From Lachnospiraceae bacterium (GTDB lineage Bacteria; Bacillota; Clostridia; Lachnospirales; Lachnospiraceae), in contig JAFUPV010000009.1 of NCBI GenBank assembly GCA_017472605.1, positions 41,953-105,952 on the forward strand: DNA of 64,000 bases. The letters run 5' to 3'. The position numbers and the translations under genes are program-made. Positions 1 to 64,000 of this stretch are shown here, piece after piece. The stretch's first letter is position 1. Each line of letters opens with the position of its first letter. A model generated the notes under the pieces. It had not been told where the DNA came from, searched no databases, and saw only the letters and a list, made by a program, of their open reading frames with translations.

Positions 1-87
1 CCGGTCACGCTCCCCCTCAAACAGGCTCTCCAGCTGCATTTTCGCCATTCGGTAACGTTCTCTTTTTTCCATTTCTTCCATTTCCAT
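1..87 (-). CDS. N-terminus of a probable GAF-domain protein (free Met-R-sulfoxide reductase type), cut by the window edge
   Basis: Only the first 29 codons are inside the window; the frame is open to base 1. The ATG at 87 is preceded by an AAGAGGG Shine-Dalgarno, and a good promoter lies at 121-149. The visible stretch KMQLESLFEGERDR resembles the N-terminus of GAF-domain free methionine-(R)-sulfoxide reductases, which commonly begin with a QLEALLEGETD-like helix. That assignment rests on about 14 residues and is tentative. It diverges from the MFS gene at 244. Confidence 0.4.
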   Translation of the reverse strand, partial: MEMEEMEKRERYRMAKMQLESLFEGERDR

Positions 88-96
88 GAAACCCTC

Positions 97-125
97 TTGT
101 CTTTCCAGATATTTGATGCTATTAT
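97..125 (+). promoter_or_regulatory. Sigma-A promoter for the MFS gene
   Basis: TTGTCT at 97-102, 17-bp spacer, TATTAT at 120-125, about 115 bases before the MFS start codon. The -10 element overlaps the -10 of the opposite-strand promoter at 121-149. Confidence 0.5.
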
Positions 126-149
126 AAACTCCGGTGAAACGTTCCGCAA
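121..149 (-). promoter_or_regulatory. Sigma-A promoter for the left-edge gene
   Basis: On the minus strand TTGCGG (149-144), 17-bp spacer and a perfect TATAAT (126-121), about 34 bases upstream of the ATG at 87. It shares its -10 region with the divergent MFS promoter, so the two cannot readily fire at once. Confidence 0.55.
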
Positions 150-243
150 TAGGAAGAATCAATTTCTTTTGCCCCAGTTCACGCATGAAATGCATTTTCA
201 CTCACCGGCGGTTCCATCTGCCTTTTATCTACGGAGGATTTCT

Positions 244-1440
244 ATGAACATACGCAGCAGTTTCAAACACACCATTGCCGCAAGCTACATCGGCTACATC
301 ACCCAGGCAATCGTCAACAATTTTGCTCCTCTTCTTTTCCTGACCTTCCACAACAGCTATGGAATCTCTCTGGAAAAGATCGGCCTTCTTGTTACCGTCA
401 ATTTCGGTGTCCAGCTTCTTGTGGATCTGATCTCCGCAAAATACATCGACCGGATCGGTTATCGGCGCGCCATCGTAGCCGCTCACATTTTTGCCGCTGC
501 CGGTCTGATCGGGCTCAGCTTCCTCCCGGATCTGTTTTCCGATCCTTATCCGGGACTCTGCATGGCGATCGTTCTCTATGCAATCGGCGGCGGTCTGATT
601 GAGGTACTGATCAGTCCCATCGTCGAAGCCTGTCCAACAGACGGAAAATCGGCGGCCATGAGCCTGCTCCACTCCTTCTATTGCTGGGGTTCGGTTCTTG
701 TGGTACTGATTTCCACGCTGCTGTTTGCCGTGTTTGGAACCGGTTCCTGGAAGGTGATTTCCTGCTTCTGGGCAATCGTTCCTCTCTTCAACGCCTTCTA
801 CTTCACGCAGGTGCCGATCAACAGTCTTTCCGAAGGTCATGAAACCATGGGGCTGCGTAAGCTGCTGACTGCTCCCATGTTCTGGGTGCTGGCACTTCTG
901 ATGGTCTGCTCCGGCGCCTCCGAGCTGGCAATGAGCCAGTGGGCTTCCGCCTTCGCGGAAAGCGGCCTGAATGTCTCCAAAACCGTGGGCGACATCGCCG
1001 GTCCCTGCTTCTTCGCTGTTCTCATGGGTTCCTCCCGTGTGTTCCACGCGAAGTTCACCGACCGCCTGAACCTTTCCCGCTACATGGGCTTCTGCGCGAT
1101 CCTCTGCATCGCCAGCTACCTTCTTGCTTCCCTGTCACCGATTCCGGTGCTGTCTCTGCTTGGCTGCGGCATCTGCGGCTTCTCCGTCGGCGTGATGTGG
1201 CCCGGAACCTTCAGTCTTGCTTCCGAGAAATGTCCGGCAGGCGGAACCGCCATGTTTGCCCTGCTGGCGCTGGCCGGTGACACCGGCTGTTCTCTTGGAC
1301 CAACCATTGTCGGTTTCGTATCCGGCGCGCTGAACGATAATCTGAAAGCAGGCCTGCTCTGCGCCATTGTGTTTCCGCTGCTGATGCTGGTTGGGCTGTG
1401 GCTTTGCGTGCAAGTGATTCGGACGCAGAAACAAAAATAA
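244..1440 (+). CDS. MFS transporter
   Basis: A 398-residue integral membrane protein with about 12 hydrophobic segments arranged in two halves, typical of the major facilitator superfamily. The loop after segment 2 carries YIDRIGYRRA, the usual D-R-x-G-R-R signature. The start at 244 is chosen because TACGGAGG sits 8 bases upstream and the next residues (MNIRSSFKHTIAASYIGY) lead straight into the first membrane segment; the frame is open further upstream to 97 but without a ribosome site. It resembles the fucose/sugar-type MFS proteins of gut Firmicutes, and the GH78 gene lies convergently next door, so a sugar substrate is possible but not shown. Confidence 0.8.
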   Translation: MNIRSSFKHTIAASYIGYITQAIVNNFAPLLFLTFHNSYGISLEKIGLLVTVNFGVQLLVDLISAKYIDRIGYRRAIVAAHIFAAAGLIGLSFLPDLFSDPYPGLCMAIVLYAIGGGLIEVLISPIVEACPTDGKSAAMSLLHSFYCWGSVLVVLISTLLFAVFGTGSWKVISCFWAIVPLFNAFYFTQVPINSLSEGHETMGLRKLLTAPMFWVLALLMVCSGASELAMSQWASAFAESGLNVSKTVGDIAGPCFFAVLMGSSRVFHAKFTDRLNLSRYMGFCAILCIASYLLASLSPIPVLSLLGCGICGFSVGVMWPGTFSLASEKCPAGGTAMFALLALAGDTGCSLGPTIVGFVSGALNDNLKAGLLCAIVFPLLMLVGLWLCVQVIRTQKQK

Positions 1441-1451
1441 TTTTGATATAC

Positions 1452-1505
1452 AGTGAAAAGGAAGCGATACCCGGTTTATCCGACCAGGTATTGCTTCCTT
1501 TCACT
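1452..1505. terminator. Bidirectional terminator between MFS and GH78 genes
   Basis: Long inverted repeat, arms beginning AGTGAAAAGGAAGC and ending GCTTCCTTTCACT, with an inner ATACC/GGTAT pair. It lies between two convergent genes and overlaps no coding sequence except the edge of the rhamnosidase stop region. Confidence 0.7.
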
Positions 1506-1507
1506 CT

Positions 1508-4123
1508 TTATTTCACCATCTCCGCCCAGATCACATACTCCCCGCAATCCAGCACCAGCTCCCGCTCATAAACCGCGCAGCCATTCACCTGACAAAGCTT
1601 CTGTCCCTCCGGCACCACAAACACCGCCTCCGCGTCAAAGGGAACCTTCACCTGGTAACAGATTTTCTCTCCGTCCCGCTTCCAGCTGCTCTCATACCGT
1701 CCGGAAGCCGAATCAAATCCGCAGGTCACAAAAGCAAACCGCTCATCGGTAACCGGAGCGATCACCGCCTTCTTCCAGCCCCATCCGCCTTCTCTCAGCT
1801 TCACCCCGGCCATTGTCCGGTACATCCAGCCAAGAACTGCGCCGTAGGAGTAGTGATTCATGGAGTTCATGCCGGTGTCACTGACGCTTCCATCCGGAAG
1901 AACCGAGTTCCAGCGCTCCCAGATTGTCGTAGCACCCATGTTGACTTCGTAGAGCCAGCTTGGGAAATCCTCGTTCAGAAGCAGCGTATAGGCATACCCG
2001 CCAAGCCCGTTTTCCGAAAGCACATCGCAAAGCATGCTCGTTCCCACAAAACCGGTATCCAGATGGATCTGTCTTGCATCCAGCCGTTCTTTCAGGTCGG
2101 AAATGGTACGTGTTCGGAACTGCTCAGGAACCAGTCCGAACTGCAGCGCCATTACATGGGCAGTCTGAGTCGGTACAGCCAGCTTTCCGGTGGACGTGTA
2201 ATACTCTGCACAAAACGCCGCTTTGATCTGTGACGCAAGCTCAGAATAGGTTTTCGCCTCCTCTGTTTTTCCTAAAACAGAAGCCGCCTTTGCCGTCAGA
2301 CTGGCGGACCAGTAATAATAGGCGGTGGCTACATAGGTACTTTCCGTTCCTCCCAGCCGGCTGTCTTTATCCGGGTTATCCAGAGCCAGCCAGTCTGCGA
2401 AGTGGAAGCCGCAGCTCCAGAGATGGCTGGAATTGCACCTGGTCACATCCTGTTCATGAATGTAGTCCGTCCAGGCACGCATGTTTTCATAGGTTTCTTC
2501 CAGAAGCTTTCGATCCCCATAGTACTGGTAGAGCACCCAGGGAATTACCGTCGCCGCATCGCCCCACGCACAGGAACCGTGACCGGCTGCCGTTGTAATC
2601 TCAGTCAGCGTCTGTCCCAGCGAGCGAAGCCTTGCCTGCAGAACATCCGGCACCACAAAGGGAACCGATCCGCCGTTGTCCCGCTGCTCCAGAAGCATGT
2701 CGCGCAGATATTTCCGGTAGAAGGCAGCAGTATCCATGTTGAAGGAAGCCGTGGAGGCAAACACCTGCGCATCACCGGTCCATCCCATCCGCTCATCACG
2801 CTGCGGGCAATCGGTGGGCACGTCCAGGAAATTTCCTTTCTGGCTCCAGACGGCATTGGCGATCAGACGGTTTACCTTTTCGTTCGACGTTTCGATGGTT
2901 CCTGTCTGATCCAGGTCAGAATAAATCGCCCAGGCTGTGAAATTGGCTTCCCTGATCTGATCCTCATTCATTCCTTCCACTTTTACATAGCGGAAACCAT
3001 AGAAGGTAAAGTGAGGACGGACGTGACGCGTCTTTCCGTCTGATGTGTAGACATGCTCCGCTTTTGCGGTGCGAAGATTTTCGCGGTAAAAACAGTCGTT
3101 CTGCAGAAGCTCTCCATATTGGAGGGTAACAGAAGTTCCTGCCGGCAGATCCGCGTCAAACTCAGTCCATCCGGTTATGACCTGTCCAAAATCAAGAACC
3201 AGCTCACCGGCAGGCGTATGAAGCAGCGTATATGAATCGAATTTCTCCTGCTTTCTGACCGGTACGCTCAGGCGGGCACACAGTTTCCCTTCCGGCGCTT
3301 CGGCCGCAACGGCGAAAACGGAATTGCCGCCCTCCAGCCGCGCATCATAGATTTCTCCGTCATAAATGCTGCTCTCCACAACCGGAGAAACCGCACATTC
3401 CCAGCTTTCATCGGTTCCGATCACGTCGCAGGTTCCATCCTCATAAGTAACATGAAGCTCCGCGATCAGCTGCATATGGTTTCCATAAATCCTGTCCGTC
3501 ATTTTTCCAAAGCAGAAACGGCCATGGTACCATCCTCTGCCCAGCATGACAGAAATCCTGTTTTCTCCCTCATTCAGCTGACTGGTCACATCACAGGTCT
3601 GGTACTGGATCTGGTGGTTATAGCTGGTAAAGAACGGAGCCAGATACTCATCATCTGTTTTTTCTCCATTGAGATACGCCTCATAGAGGCCAAGACCACA
3701 GAGATACAGACGGGCGGCACGCACCGGCTTGCGGATTGCAAAGGTTTTTGACAGAATCGGATGTTCCTCGAAAGGCGCGCGGATCCAGCAGCCGCTCCAC
3801 CTATCTTCCATCTTTCCGGTTTCAAACCAGGCCGTCTCTGAAATCCCGTGATCTCCATCGTCTGCCACCGCTTCCACATTCCAGTAATATCTGGTTCGCG
3901 GTGTAAGCTTTACATCCGGAGCAAAAGCAAGAGAAGAAATATCGTCTCTCATTCCGCTGTCATAGAGGATGGTTTCCATTGTTTCATCTGACGCAACCCG
4001 GATCCGAGCCGCTTTCTGCCAACGGCCAGTGGACGATGTCACCACATAGGAAAAGGTTGGCTGATCCATGGCAAATCCAAGGGGTTCTGCCACATGGTTT
4101 ACTTTCAGTTTTTCAATTTTCAT
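1508..4123 (-). CDS. Alpha-L-rhamnosidase, GH78
   Basis: An 871-residue protein with the full GH78 layout: N-terminal beta-sandwich modules (about 1-330), a central (alpha/alpha)6 barrel and a C-terminal beta-sheet domain. The family signature DCPQRDERMGWTGDAQ lies near residue 435-450 and holds the proposed acid and substrate-binding carboxylates. It removes terminal alpha-L-rhamnose from plant glycosides or polysaccharides. There is no signal peptide, so it probably acts in the cytosol on imported oligosaccharides. The start is the ATG at 4123, six bases after AGGTG; a GTG three codons earlier falls inside that ribosome site. A TATAAT lies just upstream (about 4160) but its -35 is poor. Confidence 0.93.
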   Translation of the reverse strand: MKIEKLKVNHVAEPLGFAMDQPTFSYVVTSSTGRWQKAARIRVASDETMETILYDSGMRDDISSLAFAPDVKLTPRTRYYWNVEAVADDGDHGISETAWFETGKMEDRWSGCWIRAPFEEHPILSKTFAIRKPVRAARLYLCGLGLYEAYLNGEKTDDEYLAPFFTSYNHQIQYQTCDVTSQLNEGENRISVMLGRGWYHGRFCFGKMTDRIYGNHMQLIAELHVTYEDGTCDVIGTDESWECAVSPVVESSIYDGEIYDARLEGGNSVFAVAAEAPEGKLCARLSVPVRKQEKFDSYTLLHTPAGELVLDFGQVITGWTEFDADLPAGTSVTLQYGELLQNDCFYRENLRTAKAEHVYTSDGKTRHVRPHFTFYGFRYVKVEGMNEDQIREANFTAWAIYSDLDQTGTIETSNEKVNRLIANAVWSQKGNFLDVPTDCPQRDERMGWTGDAQVFASTASFNMDTAAFYRKYLRDMLLEQRDNGGSVPFVVPDVLQARLRSLGQTLTEITTAAGHGSCAWGDAATVIPWVLYQYYGDRKLLEETYENMRAWTDYIHEQDVTRCNSSHLWSCGFHFADWLALDNPDKDSRLGGTESTYVATAYYYWSASLTAKAASVLGKTEEAKTYSELASQIKAAFCAEYYTSTGKLAVPTQTAHVMALQFGLVPEQFRTRTISDLKERLDARQIHLDTGFVGTSMLCDVLSENGLGGYAYTLLLNEDFPSWLYEVNMGATTIWERWNSVLPDGSVSDTGMNSMNHYSYGAVLGWMYRTMAGVKLREGGWGWKKAVIAPVTDERFAFVTCGFDSASGRYESSWKRDGEKICYQVKVPFDAEAVFVVPEGQKLCQVNGCAVYERELVLDCGEYVIWAEMVK

Positions 4124-4283
4124 GAGATTCACCTGCTATCGTTTTTTCTTATCTTCATTATACCGGTTCTTTCCCTGACAGGCTATCACAATTTCACTTT
4201 TTTTCGTACCGTTTCACGTTTTTATCACAAATCGATACAAATTTCTCTGTAACCGGAACATCCCGGAGCTATCACTCCAGCCA

Positions 4284-6815
4284 TCACTCCACCGCCTTCA
4301 GCGATTCCGCCATCTGAATCCGTCCGATCTGTCTTTTCATCACAAAATTCACGATCACCGCAAACAGCAATGTGCAGAAAAATGCCAGAACAAAGCTTAC
4401 CGGTCGGATGGTCCGGTCAAATGCCATGCTGTCAATCTGGATCATGGTCATGACCGCGTAATGAAACAGAACGCCAAGGGGCATTCCGATCACACTTGCC
4501 AGGGCGGACAGAACCAGATTCTCCCGCAGCACATAGCTGTCTGTCTCCTTCGGATAGAACCCAAGCACCTGTACCGTTGCAATTTCCCTGCTGCGCTCTG
4601 CCAGATTGATGTTTGTCAGGTTATAAATCACGATGAAGGCCAGTGCGCCGGAGAACAGAACAATCAGCCAGATGATATAGTCCAGACAGGACAGTGCATC
4701 GTCCACGTTCTTTCTTGTATTTGACAGCTGAGAAACGCTGGTAATTTCATCCAGAGCGGTCAGCTTCTCTGCTGTCTGTTCCGGATCTCCGCCTGCCGTA
4801 ACGAAGATGGTGTTGGCCTGCCATTCTTCAAATCCGCGCTCCCATGTTTCGGCAGAGATGACAGCGTAATTGTAAATGTAATTATCAAAGATTCCGCTGA
4901 CGCGAACCGTTTCTGTCTCCAGACTGCCGGTTCGGATGGTCAGTGAATCTCCAACGGACAATGACAGACGATCCGCTATTTTCCGGTTGATCAGAATCTC
5001 TCCCTCCGCAGGAAACGCAAGCGTCTCTCCTCCCTGATGGAAATCCCAGAAAGAAGCCAGCTTTTCTGTCTCATCAAAACTCATCAGAGTAACCGAATTC
5101 ATAGTTTCTTCTGCTGACAGATCCACACGCTGCACACCGGCAAGGCAGAAGTCCTCCACTTCTTCCAGCTCTTCCAGCTGACGGCAAAGCTCGTCTTCGG
5201 TTCCTGCTGCGAAGGAAGCTTCCAGATCATAGGTCTGAATCTTTTCAAACTGCAGTGTTCCAATGTCGATCATGGAATCCCGGACACCAAAGGCAGTCAC
5301 CACCAGCGCGCAGCAGCAGCTGACACCGAGAAGCATCATGAACATCCGGCGCTTATAGCGGAACATGTTTCGAAGCGTAATTTTCTGCAGGAAGGTCAGA
5401 CGTTTCCAGAGCGGTGACAGCCGTTCCAGTAAAATCCGTTTTCCATTCTTTGCCGCCCGCGGACGGATCAGAGACGCAGGAACGCTGCCCAGCTCGTTTT
5501 TGCAGGACATGTATGTGCTTCCCAGGATTCCGGTAAGCGACACGGCAAGCGTCGCCGCTGCCAGCACCGGACGGAGCAGGTAGGGCATCGGTGTAAAATC
5601 ATAGAGGGAGCTGTAGGCAAACCAGAAAATCTGAGGCAGTCCCCAGGTACAGAGAAAGAACCCGGCTGTCCATCCGATCAGCGTAGCCGATCCGGCATAG
5701 AGCAGATATTTTGCCATGATTGCCCCATTGGTCAATCCCAAAGCTTTCAGAACGCCAATCTGCGTCCGTTCTTCATCCACCATTCTTGTCATGGTTGTGA
5801 TGCAGACGAACATAGCGATCAGAATGAAAAAGAGAGGGAAAATGTTGGCAATGCCGCTGATGATCGCCGTATCGTTTTCAAAGCTGACATAACCGGCATT
5901 TTCCTCTCTTGTCAGGACATAAATCTCCGGTTTTGACAGCGTTTCCGTAATCGGATTCCGCTCCCAATCCGCTTCGGACAGATGTCCGGTTTCCGGATTC
6001 GAAACTGCTGCCTCTCCCTGCAGCGTCTGCTGCATCAGAAGCTCCTGCTGCTCCAGCAATTCCTCATACCGATCGTTTGCCCGCTGGCTGCACAGCTGCG
6101 TGATTTCTTCCCTGTACTTTTCTATCAGCTCTTCATATTCATCGGTATAGATATCCGCCGTTTCCGACAGGGAAAGATTGATTTCTGTATATACCTGACT
6201 GGTAAAATTCTCCTTCGGCAGATACAGGTAGGCATAAATCGCGCCGTTTCCGATATCCGTGGTTCCCCGGTCCAGTCCCAGATATATGGGGGAATCTGTC
6301 AGACCAACAATGGTATATTCTGTTTCCGTCAGCAGGGACGCTGCATTTTCTTCATTGTCACCGGAAACGGAGATTGTTGTTCCAATGTCCTCTTCTGTAA
6401 ACCGCTCATCATCCGCCAGGCATTCCGTTTCTGTCCTTGGCATCCGACCGGCTGACAGGGACGGCAGATTGACCGATTCCGGCAATGAAATCAGCTTCAT
6501 CGGCTGCTGGCTGCCCCCGTGAACCATCAGAAGATCGGTTGAATAGCTGCCTTCGGCTGCTTCCACTCCTGAAACGGTCTCAAACGCGTCCGCATCTTCC
6601 TGCGTAAATCCCATGGCAGACAGCAGACGAAAATCATAAAAATTCTGACTTGCCAGATATTGATTGCCAGTATTGACCATGGCATCTCTGGTAATTTTCA
6701 GACCGGCGAAAAATCCTGCGCTGAGAGCAACGATCAGCAGCAGTGCCATGTAACGGCCGAAAAACGTGCGGATGGTTCGCCATGTCATTTTCAATATGGA
6801 TCGATTCATAGCCAT
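4284..6815 (-). CDS. ABC transporter permease, FtsX/MacB type
   Basis: An 843-residue permease with an N-terminal membrane helix (about 12-32), a large extracytoplasmic domain (about 40-270), three helices of a first FtsX domain (about 330-460), a second internal segment near 510, a second extracytoplasmic domain (about 530-700) and a final three-helix FtsX domain (about 720-835). This duplicated ten-helix-like layout is typical of LolE/MacB-like exporters and Firmicute antimicrobial-peptide or lipoprotein pumps. The ATG at 6815 overlaps the TGA of the ATPase gene, so the two are translationally coupled; GTG codons at 6821/6818 and an ATG at 6809 are alternatives. A direct regulator gene is not visible nearby. 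Confidence 0.88.
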   Translation of the reverse strand: MAMNRSILKMTWRTIRTFFGRYMALLLIVALSAGFFAGLKITRDAMVNTGNQYLASQNFYDFRLLSAMGFTQEDADAFETVSGVEAAEGSYSTDLLMVHGGSQQPMKLISLPESVNLPSLSAGRMPRTETECLADDERFTEEDIGTTISVSGDNEENAASLLTETEYTIVGLTDSPIYLGLDRGTTDIGNGAIYAYLYLPKENFTSQVYTEINLSLSETADIYTDEYEELIEKYREEITQLCSQRANDRYEELLEQQELLMQQTLQGEAAVSNPETGHLSEADWERNPITETLSKPEIYVLTREENAGYVSFENDTAIISGIANIFPLFFILIAMFVCITTMTRMVDEERTQIGVLKALGLTNGAIMAKYLLYAGSATLIGWTAGFFLCTWGLPQIFWFAYSSLYDFTPMPYLLRPVLAAATLAVSLTGILGSTYMSCKNELGSVPASLIRPRAAKNGKRILLERLSPLWKRLTFLQKITLRNMFRYKRRMFMMLLGVSCCCALVVTAFGVRDSMIDIGTLQFEKIQTYDLEASFAAGTEDELCRQLEELEEVEDFCLAGVQRVDLSAEETMNSVTLMSFDETEKLASFWDFHQGGETLAFPAEGEILINRKIADRLSLSVGDSLTIRTGSLETETVRVSGIFDNYIYNYAVISAETWERGFEEWQANTIFVTAGGDPEQTAEKLTALDEITSVSQLSNTRKNVDDALSCLDYIIWLIVLFSGALAFIVIYNLTNINLAERSREIATVQVLGFYPKETDSYVLRENLVLSALASVIGMPLGVLFHYAVMTMIQIDSMAFDRTIRPVSFVLAFFCTLLFAVIVNFVMKRQIGRIQMAESLKAVE

Positions 6816-7522
6816 CACCACTCAATCTCGTCAATGGGAATGACGTTTGTATTGATCTCATTGGACTGAATTTTACCGCTTTTGATCCGGATGATCCGGT
6901 CGGCCATGGGCGCGATTGCCTGGTTATGAGTAATGATGATCACAGTTGTTTTTCGCTCCCTGCTCAGCTCGTAAAGCAGCTTGAGGACTGCTTTTCCCGT
7001 TGCATAGTCCAGCGCTCCTGTCGGTTCATCACAAAGCAGCAGTCTCGGATTTTTTGCCAGCGCACGGGCAATTGCCACACGCTGCTGCTCTCCTCCCGAC
7101 AGCTGGGCCGGAAAGTGATTCATCCGCTCTTTCAATCCCACCATTTCCAGCGCACGGGCTGCCGGAATGGGATCACTGCAGAGCTGAGCCGCAATCTCCA
7201 CGTTTTCCATCGCGGTCAGATTGGGAATCAGATTATAAAACTGAAAAACAAATCCCACATCATGACGGCGATAATCCACCAGCTCCCGTCTGCTCAAATT
7301 CGACACGGTTTTTCCGTCAAACCGGATGGTTCCGCCTGTTACAGTATCCATACCGCCCAACAGGTTCAGCAGCGTCGTTTTTCCCGCGCCGGAAGAACCG
7401 AGAAGAATGCAGAATTCTCCTTTTTCAATTGCGAAATTCACACCGGAAAGCGCATGAATCTGTGCGTTTCCGCTGCCATAGCTTTTTGTTACATCATGAA
7501 ATTCGATATAATGACCTGACAT
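6815..7522 (-). CDS. ABC transporter ATP-binding protein, LolD/MacB family
   Basis: A 235-residue ATPase. Walker [12 protein letters not shown] (about residue 42-52), Q-loop region, signature [15 protein letters not shown] (about 145) and Walker [13 protein letters not shown] (about 165) are all intact. The start at 7522 follows AAGGAG with 7-base spacing; the ten codons upstream are discarded because they contain that site. It energises the permease encoded by the overlapping downstream gene. Substrate unknown; such pairs usually export peptides or lipoproteins, or confer resistance to cell-wall-active peptides. Confidence 0.92.
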
Positions 7523-7734
7523 ACCAGTCTCCTTTCTCTGATCCGGTATCATAGGGGCAGCATGCCTTTTTGCCCCTGCATCATGATACGTACTTCAAGA
7601 AGAACAGAGGAAGAAAGTAAAAACTTTCTCCCTCGCACTTCTGATTACCGTCAGACTATTATAATGAATTTCTGTTGTTTCTTTGTGTCCGTTTTATTTG
7701 TGATTTATTAAAATTCGAAACTTCTGATAATTCT

Positions 7735-7769
7735 TTTGTAAAAACTTCTGATCCATCGTTTCGGATGGA
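7735..7769 (-). terminator. Weak terminator after the deacetylase gene
   Basis: Short stem TCCATC/GATGGA with a six-base loop (7752-7769), followed on the minus strand by AGAAGTTTTT. The stem is only 6 bp. The remaining 7553-7734 region shows a TATAAT (7663-7658, minus strand) that may serve the ABC genes but lacks a good -35. Confidence 0.35.
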
Positions 7770-7776
7770 ACATGAA

Positions 7777-8910
7777 CTATCGATGATGAATCGGTGTCGT
7801 CGATTCCGTAATCGGTAGAATCTCATATCCTCTTGCTTTCAGCTGCTCAATGATATACGGCAGTTCTTCCATCGTTCTCGCTTTGTCATCCGCGTCATGC
7901 ATCAGAACAACAAGCGTATCGCCTTTGTTCATGACAGAATTCGGTCCATCCAGAACATTATAGGCAATCCGACCGGAAGGAAGAGGCGGACTTGCCGCAT
8001 CCCCGGATGATACATTCCAGTCATAATACACAAATCCGTTGGCATTCAGCCAGTCAATGCACTGATTCACCGTCAGATCATATTTAAACATCTGATTGCT
8101 GCTTCCTCCCGGAAACCGGTACAGCGTTGGCGTGAAACCGGTAACTGAGCGGACATATTCCTGAATGCCGCGCACATCCTGCGCAAACGCATCCAGATTT
8201 GCATAGATTGACGCATAGTCATGGCTGACGGAATGAATTCCAAGACTATGTCCCTCCGCCAGTATCTGGCGATACTTTTCTGCATATTCTTCTCCGCCAT
8301 GATGGGTGACAAAGAACGTTGCTTTCACATCATACCGCCGTAAAATATCCAGCAATTCATAGGTATACTTCGATGGTCCGTCATCAAAGGTAAGATACAC
8401 CTTCTTACCGATCCCTTCGGAAGAATTTACAGTCGGTTGAACTGGCGTTTCTGCCGCTGACACGGATGTGTCTGGTTCCATGGGTTCTCCCCCGGCGGTA
8501 TTTTCCCCGGCTGCGTCTCCTCCGGCCGCTTCTTCCCCGGCTGCGTCTCCTCCGGCCGCTTCCGCCCCGGCTGCGTCTTCCCCGACTGCTTCTCCTCCGG
8601 CTGTTTCTTCTCCGGCTACTTCTCGCCCGGCTGCTTCTCCTCCGGTCGCTTCGCGCTCCGACAATTCCGCCGTTTCCTCCATTGATTTTTCCTGGCTCTC
8701 AGTCCGTCCTTCTTCCTGACTCTGCAGCTGTCTGAGTTCCTTCGTGACTGTGACAACTCTGCACGACTGCACAATGCTGACAACCAGTAACGCGAGAATC
8801 AGAATCACACAAACCACAAATTGCTTTTTCCAGAAATCCAGAATCCGCTTTTTTTCCATCTGCAGTTTTCGATTTGCTTTTTGCAGTCTTTTCAATTCAT
8901 CCTGTTCCAT
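7777..8910 (-). CDS. Membrane-anchored polysaccharide deacetylase (NodB domain) with a repetitive Ala/Gly/Glu linker
   Basis: A 377-residue protein: basic N-terminal coil, one membrane helix (about 29-49), a low-complexity linker (about 80-150) made of some eleven five-residue units of the A-A-G-x-E type, then a NodB domain. Catalytic motifs are present: TFDDGPS (about 173), HSVSHDY with the two metal His (about 225), RFPGGSSN, and the C-terminal VVLMHDAD. Such enzymes remove N-acetyl groups from peptidoglycan or other cell-wall amino sugars outside the cell, often conferring lysozyme resistance. The ATG follows AGGAAG with 7-base spacing. The acidic linker presumably spans the wall; its length is likely to vary between strains. 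Confidence 0.9.
   Translation of the reverse strand: MEQDELKRLQKANRKLQMEKKRILDFWKKQFVVCVILILALLVVSIVQSCRVVTVTKELRQLQSQEEGRTESQEKSMEETAELSEREATGGEAAGREVAGEETAGGEAVGEDAAGAEAAGGDAAGEEAAGGDAAGENTAGGEPMEPDTSVSAAETPVQPTVNSSEGIGKKVYLTFDDGPSKYTYELLDILRRYDVKATFFVTHHGGEEYAEKYRQILAEGHSLGIHSVSHDYASIYANLDAFAQDVRGIQEYVRSVTGFTPTLYRFPGGSSNQMFKYDLTVNQCIDWLNANGFVYYDWNVSSGDAASPPLPSGRIAYNVLDGPNSVMNKGDTLVVLMHDADDKARTMEELPYIIEQLKARGYEILPITESTTPIHHR
8486..8660. repeat. 15-nt tandem repeats coding for the deacetylase linker
   Basis: About eleven GC-rich 15-base units (GCCGGAGGAGA-like on the minus strand) with point differences, all in frame. Each unit encodes five residues of the acidic linker. Confidence 0.75.
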
Positions 8911-9000
8911 CGTATCTCTTCCTATATATGTATCTTCTATATATTTCCTGACAGCTGCCCGGCTGCCGCCAGCCGCCCGGGACGCTTTTCTTGTCGATTC

Positions 9001-9036
9001 ATCCAGGAGAACGTGCCGGTGACACGTTCAATCGGA
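9001..9036. repeat. Copy 1 of a dispersed palindromic 37-bp repeat
   Basis: Begins ATCCAGG, contains the stem GAACGTGCC/GGTGACACGTTC and ends TCGGAT. The same element occurs inverted at 54198-54234 and 54244-54280 with one or two changes. Here it overlaps the last codons and stop of the GH43 gene. Between it and the deacetylase start lies a GC-rich hairpin (GGCTGNCGGCAGCC, about 8958-8980) without a T-tract. Confidence 0.7.
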
Positions 9037-10290
9037 TTCAAACCGGATGCTCATCAGCCTGCCAACTGCGTTCTCCGTTCCAATCACCATCACATGAACG
9101 GAATGGACTCCGGAAACCGCACGGCACGGCACAACTGTTTCCAGAAATTCAAAAGAACCATTGGTTCGCGTCAGTTCTGCCTCCCCAATCACATCATGCG
9201 GATTATCGTCCAGATACACCACAAGCTTCAGACCAGCTGTTTTTGTTGCCGCTTTTACGATAAGACGCGTTGGTTCTGCTGAAAAATCCAGATATCGGAA
9301 CTGGCAGGTATCCCCGTCTCTGAGATTGGTCACATATTCCAGACATTCCCCGTTGTCCTGACAGTCATCGATATAGCAGCCTCCCGTCATTTTGCAGGTC
9401 CGATAAGCCATCAGCTCCTGTCTGCAGTCAATTGGCCCGTCGATTCCCTGTGTCGTCATCTCCACCGGTTCAATGGTTCCATCCGCCCGGAAATGGATCC
9501 GTTCCACGCAGACCTGCCGGCTGTACTTGCTGTTATGAGTTGAACGATGATAAAACACATACCACTCGCCGTCAATTTCCGCAATGCAGCCGTGGTTGTT
9601 CCAGTTGGACGGATCACAGCCTGTGTTATCGATGATGATTCCACGCTTCCTGTACGGTCCTAACGGATGATCCGCCGTTGCATAGCCAAGACAGGTAGGA
9701 CGGCCCCTGGAGATATCCGCATATACATAATAGTAAATGCCATTGCGTTTACGGACCGAAGACCCCTCATGGAACCCTTCCACCTCTTCTGAAAGAAGAT
9801 TTTCGTTGATTGTTTCCGGAATCACCGTCCATGTTTCCACGTCCAGTCTTCCTCCTTTTGCATGGTGCTGTGCCCAGTAATAGTAGACAGAACTGTCATC
9901 GTCCACAAACACCGCCGGATCAATTCCTTTTCCATCCGCGTTTCCAATTGGTCTCGCGTCCGTAAACGGACCGCAGGGCTGATCGGAAAACGCAACGCCT
10001 TCCGAACCGTCATTGGTGCAGTAAAACAGGCAGTACTTTCCATTAATATACTGACAGTCCGGCGCGTACAGGACAAAATTTCCATCGTTAAAGGAATCCT
10101 TTCCGGTGAAAATGTCCGGATACCGTTTCCATTCGTCCATCGTACGCGAAGAAAACGTATCATATTTTCTGCTGCAGTAATCATCATTTCCACAGATATC
10201 GGATGAGCCGTACAGGTAGATGGTTCCGTCTGCAAACTGTCTCGCCTCCACATCCGGAATGTAGTATTTACATGGCAAAATTGGATTCAA
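9028..10290 (-). CDS. GH43-type glycosidase (arabinofuranosidase/xylosidase family) with C-terminal CBM6-like module
   Basis: A 420-residue protein. The N-terminus (LPCKYYIPDVEARQF) is characteristic of GH43 five-bladed propellers, with the general-base Asp at about residue 13; IDPAVFVDDD (about 123) supplies the pKa-modulating Asp and GFHEGSSV (about 172) the acid Glu. Residues about 295-420 look like a CBM6 beta-sandwich. No signal peptide, so probably cytosolic on imported arabino- or xylo-oligosaccharides. Translation appears to start at TTG 10290, eight bases after AGGGGG; no ATG fits. The stop lies inside a dispersed palindromic repeat. Confidence 0.88.
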   Translation of the reverse strand: MNPILPCKYYIPDVEARQFADGTIYLYGSSDICGNDDYCSRKYDTFSSRTMDEWKRYPDIFTGKDSFNDGNFVLYAPDCQYINGKYCLFYCTNDGSEGVAFSDQPCGPFTDARPIGNADGKGIDPAVFVDDDSSVYYYWAQHHAKGGRLDVETWTVIPETINENLLSEEVEGFHEGSSVRKRNGIYYYVYADISRGRPTCLGYATADHPLGPYRKRGIIIDNTGCDPSNWNNHGCIAEIDGEWYVFYHRSTHNSKYSRQVCVERIHFRADGTIEPVEMTTQGIDGPIDCRQELMAYRTCKMTGGCYIDDCQDNGECLEYVTNLRDGDTCQFRYLDFSAEPTRLIVKAATKTAGLKLVVYLDDNPHDVIGEAELTRTNGSFEFLETVVPCRAVSGVHSVHVMVIGTENAVGRLMSIRFESD

Positions 10291-10322
10291 AGTAATTCCC
10301 CCTTTTCCCTATCAGACAGAAC

Positions 10323-10353
10323 GTGCCGCGGATGTTCAAAAAATCCGCGGCAC
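10323..10353 (-). terminator. Strong hairpin between M28 and GH43 genes
   Basis: Perfect 11-bp stem GTGCCGCGGAT/ATCCGCGGCAC with a nine-base loop. The T-run is in the loop rather than after the stem, so it may be a processing or partial-termination element rather than a full terminator. Confidence 0.45.
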
Positions 10354-10365
10354 ACGCTCTCAGCT

Positions 10366-11598
10366 TTAGTTATTTTCCTTATCGCGCTTGCGGTTCAGAT
10401 AAATATCCAGCTTTTCCTTCATCTTTTCCGGAATCTCTCTTGCAACCGGACAATTCTTTGCATTTACCATCCGCTCCACAAAGACATTGATAAAGTCAAC
10501 ATCCTTCTGCAGCTGACTCGCTTTCATTACGTTCAGCGTGTCATAGCTGTTGTGAATGGTCGCTGTATTGTTTGGAGCCATGCGGGCAAAGGACAGTGCA
10601 GGCACTCCCTTATCGGCAAACGGCGTCGAATCACTGGAATAAACACCATCCCTGGCAGCCATTCCAAATCCAAGCTCACTGGCCAGATACTGAATGTAGT
10701 GAACCAGCTTCTCCTCCGTTGTGCAGCATGCAAGGAACTTGCCCATGATGCAGCCGATCATGTCCAGATTTACATTGAGCACAATCTTCTTCAGTTCTTC
10801 CTCGTGGGCCGCACAGTATGCCTTGGAACCAAGCAGACCGCGCTCCTCCGAGCCGCACCAGATGAAACGCAGACCGTAGTGGTGCGGTTTATTCATGAAA
10901 TGCTCCGCAATCGCCAAAATACCAATGCTTCCGGACATATTATCATAAGCACCAGTAGACAGAGACGTGGTATCATAGTGCGCCGTCAGAGCGATGTATT
11001 CGTCAATTTCTCCGGGAAGATCAAGAATCACATTATGGGATTCTCCTTTATACTCCTGCTGTTTCAGCACAATCCTGGCCGTCTTTGCGTCATTGCGGAT
11101 GATTTCAATGGCATCCTTTGCATTGATGTTCACACCCGGAACCTTCCTTCCGTTGCTGACAAAGGAGCGGAGCTCCCGCTGATCGATGTCGCGGTCCGCA
11201 TAGTTGGCATTGCCGTCATAGGTGATGAAACCGACTGCGCCGTTATCCAGAAGATCCTGATAAAGCCAGTAGCGGATGTAGCCGTCAATCATCACAATCT
11301 TTCCTCTGCACTGCTTCAGGGAACAGGGATCTGTGTTGGGCAGATAGCAAAGCTCCGCCTCCACATCTCCGCTTCCGGCATTAAAATACCCCTTACAGGG
11401 AATCTCCCTGCCATCAATCAGAAGCTTTGCCTCCTCAATCGTCGCCATGTCCACTTCAAAGGCTTCCAGTTTCGCCTCCAGGCCAAGCTCAGCGCATCTG
11501 CTCTGCAAATACTCGGCACACGTTAATTCCTCACTGCTTCCGCCGGTGTGAACGTAGGCAGTGTCCAGTAAAATCTGATTTATCTTTTGTAAGTCCAT
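10366..11598 (-). CDS. M28 family zinc aminopeptidase with PA domain
   Basis: A 410-residue peptidase. The di-zinc ligands of the M28 family are visible: ALTAHYDTTS (His, with Asp), GAYDNMSGSIG (bridging Asp), WCGSEERGLLG (Glu-Glu) , VNLDMIG (Asp) and NTATIHNSYDT (His). Residues about 60-200 form a protease-associated insert. No signal peptide is seen. The ATG at 11598 follows AGGAGGAAAGCAA. The frame stays open a further 75 codons upstream only because it runs through three 81/82-nt repeats with no stop; that extension is not credible as protein. Confidence 0.88.
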   Translation of the reverse strand: MDLQKINQILLDTAYVHTGGSSEELTCAEYLQSRCAELGLEAKLEAFEVDMATIEEAKLLIDGREIPCKGYFNAGSGDVEAELCYLPNTDPCSLKQCRGKIVMIDGYIRYWLYQDLLDNGAVGFITYDGNANYADRDIDQRELRSFVSNGRKVPGVNINAKDAIEIIRNDAKTARIVLKQQEYKGESHNVILDLPGEIDEYIALTAHYDTTSLSTGAYDNMSGSIGILAIAEHFMNKPHHYGLRFIWCGSEERGLLGSKAYCAAHEEELKKIVLNVNLDMIGCIMGKFLACCTTEEKLVHYIQYLASELGFGMAARDGVYSSDSTPFADKGVPALSFARMAPNNTATIHNSYDTLNVMKASQLQKDVDFINVFVERMVNAKNCPVAREIPEKMKEKLDIYLNRKRDKENN

Positions 11599-11854
11599 TT
11601 GCTTTCCTCCTGTAGTATTGCCCCCCTCACCTGCGTTCGGCGGCGGTACGGAGGAAAGCATTATAAGAAATGCTTCGCATTTGCTTTCCTCCCATAGAAT
11701 TGCCCCCTCACCTTCGTTCGGCGGCGGTACGGAGGAAAGCATTACAGAAAATGCTTCGCATTTGCTTTCCTCCCATAGAATTGCCCCCTCACCTGCGTTC
11801 GGCGGCGGTACGGAGGAAAGCATTACAGAAAATGCTTCGCATTTGCTTTCCTCC
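11596..11854. repeat. Three tandem 81/82-nt units between murI and the M28 gene
   Basis: Units 11601-11682, 11683-11763 and 11764-11844, with a fourth partial boundary at 11845-11854. On the minus strand each contains GGAGGAAAGCAAATG, which copies the ribosome site and start context of the M28 gene, and a nested palindrome: arms GGAGGAAAGCA/TGCTTTCCTCC around an inner AAATGC/GCATTT hairpin. Units 2 and 3 differ at a single base. The last codons of murI (KANAKHFL) are encoded by the first transcribed unit. Confidence 0.9.
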
Positions 11855-12635
11855 TGTATATCTGGTACATTTCTTCGAGGCGGGTGAGGTACATTTCGAT
11901 CTGCTTTAATTCCGTCTCACTGGCAGGTTTTCCGGAAAAGTAGTAGTCTACCTGGTGGCTGCAGTCTGACGCTTCCTCCTGGTGAAGGAGGCGGAGCAGC
12001 TGGCGGATGGATCCGCCTTTTCCATCAACAAAATCAACGTTTCCAGGAAAGATCCGGCAGAAGTTCCGCTTGAAATAGTTAAAATGAGTACATCCAAGCA
12101 CGACCGTTCCGTAACGGTTCAGATCAAACTGTGACAGCTCCTGCCGCAGGTAAGCATCCACCTGAGATGAATCAAATTCTCCCGCTTCCGCAAACCGTAC
12201 CAGTCCGGGCAGCGCGATCAGATCCACTTCATGCTCTCTGTCAACCCGATCCAGCAGAAGATGCAGCTTATTGCCTGCGATGGTAACCGGCGTCGCGGCT
12301 ACAAGGATCCGGCTGTTTTCTTCATGGTACTGCTCAACTGCTTTTTTTACCGCCGGTTCCATCCCGACAATTGGAACCGGAAAACGGCTGCGGAATTCCA
12401 TATCGGACACGCTGGTTGCCGTGTTGCAGGCAATCAGAACCGCATCCACCTGCTTCTCAATAAAGAAATTCAAAATTTCTTCCACAAATCCGCGGATCTC
12501 CTCCACTGTTTTCTCTCCATACGGAACATGTTCTCTGTCCGCATAGTACAGAAAGTGGGTCTGAGGCATAACCTTCATTGCATGGTGGAGAACCGAAAGC
12601 CCGCCGATCCCGGAATCAAATATTCCAACTTTCAT
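11823..12635 (-). CDS. murI: Glutamate racemase
   Basis: A 270-residue racemase that makes D-glutamate for peptidoglycan. The N-terminus VGIFDSGIGGLSV is diagnostic; the two catalytic cysteines are in IACNTATS (about residue 70) and VVLGCTHFN (about 180). It starts four bases after the stop of the HIT gene and has only a weak ribosome site, suggesting coupling. The extreme C-terminus reads into the 81-nt repeat array, so its last eight or so residues are repeat-derived. Confidence 0.95.
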   Translation of the reverse strand: MKVGIFDSGIGGLSVLHHAMKVMPQTHFLYYADREHVPYGEKTVEEIRGFVEEILNFFIEKQVDAVLIACNTATSVSDMEFRSRFPVPIVGMEPAVKKAVEQYHEENSRILVAATPVTIAGNKLHLLLDRVDREHEVDLIALPGLVRFAEAGEFDSSQVDAYLRQELSQFDLNRYGTVVLGCTHFNYFKRNFCRIFPGNVDFVDGKGGSIRQLLRLLHQEEASDCSHQVDYYFSGKPASETELKQIEMYLTRLEEMYQIYRRKANAKHFL

Positions 12636-12639
12636 CGCT

Positions 12640-13059
12640 TTACAGACACGCTTTGATCTTCTCGATCATCTCTTCGTACTCTGCCTCGCTTAAATACTTC
12701 TTATCCGGATTCATCTGGAATACACCGCCCCATTCATCCTGACCCTTATATTTGGGTACCAGGTGCAGGTGCAGGTGGCAGCCGGTGTCGCCGTAAGCGC
12801 CATAGTTTACCTTGTCCGGATGAAACGCCTTGTGGATTGCTCTCGCCGCCTTTGTTACATCCGCAAAGAAACGGTTTCTCTCTTCATCACTGATATCCAC
12901 GATCTCACTGACATGATCCTTATAGGCTACAATGCATCTGCCCGGCTTACTCTGCTCCTTAAAAAGAATCAGCTGACTCACATCCAGATCACAGATCTTG
13001 ATGCCGAACTTTGCAAGAACCTCTCCGCCTGCACAGTAACCACAATTCATATCCTTCAT
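12640..13059 (-). CDS. HIT family nucleotide-binding hydrolase
   Basis: A 139-residue histidine-triad protein. The motif HLHLHLVP (about residue 95-102) gives the catalytic His; the N-terminal CGYCAGG could bind metal as in many Hint proteins. Members hydrolyse AMP- or ADP-linked phosphoramidates. AAGGAGGAACTGAAA precedes the ATG. It lies between tex and murI in one direction. Confidence 0.9.
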   Translation of the reverse strand: MKDMNCGYCAGGEVLAKFGIKICDLDVSQLILFKEQSKPGRCIVAYKDHVSEIVDISDEERNRFFADVTKAARAIHKAFHPDKVNYGAYGDTGCHLHLHLVPKYKGQDEWGGVFQMNPDKKYLSEAEYEEMIEKIKACL

Positions 13060-13176
13060 TTTCAGTTCCTCCTTTTTATTTTCAGACTTATCCGTCTATT
13101 ACTAACGCATCAAATCCGGCACAGTTCACGCGTTTCCCTGCATTCCAATCAGCTGCCTGATCTGCCGGACTTTTTC

Positions 13177-15321
13177 CTAATTCAGTCCCTTCATCGTCAA
13201 ACCGATCCGCTTCTTCTTGGCGTCCACACTCAGCACCTTCACTTCCACAATGTCACCGACCTGAAGCACTTCTGATGGGTGCTTGATGTAGCGGTTTGTA
13301 ATTTGGGACAGATGAACCAGACCGTCCTGATGAACGCCGATGTCCACAAACGCGCCAAAATCAACAACATTGCGGACGGTACCCTTCAGAACCATTTCCG
13401 GTTTCAGATCCTCCATGCTCAGTACATCGCTTCTCAGAATCGGTTTCGGCATTTCATCACGGGGATCGCGGGACGGCTTCTCCAACTCTTTCAGGATATC
13501 CGTCAGAGTCATCTCGCCGATGCCCTGTGCAGCCGCCAGTTTTTTGATATTCACCTTTTTGCTGATTCCGGCAGCCGCTCCGGTCAGAATGTCTTTCGGT
13601 TCATAGCCCAGCTGCTTCAGCACAGCCTGCGCAATGGCATAGCTTTCCGGGTGAACCGCAGTTGCATCCAGCGGATTGTCTCCCTCCCGGATGCGAAGAA
13701 ATCCGGCGCACTGCTCATAAGCCTTCGGTCCCAGCTTTGCAACCTTGAGAAGCTGTTTCCGGTTGGTAAACCGTCCATTCTCCTCACGGTAAGTTACAAT
13801 GTTCTGTGCCACAGCGGATGAAATGCCGGAAACATAGCCCAGCAAAGCCGCGGATGCCGTGTTCAGATCAACTCCGACCTGATTTACACAGTCTTCCACA
13901 ATGCCATGGAGCACTTCACCCAGCTTTTTCTGATTCATGTCATGCTGATACTGGCCGACGCCGATGGCTTTCGGGTCGATCTTAACCAGTTCGGCCAGCG
14001 GATCCTGCACACGGCGCGCGATGGAAATGGCACTGCGCTGTCCCACATCATAGCCCGGGAGTTCCGCGGTCGCCTGCTTGCTGGCAGAATATACAGAAGC
14101 TCCGGCTTCGTTTGTAATCAGATAGCGGACCGGCTTTTTGATTTCTTTCAGCAGCTCCACAATTACCAGCTCCGACTCACGGGACGCCGTTCCGTTTCCG
14201 ACCGAGATCAGCGTGATGTGATATTTCTCAATGAGGCGTTTTACCACCTGCTTGGATTTTTCTACTTCATTATGGGGCGCAGTCGGATAGATCACGGTTG
14301 TGTCAAGCACCTTTCCAAACGGATCGATGACTGCCAGCTTACATCCGGTTCGAAACGCCGGATCCCAGCCAAGCACGGTTTCCCCTGCAATCGGCGGCTG
14401 CATGAACAGCTGGCGCAGGTTCTTTCCGAACACTTTCATTCCGCCTTCTTCTGCTGTCTCCGTCAGAGTGGAACGCAGTTCACGCTCAATCGCCGGACCG
14501 ATCAGCCGCTCATAGGCATCCGCTGCTGCAGCCTTCAGAATCGGCGTAGTGTTTGGATTCTGACTGGTAATCAGCTTCTTCTCCAGATAACCAAGAATGC
14601 GCTCTTTTGGCGCTTCAATCTTTACGGTAAGAATTTTTTCCTTTTCACCGCGGTTCACGGCAAGCACCTGATGACCGGAAATCTTCGTCAGGGGAGCCTG
14701 AAACTGATAGTAAGTTTCGTAAACCGATTCCAGCGTCTCATCCTTCGCAGCAGAGGTCAGACTTCCGTTATTCCAGGTCATTGTCCGGATCTGTGCACGG
14801 AAATCACCGTCATCGGAAATCCGCTCCGCCAGAATATCCTGGGCGCCATCCAGCGCATCCTTCACACTTGCTACTCCTTTTTCTTCGGAAAGATAAGCAG
14901 CCGCTTCTTCTTCCAGACTCTTCTTTGTCATCTGGAGAACAATCAGGTTCGCCAGCGGCTCCAGTCCCTTTTCTTTTGCGATCATCGCCCTCGTCCGTCT
15001 CTTCGGACGGTAGGGGCGATAGATGTCCTCCACCTCTGCCAGTGTCATTGCTGCATCCATCTTTGTTCTCAGCTCCGGTGTCAGAACCTCCAGCTCCTCC
15101 AGCGTCACCAGCACAGATGCCTTCTTTTCTTCCAGATTCCGAAGATAGGTCAGACGCTCATCCAGGCTTCTGAGCACTTCATCATTCAGCGCTCCGTGGG
15201 CTTCTTTTCGATATCTGGCAATAAACGGGATTGTATTTCCTTCGTCAATCAGCTGGATTACCGCCTCCACCTGACTGACCTTTATCTGTAATTCGTCTGC
15301 AATCTGTTTTGCAATATTCAT
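13177..15321 (-). CDS. tex: Tex-type RNA-binding transcription accessory protein
   Basis: A 714-residue protein matching Tex throughout: N-terminal helical HTH-like domain (IPFIARYRKEAHGAL is the usual signature near residue 30), YqgF/RNase H-like fold (about 320-450, with GWDPAFRTGCKLAVID), helix-hairpin-helix region (about 480-560) and a C-terminal S1 domain (GAFVDIGVHQDGLVHLSQ, about 655-672). Tex binds nucleic acids and influences transcription; the exact role is unsettled. AGGAG lies seven bases before the ATG. A minus-strand promoter is at 15460-15488. Confidence 0.95.
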   Translation of the reverse strand: MNIAKQIADELQIKVSQVEAVIQLIDEGNTIPFIARYRKEAHGALNDEVLRSLDERLTYLRNLEEKKASVLVTLEELEVLTPELRTKMDAAMTLAEVEDIYRPYRPKRRTRAMIAKEKGLEPLANLIVLQMTKKSLEEEAAAYLSEEKGVASVKDALDGAQDILAERISDDGDFRAQIRTMTWNNGSLTSAAKDETLESVYETYYQFQAPLTKISGHQVLAVNRGEKEKILTVKIEAPKERILGYLEKKLITSQNPNTTPILKAAAADAYERLIGPAIERELRSTLTETAEEGGMKVFGKNLRQLFMQPPIAGETVLGWDPAFRTGCKLAVIDPFGKVLDTTVIYPTAPHNEVEKSKQVVKRLIEKYHITLISVGNGTASRESELVIVELLKEIKKPVRYLITNEAGASVYSASKQATAELPGYDVGQRSAISIARRVQDPLAELVKIDPKAIGVGQYQHDMNQKKLGEVLHGIVEDCVNQVGVDLNTASAALLGYVSGISSAVAQNIVTYREENGRFTNRKQLLKVAKLGPKAYEQCAGFLRIREGDNPLDATAVHPESYAIAQAVLKQLGYEPKDILTGAAAGISKKVNIKKLAAAQGIGEMTLTDILKELEKPSRDPRDEMPKPILRSDVLSMEDLKPEMVLKGTVRNVVDFGAFVDIGVHQDGLVHLSQITNRYIKHPSEVLQVGDIVEVKVLSVDAKKKRIGLTMKGLN

Positions 15322-15412
15322 TCCAATTCTCCTGATCCATCGATTCTGCCCGCCGTCTTTCTGCGTTACGGCGGCAGAACATTTCTGTCTTGCCTCTCCG
15401 TACGAAACGGGC

Positions 15413-15441
15413 TTGTTATTTCTTTTTAATCATGCTATACT
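15413..15441 (+). promoter_or_regulatory. Promoter for the small membrane protein gene
   Basis: TTGTTA at 15413-15418, 17-bp spacer, TATACT at 15436-15441 with an extended -10 TGC. It lies about 150 bases before the start codon at 15594. Confidence 0.6.
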
Positions 15442-15459
15442 ACATCATATCGGACTTTT

Positions 15460-15488
15460 ATCATACCACATTCTGGTGATTTGTGCAA
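15460..15488 (-). promoter_or_regulatory. Promoter for tex
   Basis: Minus strand TTGCAC (15488-15483), 17-bp spacer, TATGAT (15465-15460), about 140 bases upstream of the tex ATG. It overlaps the leader of the divergent gene. Confidence 0.5.
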
Positions 15489-15593
15489 TCCCGTCTCGTT
15501 CCGCGAACTGATAAAAGTCTCACTACCGATAGAAAAGCGCCTTCTGTCTCTTTCTGACAGACATCCGCGAATGATACGAAAGGAGTTTTTTTC

Positions 15594-16130
15594 ATGGCAG
15601 ACAATTCGTACGATCCGCGTTCCGGTCAGGAAACGGAATCCAGCCAGAACAGACAGTCCCAAACGGATCCTGTTAATCCGGATAACCGTTCTACCGATGA
15701 CTACGATCCAAACAAGGTCTACAACTACAACCGTGCGCACACAGAACCGGAGCGCGACTACAAGGGACATCCGCTTCCGCCCCAGAAGAAAAAAGCCAAC
15801 AATCTGGCAACCATCGCTCTGGTCTGCTCCATTGCGACAATTTTTCTCTGCTGCTGCAGCCCCTACTCTTCTATTCTTTCCGCCATCATGGGGCTCACCC
15901 TGGGTATCTGCTCCCGTTACTTCAACAACGACGAGAAACGCTGGTATCCTCAGGCAATCGCAGCGATCATCCTCAGCATCATCCTGCTGCTCCTGATCCT
16001 CGGCTCCATCATGCTCACCTATGTTCTTTTTCCCTACTTAATGGAAATCTCACCGGAATTCAAAGAATACTATGAACAGGCCTCCCAACTGATGATGGAG
16101 ACACTGGAAAAAATGGCAGAAGCACCGTAA
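15594..16130 (+). CDS. Small membrane protein, DUF4190-like
   Basis: A 178-residue protein with a hydrophilic, Asn/Asp/Gln-rich N-terminal tail (1-67) ending in PPQKKK, two to three membrane helices (about 70-95 and 115-148, with CCC near residue 84) and a short helical C-terminus. The tail-plus-two-helix layout resembles DUF4190 proteins, whose function is unknown. AAAGGAG precedes the ATG. It has its own promoter and ends in a strong terminator, so it is monocistronic. Confidence 0.75.
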   Translation: MADNSYDPRSGQETESSQNRQSQTDPVNPDNRSTDDYDPNKVYNYNRAHTEPERDYKGHPLPPQKKKANNLATIALVCSIATIFLCCCSPYSSILSAIMGLTLGICSRYFNNDEKRWYPQAIAAIILSIILLLLILGSIMLTYVLFPYLMEISPEFKEYYEQASQLMMETLEKMAEAP

Positions 16131-16174
16131 ACAGCCGCTTTGACCGCACATGTCCGGCATGTGCGCCTGTGCAT

Positions 16175-16235
16175 AAACAAAAGAGAAGCCGAACAGCCGC
16201 ACACAACGTGCATTTGTTCCGCTTCTCTTTTGTTT
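16175..16235. terminator. Bidirectional terminator between convergent genes
   Basis: A 21-bp stem, AAACAAAAGAGAAGCCGAACA against TGTTCCGCTTCTCTTTTGTTT, with a 19-base loop. The A/T-rich outer part supplies a T-tract in both directions for the genes at 15594 and 16276. Confidence 0.85.
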
Positions 16236-16275
16236 GTCACACAATCCGGCAAATCCGGCGCTTCCCGTCTTTTCT

Positions 16276-16731
16276 CTACCAGGTTTCCCTCGCAAGCAGA
16301 TCCATTCCGTATTTCAACAGAACATAATTTTTTATCACCCAGTTTCCTGCCAGAAGAATTCCGGCAGCGATCAGATACCGATGACGGTACTTCATCCCGT
16401 GGACTCGTCCCTTTGTCAGAATTTCCAGCGTATGGCTGCCCAGAAAGCACACAAGAAAACCGGCTGCGCAGGGGACAAGAGGGTGAATCCGCAGACTTGC
16501 CCAAACATCACCGGCTGCCAGCGCCATCAGCGCTCTCGTACCGCCGCAGCCAGGACAGTAAAGTCCAAAGATTTCATAGACAGGACATGGCTTCATGAAC
16601 ACATGCTCCAGTCCAAACCAGTGAATTACCTGAATGAACAAGGCTGCAAACAGCAGAAATCCAATCAGGATCCAATACAAAACCCGGTCTTCCGAAGAAG
16701 ACCGGTTCTTTTTTTCATTCCTCTGTTTCAT
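16276..16731 (-). CDS. DUF2752 membrane protein
   Basis: A 151-residue protein with four hydrophobic segments and the DUF2752 signature LYCPGCGGTRA (about residue 55-65) between the first two. Function of the family is unknown. The start at 16731 is chosen because it is one base after the hom stop codon; a longer frame to 16800 would lie entirely inside hom and has no support. It is the third gene of a pheB-hom-DUF2752 unit. Confidence 0.82.
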   Translation of the reverse strand: MKQRNEKKNRSSSEDRVLYWILIGFLLFAALFIQVIHWFGLEHVFMKPCPVYEIFGLYCPGCGGTRALMALAAGDVWASLRIHPLVPCAAGFLVCFLGSHTLEILTKGRVHGMKYRHRYLIAAGILLAGNWVIKNYVLLKYGMDLLARETW

Positions 16732-16732
16732 T

Positions 16733-17935
16733 TTACTCGGCAATGCGGATGTGGCTGAGAACCGGGTACTTCGCAAGAAGTCCATCCAGTTCCGTTTCAC
16801 TCATCGGCGCACTCAGGCAGGCAAATTCCTTCTTACCGTCAAGAAGAACCACTTCCGCCGCACCAAAGGCATTCAGTGCCTCCTGATTCAGTTCACCGTC
16901 GATGCGGAGGAACCAGACACGCTTTTCATTCTTCTGATCGGCAAGCACCAGCTTTCCTTCCGGGAACGGACCAATCTCGCTGCCCTGCGGATTCTTTGCC
17001 GCAGCAACCACATCAGATACCACTGCCGTTGCAGTCGGAAGCTTTCCTGCGCCTGCGCCGTAGAACATCAGATCTCCCATCATGGAACCGCGGACAAGAA
17101 CCGCGTTCATCACACCATTTACCGCAAAAAGCGGGTGATTCTTTCGGATCATTACCGGGCTTACCATCGCGTAGATTCCATCCGCCTGTCTGCGGCTGGT
17201 GCCAAACAGCTTGATTGCCATTCCCATCTTTCTTGCATAAGCCATGTCAACATCGGAAATCTTTGTGATTCCCTCCGTCGCGATATCATTGTAGTCAACC
17301 CAGGTTCCGAACGCCAGGGAAGAAAGGATTGCAATTTTTCTGCAGGCATCGTGGCCTTCTACGTCTGCGGAAGGATCACGCTCCGCATAGCCCAGCTCCT
17401 GCGCCTTCTTTAAGATGGCATCATAGGCACATCCCTCTTCCGCCATGCTTGTCAGCATGAAGTTTGTTGTACCATTGAGAATACCGGTGATCTCATTGAC
17501 TGCATCGGCAGTGATGCAGGTAGTCAGAGGACGGATGATCGGGATTCCGCCGCCAACGCTTGCCTCAAAAAGGAAGTTTACCTGCTTCTCTTTCGCAATC
17601 GCCAGAAGCTCCGGTCCGTGGGCTGCAACAAGGGCCTTATTGGACGTTGCAACGTGCTTTCCGGCTAACAGGCAGGCTTTTACATAGTCATAGGCCGGTT
17701 TTGTTCCGCCCATTGTCTCAACGACGATGGAAATCTCCGGATCATTTACGATGAGATTAATATCCTTTACGACTTTATCTTCCATGATGTCTCCCGGATA
17801 GTCTCTCAGATCCAGAACACAAACCGGAACAATCTCATCTCCAGCCTTCTTTGCAATCAGTTCCCTATTCTCCAGCAAAACGGAAACCACTCCGGAACCG
17901 ATATTGCCGTAACCAAGCACTGCTAACTTAATCAT
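16733..17935 (-). CDS. hom: Homoserine dehydrogenase
   Basis: A 400-residue enzyme of the aspartate pathway (aspartate semialdehyde to homoserine). LGYGNIGSGV (about residue 6-15) is the NAD(P) site, with family blocks GGGIPIIRPL, ILNGTTNFML and DPSADVEGHDACRK carrying the catalytic Lys/Asp region. The C-terminal 80 residues are too divergent and short for me to call an ACT domain confidently, while a separate ACT protein is encoded immediately upstream. The ATG at 17935 follows GGAGGAG; eight codons upstream of it hold that site. Confidence 0.95.
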   Translation of the reverse strand: MIKLAVLGYGNIGSGVVSVLLENRELIAKKAGDEIVPVCVLDLRDYPGDIMEDKVVKDINLIVNDPEISIVVETMGGTKPAYDYVKACLLAGKHVATSNKALVAAHGPELLAIAKEKQVNFLFEASVGGGIPIIRPLTTCITADAVNEITGILNGTTNFMLTSMAEEGCAYDAILKKAQELGYAERDPSADVEGHDACRKIAILSSLAFGTWVDYNDIATEGITKISDVDMAYARKMGMAIKLFGTSRRQADGIYAMVSPVMIRKNHPLFAVNGVMNAVLVRGSMMGDLMFYGAGAGKLPTATAVVSDVVAAAKNPQGSEIGPFPEGKLVLADQKNEKRVWFLRIDGELNQEALNAFGAAEVVLLDGKKEFACLSAPMSETELDGLLAKYPVLSHIRIAE

Positions 17936-17995
17936 TTCTACTCCTCCATCTTCCTGCATCTCGCATTGTGTTGTTCTGAAGAACTGCGGTTTTCA

Positions 17996-18451
17996 TTACT
18001 CTCTTCCCAGTATCTTCAGTTCATGAATTCCCTCAACCGCTTCGATCGCGTCCAGCATGTGGGACACATCGGTGGAATCCGCCAGGATGTCCACACTCAT
18101 GGTCAGGGTTGCCACTCCGTTGATGGGAATGGTCTGGTGAATGGTCAGGATGTTTGCATGGTACTGTGCAACAATCCGGAGCAGATCTGCCAGAATTCCC
18201 GGCACATCGTCCATCACCAGCAGAAACGTGATCGTCTTTCCGCGGACATTCTCATGAAAAACAAAAATATCATCTTTGTATTTATAGAAAGAGCTTCGGC
18301 TCAGATCAACCTGCTCAGCGGCTTTCTGCACCGTCTTCGCCGGATCCGATTCCAACAGGCGTTTCACTTCCACCACCTTCAGCAAAACTTCAGGCAGCGC
18401 TCTCTTTTTTACAACATAATACGTATCGCCATCTGACTTTTCTTTCTTCAT
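17996..18451 (-). CDS. pheB: ACT domain protein, PheB type
   Basis: A 151-residue protein: an N-terminal helical HTH-like half (KTVQKAAEQVDLSRSSFYKY, about 40-60) and a C-terminal ACT domain (about 70-148). Length and order match Firmicute PheB-type proteins, often found before hom. ACT domains bind amino acids, so it may sense Thr, Phe or a relative for control of the pathway; that is inference. The ATG at 18451 follows GAGGTAACACA. The promoter is at 18501-18529. Confidence 0.85.
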   Translation of the reverse strand: MKKEKSDGDTYYVVKKRALPEVLLKVVEVKRLLESDPAKTVQKAAEQVDLSRSSFYKYKDDIFVFHENVRGKTITFLLVMDDVPGILADLLRIVAQYHANILTIHQTIPINGVATLTMSVDILADSTDVSHMLDAIEAVEGIHELKILGRE

Positions 18452-18500
18452 TGTGTTACCTCGTGTGCGTCTGATAAATACATCTGTTTTTACCTGAAAG

Positions 18501-18529
18501 AGTGTAACACAATTCAAACAAAAAAGCAA
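18501..18529 (-). promoter_or_regulatory. Promoter of the pheB-hom operon
   Basis: Minus strand TTGCTT (18529-18524), 17-bp spacer, TACACT (18506-18501), about 50 bases upstream of pheB. Confidence 0.6.
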
Positions 18530-18547
18530 GTCTTTCATGCGAAAAAG

Positions 18548-18609
18548 TCCCCCTGTCCGTTAATTTTATGCGTTAAAGCAGAAAATCATTTGTTTACGGA
18601 CACGGGGGA
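18548..18609 (-). terminator. Terminator of prfB
   Basis: Stem with arms TCCCCCGTGTCCGTAAA and TTAACGGACAGGGGGA (minus strand) around a long loop, followed by a run of five T. It begins six bases after the prfB stop. Confidence 0.8.
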
Positions 18610-18614
18610 TTCAA

Positions 18615-19748
18615 TTACTCTTCTGTATCATCCGATACCTTTTCACCGGTGGTGATCCAGCGAAGGTATGCGCTGATGAAATTGTCGATGTTTCCGTCAA
18701 GAACGGAATCGGTATTTCCGTTTGTCTGTCCGGTACGGTGATCCTTAACCATTGTGTATGGCTGGAGGACATAGGAACGGATCTGGTTGCCCCATGCGAT
18801 ATCCCGCACCTCACCACGGATGCCGGAAAGCTTCTCCGCATTCTCCTGCTGCTTCAGCATGTACAGCTTCGCCTTCAGCATCTGCATCGCCTTATCCTTG
18901 TTCTGGAACTGGGAACGCTCATTCTGACAGGTTACCACGATTCCGGTCGGGAAGTGGGTGATTCGGATTGCCGAAGAAGTCTTGTTGATATGCTGACCGC
19001 CGGCACCGCTGGAACGGTAGGTATCAATTCGGATATCCTCGTCGCGAACCTCGATATCGATGTCTTCTTCAATATCCGGCATGACATCGCAGGAAACAAA
19101 GGATGTCTGTCTCTTTCCGGCCGCGTTAAACGGGGAAATGCGGACAAGGCGGTGTACGCCCTTCTCGGACTTCAGATAGCCGTAGGCATTCTCGCCGTTT
19201 ACCTGAATGGTAACGGACTTGATTCCTGCTTCATCTCCGTCAAGGAAATCAAGTACCTCAACAGAAAAGCCCTTGCGCTCCGCATAGCGGGTAAACATGC
19301 GGTAAAGCATGCTTGCCCAGTCGCAGGCCTCCGTACCGCCGGCGCCGGCATTGAGACGCAGAATCGCGTTATTCTTGTCATATTCACCGTTGAGCAGCGT
19401 GCTCAGACGCAGCTGCTCAAATTTGTCCGTAAACTCCTGAAGAGACTCTTCGATCATCGGGATCACATCGGGATCGTTCTCTTCATATCCCATCTCGATC
19501 ATCATTCCGATATCCTCATACTGAGTTTCCAGATCAGAAAAGGTCTTCACCGTATCCTGAAGATTCTTCAGTTCTCTTGTCATCTTCTGTGAGCGGTCCA
19601 CATCATCCCAGAAATCAGGCGCTTCCATGTAACGGGACAGTTCCACAATCCGCTCTTTTTTTCCATCAAGACTCAGGGAACTTCCCAGTTCCTTCAGGGG
19701 GCCTTCCATTGTAGACAGCGTATATTTATACTGGTCTAATTCTACCAA
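18615..19748 (-). CDS. prfB: Peptide chain release factor 2
   Basis: A 377-residue RF2. The GGQ loop (GAGGQHINKTSSAIRI, about residue 250) and the domain order (helical domain 1, codon-recognition domain 2 and 4, domain 3) are standard. It terminates at UGA and UAA. I place the start at TTG 19748, six bases after GAGGAG, giving the usual VELDQYKY N-terminus. The region that carries the programmed +1 frameshift in many species reads straight through here (SLSLDGKKERI) with no in-frame stop, so that autoregulation is absent. It follows secA by 20 bases. Confidence 0.95.
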   Translation of the reverse strand: MVELDQYKYTLSTMEGPLKELGSSLSLDGKKERIVELSRYMEAPDFWDDVDRSQKMTRELKNLQDTVKTFSDLETQYEDIGMMIEMGYEENDPDVIPMIEESLQEFTDKFEQLRLSTLLNGEYDKNNAILRLNAGAGGTEACDWASMLYRMFTRYAERKGFSVEVLDFLDGDEAGIKSVTIQVNGENAYGYLKSEKGVHRLVRISPFNAAGKRQTSFVSCDVMPDIEEDIDIEVRDEDIRIDTYRSSGAGGQHINKTSSAIRITHFPTGIVVTCQNERSQFQNKDKAMQMLKAKLYMLKQQENAEKLSGIRGEVRDIAWGNQIRSYVLQPYTMVKDHRTGQTNGNTDSVLDGNIDNFISAYLRWITTGEKVSDDTEE

Positions 19749-19768
19749 AGCAATCTCCTCAACTTTCT

Positions 19769-22354
19769 TTATTCTGCAAACCGGCCGCAGCACTGCTTAT
19801 ATTTCTTGCCGGAACCGCACGGACACGGATCGTTCGGCTGAACCTTCGGCGCCTTGCGGCGTGCCGGTGCCTTTACGGACGCATCATCCTTGTTTGTTCC
19901 TGTTACCTGGGACACCTGCTCACGCTCCACCGGAACCTCGATTCTGGTGTGCATCAGGATGCGGACAGTCTCCTCACGGATGCTTCTCATCATGTCATTG
20001 AACATGTTGAAGCTTGCCACCTTATACTCGTTCAGCGGATCCTTGTGCGCATATGCCTGCAGACCGATTCCCTGGCGCAGCTGCTCCATGTCATCGATGT
20101 GGGACATCCACTTGCGGTCAATCGCCTTCAGAATCACAACGCGCTCCAGCTCACGCATGCGCTCGTCGTCACCGAATTCCGCTTCTTTCTTTTCGTAAGC
20201 TTCCACAGCTTTTGCCCTCAGATACTCGGCAAAAGAAGCCTTTGTCACCTTTTTCTTCTTATCCGCCGGAATGTCCTCAACCTTGATTTCATCCATCGGA
20301 ATCAGGCTGTACAGTTCCAGATTCATCGGAGCCAGATCCCACTCAGCCGGATCCAGATCCTCGGAAATGTAGCGGTCCACCATCACATCTGCGATCTCGG
20401 AAACCATCTTGATCACTACATCGCGCATGTTCTCTCCGTCAAGCACACGGCCGCGCTCCGCGTAAATAAGCTCTCTCTGCTCATTCATTACTTCATCATA
20501 TTTCAGAAGGTTCTCACGGATACCGTAGTTGTTGCCCTCGATCTTCTTCTGTGCCTTCTCGATAGCACCGGAAAGCATTCTGTGTTCAATCTGCTCGCCT
20601 TCCTGAACGCCAAGCGCATTGAAAACGCCCATGATTCGCTCGGATCCGAACAGACGCATTAAATCATCCTCAAGGGAGATGTAGAATCTGGATTCACCCG
20701 GGTCTCCCTGACGGCCGGAACGACCGCGCAGCTGATTGTCAATACGGCGTGACTCATGACGCTCCGTACCAATGATTTTCAAACCGCCCTGCGCTCTTGC
20801 CTCTTCATCAAGCTTGATATCGGTACCACGTCCTGCCATGTTGGTGGCGATGGTAACAGAACCGTGTGTTCCTGCTTTTGCAACGATTTCTGCTTCCTTC
20901 TCGTGGAATTTCGCGTTCAGAACCTGATGCGGGATTCCTCTCTTGCGCAGAAGGGCACTCAGTTCCTCGGAGGAGTCAATGTTCACGGTACCAACAAGAA
21001 CCGGCTGACCCTTCTTCCAGGTTTCCTCTACCTCGTTAACAACCGCATTGTATTTTTCTTTCTTTGTTTTATAGACCGCATCTTCGTTGTCGATACGGAT
21101 CACCGGAACATTTGTCAGAATTGCAATAACATCCATTCCATAGATGTTGCGGAACTCGTTTTCCTCAGTCAGCGCTGTACCGGTCATACCGCTCTTCTTG
21201 CCGAACTTGTTGAAGAAGTTCTGGAACGTAATGGACGCCAGTGTCTTGCTCTCGCGCTTAACCTTTACATGCTCCTTTGCCTCAATTGCCTGATGCAGAC
21301 CATCGGAGTAGCGGCGGCCAGGCATGATTCGTCCGGTAAACTCGTCAACGATCATGACCTCATTGTCCTTTACTACATAGTCCTGATCACGGAACATCAT
21401 GTAATTTGCCTTCAGCGCCATCAGAATGTTGTGCTGAATCTCAAGATTTTCCGCATCTGCAAGGTTCTTGATGTGGAAGAACTGCTCTACCTTATGAACA
21501 CCGCGGTCAGTCAGGTTTACCGTCTTCTCCTTTTCGCTGATGACAAAATCACCGGTTTCTGTGATCTCTTCTCCCAGCAGCGCATTGATCTTGGAGAACT
21601 CTCCGCTTGCTTCACCCTTTTCCAGACGCTTTGCAAGAATATCACAGACCTCATAGAGCTTTGTGGACTTGCCGCTCTGACCGGAAATGATCAGAGGAGT
21701 ACGTGCTTCGTCGATCAGGATGGAGTCAACCTCATCGATGATGGCATAGTGCAGGTCGCGAAGAACAAGCTGCTCTTTATAAATTACCATGTTGTCACGG
21801 AGATAGTCAAATCCCAGCTCATTGTTGGTTACATAGGTGATATCGCAGTTGTATGCGGCACGTCTCTCTTCTGTGCTCATGTGATTCAGGACACAGCCTA
21901 CTGTTAAACCGAGGAAGGAATGAACCTTTCCCTCGTTGGTCGCATCACGCTGTGCCAGATAGTCGTTGACTGTTACAACATGAACGCCCTTTCCCTCCAG
22001 CGCGTTCAGATAGGAAGCAAGTGCTGCCACGTTGGTCTTACCTTCACCGGTCTTCATCTCTGCGATGCGGCCCATGTGAAGAATGATTCCACCCATCAGC
22101 TGAACCGGGTAGTGCTCCTCCCCAAGAACACGTCTGGATGCCTCACGAACGGTTGCAAAAGCCTCCGGCAAAATATCGTCAAGTGTTGCACCATTGGCAA
22201 GACGCTCTTTAAACTCTGCTGTTTTATCGTGCAGCTGCTCATCACTCATCTGCATCATCTGATCACGCATGCCGACAATCTTGTCCACAATCGGCTGGAT
22301 CGCCTTTAATTCACGTTCACTGTGCGTGCCGAAAATTTTTGAAAAAATGCTCAT
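19769..22354 (-). CDS. secA: Preprotein translocase ATPase SecA
   Basis: An 861-residue SecA with all domains: Walker [10 protein letters not shown] (about residue 103), [15 protein letters not shown] (about 210), the preprotein cross-linking domain, second RecA domain with [12 protein letters not shown] and [10 protein letters not shown], scaffold and wing, and a C-terminal zinc SEC-C motif ([13 protein letters not shown]). It drives Sec-dependent export at the membrane. AGGAGGAAAGAGAT precedes the ATG. Promoter at 22484-22512. The secA-prfB order is conserved in Firmicutes. Confidence 0.98.
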
Positions 22355-22483
22355 ATCTCTTTCCTCCTAACGATTCCGTCCCCGGAGTCTCTCCTGCCGT
22401 TGGTCCTTTTTTCACCCTCCCCGGTTGACAAGAACTGCAGACATTGCCAATCAAGGAGCTCCTGACGACAGTTTAACAGGCTA

Positions 22484-22512
22484 ATTCTATCACGTTTCCT
22501 CATATATTTCAA
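22484..22512 (-). promoter_or_regulatory. Promoter of secA-prfB
   Basis: Minus strand TTGAAA (22512-22507), 17-bp spacer, TAGAAT (22489-22484). The leader is about 120 bases and contains a possible 10-codon ORF at 22444-22412. Confidence 0.6.
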
Positions 22513-22614
22513 CCGTTTATCCCGGTTTGATTCGTAAAAATTCGGTTAATTTTTCTCTGACTGCATTCTCTTACATTCGTTCCGGCCGGAATCAATTTTT
22601 TCACAATTCCAAAG

Positions 22615-22809
22615 TTATCCACAGAATGTTTTTACATGCTTTTTTTCGTATATTCCATTTATCCCATGACTTATCCACAGATTCCACAATCATTTTTTGT
22701 CGAAAAATGCGGCAAAATCCAGTTGTTCACAGAGTTATCCACATTATCCCCAATCATCCACATCTTTTTCTTCCCCAATCCCGTTTCAGAATTTTCTTTA
22801 AGTGGATAA
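22615..22809. promoter_or_regulatory. DnaA-box cluster with a Spo0A-like box
   Basis: Three perfect TTATCCACA boxes (22615-22623, 22671-22679, 22735-22743), single-mismatch boxes at 22744-22752 (TTATCCCCA), 22754-22762 (TCATCCACA) and 22801-22809 (minus strand, TTATCCACT), and a weaker TTGTTCACA at 22723-22731. A perfect 0A-box core TGTCGAA lies at 22698-22704. All are within 195 AT-rich bases between the divergent secA and hpf promoters. The remaining intergenic bases (22355-22991) hold only those promoters. Confidence 0.8.
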
Positions 22810-22880
22810 AATCTCTCCGAACTTTTCCCCGTCAACTTTTCCAATATTTGAGACAAATTTTCATTTTTCAGAAATTTCAT

Positions 22881-22909
22881 TTTACAAATCCGTTCTTTTA
22901 TGCTATACT
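22881..22909 (+). promoter_or_regulatory. Promoter of hpf
   Basis: TTTACA (22881-22886), 17-bp spacer, TATACT (22904-22909) with extended -10 TGC; about 75 bases before the hpf start and just downstream of the DnaA-box cluster. Confidence 0.7.
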
Positions 22910-22991
22910 GTAGACAAGATTAAGAGCAGCATTTTTCCCGTTGGCAAGATTCTTCTCTTATATCAAATGATACCCGGAAGGAGCTGATTTT

Positions 22992-23522
22992 ATGAAGTAT
23001 ATCATTACCGGAAGAAACATCGAAGTTACCGAGGGATTAAAATCCGCAATCTATGAAAAGATCGGCAAGCTGGAGCGCTATTTTTCACCGGATACAGAGA
23101 TCCACGTTACGCTCAGCGTGCAGAAAGACAGTCAGAAAATAGAGGTCACCATTCCTGTCAAAGGAAACATCATCCGTTCCGAACAGGAAAGTTCTGATAT
23201 GTATGTTTCCATCGACCTTGTTGAAGAGATCATCGAACGCCAGCTGCGCCGCTATAAGACCAGACTTCTGAACCAGCAGCAAAACGCGGAATCCTTCACT
23301 GACAGCTTCATTGAATCCGAAGAAGAACCGGAAGAGGAAGGAATCAAAATTGTTAAAACAAAGCGCTTTGCCATCAAGCCTATGGATCCGGAAGAAGCCT
23401 GCCTGCAGATGGAACTGCTTGGACACAGTTTCTATGTGTTCTTTAACAGTGAAACAGAAGAAACCAACGTGGTTTACAAGCGCAAAAACGGTACCTATGG
23501 TCTGATCGCGCCCGAATTCTGA
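22992..23522 (+). CDS. hpf: Ribosome hibernation promoting factor, long form
   Basis: A 176-residue long HPF: N-terminal RaiA/YfiA domain (1-105, starting MKYIITGRNIEVTEGLK), an acidic linker (about 105-120, ESEEEPEEEG) and the C-terminal dimerisation domain (about 120-176, KRFAIKPMDPEEACLQMELL). It dimerises 70S ribosomes into inactive 100S particles in slow growth. AAGGAGCTGATTTT precedes the ATG. It is monocistronic, with its own promoter and terminator. Confidence 0.96.
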   Translation: MKYIITGRNIEVTEGLKSAIYEKIGKLERYFSPDTEIHVTLSVQKDSQKIEVTIPVKGNIIRSEQESSDMYVSIDLVEEIIERQLRRYKTRLLNQQQNAESFTDSFIESEEEPEEEGIKIVKTKRFAIKPMDPEEACLQMELLGHSFYVFFNSETEETNVVYKRKNGTYGLIAPEF

Positions 23523-23556
23523 TGATTACCTTTTTTCATACATTCTCCTTTCTACC

Positions 23557-23595
23557 GCCCAGCACGCCAGCCGTGTTGGGCGGGCTTTTTTCACG
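23557..23595 (+). terminator. Terminator of hpf
   Basis: Stem CCGCCCAGCACG against CGTGTTGGGCGG with a short loop, followed by GCTTTTTT. Confidence 0.85.
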
Positions 23596-23598
23596 TTA

Positions 23599-23643
23599 AA
23601 AAGGCCACAGAGCAGACAACTGCTGTCCTGCTCTGTGGCCTTC
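23599..23643 (-). terminator. Terminator of the NlpC/P60 gene
   Basis: Stem AAGGCCACAGAGCAG against CTGCTCTGTGGCCTT with a 15-base loop, then TTTTTAA on the minus strand. Confidence 0.85.
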
Positions 23644-23665
23644 TTATCGTTTGTCGTGCTGCTCC

Positions 23666-26224
23666 TTACGGAAGCAGAGAAATGAATGCAATTGCCGGCT
23701 GTGTCGGACTGAAATCAATCGGATCATACACAATGCCGTAGGTGGCATTCTTTGCATGAACGATCATTCCATTTCCAATATATACGGCTACATGTCCATA
23801 GTAATAGATCAGGTCGCCCGCGCGAAGCTGATCACGGGAAATCTGTGTACCTGCCCAGCGCTGATCACCGGAAGAACGGGGCAGACTGACGCCAACGGTT
23901 GCGAATACAGCCTTTGTAAAGGCAGAGCAGTCAACGCCGCCTCCTACCGCCAGATTGTTTCCGCCATAGACGTAGTTACACTTACCAACCCACTGCTGAG
24001 CAAAGTTTACAACCTGCTGACGCGCTGCACTGATGCCTGGTTCGGAAGGAGCCGGAGTTGTCGGCGGCTCGGTCGGTGCCGGTGTGGTTGGTGCAGGGGT
24101 TGTCGGTGCAGGAGTCGTCGGCGCAGGGGTTGTTTCCGGCGGTGCGGTTTCCACAGGAAGAATATTCAGCGGGAAGGAAGACTGATGACCGTTATAGGTC
24201 ATAGTCACAACAAACTCTCCTGCTGTCAGATTCATTCCAACCTGTGCGCAGCTCCATGCTGCCGGATCGGTAATGTTCGTTTCCGTTCCATCACTGTACC
24301 AGACATGAACATAGAGTTCACTTGCGGAGATTACCTGTCCTTCATATTTCTGGCCGCCATTATAGCGTGCCTCAATCTTTACAATCGAAACCACGTTTTC
24401 GGAAGACGGCTGGGACGGCTCAGTCGGAGCCGGAGTCGTTTCCGGTACCGGCGTGGTCGGGGTCGGAGTCGTTTCCGGTGCCGGTGTGGTCGGGGTCGGA
24501 GTCGTTTCCGGTGCCGGTGTGGTCGGAGTCGGAGTCGTTTCCGCCGGATCGGTCGGTGCCGGGGTCGTTTCTGCCGGAGCAGACGGTGCCTGCTGTGCCG
24601 GAAGAACCGTCAGCGGGAACGCAGAACGCAGCTCACCATAGTACATCGTTACAATCCGCTCGCCTTCTGCCAGGATCATTCCCACATCCGGGGAAGTCCA
24701 CTGGGACGGATCCGTGATGGTTCCTTCTGTTCCATCGCTGTACCAGACACGAAGATACAGTTCCGCGGAATAGATAACCTCTCCCGCATATTTCTGACCG
24801 CCGCTGTAGCATGCTTCAATCTTGACAACTTCCTTATTGACCGGAGCTGTCTCTGACGGAACAGCAGGTTCCGTGGACGGCGCGGTAGACGGACTTGTCG
24901 GGTCTGTGGACGGCGCTGACGGTGCCGTGGACGGACTTGCCGGGTCTGTGGACGGTGCGGACGGCGCCGTGGACGGACTTGTCGGGTCTGTGGACGGTGC
25001 TGTCGGGTCTGTGGACGGACTTGTCGGTTCCGCGGACGGTGCGGACGGTGCCGTAGACGGACTCGTCGGATCTGCAGACGGTACCGGCGCAGTAGACGGA
25101 CTTGTCGGGTCTGTGGACGGTGCCGTAGACGGAGTTACCGGCGGTTCTGTCACATTGTTCTTCGCCTCTTCCTCAATTTCGGCAATGATCTTTGCAACGG
25201 CATCACTTAACGCCTGCGCATCGTCACGCTGTTTCTGCGCTGCCGCAACCAGATCAGTCATTCCTGCATAGGTCGCAGTTTCTATGTACGCATTCCACAT
25301 CTCAACACAATAGTCAATGGCATATTTTGCACCGACATAGTCGTGTACGGATCTGCGCTCATCATAGATTCGTTTTGCGTCATCGGTTTCGATGATATAG
25401 CCTTCCAGCTTCTGTTTGATGAATTCATCGTCAATTGCAACCGCTTCCGCAAACTTTGTCTCGATCCGGACACTGTCGCGGCGGACATAGCCCCAGAGAG
25501 TGTCGCTGACTTTGATCATGACATAGTCGCCGGAGTACTGCATAACCGGATAAACGGAATCTTTGTAAACGTAGTCCAGAACCTTTCCAGCAGAGGCTGC
25601 CGTATCGTAAAGTTCCAGAGCATCTGCGAGAATCGTCGCATACTTATTCTGAACATTTGTCTCTGCGGTATCCGCTTCCGCTCCGGTCAGTACATATTCC
25701 GCACTGACATAGCCTTCAATTCCGTTGGTACGGATCAGATACCAGGTTCCGCTGTCGTTTGTGATTGTTTCAAAAATTTCAACCTTGCAGCTGTTGTACA
25801 GATATGCAACAACAGGCGCCGTTAAGGATGGGGATTTTCTCATGAAGAGACGGTTTGTCGTGCTGACAATACCGGAATCTCCGGCAGCTCCTTCCTCAAC
25901 CAGGTCATCGGCTCTTGCCGTTCCCTGAACCTGTCCCTTCTCCGTCTGTACATCCGCTTTTACCGCGGCTGCACTGGTCGGTTCCGTTTCAGCCGGAGCT
26001 GCTACAACCGGCCGCAGATACTCCAGAATATCCGCCTCCGGGGAATTGCTGTTCGCATAGTAATTATTTAAAGATACCGCCATTCCGGCGACTGCCGTGT
26101 CATTTTCCAAAGTTGTCGCAAGTGTTGAAACCGGATTTCCTACACTGGTAAGCACCATTGCTGCTGCCGCACAGGAAGAAATGAACTTGTAAAGAAGCTT
26201 CTTTTTCATAAGTTTCTTATGCAT
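23666..26224 (-). CDS. Secreted NlpC/P60 peptidoglycan hydrolase with SH3 and Ig-like domains
   Basis: An 852-residue exported protein. Order: signal peptide (1-38; MHKKLMKKKLLYKF then hydrophobic), bacterial SH3 domain (about 115-175) and a second SH3-like stretch (about 185-245), helical segment (about 255-340), Pro/Ser/Thr/Asp repeat linker (about 350-460), two homologous Ig-like repeats (each with a VWYSDGTE core) separated by Pro/Thr linkers, and a C-terminal NlpC/P60 domain (about 735-852) with catalytic Cys in GGGVDCSAF (about 765) and His in GHVAVYIG (about 808). It probably cleaves stem peptides during wall turnover. The start at 26224 follows GGGAGG; a perfect promoter lies upstream. 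Confidence 0.9.
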   Translation of the reverse strand: MHKKLMKKKLLYKFISSCAAAAMVLTSVGNPVSTLATTLENDTAVAGMAVSLNNYYANSNSPEADILEYLRPVVAAPAETEPTSAAAVKADVQTEKGQVQGTARADDLVEEGAAGDSGIVSTTNRLFMRKSPSLTAPVVAYLYNSCKVEIFETITNDSGTWYLIRTNGIEGYVSAEYVLTGAEADTAETNVQNKYATILADALELYDTAASAGKVLDYVYKDSVYPVMQYSGDYVMIKVSDTLWGYVRRDSVRIETKFAEAVAIDDEFIKQKLEGYIIETDDAKRIYDERRSVHDYVGAKYAIDYCVEMWNAYIETATYAGMTDLVAAAQKQRDDAQALSDAVAKIIAEIEEEAKNNVTEPPVTPSTAPSTDPTSPSTAPVPSADPTSPSTAPSAPSAEPTSPSTDPTAPSTDPTSPSTAPSAPSTDPASPSTAPSAPSTDPTSPSTAPSTEPAVPSETAPVNKEVVKIEACYSGGQKYAGEVIYSAELYLRVWYSDGTEGTITDPSQWTSPDVGMILAEGERIVTMYYGELRSAFPLTVLPAQQAPSAPAETTPAPTDPAETTPTPTTPAPETTPTPTTPAPETTPTPTTPVPETTPAPTEPSQPSSENVVSIVKIEARYNGGQKYEGQVISASELYVHVWYSDGTETNITDPAAWSCAQVGMNLTAGEFVVTMTYNGHQSSFPLNILPVETAPPETTPAPTTPAPTTPAPTTPAPTEPPTTPAPSEPGISAARQQVVNFAQQWVGKCNYVYGGNNLAVGGGVDCSAFTKAVFATVGVSLPRSSGDQRWAGTQISRDQLRAGDLIYYYGHVAVYIGNGMIVHAKNATYGIVYDPIDFSPTQPAIAFISLLP
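24862..25135. repeat. Pro/Ser/Thr-coding tandem repeats in the NlpC/P60 gene
   Basis: Degenerate tandem units of about 21-33 bases built from GGTCTGTGGACGG and GACTTGTCGG cores (plus strand), encoding PSTDPTSPSTAPS-type units on the minus strand. A second Pro/Thr stretch codes TPTPTTPAPET units near 24430-24560 and a third lies near 24060-24140. Confidence 0.85.
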
Positions 26225-26284
26225 GTAGTGGCCTCCCAACCTGTTTTCTGTTTAAATTGTTACAATTTTGTTACATACATTTTC

Positions 26285-26313
26285 ATTATACCAACACCCC
26301 TACTGCTTGTCAA
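26285..26313 (-). promoter_or_regulatory. Consensus promoter of the NlpC/P60 gene
   Basis: Minus strand TTGACA (26313-26308), 17-bp spacer, TATAAT (26290-26285): both hexamers match the consensus perfectly. The leader is about 55 bases. Confidence 0.85.
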
Positions 26314-26323
26314 TAGAACAATT

Positions 26324-26345
26324 CGATTTCTTTGTTAAGAAATCG
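26324..26345. promoter_or_regulatory. Palindrome upstream of the NlpC/P60 promoter, possible operator
   Basis: Perfect inverted repeat CGATTTCTT-TGTT-AAGAAATCG. It lies 10 bases behind the -35 of the NlpC/P60 promoter and about 35 bases before a weak TAAAAT (26380-26385) of the divergent SDR gene, a position suited to a regulator of both. Confidence 0.45.
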
Positions 26346-26410
26346 TGAAGAAAAGGCTGTTCTTTCTTTCGTTTCGTGGTAAAATGAGAAAAAAAGAAGG
26401 GAACCATCCA

Positions 26411-27139
26411 ATGAAACCGACTGTACTTGTGACCGGCGCTTCCTCCGGAATCGGAGAAGCCATCGCGCTGGAATTTGCCAAAAAAGACTGCAACCTTGTT
26501 ATCGCCTCCCGCTCCAACACATCCGGTCTGGCCCGTGTCCGCGACACGATTCAGACGCTTGGCTGTGACTGTCTCGCCATACAGGGAGATGTCAGTGATC
26601 CGGAATTCTGCCAGACACTCTGCCAGCATGCCGTTTCCCGTTTCGGCGCCGTTGACTGCCTGATCAACAATGCGGGAATTTCTCATATCGGACTGTTTCA
26701 GGACATGACTCCCGACCAGTGGGACCGTCTGCTGAAAGTCAACCTGTATTCCGTAATCCAGATGAGCCACGCAGTTCTCCCGTCCATGCTCCGCAGACAC
26801 TCCGGTTCCATCCTCAACATTTCTTCCGTCTGGGGAACGGTCGGCGCCTCCTGTGAGGTCGTCTACTCCGCTTCCAAAGGCGCAGTCAACAGCTTTACAA
26901 AAGCACTGGCAAAAGAACTGGCGCCTTCCGGAATCCGTGTCAATGCCATCGCATGCGGAGCCATCGACACAACAATGAATGCCTGGCTGGACGCGCAGGA
27001 GCATCAGCAGCTGCTGGATGAAATCCCGGCTGGACGAATGGGCAGAAGTGACGAAGCAGCCATGCTGGCTTACCAGCTGTTCGAAGGTCCGCAGTATCTG
27101 ACCGGACAGGTAATCACCCTGGACGGCGGCTGGACATGA
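26411..27139 (+). CDS. SDR family oxidoreductase (FabG-like)
   Basis: A 242-residue classical short-chain dehydrogenase. TGASSGIG (8-15) binds NAD(P); NNAG is at 86-89; the catalytic Ser, Tyr and Lys are near 138, 152 and 156 (YSASK). The C-terminus GQVITLDGGWT is the usual FabG/SDR ending. FabG (3-oxoacyl-ACP reductase) is the closest broad class, but isolated SDRs act on many substrates and no fatty-acid genes are nearby. The ATG at 26411 follows GAAGGGAA; the frame extends 22 codons upstream without a ribosome site. Confidence 0.85.
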   Translation: MKPTVLVTGASSGIGEAIALEFAKKDCNLVIASRSNTSGLARVRDTIQTLGCDCLAIQGDVSDPEFCQTLCQHAVSRFGAVDCLINNAGISHIGLFQDMTPDQWDRLLKVNLYSVIQMSHAVLPSMLRRHSGSILNISSVWGTVGASCEVVYSASKGAVNSFTKALAKELAPSGIRVNAIACGAIDTTMNAWLDAQEHQQLLDEIPAGRMGRSDEAAMLAYQLFEGPQYLTGQVITLDGGWT

Positions 27140-27185
27140 CAAAAAAGCAGCTAAAACGTGAAGAGACATGCTTCCGCGTAAAATA

Positions 27186-27281
27186 AAATCCAGTCCTGGC
27201 TGGAAATCGGAAACAGGATACGCGCCTGTCAAGCAGACAGGCGCGTATCCTGTTTCCGATTCCCGGCTGGGACTGGATTTT
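27186..27281. terminator. Very long hairpin terminator between SDR and ABC exporter genes
   Basis: About 45-bp stem with a five-base loop. The inner 25 bp are perfect (from ATCGGAAACAGG to GCGCCTGTC and its complement). The outer part has three G-U wobbles and one A-C mismatch when read as plus-strand RNA, followed by TTTTTCTTTTATTT. Confidence 0.85.
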
Positions 27282-27322
27282 TCTTTTATTTGAGCGAATT
27301 CATTTCAGCAGACAGGACCGTT

Positions 27323-29164
27323 TTACGCCTCTGTCTTCTTTGCTCCGGTAAAGCCTTCCATCATTTCCTCACGGAACTGCTGTGTATAAAGGTTGTAGTA
27401 ATAGCCTCTCTTCTCCATCAGTTCCCGATGACTTCCCTGCTCAATGATCTTTCCCGCTTTTACAACAAGAATGATATCTGCCTGGCGGATTGTCGACAGA
27501 CGATGGGCAATGATAAAGGAGGTTCGGTCTTTTAACAGGTAGGAGATTGCATTCTGAATCAGCTGCTCTGTTTCCGTGTCAATAGAAGAAGTCGCCTCAT
27601 CCAGCACAAAAATCGCCGGATCTGCCAGAACCGCTCTCGCAAAAGAGATCAGCTGCTTCTCACCGGTAGACATGGAATCGCCGCCTTCACCAACATCCGT
27701 CTTCCATCCTTTTTCCAGCTTGGACGCTACTTTATCGGCGGAAACTGTCTTTGCTGCCCGGATCACCTCTTCGTCCGTTGCTTCCAGACGTCCATAGCGG
27801 ATGTTCTCCATGATGGTTCCGGTGAACAGGTGCGGACTCTGGAGTACATAGCCGATGGAGCTGTGCAGCCATGCCTGGCTTCGCTCCCGGTAATCCACAC
27901 CGTCTATCAGAATCCGGCCTTCTGTCGGCTCGAAGAAACGGCAGGCCAGATTTACCAGCGTACTCTTTCCCGCTCCCGTCTCGCCAACGATGGCAACCGT
28001 GGTTCCCGCCGGCACATGGAGATTGAAATGCTCCAGGATGTTTTCATTGCCGTCCGGATAGTGGAAGGTCACATCCTCAAACACGATATCTCCCTTAATC
28101 GGCTCCCAGTTTTCCCGCTTCTGATCAAACGCAGTACCATATTTCTCAATGACATCCGGGCGGTCCTGAATCTGCGCTTCCTCGTCCAGAAGTCCCATGA
28201 CACGCTCGGTGTTTGCCTGAGCGGACATCAGCTCTGACAGGTTGCGCGCCACATTCTGGATCGGCTCAAACATGTTGACCGCATAGGTGGTAAACGCAGA
28301 CAGCGTACCGATCAGGATCACATTCTCTTCTACCATCATACCGCCCTGTCTAAGGATGATGGCTGTCGCAACCGCACTGCATAACACGACAAGTGAGATG
28401 TAGATTCCGTTCATTCGGGATGCCTTGATTCCCGCAATCCTCATTTCCTGAGTAATTGTGTGGAACTGTTCTGCATTTTTCTTTTCAATGACCAGTGTCT
28501 TTGACGTCTGAGCTCCCATGATGCCCTCGTTGTAGGCACCGGTAATCCGTGAATTGTGCTTGCGGACCTGACGGTTCCAGGCAAGAATCCGCTTCTGGAA
28601 AAAGAAGGTCAGGAACACAAGAGCCGGAACTACCAGCATGACAAAGAGAGCCAGCTTCAGATTCAGACGGGCCATTACGGCGAAAATACCGATGACATAG
28701 AACAGCGCCCAGAACATGTCAAGGAAATTCCATGCGATCAATCCGCTGATGCGGCCGGTATCACTCATGACACGGGCCAGAATGTAGCCAACCGGTGTTG
28801 TATTATAATAGGAAAAAGAAAGTTCCTGCAGATGGTCAAAACATGCTTTTTTCATGTCCTTGGACATCCGCATCTCGATTACCATGGCACAGCGGCAGAA
28901 CACCATGACGCTTGCCATCTGGAAGATGATCGCTGCCAGATAGGTCAGAGCAAATCCAGGCATTCCTTCTGTTGTCATCTCACCGATGAAATGGTTGATG
29001 GCATATTGCTGGAACAGCGGGAGCGCAATGTCTACCATTGCACAGAAAATGTTGAAAATCAGCGCAGTGAACAGCAGTCCGCGGAATGGTTTGATAAACT
29101 TCCACAATTTCGCCCAGATCCGCCAGTCAAAGGCTTTGTTGTAGTCTTTTTCTTCGATCTGCAT
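27323..29164 (-). CDS. Heterodimeric ABC exporter, subunit with canonical Walker B
   Basis: A 613-residue exporter half: six membrane helices (about 20-320) fused to an ATPase. Walker A GETGAGKST (about 393), Walker B FVLDEATSSID (about 523) with the catalytic Glu, H-loop AHRLSTI. Its signature is divergent (STGEKQ instead of LSGGQ). This pairs with a subunit lacking the Glu, as in TM287/288- and BmrCD-type exporters. Its ATG overlaps the TAA of the partner gene. Substrate unknown; multidrug or lipid export is usual. Confidence 0.9.
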   Translation of the reverse strand: MQIEEKDYNKAFDWRIWAKLWKFIKPFRGLLFTALIFNIFCAMVDIALPLFQQYAINHFIGEMTTEGMPGFALTYLAAIIFQMASVMVFCRCAMVIEMRMSKDMKKACFDHLQELSFSYYNTTPVGYILARVMSDTGRISGLIAWNFLDMFWALFYVIGIFAVMARLNLKLALFVMLVVPALVFLTFFFQKRILAWNRQVRKHNSRITGAYNEGIMGAQTSKTLVIEKKNAEQFHTITQEMRIAGIKASRMNGIYISLVVLCSAVATAIILRQGGMMVEENVILIGTLSAFTTYAVNMFEPIQNVARNLSELMSAQANTERVMGLLDEEAQIQDRPDVIEKYGTAFDQKRENWEPIKGDIVFEDVTFHYPDGNENILEHFNLHVPAGTTVAIVGETGAGKSTLVNLACRFFEPTEGRILIDGVDYRERSQAWLHSSIGYVLQSPHLFTGTIMENIRYGRLEATDEEVIRAAKTVSADKVASKLEKGWKTDVGEGGDSMSTGEKQLISFARAVLADPAIFVLDEATSSIDTETEQLIQNAISYLLKDRTSFIIAHRLSTIRQADIILVVKAGKIIEQGSHRELMEKRGYYYNLYTQQFREEMMEGFTGAKKTEA

Positions 29165-31020
29165 TAGCTATCCCTCCCTTCTGCTTCTGCAGAAACGGCT
29201 GAAACGTTCTCCAGATCCTCAAGCTGAGTACTCATCTGAATGTCATGGATGCGGCGATAGATTCCGTTTTTCTCCATCAGCTCCTGATGACTTCCCATTT
29301 CGGCCACGCAGCCATCCTCCAGAACAAGGATACAGTCTGCCTGCATCAGCGTCGTTACACGATGGGAAATCAGAATCACGGTTGCGTCCGCCATCCGCTG
29401 CTTTAAGGAATGACGGATCATGGCATCGGTCTGGGCATCCACGGCTGACAGGGAATCATCAAACACCATCACGGGTGCGTGCTGCATCAGCATGCGGGCA
29501 ATCGCCACACGCTGCTTCTGTCCGCCGGACAGGGTAACACCGCGCTCACCGACAATAGTCTCATACCCATCTGTAAAGCTGTCGATGGCACTGTCTACAC
29601 AGGCAATCTCGCAGGCTTCTTTGATGTCCGAAAGCTGGGCATTGCCCCAGGTAATACCTACATTATCTTTGATACTGCCGGAAAACAGGAACGGCTCCTG
29701 CAGAACAAGACCAACGTTCTTTCTCAGATAACCGGCCTGAATCTTTCGCACATCCACACCGCCGATGGAAATCGTTCCGCAGTCTGCGGGCAGATCATAG
29801 AGACGGTTGAGCAGATGGACCATGGTGCTCTTTCCGCTTCCTGTATTGCCAAGGATCGCAAAGGTCTTTCCTGCCGGAATCCGGAAAGAAACGTCCTTTA
29901 AAACCATGCCGCCTTCCTCATAGCGGAAGTTTACATGGTCGAACACAATGTCCTGATTCATCGGCGGACAGACGGCATCCGGCTGGTCCTGTTCCTCTTC
30001 CGCGTTTAATATGTAGGCAAGACGGTCGATGGAAACGCCTGCTTTACTCATCTCCGATACAATTCGGCCAAGGCTTCGGATCGGCCATGCCATGCTGGCA
30101 TTGTAGGAGACGAACGTCATGAATTCACCGACGGTAATCTCTCCATGTACGGTTGCCGTTACACCAAGACAGATGACTGTCAGAATCTGAATTCCGGTGA
30201 TCAGGTCGCCGATGGACCAGTAGGCGCTCAAAAAGCGGCCAAGATGAATCCACAGGCCAGCAAAATATTCATTTTTTTCATCGAAGCGCTGTCTTTCATA
30301 GGCTTCCCGTCCAAAGGCACGGACAACGCGCACTCCGGTCAGATTTTCCTGAACGGTGCTGGAAAGAGCGCCCTCTGCTTCATCCGCATCTTTAAAATGA
30401 CTGGCAATTTTCGTGTAGAAATAGCCGGAATAAAGAAGAACAATCGGAAAAAAGGCAACTGCCACCAGCGTGATCTTCACATTCATGGAAAACATGAGGA
30501 TCACATAGAACACGATCAGAAATACAATTCGGAACACTTCGATCAGCTGTCCTGTTACAAAGTTACGGACCATGTCCACGTCCGATGTACATCGCTGAAT
30601 GATGTCGCCGGTCTGATGCTTCACATGCCAGCTGTAGGGAAGGCGCTGGATGTGATCATACAGACTGTCCCTCAGTCCTTTAACAAAGGTCTCCGATCCT
30701 TTTGCGGAAATGACACGGGAACCATAGCTCGCGGCTGCATTCAGCACTGCAAACACACAAATGGCAGCGGCAGCCAGTGTCAGCATTTCCTTAGTCTGAG
30801 TCAGAATCGTCTCCTCAGAGAGAAAATGCAGTAAAAAATCAGGGATCTTATCGATATTCTTGCCCAAGATCCCATCCACACCAATCCGGACGATCTGCGG
30901 AAGCATGGACTGACAAACGGTATTCAGTGCGGAAAAACCGAGCGCCAGAGCAAACAGCGGCAGACATGGCCGGACGAACCGGAAAATGAACCGGCTCTTC
31001 GTCAGTTTCTGTTGTTTCAT
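29164..31020 (-). CDS. Heterodimeric ABC exporter, subunit with degenerate Walker B
   Basis: A 618-residue exporter half with six membrane helices and an ATPase domain. Walker A GNTGSGKST (about 392), canonical signature LSGGQKQRVAIARML (about 498), but Walker B ends FDDSLSAVD (about 520): the catalytic Glu is Asp, so one of the two composite ATP sites is expected to be inactive. The start at 31020 follows GAGGAGGAGGAA; an ATG 21 bases upstream has no ribosome site. Promoter at 31076-31103. Confidence 0.9.
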   Translation of the reverse strand: MKQQKLTKSRFIFRFVRPCLPLFALALGFSALNTVCQSMLPQIVRIGVDGILGKNIDKIPDFLLHFLSEETILTQTKEMLTLAAAAICVFAVLNAAASYGSRVISAKGSETFVKGLRDSLYDHIQRLPYSWHVKHQTGDIIQRCTSDVDMVRNFVTGQLIEVFRIVFLIVFYVILMFSMNVKITLVAVAFFPIVLLYSGYFYTKIASHFKDADEAEGALSSTVQENLTGVRVVRAFGREAYERQRFDEKNEYFAGLWIHLGRFLSAYWSIGDLITGIQILTVICLGVTATVHGEITVGEFMTFVSYNASMAWPIRSLGRIVSEMSKAGVSIDRLAYILNAEEEQDQPDAVCPPMNQDIVFDHVNFRYEEGGMVLKDVSFRIPAGKTFAILGNTGSGKSTMVHLLNRLYDLPADCGTISIGGVDVRKIQAGYLRKNVGLVLQEPFLFSGSIKDNVGITWGNAQLSDIKEACEIACVDSAIDSFTDGYETIVGERGVTLSGGQKQRVAIARMLMQHAPVMVFDDSLSAVDAQTDAMIRHSLKQRMADATVILISHRVTTLMQADCILVLEDGCVAEMGSHQELMEKNGIYRRIHDIQMSTQLEDLENVSAVSAEAEGRDS

Positions 31021-31041
31021 TTCCTCCTCCTCGTTAATCAT

Positions 31042-31103
31042 GGAACTTCACAGTTCTAACGATAGTTACTGTTCCATTATATCGTATTAATAATCTTTTT
31101 CAA
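31042..31103 (-). promoter_or_regulatory. Promoter and possible operator of the ABC exporter operon
   Basis: Minus strand TTGAAA (31103-31098), 16-bp spacer, TATAAT (31081-31076). Immediately downstream, 31042-31075 holds GGAAC...GTTCC ends and an ACAGT-N13-ACTGT dyad at the expected transcription start, a position suited to a MarR-like repressor. The dyad is imperfect. The stretch 31104-31243 shows nothing else. Confidence 0.55.
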
Positions 31104-31243
31104 TCACTATTTTACAAGTTTTCATGCATATCTGAATTTCCCCTTACAAAAGCAGATTCCTCTGCATCCGAACGGAATCAATGACACATTTTTCCGGTAA
31201 AATACGGTCAAACATGTCGCTGTCCGTGGAAAACCTGACAGAA

Positions 31244-31276
31244 AAAGATCAGACTCCAAAACAGAATCTGATCTTT
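31244..31276 (-). terminator. Terminator of the rubrerythrin operon
   Basis: Stem AAAGATCAGA/TCTGATCTTT with a 13-base loop, followed on the minus strand by TTTTTCTG. Confidence 0.8.
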
Positions 31277-31295
31277 CCGATAAACGTTTATATTT

Positions 31296-31937
31296 TTAGA
31301 CAAGTCCGATTTTGCGAAACCAGTCTCTGACTGCCGAAATCGTCGGTCCCAGCATAAATGCCATCAGAACGGTGATGATTCCGGCGGGTGCTCCCATCAG
31401 GATTCCAAGGATGATATAGAACCAGTCCCAGCAGATGCGGATGATTCTTCCGTGTACTCTGGGGATCTTTTTTTCCATCCAGATCGGGATTGCATCGTAG
31501 GCGGAAACGCCAAGAGCTGTTCCCATGTATCCGGCGCAGCTGATCACGAAAATGACCAGTGCAGGAACCAGAAGCGCATAGCGCACAACCGTGGAAGCAA
31601 AGAAATCAGCGGGAAGAACCATGCCCCAGATCCAGAAAAAGAAATCAGAAACATAGCCCAGGAAAAACATGTTCACGACGGTTCCGATGCCGATCTGCTT
31701 TCGGTCTGCGATCAGAACAAAAACAAGCATGATTCCATTTACCAGCAGTTCGGCTGTTCCGAAACTGATCGGTGTGGCAAGCTCAATTCCCATGTTCAGA
31801 GTTGTGTATGGATCACTTCCCAGTTCAATCGGGCGAAGCAGCGACGTGGAAAATCCCATCAGAATGATGGAAACACACAGGATCAGCAGCCGCTTGCCCA
31901 GATTTTCAGGCTTTTGAAACGGTAATTTGCTGCCCAT
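31296..31937 (-). CDS. YczE/YitT-like integral membrane protein
   Basis: A 213-residue protein with about five membrane helices. The N-terminal block LGSDPYTTLNMGI and the later ALGVSAYDAIPIWM are typical of the YczE family, whose role is unknown. It begins three bases after the rubrerythrin stop and is probably translated by coupling. The short distance links it to oxidative-stress gene expression, without telling its function. Confidence 0.75.
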   Translation of the reverse strand: MGSKLPFQKPENLGKRLLILCVSIILMGFSTSLLRPIELGSDPYTTLNMGIELATPISFGTAELLVNGIMLVFVLIADRKQIGIGTVVNMFFLGYVSDFFFWIWGMVLPADFFASTVVRYALLVPALVIFVISCAGYMGTALGVSAYDAIPIWMEKKIPRVHGRIIRICWDWFYIILGILMGAPAGIITVLMAFMLGPTISAVRDWFRKIGLV

Positions 31938-31940
31938 GGA

Positions 31941-32474
31941 TTAGTAGTTCTCTTTGCGAACCTCGAAGAAGCTCTGCGGATGTGCACAGACAGGACATAC
32001 CTGCGGAGCCTTCTTGCCCATTACCAGATGACCGCAGTTGCGGCACTCCCACATGCACTCCTCAGCCTTCTCGAATACCTTCTGCATCTCAACATTGTTC
32101 AGAAGTGCGCGGTATCTCTCTTCATGCGTCTTTTCAATTGCAGCTACCATGCGGAATTTTGCAGCAAGAACAGTGAAGCCTTCCTCGTCTGCTTCCTTTG
32201 CGAAACGATCATACATGTCAGTCCACTCATAGTTCTCGCCTTCTGCAGCAGCAAGCAGGTTCTGAGCGGTGTTTCCAAGCTCGCCGAGAGCCTTGAACCA
32301 CATCTTTGCATGCTCCTTCTCGTTGTCGGCAGTCTGCTGGAAAATTGCGCTGATCTGCTCATAGCCTTCCTTCTTTGCTACGCTTGCAAAATAGGTGTAT
32401 TTGTTTCTTGCCTGGCTCTCACCTGCAAACGCTTCCATTAAGTTTTTCTCGGTCTTTGATCCCTTTAATTCCAT
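31941..32474 (-). CDS. rbr: Rubrerythrin
   Basis: A 177-residue peroxide-reducing di-iron protein. The N-terminal four-helix bundle has the ferritin-like ligands in [11 protein letters not shown] (about 16-26), DNEKEHAK (about 50) and EKTHEERYR (about 115-125); the C-terminal rubredoxin-like domain has CRNCGH and CPVCAHP (about 143-163). It protects anaerobes from hydrogen peroxide using electrons from rubredoxin or NADH routes. AAAGGAG precedes the ATG. A stable hairpin (CCGGAGCTTTC arms, 32495-32525) sits just upstream of the ribosome site. Confidence 0.96.
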
Positions 32475-32626
32475 AGTTATATTCTCCTTTCCTGATCCGG
32501 AGCTTTCTTCGAAAGGTTTCTCCGGTTATGTACGAATAAGCGATGAGAATCACCATGCATGGTTTCTCCCGCTCCTGCTTTTCCGTCAGACAACCGTTCC
32601 TGCGGCTTTTCGTGACGTAACAGCGA

Positions 32627-32680
32627 AAAAAATGATAATGGTCCGCTGATTTTTCTCAAATCAGTAACCATTATCATTTT
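32627..32680 (-). promoter_or_regulatory. Long dyad with T8 tract directly after the rubrerythrin promoter
   Basis: Arms AAAATGATAATGGT and ACCATTATCATTTT with an inner CTGATTT/AAATCAG stem; the minus-strand copy is followed by eight T. It overlaps the -10 and initial transcribed region of the promoter at 32676-32704. It can be read as terminator of trpS read-through, as attenuator, or as a metalloregulator operator. The stretch 32475-32626 holds only the 5' leader and its hairpin. Confidence 0.6.
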
Positions 32681-32704
32681 ACTTCTATTTCCTGTTTTTG
32701 TCAA
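32676..32704 (-). promoter_or_regulatory. Promoter of the rubrerythrin operon
   Basis: Minus strand TTGACA (32704-32699), 17-bp spacer, TAAAAT (32681-32676). No equally good promoter is found closer to the gene, so transcripts must cross the T8 hairpin just downstream. Confidence 0.65.
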
Positions 32705-32795
32705 TCCGTATCTGACGTTTTTATGAAAAGTTTATTTGCTTTCAGTTATCTGCAGCTAACCGTTCCCATTCCACGTCGTTCCGTCAAACATATTT

Positions 32796-33881
32796 TCATC
32801 CCTGATACTTCTCACTCTGAGCGCGGATCAGCTCGGCATCGTCAAAATAGTTGATCTTCATCGCACTCTTTACTTCAGACAGAGTCTGCGCAGCTGTTTC
32901 TCTTGCAGCCTCACTGCCCTTTCTGAGAATCTCATAAACAGCAGGAATGTCCTTCTCGAATTCCTTTCTGCGTTTGCGGATCGGCTCCAGCTCTTCCTGC
33001 ACCACGTTGTTCAGGAATCTCTTTACCTTCACGTCGCCAAGTCCGCCTCTTGTATAGTGAGCCTTCAGCTCATCCAGATTTGCGTAATCCGGCAGGTAAC
33101 GCTCAAAATGTTCGTCACGGCAGAACGCATCCAGATAGGTGAATACCGTGTTGCCTTCCAGGTGACCAGGATCGCTGACAAGCAGGTGAAGGGGATCGGT
33201 GTACATGCTCATGATCTTCTTCTTCACTTCATCCGCCGGGTCGGACAGATAGATGCAGTTGCCAAGGGACTTACTCATCTTTGCCTTTCCGTCGATGCCG
33301 GGCAGACGCAGACATGCCTTGTTGTCCGGAAGCAGCACATCCGGCTCTACCAGAACTTCGGAATAAACGCTGTTGAATTTGCGAACGATTTCTCTTGTCT
33401 GCTCGATCATCGGCAGCTGATCCTCACCAACCGGAACGGTAGTCGCCTTGAAGGCAGTGATATCCGCAGCCTGGCTGATCGGGTAGGTGAAGAAGCCAAC
33501 CGGGATGCTTGCCTCGAAGTTGCGCATCTGAATCTCCGCTTTCACGGTTGGGTTACGCTGCAGTCTGGACACCGTTACCAGATCCATGTAATAGAAGGTC
33601 AGCTCGCAAAGCTCTGCGATCTGAGACTGAATGAACAGGGTTGACTTTGCCGGATCCAGACCGACAGACAGATAGTCCAGCGCAACCTCAATGATGTTCT
33701 GGCGTACCTTCTCCGGGTTCTCGATGTTGTCGGTCAGAGCCTGCGCGTCAGCGATCATGATGAAGGTTTTCTTATAGTCACCTGAGTTCTGCAGCTCCAC
33801 TCTGCGCTTTAAAGAACCTACATAATGTCCTACATGTAATTTACCGGTTGGTCTGTCACCGGTCAGAATGATCTTTTCCAT
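32796..33881 (-). CDS. trpS: Tryptophanyl-tRNA synthetase
   Basis: A 361-residue class Ic synthetase. The HIGH-type motif is [12 protein letters not shown] (about 11-22) and the KMSKS motif [10 protein letters not shown] (about 200-209). The protein is slightly longer than Bacillus TrpS (330) and belongs to the TrpS II-like group. AAGGAGGAGAAG precedes the ATG. A T-box leader with a UGG specifier lies directly upstream, so expression rises when tRNA-Trp is uncharged. Confidence 0.95.
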
Positions 33882-33939
33882 CTTCTCCTCCTTGTCTGAA
33901 AGCCATTGAATGTGTTGTCTGCGTTACTTGATGCTGCGT

Positions 33940-34225
33940 AAAAAAAGCTCTTATCCCTACACAGGATAAGAGCCAATGTCTTACTTTGCCACCAATGCAA
34001 TTCTACACGCGTACCAACATACGCTGTCCCCATAACGGGGGGAACTCCGTCGGTCTCTACCTTCCGCCATCGTCTGCAGAATCATCCTCCAAACACGCCG
34101 TCTCTCGAAACCGCCCTCATAAGTCCATTCCCTGTCAAAGCAAATACCGCATTCTCAGCACCGGCGGCTCTCTGTGATTCCTTTTTAACAGCTACTACTC
34201 TTACTCAATGGTTTTGTTTTGTAAT
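33940..34225 (-). ncRNA. Trp T-box riboswitch leader of trpS
   Basis: Minus-strand leader of about 285 bases. It contains a stem I start (CAGAGAGCC ... GCTGAGAATGCGG), a TGG specifier followed by A at 34127-34125, a T-box-like block ATGTTGGTACGCG (about 34020-34008) and a TTGGTGGCA (about 33995) whose UGGC could pair with the GCCA end of tRNA-Trp. It ends in an intrinsic terminator, stem GCTCTTATCC/GGGATAAGAGC (33973-33947) plus seven T (33946-33940). Which UGG forms the antiterminator bulge is not certain. Confidence 0.85.
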
Positions 34226-34231
34226 GATGAA

Positions 34232-34260
34232 AGTGTATCACAAATCTTAAAATCCGTCAA
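34232..34260 (-). promoter_or_regulatory. Promoter of the T-box-trpS unit
   Basis: Minus strand TTGACG (34260-34255), 17-bp spacer, TACACT (34237-34232). Start of transcription is expected near 34225. Bases 34261-34352 show nothing further. Confidence 0.7.
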
Positions 34261-34352
34261 TCGTTATTTGATGATAATGCACGGATCATCCAAAACAGTT
34301 CCTGCCCGTTCTCTTCCTATTCTCACAGTCTGTTCTATCACTCCGAAAACGG

Positions 34353-34511
34353 TCATGCCAGAATCATCCACGCAATCCACCCAATTCCAACTGCGATTCC
34401 GATTCCGGCCAACAGAACCAGGAGAATTACCAACAAACGTTTCGCGCCGATTTCCTTAACCAGAGATTCCCCTGCCACATCCGCCAGCATTTCCAAAAAA
34501 TCCTTTAACAT
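34353..34511 (-). CDS. 52-residue single-pass membrane peptide
   Basis: A short gene whose ATG (34511) overlaps the TAA of the dehydrogenase gene, with AGGT a few bases upstream. The peptide has an amphipathic acidic N-terminus (MLKDFLEMLADVAGESLVKE), a basic turn (AKR) and one long hydrophobic helix (about 25-50: LLVILLVLLAGIGIAVGIGW). I recognise no family. The coupled start and the sensible membrane-anchor layout support a real gene; whether it binds the dehydrogenase is unknown. Confidence 0.6.
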   Translation of the reverse strand: MLKDFLEMLADVAGESLVKEIGAKRLLVILLVLLAGIGIAVGIGWIAWMILA

Positions 34512-35494
34512 TATCTTACCTCAAATGGGTTCTCCCCGCCCTGCTCACATGCTACCAGACCACGAACCGCGTTCTCAACCATATCCTGGACAGAGCGTTC
34601 CGTATAGAATGCCATATGTGGAGAAACCAGTACATTAGGAAATGCGCTTAATATCGCCCGGTCATGGTTTGCCAGAATATCGGTCTCACGATTCAGATAG
34701 TAAAGACCGGCTTCATTTTCAATGGTATCCAGCGCCGCATACCCGATCTTTCCGCTTTCCAGCGCCTCAATCATGTCATTGGTATTGATCAGCATACCGC
34801 GTGCCGCGTTGATCAGGATGACGCCGTCTTTCATTTTCGCAAATGTATCTTTATTGATCATGTGATAATTCTCCTCCAGTCCCGGTACATGGAGAGAGAT
34901 GATATCGCATTCGCGGTAGATGGTTTCCAGATCCGTGTACTGGGCATACTGCTTCACGGACTCGCTTTCCACGATATCATATGCAAGGAGACGGCAGCCG
35001 AATCCGCTCAGATGTCTGACAACGGTGCGGCCGATGCGGCCGGTTCCGATAATGCCGATGGTACAGTCGGAAATCTCCTTTCCGGTCTTTCCCTTCAGGC
35101 TGAAATCCTGAACCTTTGCCTTATCCATGATGTATGTCATTTTCCGGCAGGCCATCAGCATCATCATGATCGTATAGTTGGCTACGCTTTCCGGGGAGTA
35201 GCTGACATTCGTCACTTTCATTCCGAGGCTGTGCGCATAGTTTACATCGATGTGATCATAACCGACACTTCTGGTAGCCAGATATTTCACGCCATTTTCA
35301 TGCATTCGGTCGAGAATTGCCGGATACATCGGATTTGTAATGATCGTTACCCCGTCATAGCCTTTTGCAAGGTCAATGTTGTCCATGGATGGGTAGGCGT
35401 TTGTATAGGCATATTCAATGCCAAGCTGACTGCAGATGTTGATAAAATACTTTTCTTCATCAAATTCGCGGAGTGCGAACGCAAAAATTTTCAT
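34511..35494 (-). CDS. D-2-hydroxyacid dehydrogenase (D-lactate dehydrogenase type)
   Basis: A 327-residue NAD-dependent enzyme of the D-LDH/VanH group. GTGRIG (about 145-150) is the NAD site; the catalytic Arg (NAARGMLI, about 233), Glu (DTIENEAG, about 262) and His (SPHMAFYTE, about 295) are all present. It likely reduces pyruvate to D-lactate in fermentation. AAGAGGTAACGGCT precedes the ATG. A promoter lies at 35559-35587 and a small membrane peptide gene is coupled to its stop. Confidence 0.88.
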   Translation of the reverse strand: MKIFAFALREFDEEKYFINICSQLGIEYAYTNAYPSMDNIDLAKGYDGVTIITNPMYPAILDRMHENGVKYLATRSVGYDHIDVNYAHSLGMKVTNVSYSPESVANYTIMMMLMACRKMTYIMDKAKVQDFSLKGKTGKEISDCTIGIIGTGRIGRTVVRHLSGFGCRLLAYDIVESESVKQYAQYTDLETIYRECDIISLHVPGLEENYHMINKDTFAKMKDGVILINAARGMLINTNDMIEALESGKIGYAALDTIENEAGLYYLNRETDILANHDRAILSAFPNVLVSPHMAFYTERSVQDMVENAVRGLVACEQGGENPFEVR

Positions 35495-35558
35495 AGCCGT
35501 TACCTCTTCTCTTTTTCATTTCAGCATTTCACGCTGATTCCATTTTTCTGCTGCTTCC

Positions 35559-35587
35559 ATTTTAGCACGTTCGACGGAAAGCTGCAA
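35559..35587 (-). promoter_or_regulatory. Promoter of the D-LDH gene
   Basis: Minus strand TTGCAG (35587-35582), 17-bp spacer, TAAAAT (35564-35559) with extended -10 TGC. Confidence 0.6.
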
Positions 35588-35658
35588 CTGAATAAATATC
35601 CGCATGCGTATGCTTATCTCTTGACAAAACCGCGCACGATGACTTCCAAATATTTCTG

Positions 35659-35687
35659 TTGACCCGCAAATAAAAATCGAGTATAGT
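35659..35687 (+). promoter_or_regulatory. Promoter of dapF
   Basis: TTGACC (35659-35664), 17-bp spacer, TATAGT (35682-35687), about 40 bases before the dapF start. It diverges from the D-LDH promoter. Confidence 0.7.
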
Positions 35688-35726
35688 ATACATGATTTAA
35701 TTCTATAAGGAAAGGCTGGCAGCGAT

Positions 35727-36593
35727 ATGAAATTTACAAAGATGCACGGAGCCGGAAACGACTTCATTATTTTAAACAATATGGATGGACAACTGAAAAA
35801 GGAAGATTTCCCGAAACTGGCGGCTGCATTGTGCAAGCGCAGACTTTCCATCGGTGCTGACGGTCTGATGATCGTTGGACAGCCGCAGAAGGACGGCGAT
35901 TTCTACATGCACTTCTACAATTCAGACGGCAGTGAGGGAGAAATGTGCGGCAACGGCGCGCGCTGCATCTCCCGCTACGGATACGAAAAGGGACTTGCCG
36001 GTGAAACGATCCGTGTGGAAACGAAAGCAGGACTGGTAATCGGCCAGCGCAGAGGAACCGATTCCTACACCATCCGTCTCAACGACCCCACCACGCTGAT
36101 CCTGAATTCTCCTGTTACTGTAGACGGTGTCACCTATGACTGCTCCTACATGGAACTGGGAAATCCCGGCATTCCTCACGCAGTTGTTCACATTCCTGGT
36201 CTTGCGCTTGCTGAAGATGCCGTTCTTCGCGAAATTGGCCGTCAGATCCGTTTCTACAAAGATTTCCCCAAGGGCGCAAACGTAAACTTCTACGATATTC
36301 TTCCGGATGGAACGGTGAATGAACTGACCTTCGAGCGCGGCGTGGAAGACTTCACGCTTGCTTGCGGAACCGGAACCGGCTGCACAGCTTCTGTTCTTTC
36401 CATGAAAGGACTGATTTCTCCGGAGGACTCCCTGATCCATGTCCTTGGCGGCGATCTGAAGATGTCCGTGTCCATTGACCGCAGCCAGGCGGACAAGATC
36501 AATGAAAACATTGCATCTGCAGCAAAGGATCTTTATCTGACCGGTCCGGCTGTGATTGTTGCAGAGGGTGAGATTGGCGAAGTGATGCCGTAA
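35727..36593 (+). CDS. dapF: Diaminopimelate epimerase
   Basis: A 288-residue cofactor-independent epimerase converting LL- to meso-diaminopimelate for lysine and peptidoglycan synthesis. The two catalytic cysteines lie in EMCGNGARC (about residue 73) and ACGTGTGCTAS (about 213), and the N-terminus KMHGAGNDFII is the standard substrate loop. AAGGAAAGG precedes the ATG. It is monocistronic. Confidence 0.97.
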   Translation: MKFTKMHGAGNDFIILNNMDGQLKKEDFPKLAAALCKRRLSIGADGLMIVGQPQKDGDFYMHFYNSDGSEGEMCGNGARCISRYGYEKGLAGETIRVETKAGLVIGQRRGTDSYTIRLNDPTTLILNSPVTVDGVTYDCSYMELGNPGIPHAVVHIPGLALAEDAVLREIGRQIRFYKDFPKGANVNFYDILPDGTVNELTFERGVEDFTLACGTGTGCTASVLSMKGLISPEDSLIHVLGGDLKMSVSIDRSQADKINENIASAAKDLYLTGPAVIVAEGEIGEVMP

Positions 36594-36652
36594 ATCGGAT
36601 TTCAGCTGCAGCAATGCAAAAAAAATACCCAGCAAAAAATATGCCCCAAAAA

Positions 36653-36709
36653 AGATAAGAAACGAACTGGAGCTGCCCAAATGGGGCTGCTCCAGTTCGT
36701 TTCTTATCT
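36653..36709. terminator. Bidirectional terminator between dapF and the TRIC operon
   Basis: Perfect 21-bp stem (AGATAAGAAACGAACTGGAG and complement) with an inner GCCC/GGGC extension. On the minus strand it ends the five-gene operon that begins near 44645; T-rich sequence flanks both sides. Confidence 0.85.
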
Positions 36710-36711
36710 CT

Positions 36712-37350
36712 TCATTTCACCGGCCGGTTCACCTTCGGCAGACTCCACCGGTAATGCGCCGCCAGACAACGGATTACCACCACAACGACTGCACCGATAA
36801 TCACAGCAACCCGCTCTCCTGCCACGTCATACAGAAGTGCACAGACAAGCGCGCCTGCGATGCTGGCGCTGGCATATACATGCTTGACAAATATGTATGG
36901 GGTATTTCCTGCAAAAATGTCGCGAAGCAGACCGCCGCCAACGCCGGTCAGCACACCGACAAACACCATCAGAAACAGACCGCAGCCGGTATCCATGATG
37001 ATTGCCTTCTCCACACCAAGAACGGAGAACACGCCAAGTCCCAGCGTATCCATCCAGAACATCAGCTGATCGAAATGCTTATGCTCCTCGTTCAGCTTAC
37101 CAAGGGCGGCAAAAACAAACACAACAATTGTTGTTCCCACCGCAATCATGGCGTAGACCGGTGTCTGAAACATGGCAGGAGGTGTACTGCCAAGAATCAG
37201 ATCCCGGACCATACCTCCGCCAACTGCTGTTGTTAATCCCAGAACCGCCACACCGAACGCATCCATGTTTTTGCGGATTGCCGTCATCGCTCCCGATACG
37301 GCAAACGCAATGGTTCCGATCACTTCAATAAAGAATAAAAAGAATTCCAT
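36712..37350 (-). CDS. TRIC-type (UPF0126) membrane channel protein
   Basis: A 212-residue protein with seven hydrophobic segments in two similar halves; the paired signatures GLTTAVGGGMVRDLILG and VLTGVGGGLLRDIFAG mark the UPF0126/TRIC family. Prokaryotic TRIC proteins form trimeric cation channels, while some UPF0126 members have been linked to glycine use. AACAGGAG precedes the ATG. It is the last gene of the metH operon, 30 bases after the GTPase gene. Confidence 0.85.
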   Translation of the reverse strand: MEFFLFFIEVIGTIAFAVSGAMTAIRKNMDAFGVAVLGLTTAVGGGMVRDLILGSTPPAMFQTPVYAMIAVGTTIVVFVFAALGKLNEEHKHFDQLMFWMDTLGLGVFSVLGVEKAIIMDTGCGLFLMVFVGVLTGVGGGLLRDIFAGNTPYIFVKHVYASASIAGALVCALLYDVAGERVAVIIGAVVVVVIRCLAAHYRWSLPKVNRPVK

Positions 37351-37380
37351 CTCCTGTTAACACCTTTCCCCTTTGTAACG

Positions 37381-40077
37381 CTACTTTCCTTTTTCATCCT
37401 TATTCAGTACTTTTTTTCCCAGCCGCACATCCTCCAGCATATCTGCCAGCTCATCCGATACATTCTGGAACAGATAGCTTCGCATGCTCTGCTGTTTTGT
37501 CAGATAATCTTTGCGGATTTCCTGGTTGGTCGCCATGATATCCTCTTTCAGACCCTGCGCCGACATGCGCAGAGCTCCCTGACCCATGATGATCAGCTGC
37601 TCAATGCCATCGGAGGTCGCAACTGTCACGCGGTGCCTGCGTTCAATCTGAAGAACCGTTTTCTCAATATACTGGTCGGCCGTCTCCGCTTCTTTTGTAT
37701 ATACCACATAGATGTTGTGGTATTTCTGCACCTCACCCTGATATCCTTCCACCTTATAGGCATCAAACACCAGAATCAGGACATTTCCGCGATATCCCTG
37801 ATAGTTGCTGAGAATGTCCATCAGCGCCAGCCGGGCTGCCGCCAGATCCACCTTTGCCAGTTCGCTCAGTTCTTCCCAGGCAAAAATGATGTTGTATCCG
37901 TCTACAAGCAGGTATTCCGTTGTCTTCTCCGTCTCCGCTGTTTCCCTGCTTTTTGACGAAGAAGACGGGCGAAAGGCATCTCTTGTTCTGCGGGCAGCTC
38001 CATAGGTTCGGGTGAAAATCTCTTCCAGTTCCTTATCTGCTTCCAGCGAAGTCACCAGAGAGCCTCCCGACCGGGCCGGTTTGCCTGCGGACGAACCCAT
38101 GCCGAAAACACCGGGAGCGGATGTCGCCTGCAGAGGCACTGCCGACTGCTGCCATGCAAAGTCCAGATGCATGTAATTGACAACTTCCTCCCAGTTTACA
38201 TTGAAGCCTGCTCCGTGAGCGCAGAAAACAGAGCCGGTTGGATTGTTCAGATCCCGCTCGGAATCGTAACCGGCTTCTGCAATCACCGCTTCTGCATTGT
38301 GGCAGGGCTCATAACCTTTCAGACTGCAGAAAAGGCGGCCTTCTCCGCGGCTGTAGGCAACTACTTCCCGCTGATAATCCCGCATATTGACAACAGGCGC
38401 GCTTCCTGTGATTACTGCCATCTCCCCTTCCGTGACCGGTTGGGAAAAGCTTGCCTGCATTTTCTGCAGATCATTCAGCGCTCTTCCTACCGCATCCTGA
38501 GGAATTTCCAGCGAAAATTCGTAGACTGGTTCCAGCAGAAGGCTTTTTGTCCGCTTCAGTCCGTGACGGACCGCACGATAGGTTGCCTGACGGAAATCGC
38601 CGCCCTCGGTATGCTTCTGGTGGGCACGGCCGGTCAGCAGAGTAATCCGGATATCTGTGATCTCCGCTCCGATCAGAACGCCACGGTGCTTTTTCTCTTC
38701 CAGATGGGTCAGGATCAGCCGCTGCCAGTTCTTATCCAGAACGTCCTCACTGCATTTTGCGGCAAAGGTTACGCCGCTGCCCCGCTCCCCCGGTTCCAGC
38801 AGCAGATGAACCTCCGCGTAGTGACGAAGCGGCTCAAAGTGACCGACTCCCTCAATCGCTTCCGCAATGGTTTCTTTATAGACAATGGTTCCGGAACCAA
38901 ATTCCACATCCACACCGTACCGCTCTTTGATCATGCTTTTCAGAATCTCCATCTGAACGGCTCCCATGACCTGCGCATGGATTTCTCCGGATTCTTCTTC
39001 CCAGACGATGTGAAGCTGCGGTTCCTCTTCTTCCAGCGCACAGAGACGTTCATACATCCGATGCATGTCACAGCCATAGGGCAGCTGGATCCGATACGTG
39101 AGAACCGGTTCCAGAACAGGCCGGTTCGCATCCTTCTCCACACCCAGTCCCTGACCGACAAAGGTCTTTCCCGGACCGGCTACCGCACAGATGCTTCCGG
39201 CTGCCAGTTCCTTTTCCAGGCGAAACTGACTTCCTGAATACAGACGCAGCTGATCTGCTTTTTCGCCGCCTTCTTCCAGCTGCTGCTTCACCTTCAGAAC
39301 ACCGCCGGTCACTTTCAGATGGGTCAGACGGTTTCCCTGGGCATCGCGGCTGATTTTGTAGACTTTTGCGCCGAACGTATCCGGATATTCCGGACAGGCG
39401 GTAAACCGCTCCACACCGCGCAGGAATTCATCCACACCGGTCATTTTCAGCGCGGAGCCGAAGTAGCAGGGAAAGACCTGACGGCGGCGGATCAGTCCGC
39501 GGATTTCCTCATCCGTCATCTCTCCCGTCTCCAGATACCGCTCCATCAGCTGTTCGTCACAGACAGCCAGATTCTCATAAAATGCTTCGTCCTCGCCGCC
39601 TTCCCGAAACTCGATGCAGCGCTCATCCAGCCGCCTTGTCAGTTCTCCCATCAGCAGTTCTCTGTCTGTGCCGATCTGGTCCATTTTATTAATGAAGAGA
39701 AAAACAGGGATCTGATATCGCTTCAGCAGCTTCCACAGCGTCAGCACATGACCCTGCACCCCGTCCATGCCGCTGATCACAAGGATGGCATAGTCCAGCA
39801 CCTGGAGCGTCCGCTCCATTTCCGCTGAAAAATCCACATGTCCCGGGGTATCCAGAAGCGTGACCTGTTTTGTACCCAGAGAAAACAGCGCCTGCTTGGA
39901 AAAAATGGTAATTCCTCTCGCCCGCTCCAGCTCATAGGTATCCAGGAACGCGTTTCTGTGATCCACCCGCCCCAGTTTACGGATGCTTCCCGTGCGATAC
40001 AGAATCCCCTCTGCCAGCGTTGTTTTGCCCGCGTCTACATGGGCAAGAATACCGATTACTAACTTATTGCTCTCCAT
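37381..40077 (-). CDS. TetM/EF-G-like translational GTPase fused to a YacP/Rae1-type NYN nuclease domain
   Basis: An 898-residue fusion. Residues about 1-650 follow the TetM/EF-G layout: G1 AHVDAGKTT (12-20), switch I RGIT (about 54), G3 DTPGH (77-81), G4 NKMD (131-134), then domains II-V. A low-complexity linker (about 660-715, SSSSKSRETAETEKT) joins a NYN domain (721 to about 880): EYLLVDGYNIIF, LVFDAYKVEG, EAETADQYIE and TVATSDG hold the expected acidic residues of YacP. In Bacillus the free YacP protein Rae1 cleaves mRNA in the ribosomal A site, the place TetM and EF-G also bind. A ribosome-directed nuclease is therefore an attractive inference. The gene starts three bases after the glyoxalase stop. 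Tetracycline resistance cannot be assumed. Confidence 0.85.
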   Translation of the reverse strand: MESNKLVIGILAHVDAGKTTLAEGILYRTGSIRKLGRVDHRNAFLDTYELERARGITIFSKQALFSLGTKQVTLLDTPGHVDFSAEMERTLQVLDYAILVISGMDGVQGHVLTLWKLLKRYQIPVFLFINKMDQIGTDRELLMGELTRRLDERCIEFREGGEDEAFYENLAVCDEQLMERYLETGEMTDEEIRGLIRRRQVFPCYFGSALKMTGVDEFLRGVERFTACPEYPDTFGAKVYKISRDAQGNRLTHLKVTGGVLKVKQQLEEGGEKADQLRLYSGSQFRLEKELAAGSICAVAGPGKTFVGQGLGVEKDANRPVLEPVLTYRIQLPYGCDMHRMYERLCALEEEEPQLHIVWEEESGEIHAQVMGAVQMEILKSMIKERYGVDVEFGSGTIVYKETIAEAIEGVGHFEPLRHYAEVHLLLEPGERGSGVTFAAKCSEDVLDKNWQRLILTHLEEKKHRGVLIGAEITDIRITLLTGRAHQKHTEGGDFRQATYRAVRHGLKRTKSLLLEPVYEFSLEIPQDAVGRALNDLQKMQASFSQPVTEGEMAVITGSAPVVNMRDYQREVVAYSRGEGRLFCSLKGYEPCHNAEAVIAEAGYDSERDLNNPTGSVFCAHGAGFNVNWEEVVNYMHLDFAWQQSAVPLQATSAPGVFGMGSSAGKPARSGGSLVTSLEADKELEEIFTRTYGAARRTRDAFRPSSSSKSRETAETEKTTEYLLVDGYNIIFAWEELSELAKVDLAAARLALMDILSNYQGYRGNVLILVFDAYKVEGYQGEVQKYHNIYVVYTKEAETADQYIEKTVLQIERRHRVTVATSDGIEQLIIMGQGALRMSAQGLKEDIMATNQEIRKDYLTKQQSMRSYLFQNVSDELADMLEDVRLGKKVLNKDEKGK

Positions 40078-40080
40078 CGC

Positions 40081-40452
40081 TTACTTTTTCGCCGGTACAA
40101 TTTCCAGCCAGTATCCATCCGGATCCTGAATGAAATAGATTCCCATGGACGGATTCTCAAAACAGATGCATCCCATGGCCGCATGCTTTGCATGAGCCGC
40201 CTCATAGTCCTCCGTCTCAAACGCAAGATGGAACTCGCAGTCACCCAGGTTATAGGGACGGTCAAAATCACGAAGCCATGTCAGTTCCAGCTCGAAGCCG
40301 GTCTCCTCATTGCCGACATAGACGATGATGAAAGACTCATCTCCTGCCACCTTCCGGCGGATTTCCGTCAGTCCCAGTGCCTCTCTGTAGAAATCCAGGG
40401 ATTTCTGCAGATCTTTTACATTATAATTCTCATGGATCATTTTAAACTTCAT
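40081..40452 (-). CDS. Glyoxalase I-like VOC metalloprotein
   Basis: A 123-residue vicinal-oxygen-chelate protein with paired beta-alpha-beta-beta-beta units. Metal ligands expected for glyoxalase I are visible: His in MIHENYNV (7), Glu in FELELT (about 55), His in EFHLAFE (about 75) and Glu in YWLEIVP (about 118). Lactoylglutathione lyase is the closest class, although glutathione is unusual in clostridia and another thiol or substrate may be used. Its ATG overlaps the TGA of metH by four bases. Confidence 0.82.
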   Translation of the reverse strand: MKFKMIHENYNVKDLQKSLDFYREALGLTEIRRKVAGDESFIIVYVGNEETGFELELTWLRDFDRPYNLGDCEFHLAFETEDYEAAHAKHAAMGCICFENPSMGIYFIQDPDGYWLEIVPAKK

Positions 40453-43061
40453 TTGATTCCCTCCAGATTCGCAAACAATTCTTCCGCATAGCGCACCGTC
40501 GCCATCGCATCCTTTCCATAGCAGTCCGCGCCGATTTCCTTTGCATAGGACTCGGTCAGCACTGCACCGCCAACCACGGTTTTTACATGGGGCAGCTGTT
40601 CATGAAGGAGACGGATGGTTTCCTCCATGCTTACTACTGTCGTTGTCATCAGCGCACTCAGTCCCACCAGCGGCGCGCCTGTCTCTCTCGCTTTATCAAC
40701 AATTGCCTGAGGATCCACATCCTTTCCCAGATCATAGACCTCATAACCATAATTATCAAGGAGTACCCTGACAATGTTTTTTCCAATATCATGAATATCG
40801 CCCTTTACCGTTGCAAGAACGATTTTCCCCTTTTTCTCCTGCTTTGTACCGCTTGCCTGCAGAAATCTTCCAATCTCATCAAAGGCACACTTTGCAGCCT
40901 CCGCACTCATCAGCAGCTGGGGAAGAAATACCGTCCCCTTCTCAAATCCCTGACCCACCAGATCCAGCGCAGGAACAAGACGCGTATTGATGATTTCCAA
41001 CGGTTCCATCTCTTTGAGCAGCATTGCCGTCACCTGTGCGGACGGTTCCCTGAGGCCCTTTCGAATCGTCTGGATCAGGTCCGGCACCGGTTCACCGGAT
41101 TTTCCGGACGCACCGCTGCCATTTCCGCTCAGATCACCGCTTTCTCCGCCCTGACCGCTTCCGTGTCTCAGACCGGCGGCATTCCCACTTTGACCGCTTC
41201 CGGTTCCCAGACCGGCGGTTTTCGCGCTCTGACCGTTTCCGGTTCCCGAACCGGCAGCTTTCCCACTCTGACCGTTTCCGGTTCCCGAACCGACGGCTTT
41301 CGCACCCGCAGCGTCGCTTTTTTCCTGCACAGCAGCCGCATAACGCTCAATATATTCGCCGCACTGAGGATCCAGTGCCGCCAGCGCGCAGTACGCGAAG
41401 TAGGCTTTCATCATGCTCTCCGAAGCCGGGTTGATGATTGCCGCGCTGAGTCCGTTCTGCATCGCCATGGTATAAAACGCCGAATTGATGATTTCACGCT
41501 GGGGCAGACCAAAGGAAATGTTGGAAACACCGAGAATGGAATGGCCATCCAGCTCATCCCGGATTCTGCGTAACGTCTCCAGCGTCACGAGAGCCGACTC
41601 CGGTTCGGAACTGATTGTCATCGCCAGGGCATCCAGAACAATGTCTTCTTTCCGGATTCCATAGTCCGCCGCTGTCTCATAGATCCGTTTTGCGATGGCG
41701 ATCCGTCCATCCGCCGTCTGAGGAATTCCGTTCTCGTCCAGAAGCAGGGCAACCACAACGCCTCCATATTTCTTCACCAGCGGGAACACGGTTTCCATGC
41801 TTTCCCTTTTGCCGTTGACGGAATTGATCATTGCCTTTCCGTTATAGACGCGAAGAGCCCGCTCCATGGCTGCCGGGTCAGAAGTATCAATCTGCAGCGG
41901 CAGACGGATGCATGCCTGAAGCTCCTGTACTGCTTCCTCCAGCAATGCCGGTTCATCGATCCCCGGAAGCCCCACATTAACATCAAGAATATGAGCCCCC
42001 TTCTCCTCCTGCCTGATGCCTTCTCCCACAATGTAGTCCAGATCATGGGCAAGAAGTGCCTCTTTAAACCGCTTCTTTCCAGTGGGGTTGATCCGCTCTC
42101 CGATGATCACAGGCCTTTTTCCAATCTCAACGGCCGTTCCATAGGAAGAAACAATCGTCTGTTTCTTTGGCAGGATCGGCTTTGGCGCAATCTCGTCACA
42201 AATCTGTTTTGTCAAACGGATATGCCGGGGCGTTGTTCCGCAGCAGCCGCCTATCATCCAGGCCCCATCCTTCGCAATTTCACCCATGATGGATGCAAAT
42301 TCCTCCGGTGTCACATCATAGACCGTTTTTCCCTGTTCCGTTCTGGGCAGTCCCGCATTGGGATTGACAATCACCGGCACCGATGCATGTTGGAGGATCT
42401 CCCTGGCAACGGCCCGCATCTGCTCCGGTCCCATGCCGCAATTCACTCCAAGACCGTCCACACCGAGACCTTCCATGGACGCAACAACTGCCTTCGGAGA
42501 CGTTCCGGTCAGCAGCTTCTTTTTCTCATCATAGACCATCGTAACAAAAACGGGAAGACTGGTCTGCTCCTTCGCTGCCAGTACTGCCGCCTTCGCTTCA
42601 TAGGCATCGCTCATCGTCTCGATCAGAATCAGATCTGCGCCGCATTCGCTGCCGATTTTCATGATCTCCGCATAAACAGAAACCGCATCTTCAAATGCCA
42701 GGTCTCCCAAAGGCTTCAGCAGTTTTCCCGTCGGTCCCACATCGAGAGCGATGCAGGCGTCCTCCCGTCCACTTCTGCGTCTTGCTTCTTTCGCATTTTC
42801 AAATGCCGCCTCGATTACGGCTCGCAGGGAGTGTTCCCCCTCCTTCGGAAATTTCAGTCCGTTGGCACCAAACGTGTTGGCATTGATGATATCGGCTCCT
42901 GCTTCCAGATAAGCCTGATTGATGGCAATAATCTCTTCCCGATGGGTAAGGTTCCAAATCTCGGGCAGTTCTCCGCCCTTCAATCCCCGCTCCTGCAAAA
43001 GCGAACCCATTCCTCCGTCCCAGTACAGAATTCTTTTCCCCAGCTGCTCCAAACAATTCAT
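40449..43061 (-). CDS. metH: Cobalamin-dependent methionine synthase, no reactivation domain
   Basis: An 870-residue MetH: homocysteine-binding zinc domain (1-300; GVNCGMGP about 207, GGCCGTTP about 271), pterin domain (about 315-590; GERINPTGKK about 322), a repeat-rich linker (about 595-680), B12 cap (about 690-760) and B12-binding Rossmann domain with GDIHDIGKN (about 755). The fourth, AdoMet-dependent reactivation domain of Escherichia MetH is missing, as in many clostridia where it is a separate protein. The linker insert is made of 13-residue Gly/Ser/Gln repeats. AGAAGG precedes the ATG. A half-length paralogue lies just upstream. Confidence 0.93.
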   Translation of the reverse strand: MNCLEQLGKRILYWDGGMGSLLQERGLKGGELPEIWNLTHREEIIAINQAYLEAGADIINANTFGANGLKFPKEGEHSLRAVIEAAFENAKEARRRSGREDACIALDVGPTGKLLKPLGDLAFEDAVSVYAEIMKIGSECGADLILIETMSDAYEAKAAVLAAKEQTSLPVFVTMVYDEKKKLLTGTSPKAVVASMEGLGVDGLGVNCGMGPEQMRAVAREILQHASVPVIVNPNAGLPRTEQGKTVYDVTPEEFASIMGEIAKDGAWMIGGCCGTTPRHIRLTKQICDEIAPKPILPKKQTIVSSYGTAVEIGKRPVIIGERINPTGKKRFKEALLAHDLDYIVGEGIRQEEKGAHILDVNVGLPGIDEPALLEEAVQELQACIRLPLQIDTSDPAAMERALRVYNGKAMINSVNGKRESMETVFPLVKKYGGVVVALLLDENGIPQTADGRIAIAKRIYETAADYGIRKEDIVLDALAMTISSEPESALVTLETLRRIRDELDGHSILGVSNISFGLPQREIINSAFYTMAMQNGLSAAIINPASESMMKAYFAYCALAALDPQCGEYIERYAAAVQEKSDAAGAKAVGSGTGNGQSGKAAGSGTGNGQSAKTAGLGTGSGQSGNAAGLRHGSGQGGESGDLSGNGSGASGKSGEPVPDLIQTIRKGLREPSAQVTAMLLKEMEPLEIINTRLVPALDLVGQGFEKGTVFLPQLLMSAEAAKCAFDEIGRFLQASGTKQEKKGKIVLATVKGDIHDIGKNIVRVLLDNYGYEVYDLGKDVDPQAIVDKARETGAPLVGLSALMTTTVVSMEETIRLLHEQLPHVKTVVGGAVLTESYAKEIGADCYGKDAMATVRYAEELFANLEGIK
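41152..41307. repeat. Four 39-nt tandem units in the metH linker
   Basis: Units 41152-41190, 41191-41229, 41230-41268 and 41269-41307, sharing TGACCG...TTCC(C)..ACCGGCGG cores. Each encodes 13 residues of the type SGTGNGQSGKAAG on the minus strand. They lie between pterin and cobalamin domains. Confidence 0.9.
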
Positions 43062-43099
43062 GTCACTCTATACCTTCTTTTTTATCTATTTCTATTGAT

Positions 43100-44587
43100 T
43101 CATCTGCAAAGCGTTTCCAGAACAGCAAAAACAGACTCATCTTCCTCCGGCTGCATGTCATATACAAGATTTTCCATTGCGATTCCGCTCTGTTTTGCCG
43201 CCTGACAGATTTTCTTCGCGATCACAGTCCGTTCTTCTTCGTTCTTCACTACTCCGTTTTCATCCGCAAGTTCAGCCACAACAACGGCACCATATTTCTT
43301 CGCCAGCGGGAAGATCTGATCCATGCGTTCCTGCATTCCATTCACTGCGTGGATCATTGCCTTTCCATTGTAAATCCGAAGCGCCTGATCCAGTGCCTTT
43401 GGATTCTCCGTGCAAATCTGCAGCGGTGTTTTCATGTAGGTCTGCAGCTCCAGGATGGTTTCCGGAAGCAATGTTTCCTCGTCCGCTTCCGGCATGGCAA
43501 CACATACACGGATTACATCCGCGCCGTCGTCTTCCATCTCCGTCGCTTCATCCAGAATGGAATCAAAATCTTCATCCAGCAGCGCCTCTTTCACATCCTC
43601 ACTGACAGCCGGGTCAATCTGCGTTCCTACCGCAACCGGCTCGCCGCAAAGCGTTACCGCCATTCCATGGGTGGAAATGACCGTTTTTTTCTTCGGCTGA
43701 ATCGGCAATGGATTCACCCTGTCACATGCCTGCTTTGTCAGACGGATATGCTCCGGTGTCGTGCCGCAGCAGCCGCCCACGATCCAGGCGCCATCCTTCG
43801 CAATCTCACTCATGATTTCCGCGAACGCTTCCGGTGTCACATCATAGACATTTTTTCCGTTTTCTCTTCGTGGAAGTCCCGCATTGGGATTCACGATTAC
43901 CGGCACGGAGGCGTTTTCCAGAAGCTCCTTTGCCACTTCTCTCATCTGAGCCGGTCCCATGCCGCAGTTGACGCCAAGCGCAGTCACGCCAAGACCTTCC
44001 ATGGTGGAGACAACAGCCTCCGGTGAAGTTCCGGTCAGAAGCTTTTTGCTTTCGTTATAAACCATGGTCACAAAAACAGGAAGGTCGGTCTGCTCCTTCG
44101 CCGCAACAACTGCCGCCTTTGCTTCATAGGCGTCACTCATGGTCTCGATTAAAACAAGATCGGCGCCGCATTCCTTTCCGATCTGCATGATCTCGGCAAA
44201 AATCGCTACCGCGTCCTCAAAAGCCAGATCTCCAAGCGGCTCCAACAGCTTTCCGGTGGGCCCCACATCAAGAGCCACACAGGCATCCTCCCGACCGCTT
44301 CTTTTCTTTGCTTCCCTGGCATTTTCAAAAGCAGCTTCGATTACGCTTCGCAGTGTATGCTCCTTTCCCTGCGGATACTTGATCCGGTTTGCGCCAAAGG
44401 TGTTTGCATTGATGATGTCCGCGCCGGCCTCCAGATAGGCCTGATGAATGGCAATCACATCCTCCCTGTGAGTGACGTTCCAGATTTCCGGCAGCTCACC
44501 GCCCTTTAATCCACGTTCCTGCAGCAGGGAACCCATGCCGCCGTCCCAATATAAAATCCGTTTTCCCAGTTGTTCCAGACAGTTCAT
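43100..44587 (-). CDS. Half-length methionine synthase paralogue: homocysteine methyltransferase domain plus decayed pterin domain
   Basis: A 495-residue protein. Residues 1-300 are nearly identical to the neighbouring MetH (the first 37 residues differ at one or two positions) and keep the zinc cysteines (GVNCGMGP, GGCCGTTP). Residues about 315-495 align to the MetH pterin domain but have lost key blocks: GERINPTGKK is replaced by GTQIDPAVSE and DVNVG by RVCVA, the region is acid-rich, and the protein stops where MetH continues. It may methylate homocysteine from another donor or have a regulatory role. It is the first gene of the operon; GGAG precedes the ATG, promoter at 44645-44674. Confidence 0.85.
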   Translation of the reverse strand: MNCLEQLGKRILYWDGGMGSLLQERGLKGGELPEIWNVTHREDVIAIHQAYLEAGADIINANTFGANRIKYPQGKEHTLRSVIEAAFENAREAKKRSGREDACVALDVGPTGKLLEPLGDLAFEDAVAIFAEIMQIGKECGADLVLIETMSDAYEAKAAVVAAKEQTDLPVFVTMVYNESKKLLTGTSPEAVVSTMEGLGVTALGVNCGMGPAQMREVAKELLENASVPVIVNPNAGLPRRENGKNVYDVTPEAFAEIMSEIAKDGAWIVGGCCGTTPEHIRLTKQACDRVNPLPIQPKKKTVISTHGMAVTLCGEPVAVGTQIDPAVSEDVKEALLDEDFDSILDEATEMEDDGADVIRVCVAMPEADEETLLPETILELQTYMKTPLQICTENPKALDQALRIYNGKAMIHAVNGMQERMDQIFPLAKKYGAVVVAELADENGVVKNEEERTVIAKKICQAAKQSGIAMENLVYDMQPEEDESVFAVLETLCR

Positions 44588-44644
44588 TGTATCGGTATCT
44601 CCAATCTGTGAGCAGTCTCACATGGTATTTATTTCTATTGGTAC

Positions 44645-44674
44645 ATTGTACCCCTTTTCTTCCTGTTATGTCAA
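44645..44674 (-). promoter_or_regulatory. Promoter of the five-gene metH operon
   Basis: Minus strand TTGACA (44674-44669), 18-bp spacer, TACAAT (44650-44645). The leader of about 50 bases is too short for a cobalamin or SAM riboswitch. Confidence 0.75.
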
Positions 44675-44703
44675 CAGAAAGAGAGAGGAGGCCGACAAAA
44701 AAA

Positions 44704-44747
44704 AGACGAACGGATACCATGCTTCTTTTCATGATATCTGTCCGTCT
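44704..44747 (-). terminator. Terminator of the GH13 gene
   Basis: About 18-bp stem (AGACGGACAGATATCATG against CATGGTATCCGTTCGTCT, minus strand, two G-U pairs), then seven T. Confidence 0.85.
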
Positions 44748-44775
44748 CTCATTGCTTTCTGTTTTAATGGTTCAA

Positions 44776-46398
44776 TTATTTTCTTCTGATATACATCCTC
44801 GCCTCAAACGGCCGCAGCACCTCTGATGCCCCGTTCTTTGCATAATTCGCCGCCAGCAGCTCCCATGACGCATAGTCCTTCAGAACCGGGCACGCAGCCT
44901 CGTCCCCGAAGAAATTGCAGATTACCGCCAGCTCATGGCTCTCATCCTCACGGACATAAGCAAAAACGGATTCGTCTTCCGGCATCAGCATCCGGAAGCT
45001 TCCTTCCGCAAAGACATCATATTCTTTGCGCAGCCCAATCAGCCTGCGGTAACAGCTGAAAATGGAATCCGGGTCATTGACCTGCGATGCCGCATTGATT
45101 TCTGCATAGTTGGGATTTACCCGAATCCACGGTGTTCCTGTGGAGAATCCGGCATTTGCGCTGGCATCCCACTGCATCGGTGTTCTTGCGTTGTCGCGCC
45201 CCTTGGTATGGATAGATTTCATGATTTCTTCTTTGGAATATCCCTGCTCCAGACGTTCATGGTAGCAGTTTAACAGTTCAATATCCCGATAGTCTTCGAT
45301 TTCATAGGGCGCGTTTGTCATACCCAGCTCTTCTCCCTGGTATACATATGGCGTTCCCTGCATGCCATGAAGGAGGATTGCAAACATTTTCGCGGAAATC
45401 TCACGATATTCCTTGTCATTACCGAACCGGGAGACGATGCGGGGAAGATCATGGTTATTCCAGAACAGGCTGTTCCAGCCGCAGCCGTGAAGCTCCGTCT
45501 GCCAACGGCCAAGCACTTCCTTTAATTTCAGGAATGGAAGCGGCGCCAGATCCCATTTGTCCTTGCCCGGCTGCTGATCCAGAACCATGTGTTCAAACTG
45601 AAAGACCATGGAGAATTCGCTTCCGTCCGGATTGCTGTAGAGTCTTGCCAGTTCCGGAGTTGCGCCCCAGGCTTCGCCTACCGTGATCAGATCGCCTTTC
45701 TGGAACGTCTCTCTGCTCAGCTCACGGATGAATTCATGGAGACGGGAGCCGTTTCCGGTCACTTTTTTGTCCGGCTCCTTGGCAATGACATCAATGACAT
45801 CCAGACGAAAACCGCCAACGCCTTTTTCCATCCACCAGTTGATCATGCGGTAGATTTCCTGACGAACCTTCGGATTCTCCCAGTTCAGATCCGGCTGTTT
45901 GATGGAGAACTGATGGAAGTAGTACTGTCCCACTTCCGGTACCCACTCCCACGCTGACCCACCGAAACAGGCTCTCATATCATTGGGCAGAATGCCTTCT
46001 TCTCCGTCACGCCACACATAGTAATCGTGATACGGGTTTTCCCGGCTCTTTCTCGCTTCCTGAAACCAGAAATGTTCATCGGAAGAATGGTTGAGAACAA
46101 GATCCATCATGATGCGGATCTTTCGCTTTTTTGCCTCGACGATCAGCCTCTCCATGTCCGCCAGACTGCCGAACATCGGATCAATGTCCTGATAATCGGA
46201 AATGTCATAGCCGTTATCATCCTGCGGAGAACGGTAGACCGGTGAAAGCCAGATGGCTTCGATTCCGAGATTTTGTAAATAGTCCAGGCGGCTGATGATT
46301 CCGTTTAAATCACCGATTCCGTCGCCGTTGCTGTCCTGAAAACTTTTGGGGTAGATCTGGTATACGACCGATTTTTTCCACCATTTATCCTGATTCAT
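44776..46398 (-). CDS. GH13 alpha-glucosidase (oligo-1,6-glucosidase type)
   Basis: A 540-residue GH13 enzyme of the oligo-1,6-glucosidase/alpha-glucosidase subgroup. Conserved regions: DLVLNHSSDEH (about 100), nucleophile Asp in GFRLDVID (about 198), acid Glu in TVGEAWG (about 238) and stabilising Asp in NNHDLPR (about 318). The Val after the nucleophile is the residue found in alpha-1,6-preferring members. It hydrolyses isomalto- or malto-oligosaccharides in the cytosol. AGGAGGTCAAAACAG precedes the ATG. It appears monocistronic; the upstream 125 bases have a TATACT but a poor -35. Confidence 0.92.
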   Translation of the reverse strand: MNQDKWWKKSVVYQIYPKSFQDSNGDGIGDLNGIISRLDYLQNLGIEAIWLSPVYRSPQDDNGYDISDYQDIDPMFGSLADMERLIVEAKKRKIRIMMDLVLNHSSDEHFWFQEARKSRENPYHDYYVWRDGEEGILPNDMRACFGGSAWEWVPEVGQYYFHQFSIKQPDLNWENPKVRQEIYRMINWWMEKGVGGFRLDVIDVIAKEPDKKVTGNGSRLHEFIRELSRETFQKGDLITVGEAWGATPELARLYSNPDGSEFSMVFQFEHMVLDQQPGKDKWDLAPLPFLKLKEVLGRWQTELHGCGWNSLFWNNHDLPRIVSRFGNDKEYREISAKMFAILLHGMQGTPYVYQGEELGMTNAPYEIEDYRDIELLNCYHERLEQGYSKEEIMKSIHTKGRDNARTPMQWDASANAGFSTGTPWIRVNPNYAEINAASQVNDPDSIFSCYRRLIGLRKEYDVFAEGSFRMLMPEDESVFAYVREDESHELAVICNFFGDEAACPVLKDYASWELLAANYAKNGASEVLRPFEARMYIRRK

Positions 46399-46523
46399 CT
46401 GTTTTGACCTCCTGCATTGCTGGTGTGTTTTTTGCAGTATACGGTACTTTGCTTTCTTTTTCTTCTGCTTTTTTGACTCTTTTATTGCACTATTTTGACT
46501 TGTATCTTTCCTGCATTCTCTGC

Positions 46524-48302
46524 TTATTTTGCGAATCCATGTAAATATTCTTCCACATTCAGATAACGGATACCGTTTCTGTCGTGTGTCTCGCCGCGGT
46601 AGATTACATACTTGCCAGCAATGGGGCCAAAACGGAATTCCGTCGCTTTACATTTCTCTTCGTCGATTAAATGCCGATACTGTTCATCAATTGCTTCCGC
46701 ACTATGCTTCACTTCATAAATCGAGCAGGATGCTGCATTGGGATCAAAAACAACCATGTCAAACTCCCCACGGGCAAACACAAGCTTAAAAACTTCGCAC
46801 GTTGGCAAAGCCATTTTTGTTTCCAATAAAACAATATCTTCCATCATACGCCCCTGAATGTCACTGAGAATCCGAGCTGTCACAGCGTTTCTTTCAGCCA
46901 GCGAGAATGTGCGGAATACATCATCCTGCATCAACGTTTTGATAAGAGCTTCTGCCTGTGCATAACGCATACCAGGCTGTGTAATGACAGTGCGCTTTTC
47001 TTTTTTATTCCAATCCGGCAGATAGACCGTATCAATATCAACTGTAATATCCAGCATATCCAGATATTCCTTAATCACGGCTCGATGTGCTTCGCTGATC
47101 TCCACAGTCCGCTCCGGCTGATTTTTGATTTCAAGAATCCCCCGAAGCTGCCTTGTCACTTCTTCCCTATCAATCTGCTGAAGAATCGTATTCGGATTAT
47201 TTCTGTCGCGAAGTAAATTCTTTGCAGATAAAGCCAAATCATTGGATTTGAAATCTTTCGTTAACACGCTCAACGTAAAGCGGTGATTGATATCCTCTAC
47301 AATACGGTTGATCGCGCTGGTTAGTTCATTCGCTTCATACAAGTCGGCAAGATGGCGAAAATGAGTGCCTTCCTGATAATTCTTCAGAGAGTTCTGGATG
47401 TTGCGGGCAATGGCACTGTCTACATATTCTGTCGTACTTTCTTTCGTTGCAAAGGTTCTTCCTGTGTGATTGTAATTAATTCCCCCAAGACTCATGGTGC
47501 TGCCATATCGGATGTATTCATCGATCCCCCTGATGCCAAGTACCTTCTCAAACTCGCGATAAGGAACAAAAGTAGTATGCACCATGAAACAACGGTCGTA
47601 TAACTGACTGTCTTCAGAGAATACAAAACCCAGAGAATCTGTACCGGACAGGACTACTTTCATTCCGCTTGATGCAAAGATATCAGAAAAAAGTGCTGCC
47701 CCCTCAATGAAGTCATCCATGAGCGTTACTTCATCGATAAACAGATAACGATATCCCTGTTTTTTTAACTGGCGCATGTCCAGATTGATTTTTGCCAAAT
47801 CGACTTGCGGTGTAATTTGTACAAATGCTGTCTGCTGCAGCATCTTCTCCGGCATCTCAGAAATAACCTGACGAATCAGCGTTGTTTTTCCTGTTCTGCG
47901 CAGTCCATAGAGAATAAACACACGGTCTGTGCTGTTACCATAAACATAGTCACAAAGTTCACCGAAGCATTCACGCTTTTTGTACGCGCGAACAGGCTCA
48001 ACAAAATCCAAAAGCTCCTGTCCGTATTTGACCTCAGAAAAAAAGAATTCCTCCTTCATGATATCAGGCATTACAGCAGCCTCAGGTGCTTCCTTCAGTT
48101 TCTTTTCAAGAACCTTCCGCATTTTAATTTTTTCGGACAGCTCCTGCAATTCCCCATCTTTTACTCTGCGGCTCTTCTGCTTTCCATTTTCTGTCCATTG
48201 CAGGTAAGCATATTTTTTGTCACGAATGGTTTTATATGTGATGTTGCCCTTGGGCAGCTGCGCAATCTGCTCTTTCATGTATCGAATTCTAACTGGATCC
48301 AT
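46524..48302 (-). CDS. AAA ATPase (AAA_14/DUF4143-like) with nuclease-like C-terminus
   Basis: A 592-residue protein. The N-terminal 65 residues form a basic module (QLPKGNITYKTIRDKKYAYL) seen in DNA-binding proteins. An ATPase follows with Walker A GLRRTGKTTL (about 132) and Walker B LFIDEV (about 187), an arginine-type finger region and a winged-helix segment (about 290-420). Near residue 516-534, FDMVVFDP ... SIYEVKHS has the D-x(n)-ExK spacing of PD-(D/E)XK folds. This architecture is common in gut Firmicutes, often as solitary accessory genes; function unknown. GGAGGTGTTTAC precedes the ATG. The more AT-rich sequence suggests acquisition. Confidence 0.8.
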   Translation of the reverse strand: MDPVRIRYMKEQIAQLPKGNITYKTIRDKKYAYLQWTENGKQKSRRVKDGELQELSEKIKMRKVLEKKLKEAPEAAVMPDIMKEEFFFSEVKYGQELLDFVEPVRAYKKRECFGELCDYVYGNSTDRVFILYGLRRTGKTTLIRQVISEMPEKMLQQTAFVQITPQVDLAKINLDMRQLKKQGYRYLFIDEVTLMDDFIEGAALFSDIFASSGMKVVLSGTDSLGFVFSEDSQLYDRCFMVHTTFVPYREFEKVLGIRGIDEYIRYGSTMSLGGINYNHTGRTFATKESTTEYVDSAIARNIQNSLKNYQEGTHFRHLADLYEANELTSAINRIVEDINHRFTLSVLTKDFKSNDLALSAKNLLRDRNNPNTILQQIDREEVTRQLRGILEIKNQPERTVEISEAHRAVIKEYLDMLDITVDIDTVYLPDWNKKEKRTVITQPGMRYAQAEALIKTLMQDDVFRTFSLAERNAVTARILSDIQGRMMEDIVLLETKMALPTCEVFKLVFARGEFDMVVFDPNAASCSIYEVKHSAEAIDEQYRHLIDEEKCKATEFRFGPIAGKYVIYRGETHDRNGIRYLNVEEYLHGFAK

Positions 48303-48326
48303 GTAAACACCTCCTCTTGTAGCTTA

Positions 48327-48356
48327 ATTGTAGCCTATTTAACTTATTTTTGTCAA
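48327..48356 (-). promoter_or_regulatory. Promoter of the AAA ATPase gene
   Basis: Minus strand TTGACA (48356-48351), 18-bp spacer, TACAAT (48332-48327). The -10 overlaps an imperfect direct repeat (GGCTAC/AAGCTAC). Confidence 0.7.
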
Positions 48357-48435
48357 GCAAACAAGTTACATCAATTACAAGATTTGAATTGAAACTGTTG
48401 GTAATGTATATGCAGCACATTACTTCTTAGTTTGA

Positions 48436-48477
48436 AAGAACTCCATCACTGGGAAAATCCCTGATAATGGAGTTCTT
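48436..48477. terminator. Hairpin between the AAA ATPase promoter and a gene remnant
   Basis: Stem AAGAACTCCAT/ATGGAGTTCTT with an inner GGGA/TCCC hairpin. T-tracts are weak on both sides. In the minus direction it would end transcription of the remnant at 48616-48775. Bases 48478-48615 show nothing else. Confidence 0.5.
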
Positions 48478-48615
48478 CTCTATCTGCTTCAATTTTGCAC
48501 TCTTTATCAGATGGTTTAAATTCTGAAAGTTTTACTTGTTACATTACATGATACTATACTTTTATCATTCTATTTTCGTCTCGTGATTATCCTGTCTCGC
48601 CACTTACTTCTCCTA

Positions 48616-48775
48616 TCATCCTGCCAGTAAAATCAGTTGTTCTTGTACCGACGGAACCAGTTCCTCTAATACATCTTTTATCTCGGCAAACAAACTTCTG
48701 AAGCACAACCACACTTATTACAGCGAACTTTTGTTGTATAACCACACTTTTTACAACGAATTTGTCAGCCACTTT
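48616..48775 (-). pseudogene. Remnant of a zinc-ribbon protein
   Basis: On the minus strand one frame encodes QIRCKKCGYTTKVRCNKCGC, with two CxxC pairs typical of a zinc ribbon, closed by stops on both sides. After a one-base shift another frame encodes FAEIKDVLEELVPSVQEQ and then stops. Together these look like a short C-terminal gene fragment broken by a frameshift. No start or ribosome site is visible. The parent family is not identifiable. Confidence 0.3.
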
Positions 48776-48800
48776 CAAATATTCTTTGAAGTCACAAAAA

Positions 48801-48829
48801 GCCTATCCTGTCTGTCTCACAGGATAGGC
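48801..48829 (-). terminator. Terminator of the AraC gene
   Basis: Perfect 11-bp stem GCCTATCCTGT/ACAGGATAGGC, seven-base loop, followed by TTTTTGTG on the minus strand. Confidence 0.85.
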
Positions 48830-48847
48830 GTAAAAGCAGTAAAACGT

Positions 48848-49774
48848 TTATGATTCTTCTTCCATCGATTCCCCCCGCCTCTTCCGATATTCCCCCGGCG
48901 TCACCCCTGCAAATGCCCGAAACTTCCGGATAAAATACCCAATGTTATCAAACCCGCAGTCCTGCGCAATCGTTATCACTTTCTTCTCCGTCGAAAGCAG
49001 TTCGTCCGCCGCCCGGTGAAGCCGGATGTCGTTCACATATTCTGTGATTGTCCGTCCAATTTTCTTCTTAAAATACCGGCAGAAATACTGGGAATTCATG
49101 TTTACCAGATCCGCCAGTGTCTGCAGGCGGATCGGCTCATCGTAATGCGCTCCGATGTAGGAAAGAACCTTTTTTATGGATTCAATCTCTGCATCTGCCG
49201 TCCGGTCACCGGACACGGTTTCCATCAGGCGGCTGCGATACAGCTGCTCCACAAACTGAAACAGTCCGATTTTAATCTGAAAGTAAGTCAGCTCCCATTC
49301 CGTCTCCGCCGGTTCTTCTGTCTGCAGCGTCCATGTTTGCGCAAGAAGCTGCTCATAGCAGGTCCACAGCTGCTCAAATCCGGGAACTGTCGGATTAAGA
49401 ATCACCGGAAACCGGCAAATTCCCTCCAGAACCGGTGCGATCAGCTTCTCCTGCACAGCGTCATAGTGAGCAAAACCAAGGATATCTGCCCGAAACACAA
49501 CTGCGCTTTCCTCCGTCCACTGCGCATCCTCTGCAATCTCAATCGAATGAATCTCGCCGGGAGCGATGCAGACGAGGACCGGTGCGTGAAGCGGATATTC
49601 TCTGGTATTGATCCGCAGAGTCAAACTTCCCTCTTTGAGACAGATGATCTCATTCTCGTCGTGCCAGTGAGGCATGACCTGCCATGCGCCGCTGTTTTCA
49701 AACCGATAGGCTGCGACCGGACAGCTGACAGTTCCATGGTTTGTCTGTTCCTTCAATGTTTGCCGTTTATCCAT
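48848..49774 (-). CDS. AraC family transcriptional regulator
   Basis: A 308-residue regulator: N-terminal cupin sensor (about 15-160, with MPHWHDENEIICLKEG) and a C-terminal double helix-turn-helix (about 205-300, ending DNIGYFIRKFRAFAGVTPGEYRKR). Such proteins usually sense sugars and activate nearby glycosidase and transporter genes; the GH106-like gene at 50847 and the MFS transporter at 55390 are candidates. The ATG at 49774 follows GGGAGGAG; ten upstream codons are excluded as they hold that site. Confidence 0.88.
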   Translation of the reverse strand: MDKRQTLKEQTNHGTVSCPVAAYRFENSGAWQVMPHWHDENEIICLKEGSLTLRINTREYPLHAPVLVCIAPGEIHSIEIAEDAQWTEESAVVFRADILGFAHYDAVQEKLIAPVLEGICRFPVILNPTVPGFEQLWTCYEQLLAQTWTLQTEEPAETEWELTYFQIKIGLFQFVEQLYRSRLMETVSGDRTADAEIESIKKVLSYIGAHYDEPIRLQTLADLVNMNSQYFCRYFKKKIGRTITEYVNDIRLHRAADELLSTEKKVITIAQDCGFDNIGYFIRKFRAFAGVTPGEYRKRRGESMEEES

Positions 49775-49842
49775 CGGAACTCCTCCCCTCCTTCCCTGCT
49801 GCATGACCTCTCACACCGCATTCCGCTTTACGCTGCGTCTCA

Positions 49843-49919
49843 CCTCGCATTGCATGACACCTCGCATTGCATGGCCTCGCATTGCATGACCTCGTACTGC
49901 ATGACCTCGTACTGCATGA
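49843..49919. repeat. 15-nt tandem repeats between AraC and MBL genes
   Basis: Five units of CCTCGCATTGCATGA type: 49843-49857, 49860-49874, 49875-49889, 49890-49904 and 49905-49919, with degenerate half-units on both sides (from 49801 and to about 49950). On the minus strand each contains GAGGTCATG, which resembles a ribosome site. No coding function is evident. Confidence 0.8.
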
Positions 49920-49952
49920 CAACTCCCACTGCATAACCTCTCGCACTGCCAA

Positions 49953-50780
49953 TCACGCTTCCAGCTCCACTGCATCCCCACAATGTAAATATCTCAGCCT
50001 GTCCCCAAGAATCGGCTTCATCTCCTCAAACGCCGTCATGCCGGTGCAGTGCCCGGTATAAAACACTGCCCCTGTTCTCTTCAGTTCCTCTGCGATTTCC
50101 CGGATCTGCTGCAGATCCGCCTCCGAATATCCCGCCTTCTGCGACATGTGGAAGCCGCTGATCACATAATCCGGCCATCCGCCGTACCGTTTCCGGTACT
50201 GATCCATGATATTCACAATTCCATGATGCGCACACCCGGAAAACAGAACACGCAGTCCATCCTGCCGGATCACCAGACACTGCTCATGGTCAAAGGAGTC
50301 CTGCACGAATCCGTTTTCTGTCTTTTTCTTCAGCTGAAGGTTTCCCTTCATTGGATAGCGGCTGCCCGTTATATTTGTAAACAGAGACAGATTTTCATCG
50401 ATTACTGCATCGTCATCTGTCCATATACATTGAGGCAGCGCTGCCACCGCCGGATCCAGCCCGATATATTTTTCCCATTCTCCCTGCGGATGATAATATG
50501 CTTCCATTGCCGTGGAACGCAGATAGACTGGCGCATTGGGGTTAATTCCGGAAAATGTCAGGATCCCGCCCCCATGATCATAATGTCCATGGCTCAGGAC
50601 AAGGAGATCCACATCCTCCAGCCGGATGCCAAGCTTCTGCGCATTCCTGCAGAACAGATCACTGGCTCCCGTGTCCACCAGAATCCTTTTCTTACCGGTT
50701 TCCACATAGATACTCAGACCATGCTCACAGTCACATCCATTTGTTCCCGGCATATTTTCAACCAATGCTGTCAGTTTCAT
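49953..50780 (-). CDS. MBL-fold metallohydrolase
   Basis: A 275-residue metallo-beta-lactamase-fold protein. The metal motif SHGHYDHGGG is near residue 66-75, with further ligands in SGCAHHGI (about 190) and a final His in TGHCTGM (about 245). It resembles the group annotated as 7,8-dihydropterin-6-methyl-4-(beta-D-ribofuranosyl)-aminobenzene-5'-phosphate synthase relatives, whose true substrates are mostly unknown. The ATG at 50780 follows AGAGGATTGGA. Confidence 0.85.
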   Translation of the reverse strand: MKLTALVENMPGTNGCDCEHGLSIYVETGKKRILVDTGASDLFCRNAQKLGIRLEDVDLLVLSHGHYDHGGGILTFSGINPNAPVYLRSTAMEAYYHPQGEWEKYIGLDPAVAALPQCIWTDDDAVIDENLSLFTNITGSRYPMKGNLQLKKKTENGFVQDSFDHEQCLVIRQDGLRVLFSGCAHHGIVNIMDQYRKRYGGWPDYVISGFHMSQKAGYSEADLQQIREIAEELKRTGAVFYTGHCTGMTAFEEMKPILGDRLRYLHCGDAVELEA

Positions 50781-50846
50781 TCCAATCCTCTTTCTTATCG
50801 TCATTTCTTCCAGGGATGCTGCATCGTTCTCCTGTCGGCAGAAAAT

Positions 50847-53800
50847 TTATTCTGCCAGTATTTCCACCCGGGAAAGGATGCCAAACGGTCTCAGGCACCA
50901 TGCCTCGCTCCATTCGCAGCCTCTGGTGCGGTACGAATCCGGACCATACCACTGGAATTCATCGTTGCAATTGTGGAGCGTTCCAAAGCTATTGAACCGG
51001 TTTCCGCAGGCGCAGATTTCCAGTACATGTGAACCGGCCGACAGCGTTCCAAGCGAGCAGACATGAGGCGCATATGCAATCAGCCCCTTCTTTTCCCCGT
51101 CCACAGAAACTTCCAGCACCGGCGAACGGAAATGAGGAACACGTACCTTAACACTCTGCTCATGGTCCAGCGTTACGGTCATCCGGTAGGTCAGACTTCC
51201 GCCATAGAACGGCATCCGCTGATTTGTAACATCACCAAAATAGACAGAATCCGCGGCTTCTGTCACCACAGCCCTTGTTCCCCTTGCTTCCACACCAAAA
51301 TCACCAAGCAGGAAGATGTTTTCCAGATTCGTCTTTCTTCCGTAACCGATTTCCAGAATCAGTTCATTGACGCCCTTTTTCAGTCCCGGCAGTTTTACTT
51401 TACGGATAAAGCGATCCACATACCAGGCATCGTTTCCGCAGCTCTCATTGCTGCAGGGCAAGCCGTTAAGAGTAATCGCCGCGTTTTCCGGCCGCTCCAT
51501 TGCCAGTTCCATGGCGCCGGTATCAATCCGTGATTCAATCTCATAACGAAGCGTTACCACATGCTCCTTCGGCGCATGTTTGATTCGCCATGGCTGAATA
51601 TAGGCATCCCGGCGATGCGGATAGCCGGCCAGTGTACGGATTTCATTGTCCAGACGGAGAATTTCTTCCTTCTCATGGAAATCCGAACCATCCAGACTCC
51701 ACTCTGCCGCATCCAGCAGAAGCACATTCGGTTCTGCCTGTATAACCGCCTCCGGTTCATAAATCGTCTGCAGAATCGTCTCCGGTTTTCCCGGTGTTCC
51801 ATAGGTTCCTGCCACCAGACCATAGAACGTCTTCAGTGTTCCAGTCGGAACCGGGTATGCCGCCTGGCTGCTGCCGGCTGTGTCTGTACGGTCTGAGCCA
51901 GTGCTCTCGCTGGCAGCGTTCTCACTGGCGGAATCTACGCCTGTTGCCACATTGCTCTCGCTGGCAAAGTCCACACCAGCTGCCGCCTCCGTCAGCTTCC
52001 ACAGAAAACTGTCCTCCGCATACAGATCCGTCACCACAACCGTCCAGCCGTTCTGATGTTCACAGGCAACCGGGAAAACTGCACCGGTAACCGCATCATA
52101 GCAGGTGATTCCATAGGTTCCGCGGATCCGTACCTTCATGCGGTCCGGATTCTGGTTGCGATTCCGCTTTCTGTTTACATGGCAGACAAAAAGCCACGTT
52201 TCATCGCCGTCCTGACGCATCTGGTAAAACAGGTTGCTGCTTGCATGTCCGTTCTCATGACGGATCTCCAGCACACGTTCTTCTTCCAGACAGGTCAACA
52301 GCTCATACTGTCCAAAGGGAATGATTTCTGCTTTTTCTGCCAGCTTCTTTGCCCGGTCGCTTTCCACTGCACCAACAAGAGCCGGAACAGAGCCCATGAA
52401 AACAACTCTGCCTCCCGCATCCGCAAACGCCTCCAGCGCATCCAGCGTTGTGGAACGGATGGTCTTCAGATCCGGGACAAGAATGGTCTGATATGCCATG
52501 TTTCCAACCTTCAGTTTCTTCTGTGCGCCGTCCACAGATGTCTCCTGACCGGGAAGTACACCTTCGCTGATGAAATCAAAGTCAATCAGTCCAAACAAAA
52601 GCCAGTTGATCAGTTTCCTGAAATTTTCATCCATATGCTCCCGCAGACTGCCGCTCTGAGCAACCGGTCCATAGTGAAGCCAGTAAGATTCGATGGGATG
52701 GATCACGGCAACGGGAGCCAGTGCCTGCCCTCTCGTCAGCGCCGTATTCAGCCGGGCAAAATAATTCTCCACATAGGAGTAGTTCTGCCACCATGGCGAC
52801 TGATAGTTAATGGAAGCAGGCCAGTCACGCTTGGACTCTCCTTCCATGGACATGAACGCAAGATGGGGAACACGGATCGTCACACCAAGAGCAGCCTGCC
52901 AGTCCCCCTGCAGCTTATGCCCCTTAAAATCAAAGTCCCAGTGAGTCACGCCGTAAAGTTCGCTGAGCACGCCTTCCCGCCCGTTCTGTCGTGCAACACT
53001 GACTGCCTGTTTGATGGTGGAATATTCCGGATCTCCACAGAGAATGTCCACACCAGGCAGCTGCTGTTTTCGGTAACAGCGCATCGCTTCGCCAAGCCGC
53101 AGCGTCTGGGAATAAAGAGTCGGCTCTGACATGTAGTGGCCGGTCATGGCAATTCCGTGGTCTTCGCACCAGTCCGCGATGGTGTCACAATACGCGGAAA
53201 CAAACCGCTCGGTCAGATGCTCATGGTAGCGATAACGATGAACAGACGTCTTCCCGTCAGCCAGGTCCCACATCAGCTCCGGCAGCACCTCCAGAAGATT
53301 GACTCCATATTCCTTCTCATAGGTCTCCGGAAGATCATCCGTAAAGCACATCGTCACATCCGCGTTGCTCTCACCGTCTGCCAGCGCCATGCTTCCCTTC
53401 ATCTGAGGCTCGTCCGTGAAAATCGCCGGAATCGATTTACCAAACTCCTCCCCCAGCTCCCGGTAATACCGTTCATGGGTCACTTCAATGAACCGCTCCA
53501 CGCCTTTTTTATTCATGGTATCCAGATAGGTCTGATCATTATACCAGGGACTTTCCGCCATCAGCTCCACATAAACGAACCACAGTCTTCCATCCCGTTT
53601 CGTTTCTTCTTCGCTGTCATACTGCGGCTGCGCCCCCGTGATCTGCTGATAGGAAACCAGATAGCCATTCTCCGTTTTGATCCGGTATGCCGTCAGATAG
53701 TAGCCGGACGGCTTTTCTCCTCTGGCAACGCTCTCATAAAAAGCCTCCCGGCTCTCACTCATGTTCACCTTCCGCTCACGGGTCCAGAGGACATATCTGG

Positions 53801-54143
53801 CACGATATTCCCAGTTCTCCGTTACAAGACCGCCTGCCGCGCCGGACGGGAACCGGTCTTCGTCATAAAGCCAGCACAGCATGTCCTTTTCTTTTGCCTG
53901 CTCATCCGCATAGCGCACCAGTCCAAGAAATTCTTCGCCCATATACTCATTTTCCAGACCTGTGCGGGCATGAAGGTGAGCACCGCCAAACCCCATTTTC
54001 CGGAACACTTCCATCTGATCGGCGATCAATTCCTCCGTCACCTTACAGTTCCAGGACCAGAACGGCGTTCCGCGGTATTCACTGGTTGGATTTTCAAACA
54101 ATTCTCTGCTCAGACTCTTTTCCAGATTTTTCCTGTACAGCAT
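50847..54143 (-). CDS. GH106-like glycoside hydrolase, very large
   Basis: A 1098-residue protein without signal peptide. The N-terminus (TPFWSWNCKVTEELIADQ, then GFGGAHLHARTGL) is typical of GH106-related uncharacterised hydrolases with a TIM-barrel catalytic core (about 20-430). PAIFTDEPQ (about 240) and VLSELYGVTHWDF (about 400) are likely active-site segments. A beta-galactosidase-type dimer-like region (about 540-690), a low-complexity Ala/Ser insert (about 725-780) and C-terminal beta-sandwich domains follow. Rhamnosidase or related activity on plant glycans is plausible. The ATG at 54143 follows GAGGGG. Confidence 0.72.
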   Translation of the reverse strand: MLYRKNLEKSLSRELFENPTSEYRGTPFWSWNCKVTEELIADQMEVFRKMGFGGAHLHARTGLENEYMGEEFLGLVRYADEQAKEKDMLCWLYDEDRFPSGAAGGLVTENWEYRARYVLWTRERKVNMSESREAFYESVARGEKPSGYYLTAYRIKTENGYLVSYQQITGAQPQYDSEEETKRDGRLWFVYVELMAESPWYNDQTYLDTMNKKGVERFIEVTHERYYRELGEEFGKSIPAIFTDEPQMKGSMALADGESNADVTMCFTDDLPETYEKEYGVNLLEVLPELMWDLADGKTSVHRYRYHEHLTERFVSAYCDTIADWCEDHGIAMTGHYMSEPTLYSQTLRLGEAMRCYRKQQLPGVDILCGDPEYSTIKQAVSVARQNGREGVLSELYGVTHWDFDFKGHKLQGDWQAALGVTIRVPHLAFMSMEGESKRDWPASINYQSPWWQNYSYVENYFARLNTALTRGQALAPVAVIHPIESYWLHYGPVAQSGSLREHMDENFRKLINWLLFGLIDFDFISEGVLPGQETSVDGAQKKLKVGNMAYQTILVPDLKTIRSTTLDALEAFADAGGRVVFMGSVPALVGAVESDRAKKLAEKAEIIPFGQYELLTCLEEERVLEIRHENGHASSNLFYQMRQDGDETWLFVCHVNRKRNRNQNPDRMKVRIRGTYGITCYDAVTGAVFPVACEHQNGWTVVVTDLYAEDSFLWKLTEAAAGVDFASESNVATGVDSASENAASESTGSDRTDTAGSSQAAYPVPTGTLKTFYGLVAGTYGTPGKPETILQTIYEPEAVIQAEPNVLLLDAAEWSLDGSDFHEKEEILRLDNEIRTLAGYPHRRDAYIQPWRIKHAPKEHVVTLRYEIESRIDTGAMELAMERPENAAITLNGLPCSNESCGNDAWYVDRFIRKVKLPGLKKGVNELILEIGYGRKTNLENIFLLGDFGVEARGTRAVVTEAADSVYFGDVTNQRMPFYGGSLTYRMTVTLDHEQSVKVRVPHFRSPVLEVSVDGEKKGLIAYAPHVCSLGTLSAGSHVLEICACGNRFNSFGTLHNCNDEFQWYGPDSYRTRGCEWSEAWCLRPFGILSRVEILAE

Positions 54144-54197
54144 ATCATCCCCTCTTTCTGTCATTCTTTCAATCCGGCTTGCCGCTTACGTCTTCTT

Positions 54198-54280
54198 ATC
54201 CGACTGAACGTGTCACCGGCACGTTCACCTGGATGCATATGCAATCCGACTGAACGTGTCACCGGCACGTTCACCTGGAT
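54198..54280. repeat. Copies 2 and 3 of the dispersed palindromic 37-bp repeat
   Basis: Two identical copies, 54198-54234 and 54244-54280, separated by nine bases. Each begins ATCCGACTGAACGTG, has the stem GAACGTGTC/GGCACGTTC with a three-base loop and ends CCTGGAT. They are inverted relative to the copy at 9001-9036. They lie between the GH106-like gene and GDPD. Confidence 0.85.
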
Positions 54281-54293
54281 ACCTAAACAACGC

Positions 54294-54320
54294 GAGCCAG
54301 AATTCTGACAATTCTGGCTC
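54294..54320 (-). terminator. Hairpin after the GDPD gene
   Basis: Perfect 11-bp stem GAGCCAGAATT/AATTCTGGCTC with a five-base loop, about 105 bases after the GDPD stop. The downstream T-tract on the minus strand is weak. Confidence 0.5.
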
Positions 54321-54425
54321 TATTATAAAAATATGCAGTTATAAATGCAATGGAATTTCTTTCACACTTTATGTCTGTTCATTTCCCCCGGCTTTTTCCT
54401 CCAAAAAAACCGCCGTTTCGACATC

Positions 54426-55247
54426 TTACACCGGATCCTCGTTCGGAAGAAATCCCTCAAAAATAAACAGCTCAAAACAATCTCTCGCCGCATCCAGTTC
54501 CTCCTGGGAACGGATCGTCCATGCGACACTTAACGCCTGATACAGATCACATGCCAGATGCCTGGACAGATTGTGCTTGTGATGGTGGTCATAGGCGATG
54601 AAATCCGGTTTGCACAGGAAATTTGCCAGCAGATAGTGAACCAGGAAACGATCCGGTTTCTCCGGATTTCCTTTGGAACCGAATGCCGTGGAAAGCTGCC
54701 CGCGGATCACCTCCGGACGATGGTCTTTATACCACTTGACAACAAACGGATCAAAGGACTCCACGCAGTAAACGCCCTGATATTCCCGGATCAGCCGGTC
54801 CGCAATCTCACAAACCTCAGATGCCTTCGGATGGCGCTTGATCTCAATAATCAGCGGAACCCTTCCGTCCACCAGCTTCAGCACATCAGCCAGCAGCGGG
54901 ATCCGCTCCTGTGACTGGCACAGATGAAACTGCTGCAGCTCCTCATACGTATAGTCACTGACATTCCCCTCCGCGCTGCAGACGCGCTTCAGACTTCCGT
55001 CATGAAAAACAACCGGAATCTTATCCTTTGTCAGCTGCACGTCCAGCTCGATGCCATATCCGCCGTCTACAGCCTTCTGAAACGCTGCCATGGAGTTTTC
55101 CGGTGCATCCGTCTTATTATCATGCAGACCGCGATGCGCATAGTACCATCCCTTCAGCGCAGAACAGTCCGGCCGTTTATCCACCCGCGGCATCACAGCA
55201 AGAACATATAAAACAGCAATCAGAAGCAAAATTCCAACAATTCCCAT
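54426..55247 (-). CDS. Glycerophosphodiester phosphodiesterase, membrane-anchored
   Basis: A 273-residue protein with an N-terminal membrane helix (about 2-20) and a GDPD TIM barrel. The catalytic set is present: AHRGLHD (about 37), ENSMAAF, ELDVQLTKD (about 67-75) and VFHD (about 80). It cleaves glycerophosphodiesters from lipids or teichoic acids to glycerol-3-phosphate and an alcohol. The ATG at 55247 follows GAGGGGTTATC; upstream in-frame codons lack a ribosome site. Confidence 0.9.
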   Translation of the reverse strand: MGIVGILLLIAVLYVLAVMPRVDKRPDCSALKGWYYAHRGLHDNKTDAPENSMAAFQKAVDGGYGIELDVQLTKDKIPVVFHDGSLKRVCSAEGNVSDYTYEELQQFHLCQSQERIPLLADVLKLVDGRVPLIIEIKRHPKASEVCEIADRLIREYQGVYCVESFDPFVVKWYKDHRPEVIRGQLSTAFGSKGNPEKPDRFLVHYLLANFLCKPDFIAYDHHHKHNLSRHLACDLYQALSVAWTIRSQEELDAARDCFELFIFEGFLPNEDPV

Positions 55248-55389
55248 GATAACCCCTCTTTTCCTCATTCGCAGCACTCTCCGTTTCCCGCTTTGCCATC
55301 TCTCATTCAAATAGAACCTGCTTCATCCAAATAGTTCTCTTTGAACAGACGGTTTCTTCTATCAGAAAGTGTCTGCAATATTCCTTTCC

Positions 55390-56682
55390 TTAATCTTCGA
55401 CATCAAAATTTTCCAGCATTTTCTTTTTCGGCGCCGGTTTGGAATCTCCATGCTTTACCATGCTCATCGTTCCAATGGCACAAACCGTAAAGAACATGGC
55501 ATATGGAAACAGCGTGCTGTAAGAAACATGATCCAGCAGCAGGCCGGAAATAATCGGAGTAAAAATCTGCGCTGCCATGGAAAATGTATAGTACAGTCCC
55601 GTATATTTACCAATATCGCTCTTGCGGCTCATCTCCACGACCATCGGAAGCGAGTTTACGCCAACAGACGCCCAGCCTACACCGATCAGTGCAAAAAAGA
55701 AATTGGCAGTGACATGGTAGGTTGGATAGAAAAACACAGAGCTGTAACTGATCAGCATCATCACCAGTCCTGCCAGAATCGTCTTTTTTCGTCCGATTCT
55801 GGAAGAAACCACGCCAATCGGTATGTAACTGATGATTGCCGCCACGGTGGCAACCATCAGACAGTTGGCAAATCCGCCGCCTTCCATCTTCCAGACAATC
55901 ACCGCATAGCGGGAAAACGCGGTCGTTACCGCATTATAGGCCGTGAACCAGAGGAAAATGGAAAGAAGAAGAAAGGTCAGACTCTTCTTTACCGCTTTGG
56001 GCAGAGCTTCCGAAACCGTCTCTTTCGAAATGTTCTCTGTTGTCACCGCCTCTTCCGCATCCGGATATTCCTCTGCAATCTGTGCCGCCAGTTTCTTTTC
56101 CCGGATTGTAAGAAGAAGCACCACAACTGCAGCTATCATGATTGCCGCCACGCCAAGAAACACAGGCAGGTAACTCGGTCGTTCTCCCTCACCAACCAGC
56201 ACAGAAATCAGAATCAGCGTATATACACCGCCGACAGCTCCCATCAGGTTAATCACCGCATTGGCACTGGAGCGCAGCGGCTTCGGCGTCAGATCCGGCA
56301 TCAAAGCAACTGCCGGAGACCGGTACATCGCCATGGCGATCAGTGTCAGCGCCAGCGAAACCACAAACAGGCCCAGTTTCTGCGCATAATCCGCATATGG
56401 AAGCAGCATCATCAGACAAACGGCTGCAATGGTTCCGCACACAAGAAACGGTGTCCGCTTTCCCCATCTGGTATCCACTTTATCTGACATCGTTCCGATG
56501 ATCGGCAGCAGGAAGACAGCCAGCACATTGTCCATTGCCATGATCACACCAATCACAGAATCGCTCAGTCCAAAGGTATTCTTCAGAATCAGCGGCACCA
56601 GATTATCATACATCTGCCAGAACGCACTGATGGACAGAAACGCAAGTCCGATAAAAAACGTTCGCTTATAGTTCAGTTTCAT
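55390..56682 (-). CDS. MFS sugar transporter (GPH/SLC45-like)
   Basis: A 430-residue transporter with twelve predicted helices. The DKVDTRWGKRTPFLVCG loop after helix 2 and VALMPDLTPKPLRSSANA after helix 4 are typical of the glycoside-pentoside-hexuronide and sucrose-type (SLC45) symporters. The central loop (about 195-225) is acidic. It probably imports a disaccharide or glycoside. AGGGGGAAC precedes the ATG. It follows the GH109-like gene by 15 bases, so the two probably form an operon. Confidence 0.85.
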   Translation of the reverse strand: MKLNYKRTFFIGLAFLSISAFWQMYDNLVPLILKNTFGLSDSVIGVIMAMDNVLAVFLLPIIGTMSDKVDTRWGKRTPFLVCGTIAAVCLMMLLPYADYAQKLGLFVVSLALTLIAMAMYRSPAVALMPDLTPKPLRSSANAVINLMGAVGGVYTLILISVLVGEGERPSYLPVFLGVAAIMIAAVVVLLLTIREKKLAAQIAEEYPDAEEAVTTENISKETVSEALPKAVKKSLTFLLLSIFLWFTAYNAVTTAFSRYAVIVWKMEGGGFANCLMVATVAAIISYIPIGVVSSRIGRKKTILAGLVMMLISYSSVFFYPTYHVTANFFFALIGVGWASVGVNSLPMVVEMSRKSDIGKYTGLYYTFSMAAQIFTPIISGLLLDHVSYSTLFPYAMFFTVCAIGTMSMVKHGDSKPAPKKKMLENFDVED

Positions 56683-56697
56683 CTCATGTTCCCCCTG

Positions 56698-57903
56698 TTA
56701 CACTCTCATCCACTTTCCCCTTGTAAAATCAGGAATTGCCACCGGCGCGGATCCCTTTGCGATGGATTCCTCCGACAGTGCCGTCACAGCCATCCATGCT
56801 GCTGCATCATAGACATCCACCGGCATCGGCTCTTTGCTTCTGAGACATTCAAAAAACGCCTCGAACTCCAGCCAGTCCATTCCACCGTGAGTTCCCACAA
56901 CGCCCTGCTCCAGAAACTCCTTCCAGATTGGATGATCCCAGCTCTTTGCATATTCTGCCGCATTGCCGCACGCTTCCCTGCGCCAGCGGAAATCCCGTTC
57001 CCGATCCTCTTTTCGGTCCAGAAATACAGAGTCCGTCGCTTCCTCATACATGCCCTTCGTTCCGCGAACGGTAAAGCCGCGGCTGTAGTACCGCGGAAGC
57101 GTGGTATCCAGCGTCAGCGTGATCGTTTCTCCATGGGCACACGTAATAACGGTCGTCACAATGTCTCCCTGACAGAACTTCGCTTCCACAAGCTTTGGAT
57201 CATCGGCTTTTCTTGTCATGATATATTCATGAAGTCCGGCGGACCGGGACGCGGTTGATGTCAGCGATACCAGTCGGTTTCCCTGATTAATCTTCAGTAT
57301 TTTTGCAATCGGCCCCAGTTCATGGGTCGGATAGTTCTCCGCGTTTCGGTTAAGATAATTCCGCAGACGATAGTGCCGATTCTCCTTTCCCCAGGAAATC
57401 TCATCCCGCAGATCGTGCTGATATCCGCCGCTGCAGTGAACAATATCACCAAGAAGCCCCTGCTGTACCATGTTGAGGACCATCAGCTCGCGGCGGCCAA
57501 AGCAGCAGTTTTCCAGAAACATGAATGGTGTTTTTGTTTCTTCCCAGGTATTGACCAGATCCCAGCAGTCATCTACTGTGTAGGCGCCTCCCACTTCCAT
57601 GGCAACTGCTTTTCCCGCTTTCATTCCGCAGACAGCAATCTCCACATGTGATTCCCAGCCGGTTGTAATGACAATTACCTCAACCTCAGGACAATTAATC
57701 ACGTTCCGATAGTCAGCCGTTCCAAAAGGAACTTCTCCGCAGACTGTTTCAACAAGCTTCTGTGCCTGCTGAATCCGGTCTTCATATACATCACAGACAG
57801 CTTTCACACAGACATCCTTCCTCAGAAGAATTACTTCTTCTAATAAAGAAATCCCGCGGCAGCCAAGTCCGATTACTCCAACATTTATTTTCTCCATACT
57901 CAT
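56698..57903 (-). CDS. Gfo/Idh/MocA family protein, GH109-like
   Basis: A 401-residue protein with an N-terminal Rossmann NAD domain (VGVIGLGCRGISL, about 8-20) and a C-terminal alpha/beta domain. RLRNYLNRNAENYPTHELGP (about 180-200) and VVGTHGGMDWLEF (about 335) are characteristic of the GH109-like branch, which cleaves alpha-N-acetylgalactosaminides or related glycosides by NAD-dependent chemistry; a plain dehydrogenase role is also possible. The ribosome site AAGGAGG is 28 or more bases upstream of the ATG, with a 26-base palindrome between them. Promoter at 57963-57991. Confidence 0.82.
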   Translation of the reverse strand: MSMEKINVGVIGLGCRGISLLEEVILLRKDVCVKAVCDVYEDRIQQAQKLVETVCGEVPFGTADYRNVINCPEVEVIVITTGWESHVEIAVCGMKAGKAVAMEVGGAYTVDDCWDLVNTWEETKTPFMFLENCCFGRRELMVLNMVQQGLLGDIVHCSGGYQHDLRDEISWGKENRHYRLRNYLNRNAENYPTHELGPIAKILKINQGNRLVSLTSTASRSAGLHEYIMTRKADDPKLVEAKFCQGDIVTTVITCAHGETITLTLDTTLPRYYSRGFTVRGTKGMYEEATDSVFLDRKEDRERDFRWRREACGNAAEYAKSWDHPIWKEFLEQGVVGTHGGMDWLEFEAFFECLRSKEPMPVDVYDAAAWMAVTALSEESIAKGSAPVAIPDFTRGKWMRV

Positions 57904-57904
57904 G

Positions 57905-57930
57905 TTACGGCTATCTGCAGATAACCGTAA
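57905..57930 (-). promoter_or_regulatory. Palindrome between Shine-Dalgarno and start codon of the GH109-like gene
   Basis: 26-base near-perfect palindrome (arms TTACGG..TATCTGC, one mismatched pair) beginning one base upstream of the ATG. AAGGAGGAAT lies directly on its other side (57940-57931). Folding would bring the ribosome site to within about three bases of the ATG. Confidence 0.7.
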
Positions 57931-57962
57931 ATTCCTCCTTCCATACCTCCAGTTTGATTTCT

Positions 57963-57991
57963 ATTTAACACGATTCCCGCATAAAATGCAA
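57963..57991 (-). promoter_or_regulatory. Promoter of the GH109-like gene and MFS transporter
   Basis: Minus strand TTGCAT (57991-57986), 17-bp spacer, TTAAAT (57968-57963). Confidence 0.55.
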
Positions 57992-58094
57992 TACCCCGAA
58001 AGAAACTTTCACAAATCAAATTTCCCATTCGATAATATGGCTTCTTCCCGGCAGTCTATTTCTCTTTATCACGCTAATTTCTTAAAGAAACCAG

Positions 58095-58123
58095 TTGCAA
58101 TTCTTCCTGCTTTCCATTACAAT
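58095..58123 (+). promoter_or_regulatory. Promoter of the AGCS symporter gene
   Basis: TTGCAA (58095-58100), 17-bp spacer, TACAAT (58118-58123); about 75 bases before the start codon. No glycine or other riboswitch fits in that leader. Confidence 0.65.
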
Positions 58124-58200
58124 ATCTAACATATCGGCTTTCAAAGTAAGAACTGCATTCCATCTGCACCTTACATCGGTCGAAAAGAAGGGAGTAAATC

Positions 58201-59616
58201 ATGATCCAAACAATCACCGACATCAACGACACAATCAACGGCTTCGTCTGGGGACTTCCCATGATGATCCTCATCCTCGGCGTAGGAATCTACTTAAGCG
58301 TCCGCTGCGGTTTTCCACAATTTTGCCACTTTATTCACATCATGAAGAACACCATGGGAAAAGCGTTTGAAAAGACGGAAAAGAAGTCCGGTGCTGTTTC
58401 ACCGTTTAAAGCCATGTGTACCGCACTTGCGGCATCCATCGGAACCGGAAACATTGCCGGTGTATCCGGTGCCATCGCCATCGGCGGTCCCGGAGCTGTT
58501 TTCTGGATGTGGGTTTCCGCTCTTCTTGGCATGTGCACCAAATTCTCAGAAGTAACCCTTGCCCTGAAATTCCGCCAGCGCAATGAAAAGGGCGACTGGG
58601 TCGGCGGTCCCATGTACTACATAACCAACGGTCTTGGCAAAAACTGGAAATGGCTTGCTGTTCTGTTCGCCATCTTCGGCGCGCTTGCTTCCTTCGGAAT
58701 CGGCAACATGACACAGATCAACACCATCGCCGGAACCATCAACACGGCAATCGAAGGCTTCATCTCCACCACTGAAACCCAGAAAACCATCATTGCATGG
58801 ATTGTTGCCATTCTCTGCGCGATTATCTGTGCTGTTGTCCTTCTTGGCGGAATCCAGCGTCTCGCTGATGTATGTTCCTTAATGGTTCCTGTCATGGCAC
58901 TGATCTACATTGTTGCCGCTCTCTTCGTTATCGTGTGCAACGTTACTGCTATCCCTGAGGCATTCTCCGCAATTTTCCGCGGTGCCTTCTCTCCTTCTTC
59001 CGTAGCCGGCGGCCTTGCCGGTGTCGGAATTAAGACTGCGATCACAAAAGGTGTTGGCCGCGGTATCTTCTCCAACGAAGCCGGTCTTGGTTCCGCTCCC
59101 ATCGCCCATGCGGCTGCCGACGTTGACCATCCGGTTAAGCAGGGTATCTACGGTGTTTTCGAAGTCTTCATGGATACCATCGTTGTCTGCACCATGACTG
59201 CAATGGTTGTTCTCCTCGGTGTCGGTGTCCAGAACATTGAATACGGCAATGACATTGGCGCAAACCTGACCATCAAAGGTTTCGAGTCCGTGTTCGGCGG
59301 AGGTCTTCCCGGCGTTGCCGTTGCTGTCTGCCTTACACTCTTCGCGCTCTCCACAGTACTTACCTGGGCGCTCTATGGAACACGCTGCGTTGAGTATCTG
59401 TTCGGTCACAAGGCTTCCAGGGTATATCAGGTCATCTTCTGCCTGTTCGCATGCATCGCAGGCACGGTTGAGCTTTCCCTTGCCTGGGCCATCGCAGACA
59501 CCTTAAACGGACTGATGGCAATCCCGAACCTGATCGCGCTCGTTCTCTTAAGTCCGGTTGTAATCAAACTCTGTAAGGAATATTTTGCAGAAGTGAAAGC
59601 CGGAAAAAGCAAATAA
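58201..59616 (+). CDS. Sodium:alanine/glycine symporter, AGCS family
   Basis: A 471-residue transporter with about eleven helices. The family blocks ALAASIGTGNIAGVSGAI (about 80), GGPGAVFWMW and GRGIFSNEAGLGSAPIAHA (about 280-300) are intact. It takes up alanine or glycine with sodium. AAGGGAG precedes the ATG. Its own promoter and terminator show it is monocistronic. Confidence 0.95.
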   Translation: MIQTITDINDTINGFVWGLPMMILILGVGIYLSVRCGFPQFCHFIHIMKNTMGKAFEKTEKKSGAVSPFKAMCTALAASIGTGNIAGVSGAIAIGGPGAVFWMWVSALLGMCTKFSEVTLALKFRQRNEKGDWVGGPMYYITNGLGKNWKWLAVLFAIFGALASFGIGNMTQINTIAGTINTAIEGFISTTETQKTIIAWIVAILCAIICAVVLLGGIQRLADVCSLMVPVMALIYIVAALFVIVCNVTAIPEAFSAIFRGAFSPSSVAGGLAGVGIKTAITKGVGRGIFSNEAGLGSAPIAHAAADVDHPVKQGIYGVFEVFMDTIVVCTMTAMVVLLGVGVQNIEYGNDIGANLTIKGFESVFGGGLPGVAVAVCLTLFALSTVLTWALYGTRCVEYLFGHKASRVYQVIFCLFACIAGTVELSLAWAIADTLNGLMAIPNLIALVLLSPVVIKLCKEYFAEVKAGKSK

Positions 59617-59634
59617 GCGTTTTATCCTGCAAAA

Positions 59635-59684
59635 GGCTGCCGAACCATACAGCATTCATTTGCGTATGGTCCGGCAGCCTTTTT
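59635..59684 (+). terminator. Terminator of the AGCS gene
   Basis: Stem GGCTGCCGAACCATAC against GTATGGTCCGGCAGCC with a 13-base loop and one mismatch, then TTTTT. It also lies downstream of the convergent SGNH gene. Confidence 0.9.
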
Positions 59685-59693
59685 CTGTACCAA

Positions 59694-60233
59694 TCATCTG
59701 CCCAGATTTTCCTGGATTGCCTTCCAGATTACTTCCGCAGCCAGTCTGGAACCGGTCAGCGACGCATGTTCCCCATCCGGCGCATACATCTCCACGCCCG
59801 GATTCTCCTTCATGAATTTCCACCATTCCACACCGACCGGTGCCAGAACTGCACCGATTTCCGCTGCCATCTGTTCATAGGCAGCCGTCATGCGCGCCTG
59901 TCCCTCAGGATTCACCTTCTCCGACCAGGTCATGTAAGCCACCGGCGTGCTTCCTGCTTCACGGATCCACTGATTGATTGCTTTCGCAGCATTAATCATC
60001 TTCTCTTCCGGTCCAAACGGATGGGCATGTTCCTGCAGCACCACATAATCATAGTTTCCATACAAAATGTTGAACCGCGTCTGCGGATCCTCCTGATGCT
60101 GCGCAAGAAACCAGCCGCCATGGGTAATCATCGTCACCTCGCAGGAATAACCGTCTTTTCGCGCCAGCTCAGCGAACAGACGGGGCATATCGTTTACATA
60201 GGTGTGGCTGTTGCCGATAAATAATACTCTCAT
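59694..60233 (-). CDS. SGNH/GDSL-like hydrolase
   Basis: A 179-residue protein. FIGNSHTYVND (about 4-14) carries the nucleophile Ser of block I; VVLQEHAHPFG (about 62-72) fits a block III variant, and PDGEHASLTG (about 155) supplies the Asp-x-x-His pair of block V. Esterase or deacetylase activity on carbohydrates is likely. The ATG at 60233 follows AAGGGAGAGACA. Confidence 0.8.
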   Translation of the reverse strand: MRVLFIGNSHTYVNDMPRLFAELARKDGYSCEVTMITHGGWFLAQHQEDPQTRFNILYGNYDYVVLQEHAHPFGPEEKMINAAKAINQWIREAGSTPVAYMTWSEKVNPEGQARMTAAYEQMAAEIGAVLAPVGVEWWKFMKENPGVEMYAPDGEHASLTGSRLAAEVIWKAIQENLGR

Positions 60234-60266
60234 TGTCTCTCCCTTCGTATTTTTCATGAAATAAAA

Positions 60267-60998
60267 CTACTTCTTTGCCACCATCGCCTGAATCGCTTTG
60301 CATGTAAACACCGCAGTCCCTTCTCCCCCGACCTTGTCAATATTCATGGTAAAATCCCCGCCGTCTGCATACATTGCTCCAAGTCCCAACAGAATCTCAT
60401 CGGTACAGGTATAATAGTTTTCCGTGATATGATCCTGCAGCTTCTTAGCCATCCTGACCGCTTCCTCACAGTCCGGAGACATCTCTTTCATTTTACCAAA
60501 TTCAGCAAAAATATTCATCATTTCCCCATTCAATTTCTGCTGTGTTTCCTTCGTTCGTCCCGCCGACTTTTGCTCATACTCCCGGTATGCATCTGTGGTT
60601 CCCCAGGACGCTTTCGCCTGTGCCGCGTATTCGTCAATTTTCTTCGTATCAAACGCTTCAAAACTCATCCGCTTTTCTCCTAACGCTTTGATTCCCCAGG
60701 CAAGATCAATCAGATTCTGCAAATGCTCCTTTCGAAGCTCCAGCAAATGGATCTGTTGTTCCAGAGCTTTGCCTTTATCAAAATCCGGACTGTCCAGTAT
60801 CACTTTGATCTCTTTCAGCGGAAATTCCAGTTCCTTAAAAAGCAAAATCTGCTGCAAACGCTCCAGTGCTGCATCGTCATACAGCCGATAACCGGCCCGT
60901 GTCACTTCTGTGGCCGGCAAAAGCCCAATCCGGTCATAGTGATGGAGCGCGCGTATGCTTACACCTGATAATTTACTGACTTCATGTACTGACATCAT
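60267..60998 (-). CDS. MerR family regulator with TipAS domain
   Basis: A 243-residue regulator: N-terminal MerR winged helix (1-70; VSKLSGVSIRALHHYDRIGLL), coiled-coil (about 75-110) and a C-terminal TipAS-type ligand domain (about 120-240). TipA relatives sense thiopeptides and other hydrophobic drugs. Its promoter (61033-61063) has the 19-bp spacer and central dyad typical of MerR-controlled promoters, so it probably controls itself. The ATG is followed by a second ATG; AGAGGTG is 11 bases upstream. Confidence 0.9.
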   Translation of the reverse strand: MMSVHEVSKLSGVSIRALHHYDRIGLLPATEVTRAGYRLYDDAALERLQQILLFKELEFPLKEIKVILDSPDFDKGKALEQQIHLLELRKEHLQNLIDLAWGIKALGEKRMSFEAFDTKKIDEYAAQAKASWGTTDAYREYEQKSAGRTKETQQKLNGEMMNIFAEFGKMKEMSPDCEEAVRMAKKLQDHITENYYTCTDEILLGLGAMYADGGDFTMNIDKVGGEGTAVFTCKAIQAMVAKK

Positions 60999-61032
60999 TT
61001 CTGCGAATCACCTCTTTCTCTGTGGTAATTCG

Positions 61033-61063
61033 ATTGTAAGCTATGACGTAACGTCAGAGTCAA
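61033..61063 (-). promoter_or_regulatory. MerR-type promoter with 19-bp spacer and operator
   Basis: Minus strand TTGACT (61063-61058), 19-bp spacer, TACAAT (61038-61033). The spacer holds the perfect dyad TGACGTTACGTCA (61056-61044), the expected binding site of the adjacent MerR protein. Confidence 0.85.
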
Positions 61064-61082
61064 TCCTGTTTTCTGCATTTAT

Positions 61083-61640
61083 TCAATATTTCTCATATTC
61101 TTCTTTTAAGATCGAGTGCCACACTTTATCACAGATCCCCTGATTATTAATCCCTGCTGCCCGCAGGACTCCTTCCAGTTTCATTCCCGCTTTATCCATT
61201 ACTCTGCCAGACTTCGGATTATTACTGTCATGACAGGCGGCTACACGATTAAGTCCTACCTCTTCAAATAAGTATTTGATAACCGCTCCCAAAGCCTCCG
61301 GCATAATCGCTTTTCCCCACCATGCTTTTCCCATGCAATAACCAATTTCTGCCGCTTCTGTCCTTTCATTGAGCATTACAACCGAAATATTACCTATAAT
61401 CTCATTAATTTCTTTTAATTCAATTACCCAATTATAATAAGCCGGACTGGAATATCTGTTTATCCAGTCAGCAAGTAAACTTCTTGTCAAGTTCGCATCT
61501 GCATGAGGTGGCCACGTCAGAAATGCTGTGACCTCCGGATCGGAAGCCCAGTTTTTAAACATATCCTCCGCATCATTGATCTGAAATTGCCTTAACAGCA
61601 ATCGTTCCGTTTCAAGCGTCCGGGTTCCTTTGTTCTCCAT
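61083..61640 (-). CDS. GNAT acetyltransferase, RimJ/RimL type
   Basis: A 185-residue acetyltransferase. The N-terminus ETERLLLRQFQINDAEDMF is the typical RimJ/RimL opening; CMGKAWWGKAIMPEAL (about 107-120) is the acetyl-CoA P-loop region, and NPKSGRVMDKAGM (about 150) the last conserved helix. It may acetylate a protein N-terminus or a small molecule. GGGAGG precedes the ATG. Confidence 0.88.
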   Translation of the reverse strand: MENKGTRTLETERLLLRQFQINDAEDMFKNWASDPEVTAFLTWPPHADANLTRSLLADWINRYSSPAYYNWVIELKEINEIIGNISVVMLNERTEAAEIGYCMGKAWWGKAIMPEALGAVIKYLFEEVGLNRVAACHDSNNPKSGRVMDKAGMKLEGVLRAAGINNQGICDKVWHSILKEEYEKY

Positions 61641-61659
61641 AAAGTTCCTCCCTTTTTCA

Positions 61660-61890
61660 TGCTGCTTCGTTGTGTATATGTCCGAATGATGTCCGGCGGG
61701 ATACGGTCAAGAATGGCTCGTGCCTGTTTGTAATCCCTCTGCAGTCTGTGCCGCTCGTGCCTGTTTTCGGTTGCCCAATCGCTTTAAGAGGACGACAGTC
61801 TCCACATGCCTTGAGACAATGGCATTGATGTCATCGGTTCAACCGAAAATATCGTGGGTCAAAAATGTATGACCGAAAAAGTCATAGATG
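61660..61890 (-). pseudogene. Degraded gene remnants, possibly from a mobile element
   Basis: One minus-strand frame encodes NAIVSRHVETVVLLKRLG (about 61835-61780); RHVETVVLL resembles a stretch of 23S rRNA (uracil-5) methyltransferases such as RlmD, then loses similarity and stops. Another frame encodes RLQRDYKQARAILDRIPPDI (about 61740-61690), of unknown origin. No full gene is present. Mixed fragments of this kind are often left by excised conjugative elements. Near 61840-61890 several GGTCA/TGACC inverted half-sites occur. Confidence 0.35.
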
Positions 61891-61891
61891 G

Positions 61892-62380
61892 TCAAACAAT
61901 ATGGCTGAGAATAATCTCGTACAGAGGGTCTACGTTTCTTCTGTAAAAATCCCCATCGCAGTTCCTTAATCCCCGAAATACTTCTTCTCTGTAATCCTCG
62001 TCAAACAAAGAATAAAACTCCCTGTCCGTACCCACATAGCATGGCATCAAGCTAAACGCTTCAAATATTTTTTCCCCGGCAAACTGATCCGCCGTGATAT
62101 CGATTATCACTCCATCATCGGTTTCAAGCCACGTATGTGGAAACTTATTCTCCCAGTCATCGTAGTCATATTCTCCGTGGACACTTTTTGTTTGAATGCC
62201 TTTTTCTAACAAAAATTGTGCGAGAAGATCACTTGCAACTTCGCAGCAACCTTTTGGAAAATGCGGCATTGTAGACTTGGTGGTTCTTGAAGAGATGTCG
62301 CCGCTTTCTAAGGCTCTCTCTATGCCTTGCCGAAAGGATTGAGCAAGTCTTCTGATTTCAGTAATATTCACAGTTCTCAC
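61892..62380 (-). CDS. Transglutaminase-like cysteine peptidase-fold protein
   Basis: About 162 residues. A papain/transglutaminase-like triad is visible: Cys in FPKGCCEVASDLLAQF, His in KFPHTWLETDDG and Asp in VIIDITADQF. Function unknown; it could be a protease or amidase. I start it at GTG 62380 with AAAGG upstream. The longer frame from GTG 62455 reads through a terminator hairpin (62419-62449) and is unlikely. It follows two GYF-domain genes and may be co-regulated with them by read-through. Confidence 0.6.
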   Translation of the reverse strand: MRTVNITEIRRLAQSFRQGIERALESGDISSRTTKSTMPHFPKGCCEVASDLLAQFLLEKGIQTKSVHGEYDYDDWENKFPHTWLETDDGVIIDITADQFAGEKIFEAFSLMPCYVGTDREFYSLFDEDYREEVFRGLRNCDGDFYRRNVDPLYEIILSHIV

Positions 62381-62418
62381 ACTATCAGCCTTTCTCTTTA
62401 TCACTCTGCCATATAGCA

Positions 62419-62449
62419 AAATGGCCACCGTTTTTTTCGGCAGCCATTT
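62419..62449 (-). terminator. Terminator after the GYF gene
   Basis: Stem AAATGGCTGCCG/CGGTGGCCATTT with a seven-A loop (minus strand), followed by TGCTA. It starts six bases after the GYF stop codon. Confidence 0.6.
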
Positions 62450-62454
62450 AATCA

Positions 62455-62808
62455 CTACTTATCTGATTCCGGAATCGGAGGTGGTGTGATAGCTACCAGT
62501 CTTAATACTTCATTGACATTTTCAGCCAGTTCCCACTGTGACATACCCGGTTTCCAGATATACGTTTCCTTCACGATTTTCTTTTCGGCAATCAGTCTCG
62601 AAAGTTCTGTCAAAGAGTAAGGTCCCTTCTGCTGACCATCGATAACGGCGAAATAAATGTCCTCTGACTTCTGCGGCATAGCTTTTCCTGCCCCAGGAAC
62701 CTGCATCTGGTTCAGAGATTGGTTCATTGATGTCGCCATTTGATTAGCAATGGCCATGCTCATACCAAACTCAACCAGTTTATCCATTGAATAAAAATCT
62801 GTACTCAT
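62455..62808 (-). CDS. Small GYF_2 domain protein
   Basis: A 117-residue protein with a hydrophobic/Met-rich N-terminal helix (about 10-40) and a C-terminal GYF_2 domain (about 50-105: YFAVIDGQQKGPYSLTELSR, then WKPGMSQWELAENV), ending in a Pro-rich tail (PPPIP). GYF domains bind Pro-rich peptides, and the preceding gene encodes both a GYF domain and Pro-rich stretches, so the two may interact. GGGGGTGATTAA precedes the ATG. Confidence 0.78.
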   Translation of the reverse strand: MSTDFYSMDKLVEFGMSMAIANQMATSMNQSLNQMQVPGAGKAMPQKSEDIYFAVIDGQQKGPYSLTELSRLIAEKKIVKETYIWKPGMSQWELAENVNEVLRLVAITPPPIPESDK

Positions 62809-62819
62809 TTAATCACCCC

Positions 62820-64000
62820 CTACACCTGTGGCGGAACCGGCGGTACTGGAGGGACTGCGGAACCGAACAGCGACTGAAGTTCCTGCACGGTTTCGGCCTT
62901 AACCCAGTCTGCCATTCCCTGTTTCCAAACAAGGCTATCTTTAGTTAACGTCCCTGCGGAAACCATCTGAGACAGAGTTCCCATATCAAACGGTCCTGCG
63001 GCCTGTCCATTCTGAACCACATGGTATGCTACATTCGGAATCGGAGGAGGAGTCATCCCCTGTGGAGGCTGCTGTGTTCCCGGTTGCTGACCGTTCACGC
63101 CCTGCATCATACCGTTCATCATGCCGGCCATGTTTTGGCCTATTGCTCCGCCCATTGCCATTCCGGTCATCATAGCGGCAGGATTCATTCCGCCACCGCC
63201 AGACATTTCCGTAGCGCCGTTCGCACCCATCTGTCCCAAAGCCTCTGCTCCGGCAATGCCAACCGCAGCCTGCTGTTCAAGCTGATAAGCAGCAAAGTTT
63301 GAAGATTGCGTCTGTTTCCGCTGCGCATACTGTGCTTCTTCTCTCTGGATACGCATTGTCTCTTCCATGTTTTCAGCATTGATCCTTTGCATATCCTGCA
63401 TATTCTTGATATTGACCTCGGTCTGCGCCTGGGCAGTAGCCGCAGCCAAATCCTGCGTAACCGCCTTAAGCTGCTGATATCCCTCGCTGGTCTTGTCCAC
63501 CTCGATGGTGTTTATATCTACAGCCGTAATATTGACTCCGAAATCACGCTCGAACCGCTCTCTTACATTTGCTTCAACAGCTTCATTGATCGGTGCGATA
63601 GCGCGTTCTATCTGCACAACAGGAATATTCTTTTCTGCCGGAACATTCGTTACGATACTCTTGACATAACGAGACATTGCATCTCTGATCTGTGTCTGGA
63701 AAGCATTCAAATCAAAGCTGGCAAGACGGTGCAGCTTTATGAACTCCTGATAGTCAGCAATGTTAAATGTCAATTTTCCGCGTACTGCTGTCGGTACTCC
63801 GAAGTCCAAATATCTCGGATCATAGAGATCAAAATACGGAACGGCAAACGGAATCTGAACCACCCTGGCAAGATTAATGAAATAGACCTCTGCCTGGAAA
63901 GGTGTTCCGCCTTGATATGCAAGTCCTACAATACTTGCAAGAACTGGGAAGTTCTCCGTCTTAATAATCTCATCATATGGACCCTCGATGAAGTCCTGCA
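62820..64000 (-). CDS. SPFH-domain protein with C-terminal GYF_2 domain, 5' end outside the window
   Basis: The frame is open to base 63998, so 392 residues of a longer protein are seen. Residues up to about 230 form an SPFH/band-7 domain of the YdjI virion-core-like type (RFERDFGVNITAVDINTIEV, then DLAAATAQAQTEVNIKN). An Ala/Gln coiled-coil, a Gly/Met-rich membrane-associating stretch (MNPAAMMTGMAMGGAIG) and a GYF_2 domain (GPFDMGTLSQ ... WKQGMADW) follow. SPFH proteins form ring-like scaffolds at membranes, often with phage-shock or envelope-stress systems. It lies 11 bases before the small GYF gene. Confidence 0.85.
   Translation of the reverse strand, partial: QDFIEGPYDEIIKTENFPVLASIVGLAYQGGTPFQAEVYFINLARVVQIPFAVPYFDLYDPRYLDFGVPTAVRGKLTFNIADYQEFIKLHRLASFDLNAFQTQIRDAMSRYVKSIVTNVPAEKNIPVVQIERAIAPINEAVEANVRERFERDFGVNITAVDINTIEVDKTSEGYQQLKAVTQDLAAATAQAQTEVNIKNMQDMQRINAENMEETMRIQREEAQYAQRKQTQSSNFAAYQLEQQAAVGIAGAEALGQMGANGATEMSGGGGMNPAAMMTGMAMGGAIGQNMAGMMNGMMQGVNGQQPGTQQPPQGMTPPPIPNVAYHVVQNGQAAGPFDMGTLSQMVSAGTLTKDSLVWKQGMADWVKAETVQELQSLFGSAVPPVPPVPPQV

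Follow-up and report, generated by a model that had tools for sequence, protein, structure and literature searches.

A Tet-type translational GTPase joined to a Rae1-type NYN nuclease as a probable replacement for stand-alone Rae1 in Clostridia

Rae1 (YacP) of the Bacillus subtilis type is a free-standing NYN nuclease of about 170 aa. In yeast, stalled ribosomes are linked to RNA decay by a factor with a GTPase fold (Ski7/Hbs1), and the nuclease of that system is the separate exosome; the comparison made here is one of working principle, and no sequence kinship is claimed. Bacillus subtilis Rae1 has been proposed to cut mRNA within the ribosomal A site in a translation-dependent manner. A Tet-type GTPase carrying a C-terminal YacP-like NYN domain (Tet-NYN) has already been published from ten clostridial species of the Clostridiales, with a suggested role in resistance (Atkinson 2015, PMC4342817). 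The fusion itself is already known, and the evidence on its role is new here; relative to the accessible text of PMC4342817, the replacement of rae1, the relics of rae1 and the analysis of the domain IV tip in the fusions are added. No later study of the fusion was found in the open-licence literature. How Rae1 finds paused ribosomes is a question to which a natural fusion with a GTPase of EF-G/Tet type suggests an answer open to test.

The window (the whole 64,000-nucleotide stretch of DNA analysed) contained such a fusion gene, whose features are summarized in Table 1. A single uninterrupted ATG-started ORF filled the exact interval of the gene, and the plus strand across the same interval was broken by stops. 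The original prediction of an EF-G/TetM-like GTPase fused to a Rae1/YacP-type NYN domain was confirmed by the ORF, the Pfam matches and the PDB profiles, and the strand, absent from that prediction, is the minus strand. The three domains proposed for a search (GTP_EFTU, EFG_IV and NYN_YacP) were all found; these and EFG_III and EFG_C each exceeded their own curated cut-offs, and domain II did not. The protein contained the G-domain motifs AHVDAGKTT, RGIT, DTPGH, NKMD and GSAL and, by Pfam and PDB profile, the EF-G-like order G-II-III-IV-V, in which domain II was below the Pfam cut-off. The NYN_YacP match (PF05991) had an E value of 6.8e-51 and 173 bits against a gathering cut-off of 24.6. In the PDB profile search, TetO and TetM were the best relatives of the GTPase part, over profile positions 3–592, and the NYN part matched only YacP/Rae1 (5mq8 and 5mq9; E 2e-26). 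The module following domain V was common to fused and unfused members of the same GTPase clade. A zinc-binding module was considered from the Cys and His residues of positions 592–637; H593 and H637 vary, so it is not claimed. At the level of sequence, the protein comprises a complete GTPase of EF-G/Tet type, which belongs to a distinct clade, followed by a conserved module, a long variable linker and a Rae1-type NYN nuclease.

Table 1. Coordinates of the fusion gene, its parts and the adjacent gene in the window.
Feature	Residues	Coordinates	Strand	Basis and remarks
Whole fusion gene	898 aa	37381..40077	-	ORF list, translation, Pfam architecture
GTPase (G) domain	6-224	39406..40062	-	Pfam GTP_EFTU, E 8.4e-48
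Domain II	237-309	39151..39369	-	EF-G_D2, 15 bits vs cut-off 27 (sub-threshold); position fits TetM/EF-G alignment
Domain III	323-394	38896..39111	-	Pfam EFG_III
Domain IV	397-510	38548..38889	-	Pfam EFG_IV; most conserved part, mean 0.84
Domain IV tip loop	483-499	38581..38631	-	Invariant H486, K488, H489, T490; K488 aligns with TetM/TetO Pro-509
Domain V	514-595	38293..38538	-	Pfam EFG_C
Module after domain V, core GYDSERDLNNPTGSVFCAHGAGFNVNWEEVVNYMH	596-640	38158..38292	-	Alignments; mean conservation 0.69
Linker	641-721	37915..38157	-	Sequence and length variable; 67-140 aa across 75 aligned fusions
Short conserved motif in linker, DKELEEIFTRTY	681-692	38002..38037	-	Alignment of 75 fusions
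NYN/PIN nuclease domain, YacP/Rae1 type	723-885	37423..37911	-	Pfam NYN_YacP; 5mq8/5mq9; conservation
Glyoxalase/VOC gene (PF00903)		40081..40452	-	Ends 3 bases upstream of the fusion

We examined the conservation of the two halves using an alignment of fusions that took in 74 of 80 named loci; L131 (1065 aa) was left out by length and L086, L104, L106, L113 and L117 by choice. The named loci were Clostridia by their titles, largely Lachnospiraceae, and all 80 showed the same order of parts, as a best-first and hence biased list. The GTPase motif residues checked were invariant in 75/75 aligned fusions except for the Ser of GSAL (71/75), which agrees with the intact translational GTPase motifs claimed originally. 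In regards to the NYN domain, D726, D772, D801, E805 and D823 were retained in 75/75 aligned fusions and E796 in 73/75, so that the loss of acidic residues that was looked for in the alignment was not found. Acids D7, D53, E76, D81, E85 and D104 of B. subtilis-type Rae1 (5mq8, 5mq9), which is also an NYN_YacP protein, align with those of the fusion, the residue numbers being our own count. The dN/dS values were 0.06–0.08 for the GTPase part (six pairs) and 0.05–0.09 for the NYN part (five of the six pairs, the sixth giving no value), with dS above 1 in several pairs. These values indicate purifying selection on both the GTPase half and the NYN half.

To compare the fusion with stand-alone rae1, we counted frames of at least 800 aa as fusions and NYN_YacP frames of at most 230 aa as stand-alone in a sample of 393 genomes of the class (Clostridia). 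The fusion was found in 127 genomes, the stand-alone form in 112, no match in 143, and 11 fell outside both counts as contig-edge, frame-broken or odd cases (G237, G046, G064, G192, G174, G158, G297, G187, G073, G288 and G263). The same order of parts in 127/393 genomes rules out chance or an assembly artefact. Both forms were intact in one genome only (G286), against about 36 expected under independence (127 × 112 / 393), a contrast that kinship inflates. The sample's fused frames were spread over 25 family labels. Within the family of the window, 19 of the 20 sampled genomes carried the fusion, which is the pattern of a housekeeping gene, and the fusion may thus influence how mRNA decays in abundant gut bacteria. 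The genome of the window, which is 95% complete, contained no second NYN_YacP, the fusion being its only copy, and no NYN_YacP was found in its cysE-cysS-mrnC-rlmB stretch. Each of the five genomes of family f22 had exactly one form (one fused, four stand-alone). In family f49, the fusion frame was full in 11 of 12 genomes and cut near a contig end in the remaining one; an intact rae1 was retained in 1/12. Two of the ten genomes of family f21 had no NYN_YacP at all. The 143 genomes without NYN_YacP indicate that many Clostridia can do without Rae1, so that the mere loss of rae1 is no proof of replacement. Four of the genomes outside both counts look like broken fusions: G237 and G046 have a pair of overlapping ORFs that differ in frame, and in G064 and G192 the frame is interrupted. 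Second NYN_YacP matches in G122, G176 and G210, at 21 bits, were under the Pfam cut-off and were not counted as Rae1.

Of 20 fetched stand-alone loci, 17 had rae1 lying between rlmB and sigH; rlmB or sigH was not recognised in the fetched stretch of the other three. The rlmB-sigH gap around rae1 was 533–757 nt in 16 loci and 3642 nt, with an extra gene between, in L025. Of 80 fusion genomes searched, 26 still had rlmB and sigH as neighbours (<800 nt), and relics are unreadable in the other 54, where the two genes were not neighbours. The gaps were 19–582 nt in 24 of these genomes, 726 nt in G286 (intact rae1) and 728 nt in G372 (relic). The search for relics covered 26 regions, namely 25 of the neighbour genomes, G286 being left out, and G396. 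Remains of rae1 at E ≤ 1e-3 were found inside the gap in 8/26 regions and never outside it, and were not detectable at that level in the other 18; shuffled queries (430) gave no match at 1e-3 and 4 at 0.05. The best match of all eight relics was a stand-alone rae1 (L057 five times, L031 twice and L035 once), never a fused NYN. In G386, outside the 26 regions, rlmB and sigH were about 2 kb apart on one contig, with no rae1 match there. At the level of sequence, these results show several lineages in which the old rae1 decays where it usually lies, between rlmB and sigH. Replacement of stand-alone rae1 by the fusion is well supported by the relics and the near-exclusive distribution. The NYN of the fusion forms the C-terminal domain of a protein encoded away from rlmB-sigH, and it seems to have replaced the resident Rae1 rather than to be a stray nuclease.

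We consider that the protein is probably the host's Rae1, carried by a translational GTPase. The GTPase part very likely binds ribosomes, and with good confidence the nuclease is predicted to be active and to serve as the Rae1 of the cell. In the mechanism that we propose, the GTPase in its GTP form would bind paused or stalled ribosomes whose A site is vacant, and the tip of domain IV (H486-x-K488-H489-T490) would probe or clear the decoding site. Hydrolysis of GTP would withdraw domain IV, the tethered NYN would occupy the freed A site and cut the mRNA there, as proposed for B. subtilis Rae1, and the truncated complex would pass to normal rescue. The GTPase would thereby supply ribosome affinity and timing, whereas free Rae1 would have to rely on diffusion. 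Should domain IV reach into the decoding site in the manner of EF-G and TetM, it would compete for space with an A-site Rae1, from which we infer that delivery is sequential or occurs on another ribosome; with a linker of this length, reach is unlikely to be the limiting factor. Sequential delivery timed by GTP on one and the same ribosome stands somewhat short of an even chance. The fullest scenario, in which hydrolysis times the entry of tethered Rae1 and a fusion that arose once on a Tet-like GTPase spread over numerous families of Clostridia, displaced the resident rae1 and became, in many gut bacteria, the main mRNA-cutting factor of ribosome rescue, wrongly named for resistance, is offered tentatively.

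An alternative is that two independent housekeeping enzymes were joined for convenience, the NYN being an ordinary Rae1, the GTPase unrelated to it and the linker a mere tether. The long and variable linker agrees with this reading, as does G211, a genome of the window's own family in which a free NYN nests among the fused NYNs and the GTPase comes from another branch, so that the NYN is apparently able to do without the GTPase of the fusion clade. Unfused GTPases of the clade also exist. They share an identical tip motif and the module after domain V with the fusion in 14/14 examined but have no NYN, and their frames were 645–671 aa among the matches listed (19 of 25 genomes). These 25 genomes, hand-picked at E below 1e-140 for a close unfused GTPase and no fusion, comprised 19 in which an NYN_YacP is encoded separately (12 of these in family f37), which suggests a possible partner in trans, and 6 without any NYN. 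Megaplasmids of Ligilactobacillus salivarius also hold unfused GTPases of the clade, at about 47–49% identity. Against this reading, all fused GTPases tested (22/22) formed one clade with support of 100/100, and the 14 unfused GTPases of the test all fell outside them. The fused NYNs clustered with the rae1 genes of the order to which the window belongs (95/99). The putative EF-G outgroups L059 and L060 are paralogues from the window's own genome, and L059 groups with the Tet-like L058. The unity of the clade, its spread over the family labels and the conserved linker motif (E683 in 73/75, I687 in 72/75 and T691 in 70/75 aligned fusions) together suggest a selected connection, and GTPase and NYN each come from families of ribosome factors. 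We therefore regard joining for convenience as unlikely.

The reading of Atkinson 2015 (PMC4342817), in which a Tet ribosomal protection protein acquired an RNase as an additional resistance mechanism, agrees with the PDB relatives given above, with the general Tet model as the top NCBIfam match of the window protein and with the Tet-type names that RefSeq gives to some members. Tet(M) and Tet(O) share the five-domain EF-G-like GTPase with the fusion, which differs from them in its 28–29% identity, the lack of Pro-509, the extra module after domain V, the nuclease tail and a score below the cut-off. Identity of the GTPase part to Tet(M), Tet(O) and TetB(P) was only 28–33%. TetB(P) was the closest named tet record among the matches listed (32.8% over residues 8–590), and its match ends before the module and is without the nuclease. 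The window protein scored 423.2 bits against the NCBIfam tet_protect cut-off of 775, and six further proteins of the clade (one fused, five unfused) scored 393–468 bits; the cut-off is a strict test, which the Tet-like comparison protein L058 also missed at 486 bits. The cut-off of the EF-G equivalog TIGR00484 was likewise missed (284.8 vs 659.4 bits). Lys 488, invariant in 75/75 aligned fusions, occupies the place of TetM Pro-509, which is located in the drug site according to a review (PMC8161019). Moreover, the near-universal presence of the fusion in the window's family is unlike that of a sporadically acquired resistance gene. The low Tet identity, the missed cut-off and the Lys at the Pro-509 place weaken the emphasis on antibiotic-bound ribosomes in the original prediction; its guess that such fusions sit in databases under resistance names was right, as seen in RefSeq and in plasmid records, which name fused and unfused members of the clade "TetM/TetW/TetO/TetS family". 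We regard the resistance reading as quite improbable, and the fusion could still confer low intrinsic tetracycline resistance. For resistome surveys these names call for caution, since the window protein and the six scored relatives fail the NCBI Tet cut-off (the named plasmid proteins were outside that scoring).

That the NYN cuts rRNA or tRNA instead of mRNA, so that the protein inactivates or matures ribosomes, is very improbable: the GTPase would carry the NYN to rRNA, and maturation of rRNA and tRNA by YacP-like NYNs is a proposal cited in PMC4342817, but the one relative found with a solved structure, B. subtilis Rae1, is reported to act on mRNA and to depend on translation in doing so, and the fused NYN retains the Rae1 acids and takes the place of rae1.

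The neighbours scanned in the window had ordinary roles in metabolism or transport, and the window contained no gene for tRNA or tmRNA. A mobile or resistance-island setting was rejected on these grounds, yet plasmid and phage-labelled records hold full-length relatives. Four loci on viral contigs had 25–30% identity, none covering the NYN. In the window, metH, the VOC gene and the fusion may form a single transcript; a promoter and terminator scan gave consensus matches only. Clustering of flanking ORFs, which excluded the window's own metH-VOC order, gave few shared neighbours of the fusion, in close relatives only. Examples of shared flanks were a gene of 311 aa in L005, L006 and L011 and two genes in L015 and L016.

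The fusion gene encodes an uninterrupted protein in which GTP_EFTU, EFG_III, EFG_IV, EFG_C, and NYN_YacP all exceeded the curated Pfam cut-offs, which bears out the original prediction of a TetM/EF-G-like GTPase joined to a Rae1/YacP-type NYN nuclease. In profile searches, the N-terminal 592 positions matched TetO (E 9.7e-113) and TetM best, with EF-G next, and the NYN tail matched only the YacP/Rae1 structures 5mq8 and 5mq9. The architecture is already known, as Atkinson 2015 (PMC4342817) states that Tet proteins of ten clostridial species bear a YacP-like NYN domain; the paper also names their RNase ability among the things to test. No report of rae1 replacement, relics, or a tested function of the fusion was found in the openly licensed literature searched.

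We aligned 75 fusions (74 named loci and the window protein). The residues examined in the P-loop, switch I (Thr 57), DTPGH, and NKMD were invariant, and the GSAL Ser was present in 71. The NYN acids D726, D772, D801, E805, and D823 were likewise invariant, with E796 found in 73/75; the GTPase motifs and nuclease acids had been described as intact at the outset. The dN/dS values were 0.06–0.08 for the GTPase part (six pairs of related fusions) and 0.05–0.09 for the NYN part (the five computable pairs), rough values given that dS exceeded 1 in several pairs. The conserved active-site residues and low dN/dS indicate that both halves are maintained. Between domain V and the NYN lies a conserved module (residues 596–640), followed by a linker of 67–140 residues; the short conserved linker motif (see table) is possibly a docking or ribosome-binding element. 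A glyoxalase/VOC gene lies 3 bases upstream of the fusion and overlaps a cobalamin-type methionine synthase gene, and the three may share one transcript.

Features of the window and records carrying relatives of the fusion
Feature	Position or accession	Strand	Basis
Fusion ORF, 898 aa, uninterrupted	37381-40077	minus	ORF list and translation
Short conserved linker motif, ELxxIFxRTYG-like	38002-38037 (residues 681-692)		75 aligned fusions
39-nt tandem repeat, 4.3 copies, in methionine synthase gene	41139-41305
Second, shorter methionine-synthase-like gene, directly upstream of the first	43100-44587	minus
Dense tandem repeats, 15-45 nt units	24072-25123 and 8485-8660
81-nt direct repeat, 3.2 copies, 94% match	11596-11854
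Plasmid and phage-labelled records with full-length fusion relatives	NZ_CP143948.1, NZ_OY725736.1, MT835563.1, MT835514.1

The distribution was examined in 393 evenly drawn genomes of the class Clostridia (requested completeness at least 90%). NYN_YacP was detected at E ≤ 1e-3 in 250 genomes, comprising by frame length 127 fusions (≥800 aa), 112 stand-alones (≤230 aa), and 11 others. Of the family labels, 25 included fusions and 33 included stand-alones, with 5 containing both forms. The window's genome (95% complete) has the fusion as its sole NYN_YacP, and 19/20 genomes of its family carry the fusion. Each of the five f22 genomes had exactly one form. In f49, the full fusion frame was found in 11/12 genomes, the frame of G158 being cut close to a contig end, and the ten f21 genomes comprised 4 full fusions, 2 cut frames, 2 stand-alones, and 2 without either. 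Both forms were intact only in G286 (L057, L061), where rae1 remains in its usual place, possibly a transition state. The 143 genomes without a match indicate that Rae1 can be lost outright, and mutual exclusion alone is thus no proof of replacement. In three f26 genomes (G122, G176, and G210), frames of 163–165 aa yielded an additional NYN-like match below the threshold.

We therefore place more weight on the rae1 locus itself, where the names rlmB, sigH, mrnC, cysS, and cysE are our own assignments, based on the order of these genes in B. subtilis and on sequence appearance. Stand-alone rae1 lay between rlmB and sigH in 17/20 loci; the gap was 533–757 nt in 16 and 3642 nt in L025, which holds another gene besides rae1, and the remaining stretches (L023, L027, L040) had no recognised rlmB or sigH. 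Among 80 fusion genomes, rlmB was found in 80 and sigH in 72 (E ≤ 1e-35), the two lying ≤800 nt apart in 26. The relic search covered the 25 of these other than G286, plus G396. Remains of rae1 (E ≤ 1e-3) were found in the gap in 8/26 regions (G372, G024, G346, G077, G099, G118, G138, and G396; families f84, f26, f49, and f21) and outside the gap in none. All eight matched stand-alone rae1 best, rather than the fused NYN, and in G372, where rlmB and sigH are both intact, the relic between them contains a stop and has lost an internal part. As a control, 430 shuffled queries were run, of which none produced a match at 1e-3, and only 4 matches, the best at 0.011, arose at 0.05; the weak matches in G176 (in the gap, 0.024) and G020 (off-site, 0.046) are at chance level. 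At E ≤ 1e-3, 18/26 regions held no remains, one of them that of G193, which retains a gap of 594 nt; in G373, of the window's family, ~50 nt separate rlmB and sigH. Such in-place relics argue more strongly for replacement than exclusion does.

All 22 fused GTPases sampled fell on one side of a branch (support 100/100, all 200 bootstrap trees) and 14 unfused GTPases outside it, in an unrooted tree with two very long outgroup rows. The fused NYNs, together with L023, L026, and L027 (stand-alones from the order or family to which the window belongs), split from 18 other stand-alones (95/99). L026 (G142) retains the rlmB-sigH place and likely represents the state before fusion. L023 (G211, window's family), a free NYN that lies outside the usual neighbourhood, branches from within the fused NYNs (97/88), and the related GTPase of G211 (L052) belongs to another branch; L023 is probably a fission product that lost its original GTPase. 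The presence of the fusion in families whose own rae1 decays suggests spread by horizontal transfer. By title, named relatives among the best 80 of 586 stretches encoding some relative were largely Lachnospiraceae, with Oscillospiraceae, Clostridiaceae, Desulfosporosinus, and others. Full-length relatives also occur on two large plasmids (Agathobacter rectalis and Monoglobus pectinilyticus) and in two unannotated faecal records with a phage label.

In regards to the GTPase, the window protein fell short of the NCBIfam cut-offs for both the Tet model (423 of the required 775 bits) and the EF-G model (285 of 659). Six other members of its clade (one fused, five unfused) scored 393–468 bits with the Tet model, whose cut-off is strict and not decisive, since the Tet-like L058 outside the clade also fails (486 bits). 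Among the records listed, those of Tet(M) and Tet(O) were ~28–29% identical to the window protein, and that of TetB(P) was 32.8% identical. The domain IV tip reads G-R-A-H-Q-K-H-T-E-G-G-D-F-R; H486, K488, H489, T490, and D494 were invariant in 75/75 fusions, and H-x-K-H-T occurred in 14/14 unfused relatives examined. In a profile alignment read by eye, Lys 488 aligned to Pro-509 of TetM/TetO and H486 to the EF-G tip His. Pro-509 of TetM sits in the drug site, according to the review PMC8161019. The tip is thus unlike that of TetM and unlike that of EF-G. Unfused clade members (~47–49% identity to the window protein) lie on NC_007930.1 and other Ligilactobacillus salivarius megaplasmids; they are labelled Tet proteins, and in one record 'translation factor GTPase family protein'.

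Rae1 is described in PMC6613710 as an A-site endoribonuclease, and an efp mutant is suppressed there when either Rae1 or the neighbouring rlmB homologue is lost. According to PMC8161019, the binding position of Tet-type factors overlaps the A site, from which they clear tetracycline, and hydrolysis of GTP seems to be used for their release. From these behaviours we propose a probe-then-cut cycle: the GTPase would bind the ribosome, domain IV would test or clear the decoding site, GTP hydrolysis would withdraw it, and the tethered NYN could use the opened site to cut. Simultaneous occupancy of one A site by domain IV and the NYN is unlikely, as they would compete for it. Alternatively, the NYN may cut on a neighbouring collided ribosome.

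Elsewhere in the window, the 39-nt repeat encodes a Gly/Ser-rich insert between the pterin-binding and B12-binding parts of methionine synthase. The shorter methionine-synthase-like gene has a near-identical N-terminus and no B12 domains by Pfam scan, and is perhaps a reduced tandem paralogue. The 24–26 kb interval is the sole 2-kb bin of the window with positive GC skew.
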